A DNA stretch of 10,267 nt from Victivallales bacterium (GTDB taxonomy: Bacteria > Verrucomicrobiota > Lentisphaeria > Oligosphaerales > Oligosphaeraceae), in NCBI GenBank assembly GCA_017431185.1, contig JAFRLP010000049.1, positions 1-10,267 of the forward strand, in the 5' to 3' direction. Made by a program: the position numbers and the translations under genes. This document shows positions 1 to 10,267 of the stretch, piece after piece. How positions within the stretch are numbered: the first letter of the stretch is position 1; the number at the start of each line of letters is the position of its first letter. The notes under the pieces are model-generated. The model saw only the letters and a list, made by a program, of their open reading frames with translations, searched no databases and was not told where the DNA came from.

Positions 1-1
1 G

Positions 2-127
2 ACAGACCACACGCCAGACACAATCGAACTGATTTTTGAAACAATCATCGCCATACCAACGCTAATAATCACCGCATACCTCATTGCGGGCGGAATCAAG
101 GAAGAACTCAGGAGGTATTTCAAATGA
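2..127 (+). CDS. 3' end of a small membrane protein gene (start lies outside the window)
   Basis: The frame beginning at base 2 is open from the left edge to a TGA at 125-127, giving 41 residues. The visible part has a hydrophobic stretch (about IIAIPTLIITAYLIAGG) followed by a charged end, KEELRRYFK. This looks like one transmembrane helix with a positive, probably cytoplasmic, tail. Its stop overlaps the start of the next gene in an ATGA arrangement, which supports a real coding frame with coupled translation. The 5' end is missing, so total length and any further helices are unknown. A phage holin-like or small accessory membrane protein would fit, but nothing identifies a family. Confidence 0.55.
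   Translation, partial: TDHTPDTIELIFETIIAIPTLIITAYLIAGGIKEELRRYFK
110..115 (+). promoter_or_regulatory. Consensus Shine-Dalgarno site for the 124-471 gene
   Basis: AGGAGG lies 8 nt upstream of the ATG at 124 and inside the end of the preceding reading frame (Arg-Arg codons). It fixes the start of the next gene. Confidence 0.8.
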
Positions 128-471
128 ATGAACCCAAATTCACGCCAGGGCCGTGGAGACGGACTATTACAACTGTGCCGAGCGTCTCCGAAGGTTACGA
201 CATTAGTCCAAACATAGTTAACTTGACAATTGGCGACAGGAACATACCGCTTGCAGCGATTGGGATGAACTCGACCGCAGAAACGATGGAGTTTTTTTGG
301 AAGATGGTCGCCAACGCGGCCCTGATAGCCGCCGCGCCCGAGATGTACGAGCTTCTTGACCGCATCAAGGGGATGCTGGAGATGTGCAGACTGGAGAACT
401 CCATAGACGCGGAGGCGGAACACGAGATTGACAGGCTGCTGGCGAAGGCCAGGGGGGAGGTGGAGAAATAA
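124..471 (+). CDS. Small phage protein with TPGPW and AAAPEMYELL motifs, function unknown
   Basis: This 115-residue protein starts at an ATG 8 nt after a consensus AGGAGG and overlaps the upstream stop (ATGA). Residues 7-11 are TPGPW, and residues 64-78 carry NAALIAAAPEMYELL, followed by a charged helical C-terminus. From recall, this pairing of an N-terminal TPGPW with a later AN(A/R)LIAAAPE(L/M) segment is widespread in small uncharacterised proteins of tailed phages, often in early or replication regions. No enzymatic motif, signal peptide or membrane segment is visible. The function is unknown. The family resemblance is from memory and was not checked by a search. Confidence 0.85.
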   Translation: MNEPKFTPGPWRRTITTVPSVSEGYDISPNIVNLTIGDRNIPLAAIGMNSTAETMEFFWKMVANAALIAAAPEMYELLDRIKGMLEMCRLENSIDAEAEHEIDRLLAKARGEVEK

Positions 472-485
472 GCTGCGTTGACGAT

Positions 486-734
486 GTGAAAACTTTGGTT
501 GATGCTGGCTACTCGTGCAATCCCTACTCCGGCGGCTGGACGAAGATAGTGGAAGAGGTGTATCTGAGCATTTTGCGGATTCACGGAGGCGAAGCTAGAA
601 TCTCGCTATGGGAAAAAGGGTTGCAGGTTAAAATGGAGTGGTGCCAGTCCGTAGCCAAGGCGATCGAGGCTGGCGAGGCGTTCCTGGCCGAGAGAACAGC
701 AGAACGCAAGGCCGACAGACCTGCTCCAGACTAG
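486..734 (+). CDS. Hypothetical small protein, GTG start
   Basis: The frame from GTG at 486 to TAG at 732-734 encodes 82 residues. The N-terminal part is enriched in aromatics and glycine (GYSCNPYSGGWTK, residues 8-20). The C-terminal third is alanine- and charge-rich and probably helical. The start is uncertain. The nearest purine-rich site, GGGGAGG, lies about 25 nt upstream, inside the end of the previous gene, which is too far for a good Shine-Dalgarno. The frame is also open further upstream. Size, strand and close spacing (14 nt) fit a cotranscribed accessory phage gene. I do not recognise the family and see no catalytic motif. Confidence 0.55.
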   Translation: MKTLVDAGYSCNPYSGGWTKIVEEVYLSILRIHGGEARISLWEKGLQVKMEWCQSVAKAIEAGEAFLAERTAERKADRPAPD

Positions 735-740
735 TTTTTA

Positions 741-806
741 TGGCGATGGTTGCGGCTCCACCCATTCTCCTCCCTCTTCTCTCTAACGGAGCTGCAACCT
801 TCGCCA
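741..806. repeat. Inverted repeat / hairpin 1 (18 pairs, 28-nt pyrimidine loop)
   Basis: TGGCGA (741-746) pairs with TCGCCA (801-806). After a T-T mismatch (747/800), GGTTGCGGCTCC (748-759) pairs with GGAGCTGCAACC (788-799), with one G-U pair. The 28-nt loop (760-787) is almost entirely C and T and contains CTCCTCCC, which resembles the anti-Shine-Dalgarno end of 16S rRNA. The left arm begins 6 bases after the stop codon of the upstream gene. Confidence 0.85.
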
Positions 807-811
807 CCCTT

Positions 812-896
812 TGGCCGTCGGAGAGCGAAACCCTCTCTTCCTATAATCAACATCGCGGATTAAAACTATAAACGCGACACGCTCCTTCGACGGCCA
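812..896. repeat. Inverted repeat / hairpin 2 (nested stems)
   Basis: TGGCCGTCG (812-820) is a perfect complement of CGACGGCCA (888-896). Inside it, GAGCG (823-827) pairs with CGCTC (880-884), and TCGCG (853-857) pairs with CGCGA (873-877) around an AT-rich 15-nt loop. The 25-nt left side of the inner loop (828-852) carries CCCTCTCTTCC followed by TATAAT. Confidence 0.75.
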
Positions 897-902
897 TCCC
901 CA

Positions 903-978
903 TTGCACGGGATAGCAGCCTTTTTGACAGTTTTTTCCATGCGACAAGCGGTTTCCTCTTGTGTCGTTTCCCGTGCAA
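903..978. repeat. Inverted repeat / hairpin 3
   Basis: TTGCACGGGA (903-912) is a perfect complement of TCCCGTGCAA (969-978). An inner stem can form between CGACA (942-946) and TGTCG (962-966). The terminal loop includes TTTCCT (952-957). The unpaired left side holds two T runs (921-925 and 931-936). Confidence 0.75.
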
Positions 979-1013
979 CTTCTTCACATTCCAAAGGAAA
1001 AACACAACAGCAG

Positions 1014-1205
1014 ATGAAAGAGATAAAAATCATAGTCAAGATAGCCACGGGACCGCCGACGGAGGAACAGAAGCGCCTTGAGAGGCAGGACAGCTATTTC
1101 TTCGGACAGTTCCTAATGGAAGCACTAAACAAAAGGAAAGAAAAACATGACAGCGAAAATCACGGGAATCAGCGTGCAGGACTTCAAGCGGGTGAAGCTG
1201 GTTGA
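1014..1205 (+). CDS. Short hypothetical protein overlapping the ATPase start
   Basis: ATG at 1014 follows an AAAGGAAA tract (993-1000) by 13 nt. The frame runs to TGA at 1203-1205, giving 63 residues. The first 40 residues (starting MKEIKIIVKIATG) look like a short beta strand followed by a charged helix. The last 19 overlap the start of the ATPase gene by 59 bp and are probably little constrained. This frame is also open upstream to about 903, but no ribosome site supports an earlier start there, and the upstream part would run through the hairpin region. No family is recognised. It could be a leader-type ORF coupling translation into the ATPase gene. Confidence 0.45.
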   Translation: MKEIKIIVKIATGPPTEEQKRLERQDSYFFGQFLMEALNKRKEKHDSENHGNQRAGLQAGEAG

Positions 1206-1905
1206 AATCCAGCCGTGCGAAAACGGCCTCACCATCCTGGGGGGCAGGAACGCCCAGGGCAAAAGCAGCGTATTGGACGCGATTGCATACGCATTGGGCG
1301 GCGAGGCTTTCAGGCCAAGCGACATCAACAACCACGATGCGGATGGCAACGCCAGGATAAGGGTTGAAATCGACGGGCTGGTTGTCGAGCGGGCGGGCAA
1401 GAACGGCGCCTTGAAGATCATCGACAGCAGGGGCATGCGGGGAAACCAGACGCTTTTGAACGAAATCGTATCCAGGTTTGCACTGGACCTGGGGACATTC
1501 ATGCAGGCCAACGACACGGAAAAGGCGAAACTGCTCCTGAAGATGTTTCCACAGCTTGAAGGCGCACTTGCGAAGCTGAAGGCGAAGGCGGACGCAATAC
1601 GAGTGCAGCGGGCGGACTGGAACCGCGACAGGAAAAGGATGCAGGCGCAGTTCGACGCAATGCCGAAGGAGGACGCGCCCACCCAGGAAATCAACGTGCT
1701 TGTCATCCAGGACCAGTTGGGCGAGGCAAACGCAGACCGAATGAAAGCCATGAATGAGAAGGTTGAAATCAACAGCCTTGAGAACCAGGCCCTGGCGGAG
1801 GACGACAGGCCACACAGGCGGAGAACAAGGAAAGACAGCTTGACAAGCTGCTTGAGGAGTTCGAGACACAGCAGACGGCGGAACGCCAGAAGCTGCTTGG
1901 CATGA
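1147..1905 (+). CDS. SMC/Rad50-like AAA ATPase, N-terminal part (frameshifted)
   Basis: ATG at 1147 has a clear AGGAAAG site (1134-1140) upstream. The N-terminus is a typical SMC/Rad50-type ATPase head: beta strands around ISVQDFKRVKLVEI, then Walker A GRNAQGKS (residues 33-40), then SSVLDAIAYALGG. From about residue 125 the chain becomes coiled-coil-like. The last ~34 residues (from about 219, arginine- and serine-rich, ending RSCLA) do not resemble the rest. The other frame over the same bases encodes a coiled coil continuing into the next ORF. The simplest reading is one ancestral ~496-residue ATPase broken by a 1-nt deletion (or 2-nt insertion) between about 1782 and 1812. Such proteins act on DNA ends or structures during phage recombination. 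Without the C-terminal half this fragment lacks the signature motif and Walker B. Confidence 0.8.
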   Translation: MTAKITGISVQDFKRVKLVEIQPCENGLTILGGRNAQGKSSVLDAIAYALGGEAFRPSDINNHDADGNARIRVEIDGLVVERAGKNGALKIIDSRGMRGNQTLLNEIVSRFALDLGTFMQANDTEKAKLLLKMFPQLEGALAKLKAKADAIRVQRADWNRDRKRMQAQFDAMPKEDAPTQEINVLVIQDQLGEANADRMKAMNEKVEINSLENQALAEDDRPHRRRTRKDSLTSCLRSSRHSRRRNARSCLA

Positions 1906-2636
1906 TCGCCCTTCTCAACCAGCAGTTGCGGGAATTCGACGAGGCGGCTCCTGGAAAACGCCAGGAAATCAAGACGGCGCGGCTGAAGTCGAAGGCCGAG
2001 GCCGAGGAACACAGGGCGAAGGCGGAAGCGTTGAGAAAGGATGCCGAGGAGCGCAAGACGAGGAACGACGCGAAGCTGGCAACGCTTCAAGGCAGGATAG
2101 AGGAACTGCAAGCCCAGGCAAGGACCGCCACGGAGACCAACGAGAGCGTCAGGCGGAACAAGGCGAGGGAATCACTGTACAATGAGATTCAGGCTTTGGA
2201 CGTGAACATTGCTGGCTACACAAGGAGCCTTGTGGAGATAGAGGCGGCAAGGACGGCGCTCTTGCAGGAGGCGCAGTTGCCATTGCCTGAATTGAGCATC
2301 ACCGAAGACGGAAAACTGCTCTACCGTGGGCAGGAATGGGACTGCATGAGCGGGTCCGAGCGGCTGAAAGTCGCCACGGCTATCTGCATGAAGGCAAAGC
2401 CAAACTGCGGATTCGTCCTTATCGACGGCCTTGAGGCCATGGATCGGGAGACGCTTGAGGAGTTCGGGAAATATCTTGAGAGCCAGCGAATGCACGGGAT
2501 AGGAACCATTGTCGGAGACAACGCCGCCACCGTCATCATCGAGGACGGACGGGTCACGGGGCCAGTGGACGAGCCCACCCTTGAAGAGGAAATCACAAGG
2601 CAGCTTCAAGGCGAAGCTGAAGACAACAACCAATAG
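1902..2636 (+). CDS. SMC/Rad50-like AAA ATPase, C-terminal part (frameshifted)
   Basis: The listed start is ATG 1902, overlapping the stop of the upstream fragment as ATGA, but the same frame is open back to about 1782 and encodes coiled coil there too. Residues 1-125 form a charged coiled coil rich in Glu, Lys, Ala and Arg, without a CxxC zinc hook. Residues 148-161 contain the ABC/SMC signature region (CMSGSERLKVATAI), and residues 169-181 a Walker B-like strand (FVLIDGLEAMD, D175). The end (TIVGDNAATVIIEDGRV) matches the usual last strands of the head. No good Shine-Dalgarno precedes 1902, so expression as a separate chain would depend on reinitiation. Functional ATPase would need both halves to associate, or frameshifting. 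Confidence 0.8.
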   Translation: MIALLNQQLREFDEAAPGKRQEIKTARLKSKAEAEEHRAKAEALRKDAEERKTRNDAKLATLQGRIEELQAQARTATETNESVRRNKARESLYNEIQALDVNIAGYTRSLVEIEAARTALLQEAQLPLPELSITEDGKLLYRGQEWDCMSGSERLKVATAICMKAKPNCGFVLIDGLEAMDRETLEEFGKYLESQRMHGIGTIVGDNAATVIIEDGRVTGPVDEPTLEEEITRQLQGEAEDNNQ

Positions 2637-2639
2637 CAT

Positions 2640-2645
2640 AGGAGA
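2640..2645 (+). promoter_or_regulatory. Shine-Dalgarno for the acidic-tail gene
   Basis: AGGAGA lies 8 nt upstream of ATG 2654, in the 17-nt gap after the ATPase stop. It confirms that start. Confidence 0.7.
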
Positions 2646-2653
2646 AAACAGCC

Positions 2654-3085
2654 ATGCAGAAGGAACAAAAGACAATTCGATTGCAATGCCATTTCACTGA
2701 AGAGGAACGCAGCATAATCGCCACGGAGATGGTGACGAAGATGCAGGAACTTGGAGAGCTTGACAAGACGCTGAAAAACATGACCTTGAAGCTGAAGGCG
2801 CAGATGGCGCAATGCAACAGGGAGATTGAGAAACGCGCAATCTGGATCAAGGACGGCTACGAATATCGCGAAGTTGAATGCGAGGTCACTTTCAACAGGC
2901 CAGAAAGGGGCAAGAAGGAAATTTTGCGCACGGACACGGGCGAGACGCTTGTTTGGGCAATGACGAACGAAGAAAAAGCGGACCTCTACTACAACGCGGA
3001 CGAGAACGAAGAGGACGAAGACGAAGAGGCCGACGACGAAAAGGAAGAAGACGAAGAGGAAGAGGAGGACGGGGACAATGTTTGA
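2654..3085 (+). CDS. Phage recombination-locus protein with a highly acidic C-terminal tail
   Basis: This is a 143-residue protein. Residues 1-62 appear helical and charged, with a possible short coiled coil at 22-62. Residues 63-112 include IWIKDGYEYREVECEV and RTDTGETLVWAM, which look like a small beta fold. Residues 116-141 are almost all Glu and Asp. I recall similar unnamed proteins with a GYEYREVECEV-like strand and an RTDTGE motif beside phage recombination genes, but I could not check this. It lies between the ATPase and the exonuclease and overlaps the exonuclease gene by 8 bp, so a role as a partner of one of them is plausible. The acidic tail could mimic DNA or contact a basic DNA-binding protein. 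No catalytic motif is evident. Confidence 0.8.
   Translation: MQKEQKTIRLQCHFTEEERSIIATEMVTKMQELGELDKTLKNMTLKLKAQMAQCNREIEKRAIWIKDGYEYREVECEVTFNRPERGKKEILRTDTGETLVWAMTNEEKADLYYNADENEEDEDEEADDEKEEDEEEEEDGDNV
3017..3059 (+). repeat. 13-bp direct repeat in the acidic-tail coding sequence
   Basis: GAAGACGAAGAGG occurs at 3017-3029 and again at 3047-3059, exactly 30 bp (10 codons) apart in the same frame. It encodes repeated Glu-Asp-Glu-Glu. This suggests the tail can expand or contract by slippage or recombination. Confidence 0.8.
3063..3068 (+). promoter_or_regulatory. Shine-Dalgarno of the exonuclease gene, embedded in acidic-tail codons
   Basis: AGGAGG lies 9 nt before ATG 3078 and is formed by Glu-Glu codons of the upstream gene, so the tail sequence also serves as the ribosome site for the nuclease. 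Confidence 0.75.
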
Positions 3086-3887
3086 AGGTAGAGTTTTCCA
3101 CGAGCCAGAGGCGGAGTACCACGCCAGGAGCAAAAGCGGAGAGATGCTATCATCCCACATGTTGCAGCGTTTTGCGCAGATGCCCTACAAATACTGGGCT
3201 ACCATCACGGGACGCTACGAGGAGCCCGACAAGGCCGACTATGCGTTTGGGCGTGCTGCCCACAAGCTAATACTGGAAGGGCCCGACGCCTTCGAGGCTG
3301 CCTATACCGTTTCAGACGGCCCCATCAACGAGCGCACTGGCAAGCCATACGGCAAGGAGACGAAGGCATACCAGGACTGGTTGTCGCTCCAGGGGACGGA
3401 GATTGTCACGACCGCCGACTTCGAGGTCATGGATGCAATGCGCCAGTCGATAACGGGCCACAAGGGCATCAGCGAATTGCTGAAGGGCGATGGCGAGGCG
3501 GAATGCGTCGCCAGGGCGGAGGTTGACGGCGTTAAGTGCCAGATAAGGCTTGACTACTTCGACCCGATGGCGGGCATCATCGACCTGAAGACATGCAGGG
3601 ACATCGCCTTCTTCGAGACGGACATGAGGGCGTTCGGCTACTGCTACCAGATGGCGTTCTACCGCCGTGTGCTGAGGGAGGTCACGGGCCGCGACTATCC
3701 TGTTTACATGATAGCGGTTGACAAGACGGACTTCCACGTTGCGGGCTACTGGCTTATCCCAGGCGCGGAGCTTGACGTTGCGGAGCGCGTCAACGAGGCG
3801 ACCATCAGAAGGCTGAAGGAGTGTAGAGAGGCTGGCGTTTGGCCGACGGGCTACGAGCAGAAGCAGATATTCACACTAAACAAATAG
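3078..3887 (+). CDS. PD-(D/E)XK exonuclease, RecE/DUF3799-like
   Basis: This 269-residue protein resembles the phage RecB/RecE-type nuclease family (PDDEXK_12, formerly DUF3799). Visible landmarks are SSHMLQRFAQMPYKYW (25-40), which is typical of the N-terminal helix; FGRAAHKLILEG (57-68) with the G-x-x-x-H motif; an acidic residue at E140 or E142; IRLDYFDP (156-163) with D159; IIDLKTCRD (167-175), the D-x-K catalytic strand (D169, K171); and the conserved Q191 region YQMAFYRR. These suit a metal-dependent 5'-3' double-strand exonuclease that makes single-stranded tails for recombination. ATG 3078 overlaps the upstream gene by 8 bp and has AGGAGG 9 nt before it. The neighbouring Sak4-like ATPase and DUF669 protein support a recombination role. 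A Cas4-type iron-sulfur cluster is unlikely because no conserved cysteine set is seen. Confidence 0.9.
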   Translation: MFEGRVFHEPEAEYHARSKSGEMLSSHMLQRFAQMPYKYWATITGRYEEPDKADYAFGRAAHKLILEGPDAFEAAYTVSDGPINERTGKPYGKETKAYQDWLSLQGTEIVTTADFEVMDAMRQSITGHKGISELLKGDGEAECVARAEVDGVKCQIRLDYFDPMAGIIDLKTCRDIAFFETDMRAFGYCYQMAFYRRVLREVTGRDYPVYMIAVDKTDFHVAGYWLIPGAELDVAERVNEATIRRLKECREAGVWPTGYEQKQIFTLNK

Positions 3888-3891
3888 GAGG
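3886..3891 (+). promoter_or_regulatory. Shine-Dalgarno of the Sak4-like gene, overlapping the upstream stop
   Basis: AGGAGG begins within the TAG stop of the exonuclease gene and lies 5 nt before ATG 3897. Confidence 0.8.
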
Positions 3892-3896
3892 TTGCA

Positions 3897-4670
3897 ATGT
3901 CGATACTTGACACGTTGCAGAGGGGCAAGACCCCGAAGCCGCCGATCATCCTGCTCTACGGACAGGAGGGCGTCGGCAAATCCACATTCGCCGCGAAGGC
4001 GCCGAAGTGCGTATTCATCCCGACGGAGGATGGATTGAACGAGATCGACTGCGTGAAGTTTCCGGTTTGCAAGAGCTACAGCAGCTTCAAGCAGGAACTC
4101 CAGGCGATCCGAGACGAGGAGCACGACTTCGAGACGCTGGCGATAGACAGCATATCGGCGGCGGAAAGAATGCTCTTCAAGGGCATTTGCGAGAAGTACG
4201 GAGTAAACAACATCCTTGACGCGGCTGGCGGGTACGGGCGCGGGTACAAGGAGTATTCCGACGAATGGCTTTCAATCTTCGATATACTGGCGGAAATCCG
4301 AGACAGGCGCAAAATGTCAATTATTCTGATTGGCCATTGCGACGTTGTGAGGGTTTTCAGCCCAAGAATCGGCCAGTACGACCAATTTCAGCCCAGGCTT
4401 TACAAAAAAGCAATGGACATCCTTGTTGAATCCACGGACGGCGTTTTCTTTGCGACGCGTAAGGTCAGGAAGACAGAGGAAAACGCGGGATTTGGTAAGA
4501 AGGACGTGAGGACGGAGGCCATAGGGCGAGACGGAGGCGACCGAATCATCATCACCGACGGCGGCGGAATCGACGGGCCGCAGATAGCAAAGAGCCGATT
4601 CCAGGGAATCCCGCAGGAGCTGCCGCTTGACTGGAACGCTTTTCTGACGGCCTGGCAGGCCACACTATAA
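3897..4670 (+). CDS. Sak4-like phage recombination ATPase (AAA_24, RecA/RadA-like core)
   Basis: This 257-residue protein has a strong P-loop GQEGVGKST (22-30), a Walker B-type strand FETLAIDSI (78-86, D84), and a third strand MSIILIGHCDV (140-150), as in RecA/RadA-like cores. Length and order match the phage nucleotide-binding family called AAA_24, which includes Sak4 single-strand annealing recombinases. By established knowledge of that family, Sak4 promotes ATP-dependent annealing or pairing of single-stranded DNA and works with a single-strand-binding protein. Here the next gene is a DUF669 SSB-type protein and the previous one an exonuclease, so the gene order itself supports this role. 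The start is firm: AGGAGG at 3886-3891. No lid-type or zinc elements are seen. A non-recombinase AAA_24 function cannot be excluded. Confidence 0.85.
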   Translation: MSILDTLQRGKTPKPPIILLYGQEGVGKSTFAAKAPKCVFIPTEDGLNEIDCVKFPVCKSYSSFKQELQAIRDEEHDFETLAIDSISAAERMLFKGICEKYGVNNILDAAGGYGRGYKEYSDEWLSIFDILAEIRDRRKMSIILIGHCDVVRVFSPRIGQYDQFQPRLYKKAMDILVESTDGVFFATRKVRKTEENAGFGKKDVRTEAIGRDGGDRIIITDGGGIDGPQIAKSRFQGIPQELPLDWNAFLTAWQATL

Positions 4671-4692
4671 CAGGAAACACGGAGAAAATCAG

Positions 4693-5265
4693 ATGGCACA
4701 ACTAGGACAAATCGACTTCAACGAAGTACATGCAAGCGACGAGCTGCTTCCTGCTGGGGAGTACACGGCAATTATCGTCGCATCGGGGGCAAGGTCCGAG
4801 GACCCGCAGACGAAGGAGGGCTTTGTCATCAGCAAGAGCGGGAAAGGCGCATACCTGCCAATGACATTTGAAATCATCGACGGCGAATTCAAGGGGCGCC
4901 AGGTCAGGAAGAATTTCAACCTCCAGAACGCCAACCAAGACGCTGTGAGGATAGCCAGGCAGGAAATGAAGCAACTCCTTGTCGCCTTGAATTGGGACTT
5001 TGCCAGGAAGCCAGGCGGGCCAGAGGACACGAGCGAGCTTCACATGATACCGCTGGTTGTCAAGATTGCCCAGGTGGAGAACAGGCAGACGGGCGAACTC
5101 CAGAACGAAATCAAGAAGTTCATCATGCAGGGCGGAGGCACGGCGCACATCGCGCAGCCCGTGGCGGCGCCCATCGGAACGGCGCCGATGGCGAAACCGT
5201 GGGAGAGAAAGCCAGCCGTCGTATCACCACCGCAGCTTGCATCCACGGAGGCGCCCAAGGAATGA
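4693..5265 (+). CDS. DUF669 protein, probable single-stranded DNA-binding protein
   Basis: This 190-residue protein carries the DUF669 pattern: LPAGEYTAIIV (19-29), YLPMTFEIIDGEFKGRQVRKNFNLQNAN (54-81) and the following helix DAVRIARQEMKQLL (83-96), then a final strand region LVVKIAQVENR (121-131). In phages, DUF669 proteins lie beside Sak4-type ATPases and are regarded as OB-fold-like SSB substitutes. The C-terminal 40 residues (about 150-190) are rich in Pro, Ala and Gly and end acidic (APKE), which recalls the flexible tails of SSBs that recruit partners. A GGAGA site precedes ATG 4693 by about 8 nt. The stop overlaps the next start (ATGA), so it is probably translationally coupled to the resolvase. 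Confidence 0.85.
   Translation: MAQLGQIDFNEVHASDELLPAGEYTAIIVASGARSEDPQTKEGFVISKSGKGAYLPMTFEIIDGEFKGRQVRKNFNLQNANQDAVRIARQEMKQLLVALNWDFARKPGGPEDTSELHMIPLVVKIAQVENRQTGELQNEIKKFIMQGGGTAHIAQPVAAPIGTAPMAKPWERKPAVVSPPQLASTEAPKE
5171..5191. repeat. Short inverted repeat in the DUF669 linker
   Basis: CCATCGG (5171-5177) and CCGATGG (5185-5191) flank a 7-nt loop within the Ala/Pro-rich linker codons. It could form a small mRNA hairpin. No T-tract follows, so it is not a terminator. Confidence 0.5.
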
Positions 5266-5675
5266 ACGGCGAAGCCATAGAGCTTGAAATGCCAATGGCT
5301 GTATCGGAGAACAAATACCGCAGGATTGTTCCAGGATGCAGCCACCCCGTCATTTCAAGCGAAGGGCGAAAGTACCATGAGACCGCGAAGGCGATTTTTC
5401 GGCAGAGCGGCCAGGTGCCAATAAAGGGGCGGGTGAAAGTCGAAGTCGAGTTTTACCCGCCCGACTGGAGGAGGCGCGACCTGGACAACCTTTTCAAGTG
5501 CCTTTTCGACAGCCTTGTCAACGCGGGGGCCATCGAGGACGACCACTTGATAACAGAAATACACGCTTTCAAGCGGGACCCAGTGCCAAACGGCCTGCTT
5601 TTTGTACGGATCACGAAATACGAAGATGATAGAGCTGAGATACTACCAGACGGCGGCGGTCAACGCCGTATATGA
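5262..5675 (+). CDS. rusA: RusA-family Holliday junction resolvase
   Basis: The frame from ATG 5262 gives 137 residues, close to the usual 120-140 of RusA. Residues 70-95 contain the family hallmark: RRRDLDNLFK with D73, D75, N76 and K79, then FDSLVNAGAIEDDHLI with D93/D94. These correspond to the metal-binding aspartates and the lysine needed for cleavage. RusA dimers cut four-way junctions symmetrically, which would resolve recombination or replication intermediates. The ATG overlaps the DUF669 stop (ATGA) and has GGAGG at 5247-5251, 10 nt upstream. The frame is open further 5' to 4992, but that part is only the off-frame reading of DUF669. The last 17 residues overlap the helicase start and are poorly RusA-like, so they are probably dispensable. 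Confidence 0.92.
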   Translation: MNGEAIELEMPMAVSENKYRRIVPGCSHPVISSEGRKYHETAKAIFRQSGQVPIKGRVKVEVEFYPPDWRRRDLDNLFKCLFDSLVNAGAIEDDHLITEIHAFKRDPVPNGLLFVRITKYEDDRAEILPDGGGQRRI

Positions 5676-7377
5676 CTTTCTGAGGCGCAAGCCCGACTTG
5701 AACCCATGCGTCGTATTGCCGACGGGCGCGGGAAAGTCGCTTGTCATCGCCAAGATCGTCAGCGACGCCGTAACGCTCTGGGAGGGGCGTGTGCTCATAC
5801 TGGCGCACGTCAAGGAGCTGCTGGAGCAGAACGCGGCGAAGATCCAGGCGCTTTGCCCAGGGCTTGAAATCGGCGTCTATTCGGCGGGGCTGAACAGACG
5901 CGACACTGGCAACAGGGTTGTTGTGGCGGGCATCCAGAGCGTCCACAGCAAGGCCGCCGACCTGGGGAGCTTCGACCTGATACTGGTTGACGAAGCGCAC
6001 CTGATACCGCCAGACGGAGACGGCATGTACCAGACTTTCCTCAACGACGCCAGGGCGGTAAACGACAACGTGCGCTTGATCGGCCTGACGGCGACCCCGT
6101 ACAGGCTGAGGGGCGGGCTTATCTGCAAGCCCGATAACCTGCTGAATGAAATCTGCTACGAAGTCGGCGTAAAGGAGCTGATATACCGTGGGTATCTGTC
6201 GAAGCTGGTATCAAAGAACGGGCAGTTCAGGGCCGACCTTGAAGGGCTCCACGTGAAGGCTGGCGAATTCGTGGCGGAGGAAGTGGCGGAGAGGATGGAC
6301 AACGCCAGCCTGGTTGAAAACGCGGAATGGGAACTCCTGAAGCTCACGAAGGCGAGGAGGACGGTCCTGATTTTCGCCAGTTCAGTGGCCCACGCCCAGC
6401 ATGTCAAAAAGGCGATAGAGGAAAAGGGGCAGATTGAATGCGGGATAGTAGTCGGCAACACGCCAAAGGCGGAGCGGGACCAGACATTGGACCGATTCAA
6501 GGACATCCCCGTTCAGGCCGACTTGTTTGAGAACATGATGGAGCCCTTGAAGTACCTGGTAAACGTCGGGGTGCTGACGACGGGTTTCGACGCACCGCAG
6601 ATAGACTGCGTTGTCCTTCTGCGACCGACCGCCAGCGCAGGCCTCTACTACCAGATGGTAGGACGGGGCTTCAGGCTGTCTCCAGGGAAGACGGACTGCA
6701 TGATACTGGACTACGGGCAGAACATCATGCGCCACGGGCCAGTTGACATGATACAGGTTTCGGAAGGCAGGGGCGGGAAAGGCGGAACGCCGCCGATGCG
6801 CGAATGTCCGCAGTGCCATTCTGTTTTTCCCGCAGGGCGGATAACCTGCCCTGACTGCGGGTTTGAAATGCCAAGGCCAGAAAGGGACCTCCATCACGGG
6901 GTCCGGGCGGCCAGCGACGGCATACTTTCAGACCAGGCAAACGAGACGGAATACGAGGTGAGGCGCGTCAGATACGCCAAGCACTACAAGAAGGGCGCGA
7001 ACAACGGCACGCCGCCGACCTTGCGCGTCGAGTACCAGATAGGATTCAATGACTTTGTTTCTGAATGGGTATGCATTGAGCACACGGGGTATGCGGGACG
7101 CAAGGCCGAAGCATGGTGGGGGGCGAGGACGGACGGGCACGATCTGCCTTTTTCCGTTGACGAGGCAATCTGGCTTGCGGAAAACGGCTACATCAAGGAG
7201 CCGTCGAGGATAAAGGTGAGGAAGACGCCTGGGGACAAGTGGCCTAGGATCATCGACGCGACGCTTGAGGAGCCACGGAACAAAGAGGACTACGACATTG
7301 CGGAGGAATGGTATGCGACGCAGATGGACGCGACGCCGTTTGACGATGCGTCCAATGATTCGGAGATTCCATTTTGA
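5626..7377 (+). CDS. Superfamily 2 DEAH-box helicase with C-terminal zinc ribbon
   Basis: I place the start at ATG 5626 (583 residues), because an upstream TTG (5602) adds only eight residues outside the fold. MIELRYYQTAAVNAV is a typical Q-motif-type beginning. Motifs follow: LPTGAGKS (31-38, Walker A), ILAHVKELLEQ (58-68, Ia), VDEAHL (121-126, DEAH), LTATPYR (154-160, III), LTTGFDAP (317-324, V) and YYQMVGRGFR (341-350, VI). This is the SSL2/COG1061 type of ATP-driven translocase common in phage replication modules. Next comes a four-cysteine zinc ribbon, C394-x2-C397 and C408-x2-C411, then about 170 residues without a recognised fold, ending in an acidic segment, DDASNDSEIPF. It overlaps rusA by 50 bp and lacks a strong Shine-Dalgarno, which suggests coupled translation. 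It probably unwinds origins, forks or branched DNA. Confidence 0.92.
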   Translation: MIELRYYQTAAVNAVYDFLRRKPDLNPCVVLPTGAGKSLVIAKIVSDAVTLWEGRVLILAHVKELLEQNAAKIQALCPGLEIGVYSAGLNRRDTGNRVVVAGIQSVHSKAADLGSFDLILVDEAHLIPPDGDGMYQTFLNDARAVNDNVRLIGLTATPYRLRGGLICKPDNLLNEICYEVGVKELIYRGYLSKLVSKNGQFRADLEGLHVKAGEFVAEEVAERMDNASLVENAEWELLKLTKARRTVLIFASSVAHAQHVKKAIEEKGQIECGIVVGNTPKAERDQTLDRFKDIPVQADLFENMMEPLKYLVNVGVLTTGFDAPQIDCVVLLRPTASAGLYYQMVGRGFRLSPGKTDCMILDYGQNIMRHGPVDMIQVSEGRGGKGGTPPMRECPQCHSVFPAGRITCPDCGFEMPRPERDLHHGVRAASDGILSDQANETEYEVRRVRYAKHYKKGANNGTPPTLRVEYQIGFNDFVSEWVCIEHTGYAGRKAEAWWGARTDGHDLPFSVDEAIWLAENGYIKEPSRIKVRKTPGDKWPRIIDATLEEPRNKEDYDIAEEWYATQMDATPFDDASNDSEIPF

Positions 7378-7400
7378 CAATACAAGGAGAGCAAAAAAAA

Positions 7401-7796
7401 ATGGCAAGGAAAAACGAGACAAATGGAAATGCAAAGGAAGGGGGGACAAGGCGGAACGCCTATCTGGAGCTGATAAGACTGGGGATAGAGGCGGGAATCA
7501 TCGTCGATTCAGGTCTTGAGGCAGACACGAAGGCCATCACGAAGACCCTTTACGCGATATTGGCCAAGGAGAAGAACGGCGAGGAAAGCATAAATCTTCA
7601 GGACTTCTGCCGTGTCTTCATCGGCGTTCAGAGCGGATACCTGGAGGAGAGTGACTGGCTTAATTCATACGAAATGGGCTTTCTTGCGGGCGTCCTGACA
7701 AAAGGTGAATGGGAGTTCATAGAAGACGGGGAAATACCGTGGGATTTGTGGGATAAGGTCTGGAAGCGGGGCGAAGAGGAGAAAAGGCAATGCTAG
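7401..7796 (+). CDS. Hypothetical protein between helicase and primase
   Basis: The 131-residue frame starts at ATG 7401, 10 nt after AAGGAGA (7384-7390). An upstream in-frame TTG at 7374 is less likely because it sits before that ribosome site. The first 18 residues are basic and low-complexity (MARKNETNGNAKEGGTRR). The rest looks mostly helical, with NAYLELIRLGIEAGIIVD (19-36) and a tryptophan-rich acidic end (WEFIEDGEIPWDLWDKVWKR). No catalytic or metal motif is visible. It ends in a 7-bp overlap with the primase-helicase, so it is probably made alongside it. A loader or accessory role for the helicase or primase is only a guess from position. A run of nine A's (7393-7401) immediately at the start could allow slippage. 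Confidence 0.75.
   Translation: MARKNETNGNAKEGGTRRNAYLELIRLGIEAGIIVDSGLEADTKAITKTLYAILAKEKNGEESINLQDFCRVFIGVQSGYLEESDWLNSYEMGFLAGVLTKGEWEFIEDGEIPWDLWDKVWKRGEEEKRQC
7777..7781 (+). promoter_or_regulatory. Shine-Dalgarno of the primase-helicase gene
   Basis: AGGAG lies 8 nt before ATG 7790 inside the C-terminal Glu codons of the preceding gene, which supports this start for the long open frame. Confidence 0.7.
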
Positions 7797-10267
7797 TTTT
7801 CGACCAGCGTCACGCGACGGAGGCATTGCAGGCCGTTTTCAGGCCTGGAGACGTTTTTGAAATACGGGCACTAGACGCAACGACTATAGGATATAGCCGA
7901 CCGCACACGGTAAGCGGCTATTTTGACTATAGTCATATTGCAATGGCTATTGGCACGATAGCAAAACAACTTACATCGGCGCGCGGGATATACTACACGC
8001 CTAACCCCGTTTCACAGGCACTATTGGCCAGGGCCGCGAACAGGCTAAGGGACATGGGGGCGCGGGAACCGTCAACGGCGGACAAGGACATATTGAAACG
8101 GCGATGGTTGCTTATCGACTGCGATGCAGTCAGGCCGAGCGGTATATCATCCAGCGACGAGGAACACGCCGCAGCACGTGAAAAGGCGGATGAAATCCGC
8201 GACGGACTGGCGTCGATGGGATTTCCAGAGCCGATAGAGATAGACAGCGGCAACGGGGCGCAGCTCATGTATAGCGTCGATTTGCCAGGCGACGACGGCG
8301 GTATCTGTGAGAAGATATTAGCAAAATTGCAGTCATGCAACACTTCCCAGGTTGACATCGACAGGAGCGTCTTCAACCCAAGCCGAATCTGGCGGTTGCC
8401 TGGCAGCATGAACTGCAAGGGCGACAGCATACCAGAAAGACCACACAGACAGGCGCGAATTCTAGCAATGCCAGCGGAATTGAGGCAGGTGCCGTTGGAG
8501 CTGCTGAAGCAACTGGCGGGCATCGAGGAGCCCAGGCCAGCCGATTTGACGGAATACCAGGACAGGCCGAAGGGCACGGGCGCAAAGCTGGGAGGCATCG
8601 ACTTTACGGAAATCGGCGACGGTCCAGAGGAGGCCTTCGACCTGGATGAATGGATAGCGCGGCATTGCCCCGACGCCCAGGGGCCAGAGGAATGGAACGG
8701 CGGGCGAAAATGGGTGTTTCCAGTCTGTCCATTCAACCCTGACCATGCCAACAGGTCAGCGGTCATCACCGAGCAGGCAAACGGGGCGATTGGCTTCACA
8801 TGCCACCATAACAGTTGCCAGGGGAACGACTGGAAAAAGCTGAGGAAACTGCTGGATCCAGACTACAGGGAGCGGCAGATGATACGGGAAGGCGGGGTGG
8901 CAACGCCCGTCCAGGCAGTCAGTTGCCAGCCGATGGAGGCGCAGGTTGCGGAAAACAGGGCAATGCCCGTCCTGGGGGACGTTGACGATGGCGTTTGCGA
9001 GGAACAGCCAGACACCGACGAAGAGGCTGATGAAGAGCCGAAACCCTGGCGCGAGGTCACGGACGATGACATAAAGACGGCGCTTGACGGGACGCTTTTG
9101 GGCGAGATGGCGGACCTTTACGCAAGCGTGACGAAACCGAGGCTGCCATTGCAGGCGGCTTTGCTGAAGGCCATTGTAACCGCTGGATGCGCCTTGAGCG
9201 GGCCAGGGGCGCCCGACAGCGGAAGAAAATCCATCTTGCCACCGATTGGGGCATTGAGGGCAAGGCTTCGGATCGACACGGCTGGCGGGCAAGTCTGCAA
9301 CGTCTATGGGCTGCTTGCGGCGAACAGCGCGAGCGGGAAGGACATCGGCAACCTGCTTGACACGATAGCCAACGCGAAGCAATGGAGCCTGGGAACGGCT
9401 GGAAGCGCGGAGGGCATAGCGGAGGCGTTGAAGAACATGCCAAACGGCCTTGTCAGCATATCCGAGTTCAAGCCCTGGCTTGACGAGAAGCACTGGCAGT
9501 CGAAGGCCACCTCATTCCTGACGGAGGCATTCAGCAAGAGATTCTTCAGGCACAACTTTTCAAGCCGTGGCGGAAAGGGAGGCAGGAGCGAATGCGACTT
9601 CTGCTATCCAAACATAATCGCGAGCATACAGCCAGGCGTATTCGAGGAAGTCGCCAGGATGCAGGACATTTTCAGCGGATTCATGGGCCGTTTCATATTG
9701 GCCAGGATGCCGAAGTTCCTGGGAGATCCCGCGAAGGTTGACATTGGGGGCATACTGGGGCGGTTCGGGGAGCTGCTACAGGTGTTCGAGAGAAAGAAAG
9801 GGATTGTCGAGGTTCCAGAGGACTACGGCGCCGAGTTGTCGGAGATGTTCAGGAAGTATTCGCCAGAGAAGATGGACCCGTCCTGGCGCCGTCTTGTCAA
9901 CGAGTACATGCCAAGATTCGCCGTGATGCTGTCCATGGGCTACGATGTGCGCACCCAGGGCGAGGCGGTCATTTTGCGGGACAAGGACTGGGATGGCGCA
10001 AGAAAGATGGTGCAGTGGTTTTTCACGCAGGCGGAGGACCTTTTATCGGCAGTGGAAGACGATACGATACAAGCGAGAAACCAGGAAAAGCTAATCAGGC
10101 GGTTTGTAAGGTTTGTTGCTAATGCCAAAGACAAGGCGGGGGTTACAATGCAATATTTGTCTAGAAATGCAAATCATACAGTTACGACCGCCGAGCAACG
10201 CTATAACATCATCCTGGACTGCATAGCAAGGGGAATGGTGAAGGCTGTTGTTGGCAATAAGAAAGTC
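7790..10267 (+). CDS. Primase-helicase: AEP-type primase, zinc motif and DUF3987-like P-loop domain (3' end outside window)
   Basis: The frame from ATG 7790 is open for 826 codons to the right edge. Residues 1-240 look like an archaeo-eukaryotic primase/primpol domain: WLLIDCDAVRPSGISSSDEE (106-125, with D110 and D112 as probable metal ligands), IDSGNGAQLMYSVDLP (151-166) and DIDRSVFNPSRIWRLPGS (189-206). Residues 313-343 hold a likely zinc site (C313, H319, C338, C343), followed by WKKLRKLL. An acidic linker (397-418) leads to a DUF3987-like helicase region with a diverged P-loop, ANSASGKD (511-518), and a Walker B-like LVSISEF (554-560). The P-loop lacks its first Gly and has Asp in place of Ser/Thr. 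The fused layout suits a replicative primase-helicase that primes and opens phage DNA. It overlaps the upstream gene by 7 bp. The C-terminus is unseen. Confidence 0.88.
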   Translation, partial: MLVFDQRHATEALQAVFRPGDVFEIRALDATTIGYSRPHTVSGYFDYSHIAMAIGTIAKQLTSARGIYYTPNPVSQALLARAANRLRDMGAREPSTADKDILKRRWLLIDCDAVRPSGISSSDEEHAAAREKADEIRDGLASMGFPEPIEIDSGNGAQLMYSVDLPGDDGGICEKILAKLQSCNTSQVDIDRSVFNPSRIWRLPGSMNCKGDSIPERPHRQARILAMPAELRQVPLELLKQLAGIEEPRPADLTEYQDRPKGTGAKLGGIDFTEIGDGPEEAFDLDEWIARHCPDAQGPEEWNGGRKWVFPVCPFNPDHANRSAVITEQANGAIGFTCHHNSCQGNDWKKLRKLLDPDYRERQMIREGGVATPVQAVSCQPMEAQVAENRAMPVLGDVDDGVCEEQPDTDEEADEEPKPWREVTDDDIKTALDGTLLGEMADLYASVTKPRLPLQAALLKAIVTAGCALSGPGAPDSGRKSILPPIGALRARLRIDTAGGQVCNVYGLLAANSASGKDIGNLLDTIANAKQWSLGTAGSAEGIAEALKNMPNGLVSISEFKPWLDEKHWQSKATSFLTEAFSKRFFRHNFSSRGGKGGRSECDFCYPNIIASIQPGVFEEVARMQDIFSGFMGRFILARMPKFLGDPAKVDIGGILGRFGELLQVFERKKGIVEVPEDYGAELSEMFRKYSPEKMDPSWRRLVNEYMPRFAVMLSMGYDVRTQGEAVILRDKDWDGARKMVQWFFTQAEDLLSAVEDDTIQARNQEKLIRRFVRFVANAKDKAGVTMQYLSRNANHTVTTAEQRYNIILDCIARGMVKAVVGNKKV
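7882..7935. repeat. Cluster of palindromes inside the primase 5' coding region
   Basis: ATAGCCG (7893-7899) and CGGCTAT (7915-7921) form a perfect 7-bp inverted repeat with a 15-nt spacer. Four bases later, TGACTATAGTCA (7924-7935) is a perfect 12-bp palindrome. GACTATAG also occurs at 7882-7889, a direct copy of the 7925-7932 half. Codons here are locally AT-richer than in flanking genes. Confidence 0.7.

Follow-up and report, generated by a model that had tools for sequence, protein, structure and literature searches.

Three adjacent hairpins fill the only long non-coding gap of a phage early operon and may act as a local control segment

Background

Why would an operon with hardly any space between its genes keep almost 300 nucleotides of DNA that encode no protein, and why should this DNA be occupied by three large hairpins? 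The question is raised by a stretch of 10,267 nucleotides (hereafter the window), which belongs to a phage group that we met almost exclusively as metagenome contigs. An earlier note on this DNA had proposed an undescribed regulatory RNA, a leader of the recombination operon or a structured replication origin. Here we analyze the gap by gene prediction, folding statistics and comparison with related loci, and weigh the functions that it could have.

Results and discussion

The gap is the only long non-coding segment of the operon

A simple codon-usage gene call predicted 14 ORFs in the window, every one of them on the + strand (Table 1). It left one intergenic gap longer than 120 nt, which spans exactly positions 735-1013 (279 nt) and agrees with the earlier description of this stretch as the only non-coding segment kept by the operon; the remaining operon gaps are all shorter than 30 nt. 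Coding content within the gap was rejected on codon scores, since the top ORF inside it scores 1.2 against a threshold of 4. The first ORF of the window looks to us like a small membrane protein of the kind found in the related loci L001 and L113, and we take the large protein encoded from position 7790 to be a primase-helicase. In L001 and L113, the operon seems to us to start from a divergent promoter region; small ORFs come next, one of them membrane-protein-like, and the gene for the Rad50/SbcC-like ATPase lies behind them. On the basis of this layout, we placed the gap early in the operon, between the first small genes and the ATPase. In the window the ATPase gene is frameshifted at about 1795-1905, while the frame is unbroken in L001 (whose intact protein matches phrog_1499), L003 and L113; the frameshift may be a sequencing error or a real break.

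Table 1. Features of the window, with the gap and its flanking genes
Feature	Position	Strand	Details
5'-cut ORF	2-127	+	
phrog_1273 gene	124-471	+	
Gene upstream of the gap	486-734	+	82 aa, without family match
C-over-G stretch	697-1053	+	357 nt, C/G at least 1.3 in 78-nt windows; candidate Rho-utilisation region
Hairpin 1	741-806	+	19-nt arms 741-759/788-806, 89% complementary; 28-nt loop
Hairpin 2	812-896	+	12-nt arms, 92% complementary, basal 9 perfect
Hairpin 3	903-978	+	Perfect 10-nt arms 903-912/969-978; weak inner stem in fold
Small gene downstream of the gap	1014-1205	+	63 aa; start 35 nt past hairpin 3
Rad50/SbcC-like ATPase, N-terminal part	1147-1905	+	AAA_23; gene frameshifted
Rad50/SbcC-like ATPase, C-terminal part	1902-2636	+	
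ORF	2654-3085	+	
DUF3799 exonuclease-like gene (exo)		+	First after 2654-3085
AAA_24/Sak4-like gene		+	Second after 2654-3085
DUF669 SSB-like gene		+	Third after 2654-3085
RusA gene (rusA)	5262-5675	+	PF05866, E 8.5e-15
ResIII/DEAD helicase gene		+	After rusA
ORF	7374-7796	+	
Large protein gene, primase-like	from 7790	+	DUF3987 match at E 0.022, below cut-off

The hairpins are more stable than expected by chance

The three adjacent inverted repeats lie where they had been reported, separated by linkers of 5 nt (hairpins 1-2) and 6 nt (hairpins 2-3). In the + strand fold, hairpin 1 forms the 18 pairs that had been counted before, including one G-U pair and interrupted by a T-T mismatch, and hairpin 2 forms 16 pairs and an inner 5-pair hairpin. 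Overall, 141 of the 279 gap positions are mostly unpaired and 123 are mostly paired. The arms of the three hairpins are not repeated, and the stems have no unit in common. The loop of hairpin 1 contains no G and is 86% pyrimidine; G-free loops were rejected as a signature of design, as 208 out of 400 shuffles of the same composition are equally low in G.

The folding energy of the gap is -89.6 kcal/mol on the + strand, compared to a mean of -60.7 kcal/mol for 1,000 dinucleotide shuffles, none of which is as stable (z -6.39). When the hairpins are folded alone on the + strand, hairpin 1 (z -8.36) and hairpin 2 (z -5.51) are also more stable than all of 1,000 shuffles, and hairpin 3 is marginal (z -2.19, with 27 out of 1,000 as stable). 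The folding check proposed in the earlier note is therefore passed by the whole gap and by hairpins 1 and 2, which provide the folding signal, and only weakly by hairpin 3. The original observation of a structured gap is right and goes beyond chance.

Among 72 sliding windows on the + strand, 701-980 (z -4.3) ranks third after two windows that overlap rusA (z -7.5 and -5.5). When 70-nt stretches of the + strand are ordered by their stability for the G+C content, hairpin 1 is second, between 7875-7944 and a stretch in rusA. With its 18 pairs and its position between cistrons, such a stem could be cut by RNase III or could block exonucleases, so that the small early genes and the genes for the ATPase and recombination would end up on separate mRNAs. 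We regard processing as an unlikely function, as hairpin stability is unspecific and we found no homologues in which the stems are kept.

Compared to relatives, the folding of the gap is notable but not extreme. In a set of 7,372 strand-windows, which covers the window and 53 loci but leaves out L008 and L049-L080, 721-960 scores z -2.85 on the - strand and -2.73 on the + strand, and 62 strand-windows, some of them from near-identical loci, score below -2.85. When the comparison is made among 33 of the 38 predicted gaps longer than 120 nt in the window and its relatives (246 strand-windows, 25 shuffles each), the gap of the window has the lowest z (-4.95), followed by a repeat array in L117 (-4.82); because the gaps of the relatives were called solely from the window's codon usage, some of them are coding.

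Folding modestly favours the + strand

The reported flip from purine to pyrimidine on the + strand is clearly visible in the GC skew, which falls to -0.28 at 701-900 and -0.24 at 801-1000 and is below -0.1 in no other 200-nt window. On either side of the gap the skew is positive. The C-over-G stretch that encloses the gap is the longest of 10 such stretches on the + strand, the next one being 1-123 (123 nt, with a higher C/G), and its C bias is the reverse of the bias of the genes.

This composition also means that the - strand of the gap has the purine bias typical of coding strands, and it may suggest an RNA that is transcribed from the - strand, has GGA-rich loops and is of the antisense or protein-sponge type. 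The - strand has a folding energy of -97.6 kcal/mol and is more stable than most shuffles (z -3.10, with 3 out of 1,000 as stable). However, this excess is smaller than that of the + strand, and neither the gap nor its surroundings contain a flagged promoter-like site on the - strand. Two G-U pairs of the + fold would become C-A on the - strand, although two positions are too few for this asymmetry to decide the strand. We consider a - strand RNA very unlikely, and the comparison of energies with shuffles modestly favours the + strand.

The gap matches no Rfam family and shows no specific sign of a replication origin

The statement that the gap matches no described RNA family holds against the 4,227 families of Rfam: none reached its gathering threshold, the best match (E 3.4) being far below it, and a search of 650-1150 at E up to 10 returned two matches, both at chance level. 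Neither strand of the gap contains a flagged sigma-70-like promoter, and none of the 13 sites in the window that resemble intrinsic terminators (a G+C-rich stem followed by a T run) falls within 735-1013. Matches resembling boxA are not enriched in the window (41 compared to 70.8 expected); two of them, with 2 mismatches each, are inside the gap. The search for iteron-type repeats in 700-1160 returned just direct repeats of 9-18 nt, in two imperfect copies.

These repeats bear on the proposal that the gap acts at the DNA level, as a replication origin or a cruciform site beside the recombination genes. The neighbourhood would suit such an element, with genes for an SbcC-like ATPase, a DUF3799 exonuclease, Sak4-like and SSB-like proteins, RusA and a helicase. 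Yet the gap has no iterons, the GC skew is positive on both sides of it, and the segment is absent in three relatives (see below). The structured origin of the earlier note thus received no specific support, and of all functions considered a DNA-level element appears to us the least credible.

In distant relatives, structured stretches were flagged 0.6-1.2 kb upstream of exo in about eleven loci. They were dropped as instances of the same element after reading L013, L010, L006, L037 and L117. The stretch of L010 is a terminator-like hairpin. Those of L117 (7031-7190), L013 (9065-9227), L037 (8933-9051) and L006 (1965-2120, by eye) are non-coding arrays upstream of recombination genes, in which a single short unit recurs in either orientation and which look like operators or iterons. 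The arrays of L117, L013 and L037 are like the gap in being non-coding, structured and upstream of recombination genes in the same phage group, but the three stems of the gap, unlike these arrays, are not built from a common unit.

The gap is absent from the relatives that can be compared

To collect relatives, viral contigs were scanned with the exonuclease, keeping the best 80 of 377 confirmed loci, and a second scan yielded 10 loci, three of them already in the set. Genome contigs contributed 3 loci, and an ATPase-based scan yielded 4. The exonuclease relatives include proteins of Anaerohalosphaera lusitana (46% identity), of a Planctomycetota MAG (44%), of two further Planctomycetota MAGs (40-43%) and of a Clostridiales MAG (31%), which are too distant to name a host; the relatives P0002 and P0003 are closer, at 80-81%.

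The same ATPase with its upstream region is available in three distinct records (L001/L106, L107/L113 and L003). In L001, L003 and L113, the ATPase gene is overlapped by its upstream neighbour or follows it after about 15 nt at most, and both the gap and the stems are absent. Two further loci (L108 and L109) have a more distant ATPase that is truncated where the contig or locus begins, and are uninformative on the gap. Homologous phages without stems, which the earlier note had named as evidence against its proposal, were therefore found in part, namely in the three relatives that can be read upstream of the ATPase. Their lack of the gap argues against a leader or an origin common to the whole group, but not against a lineage-specific element.

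In searches for the gap itself, no DNA relatives were found in phage records or in plasmid records. When 691-1160 was compared to 119 loci, only short matches were detected, the best of 27 nt in L097, a locus that had been collected for holding the arm pattern of hairpin 1. Out of 15 virus records, 3 had matches of at most 23 nt and none contained a relative of the gap; in a sample of 392 Planctomycetota genomes from a larger group, matches of 29-48 nt were present in 6, none within 741-978. The arm pattern of hairpin 1 occurs in 25 stretches of viral contigs, and the partner arm in none of them (best 13 out of 18 positions), while the arms of hairpin 3 with a free loop have no match in these contigs. 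Covariance models built from the single sequences of hairpins 1 and 2 were searched against the window and 90 of 137 loci. Besides the window, the model of hairpin 2 had one match (E 0.78), and that of hairpin 1 matched L007 (E 0.012), L024 (E 0.09) and five loci at E 2.2-4.2. The match in L007 (3571-3657, - strand) is a hairpin that resembles the arms of hairpin 1; it was taken as a chance likeness, because it lies on the opposite strand of a 266-aa ORF and differs in its interior.

The genes next to the gap give hints of mosaicism. A protein search with the product of the upstream gene returned four matches, including that of the window itself. The overall identity to P0124 is 45%, yet the last 21 residues, encoded at 669-734, are identical, while the C-terminal ends of P0122 (73%) and P0123 (60%) differ. 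From these alignments, the region just upstream of the gap looks like a mosaic or recombination boundary, and the contig of P0124 may carry the gap as well. When viral contigs were searched with a degenerate pattern for a portion of this tail, nothing was found, and a search of viral contigs with the upstream-gene alignment gave 21 pattern matches, with no relative among them. With the frame that runs through hairpin 3 into the downstream gene as query, one relative was found (P0125), which covers the gene only (63 aa, 98%).

The absence of the gap in L001, L003 and L113, the lack of DNA relatives in all records, loci and genomes searched and the identical tail in the otherwise dissimilar P0124, as expected at a mosaic boundary, would fit a functionless, lineage-specific insert or mosaic join, with repeats produced by template switching or brought in with the recombination module. 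The rusA genes of the group also hold hairpins at shifting positions, so that stems of this type occur elsewhere in these phages. On the other hand, all other gaps of the operon are short, as described above, and three neighbouring stems that differ in sequence are not expected from a single duplication. A functionless insert seems improbable to us, about as much as a processing site; if it were the correct explanation, the gap would show how strong folding statistics can mislead when homologues are lacking. A further reading would be an undescribed structured phage RNA, in the form of a lineage-specific cassette of three hairpins that moved between phages on a recombination module with the tail of the upstream gene and controls the early operon. 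We give this somewhat less credit than the functionless insert.

A cis-acting transcription gate is the tentative best explanation

The gap shows no coding signal, is structured beyond shuffles, has more C than G on the + strand and lies between two gene groups; any role is inferred from these features. Judging from the folding statistics, it is plausible that the gap is a local regulatory segment of the phage mRNA. The regulatory RNA of the earlier note thus stands as far as a structured, untranslated segment without Rfam match is concerned, and falls short in that the segment is missing in the three readable relatives.

According to the literature, Rho sites are untranslated, C-rich and G-poor (PMC4496710), and can be searched for as 78-nt windows with C/G > 1 and C residues every 11-13 nt (PMC6407284). 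The early operon of lambdoid phages has a segment in which the rut site of tR1 overlaps with the hairpin site nutR (PMC3526286). We chose a transcription gate acting in cis because nutR/tR1 is the closest mechanism that fits the place and the composition of the gap. The gap shares with nutR/tR1 the lack of translation, the richness in C and paucity of G, the presence of hairpins and a place early in a co-directional phage operon.

By analogy with nutR/tR1, the gap would be an untranslated spacer within a polycistronic mRNA transcribed from the + strand of the early operon. Its stems would set apart C-rich, G-poor single-stranded tracts, where Rho may meet RNA free of ribosomes. Read-through from the first small early genes to the genes for the ATPase, recombination and replication could then be decided by the occupancy of the hairpins, perhaps by an antitermination factor of the phage or of the host. 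The gate is consistent with the same-strand genes on both sides of the gap and with the absence of flagged promoters and intrinsic terminators inside it. Moreover, windows at 757-775 follow the rut rule, with C/G of 2.15-2.54 and 7 regularly spaced C residues, although the rule is loose (174 out of 3,397 windows on the + strand pass) and the highest C/G on the + strand (3.25, at 7-84) is inside an ORF.

Several observations speak against the gate. Rho sites are described as unstructured (PMC6407284, PMC4496710), and the gap is highly structured. Two features of nutR/tR1 are lacking, namely an unstructured rut RNA and a boxA near the hairpin. In addition, the G-poor loops are at the level set by composition, and three relatives with the ATPase do not have the segment.

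The comparison with known systems adds further differences. The boxB hairpin of lambda is small, and the stems of the gap are long; the analogy also has to do without a known antiterminator. The put RNA of HK022 may be another parallel, as it consists of tandem hairpins in an early phage transcript and acts in cis, as the gap would. The put sites are shorter than the hairpins of the gap and come as two related copies. On balance, we hold the cis-acting gate as a possible explanation, adopted tentatively and with well under even confidence. If the gap is a true gate, either of transcription or of processing, it would give this phage group a first control signal for its early operon.

The pyrimidine-rich loops could instead act by pairing. 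In small RNAs with UCCC loops, such as LhrC of Listeria, C/U-rich loops pair with Shine-Dalgarno sites, and the stem-loops of the gap similarly expose C/U-rich tracts. A trans-acting or leader RNA of this type would be supported by the predicted pairing of the hairpin 1 loop with the start region of exo (-29.6 kcal/mol, p 0.035) and of 828-852 with the start of orf124 (-13.2 kcal/mol, 0 out of 200 shuffles). Overall, p is at most 0.05 in 11 of 60 loop-gene pairs (5 loops of at least 12 nt and 12 genes), compared to 3 expected, but the 60 tests are not independent, and the mononucleotide shuffles used as control break pyrimidine runs, with any of which purine-rich start sites would pair. The loops of the gap, unlike those of the UCCC type, have no common repeated motif, and neither a promoter nor a terminator was flagged for a separate RNA. 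Such a pairing RNA is in our opinion decidedly unlikely, slightly more so than the mobile cassette.

Hairpins are in excess also in rusA

Independently of the gap, this phage group has more hairpins in its rusA genes than codon constraint explains, an observation that may matter more than the gap itself. Compared to permutations of synonymous codons, the rusA gene of the window has a z of -4.2 and contains a palindrome at 5427-5462. In the central 300 nt of rusA from 32 loci with distinct proteins, some of which are closely related to each other and hence not independent, the mean z is -2.78 and 75% are below -2. In the same test, exo, AAA_24, SSB and helicase (capped at n = 32 each) and primase (n = 21) have means from -0.64 to -1.11. 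In an earlier run on 30 of 53 loci, all 30 rusA genes were negative and 21 were below -2, compared to a mean z of -0.2 for nine control stretches of the window.

The best 60-nt hairpin of rusA is found at different places in eight sequences, with the exception of L002 and L113. RNAalifold returned no consensus structure for 51 rusA sequences, and a weak one for seven or eight close sequences. The signal extends in weaker form to 26 distant RusA-like ORFs, obtained by a family search that hit 21 of 149 Planctomycetota genomes: their mean z is -1.36 and 35% are below -2, compared to -0.26 and 10% for 49 control ORFs of the same loci, with the reservation that some of the RusA-like ORFs are long, so that the middle 300 nt tested may fall outside RusA. 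In a literature search on this point, an excess of rusA hairpins appeared in no title or abstract opening among the matches listed.

A further structured site is the nested hairpin at 7875-7944, near the start of the primase-like gene, which ranks first among 70-nt stretches of the + strand in stability relative to G+C content. In 19 relatives, the first 240 nt of this gene have a mean z of -1.63, compared to -0.65 to -0.99 for three other genes.
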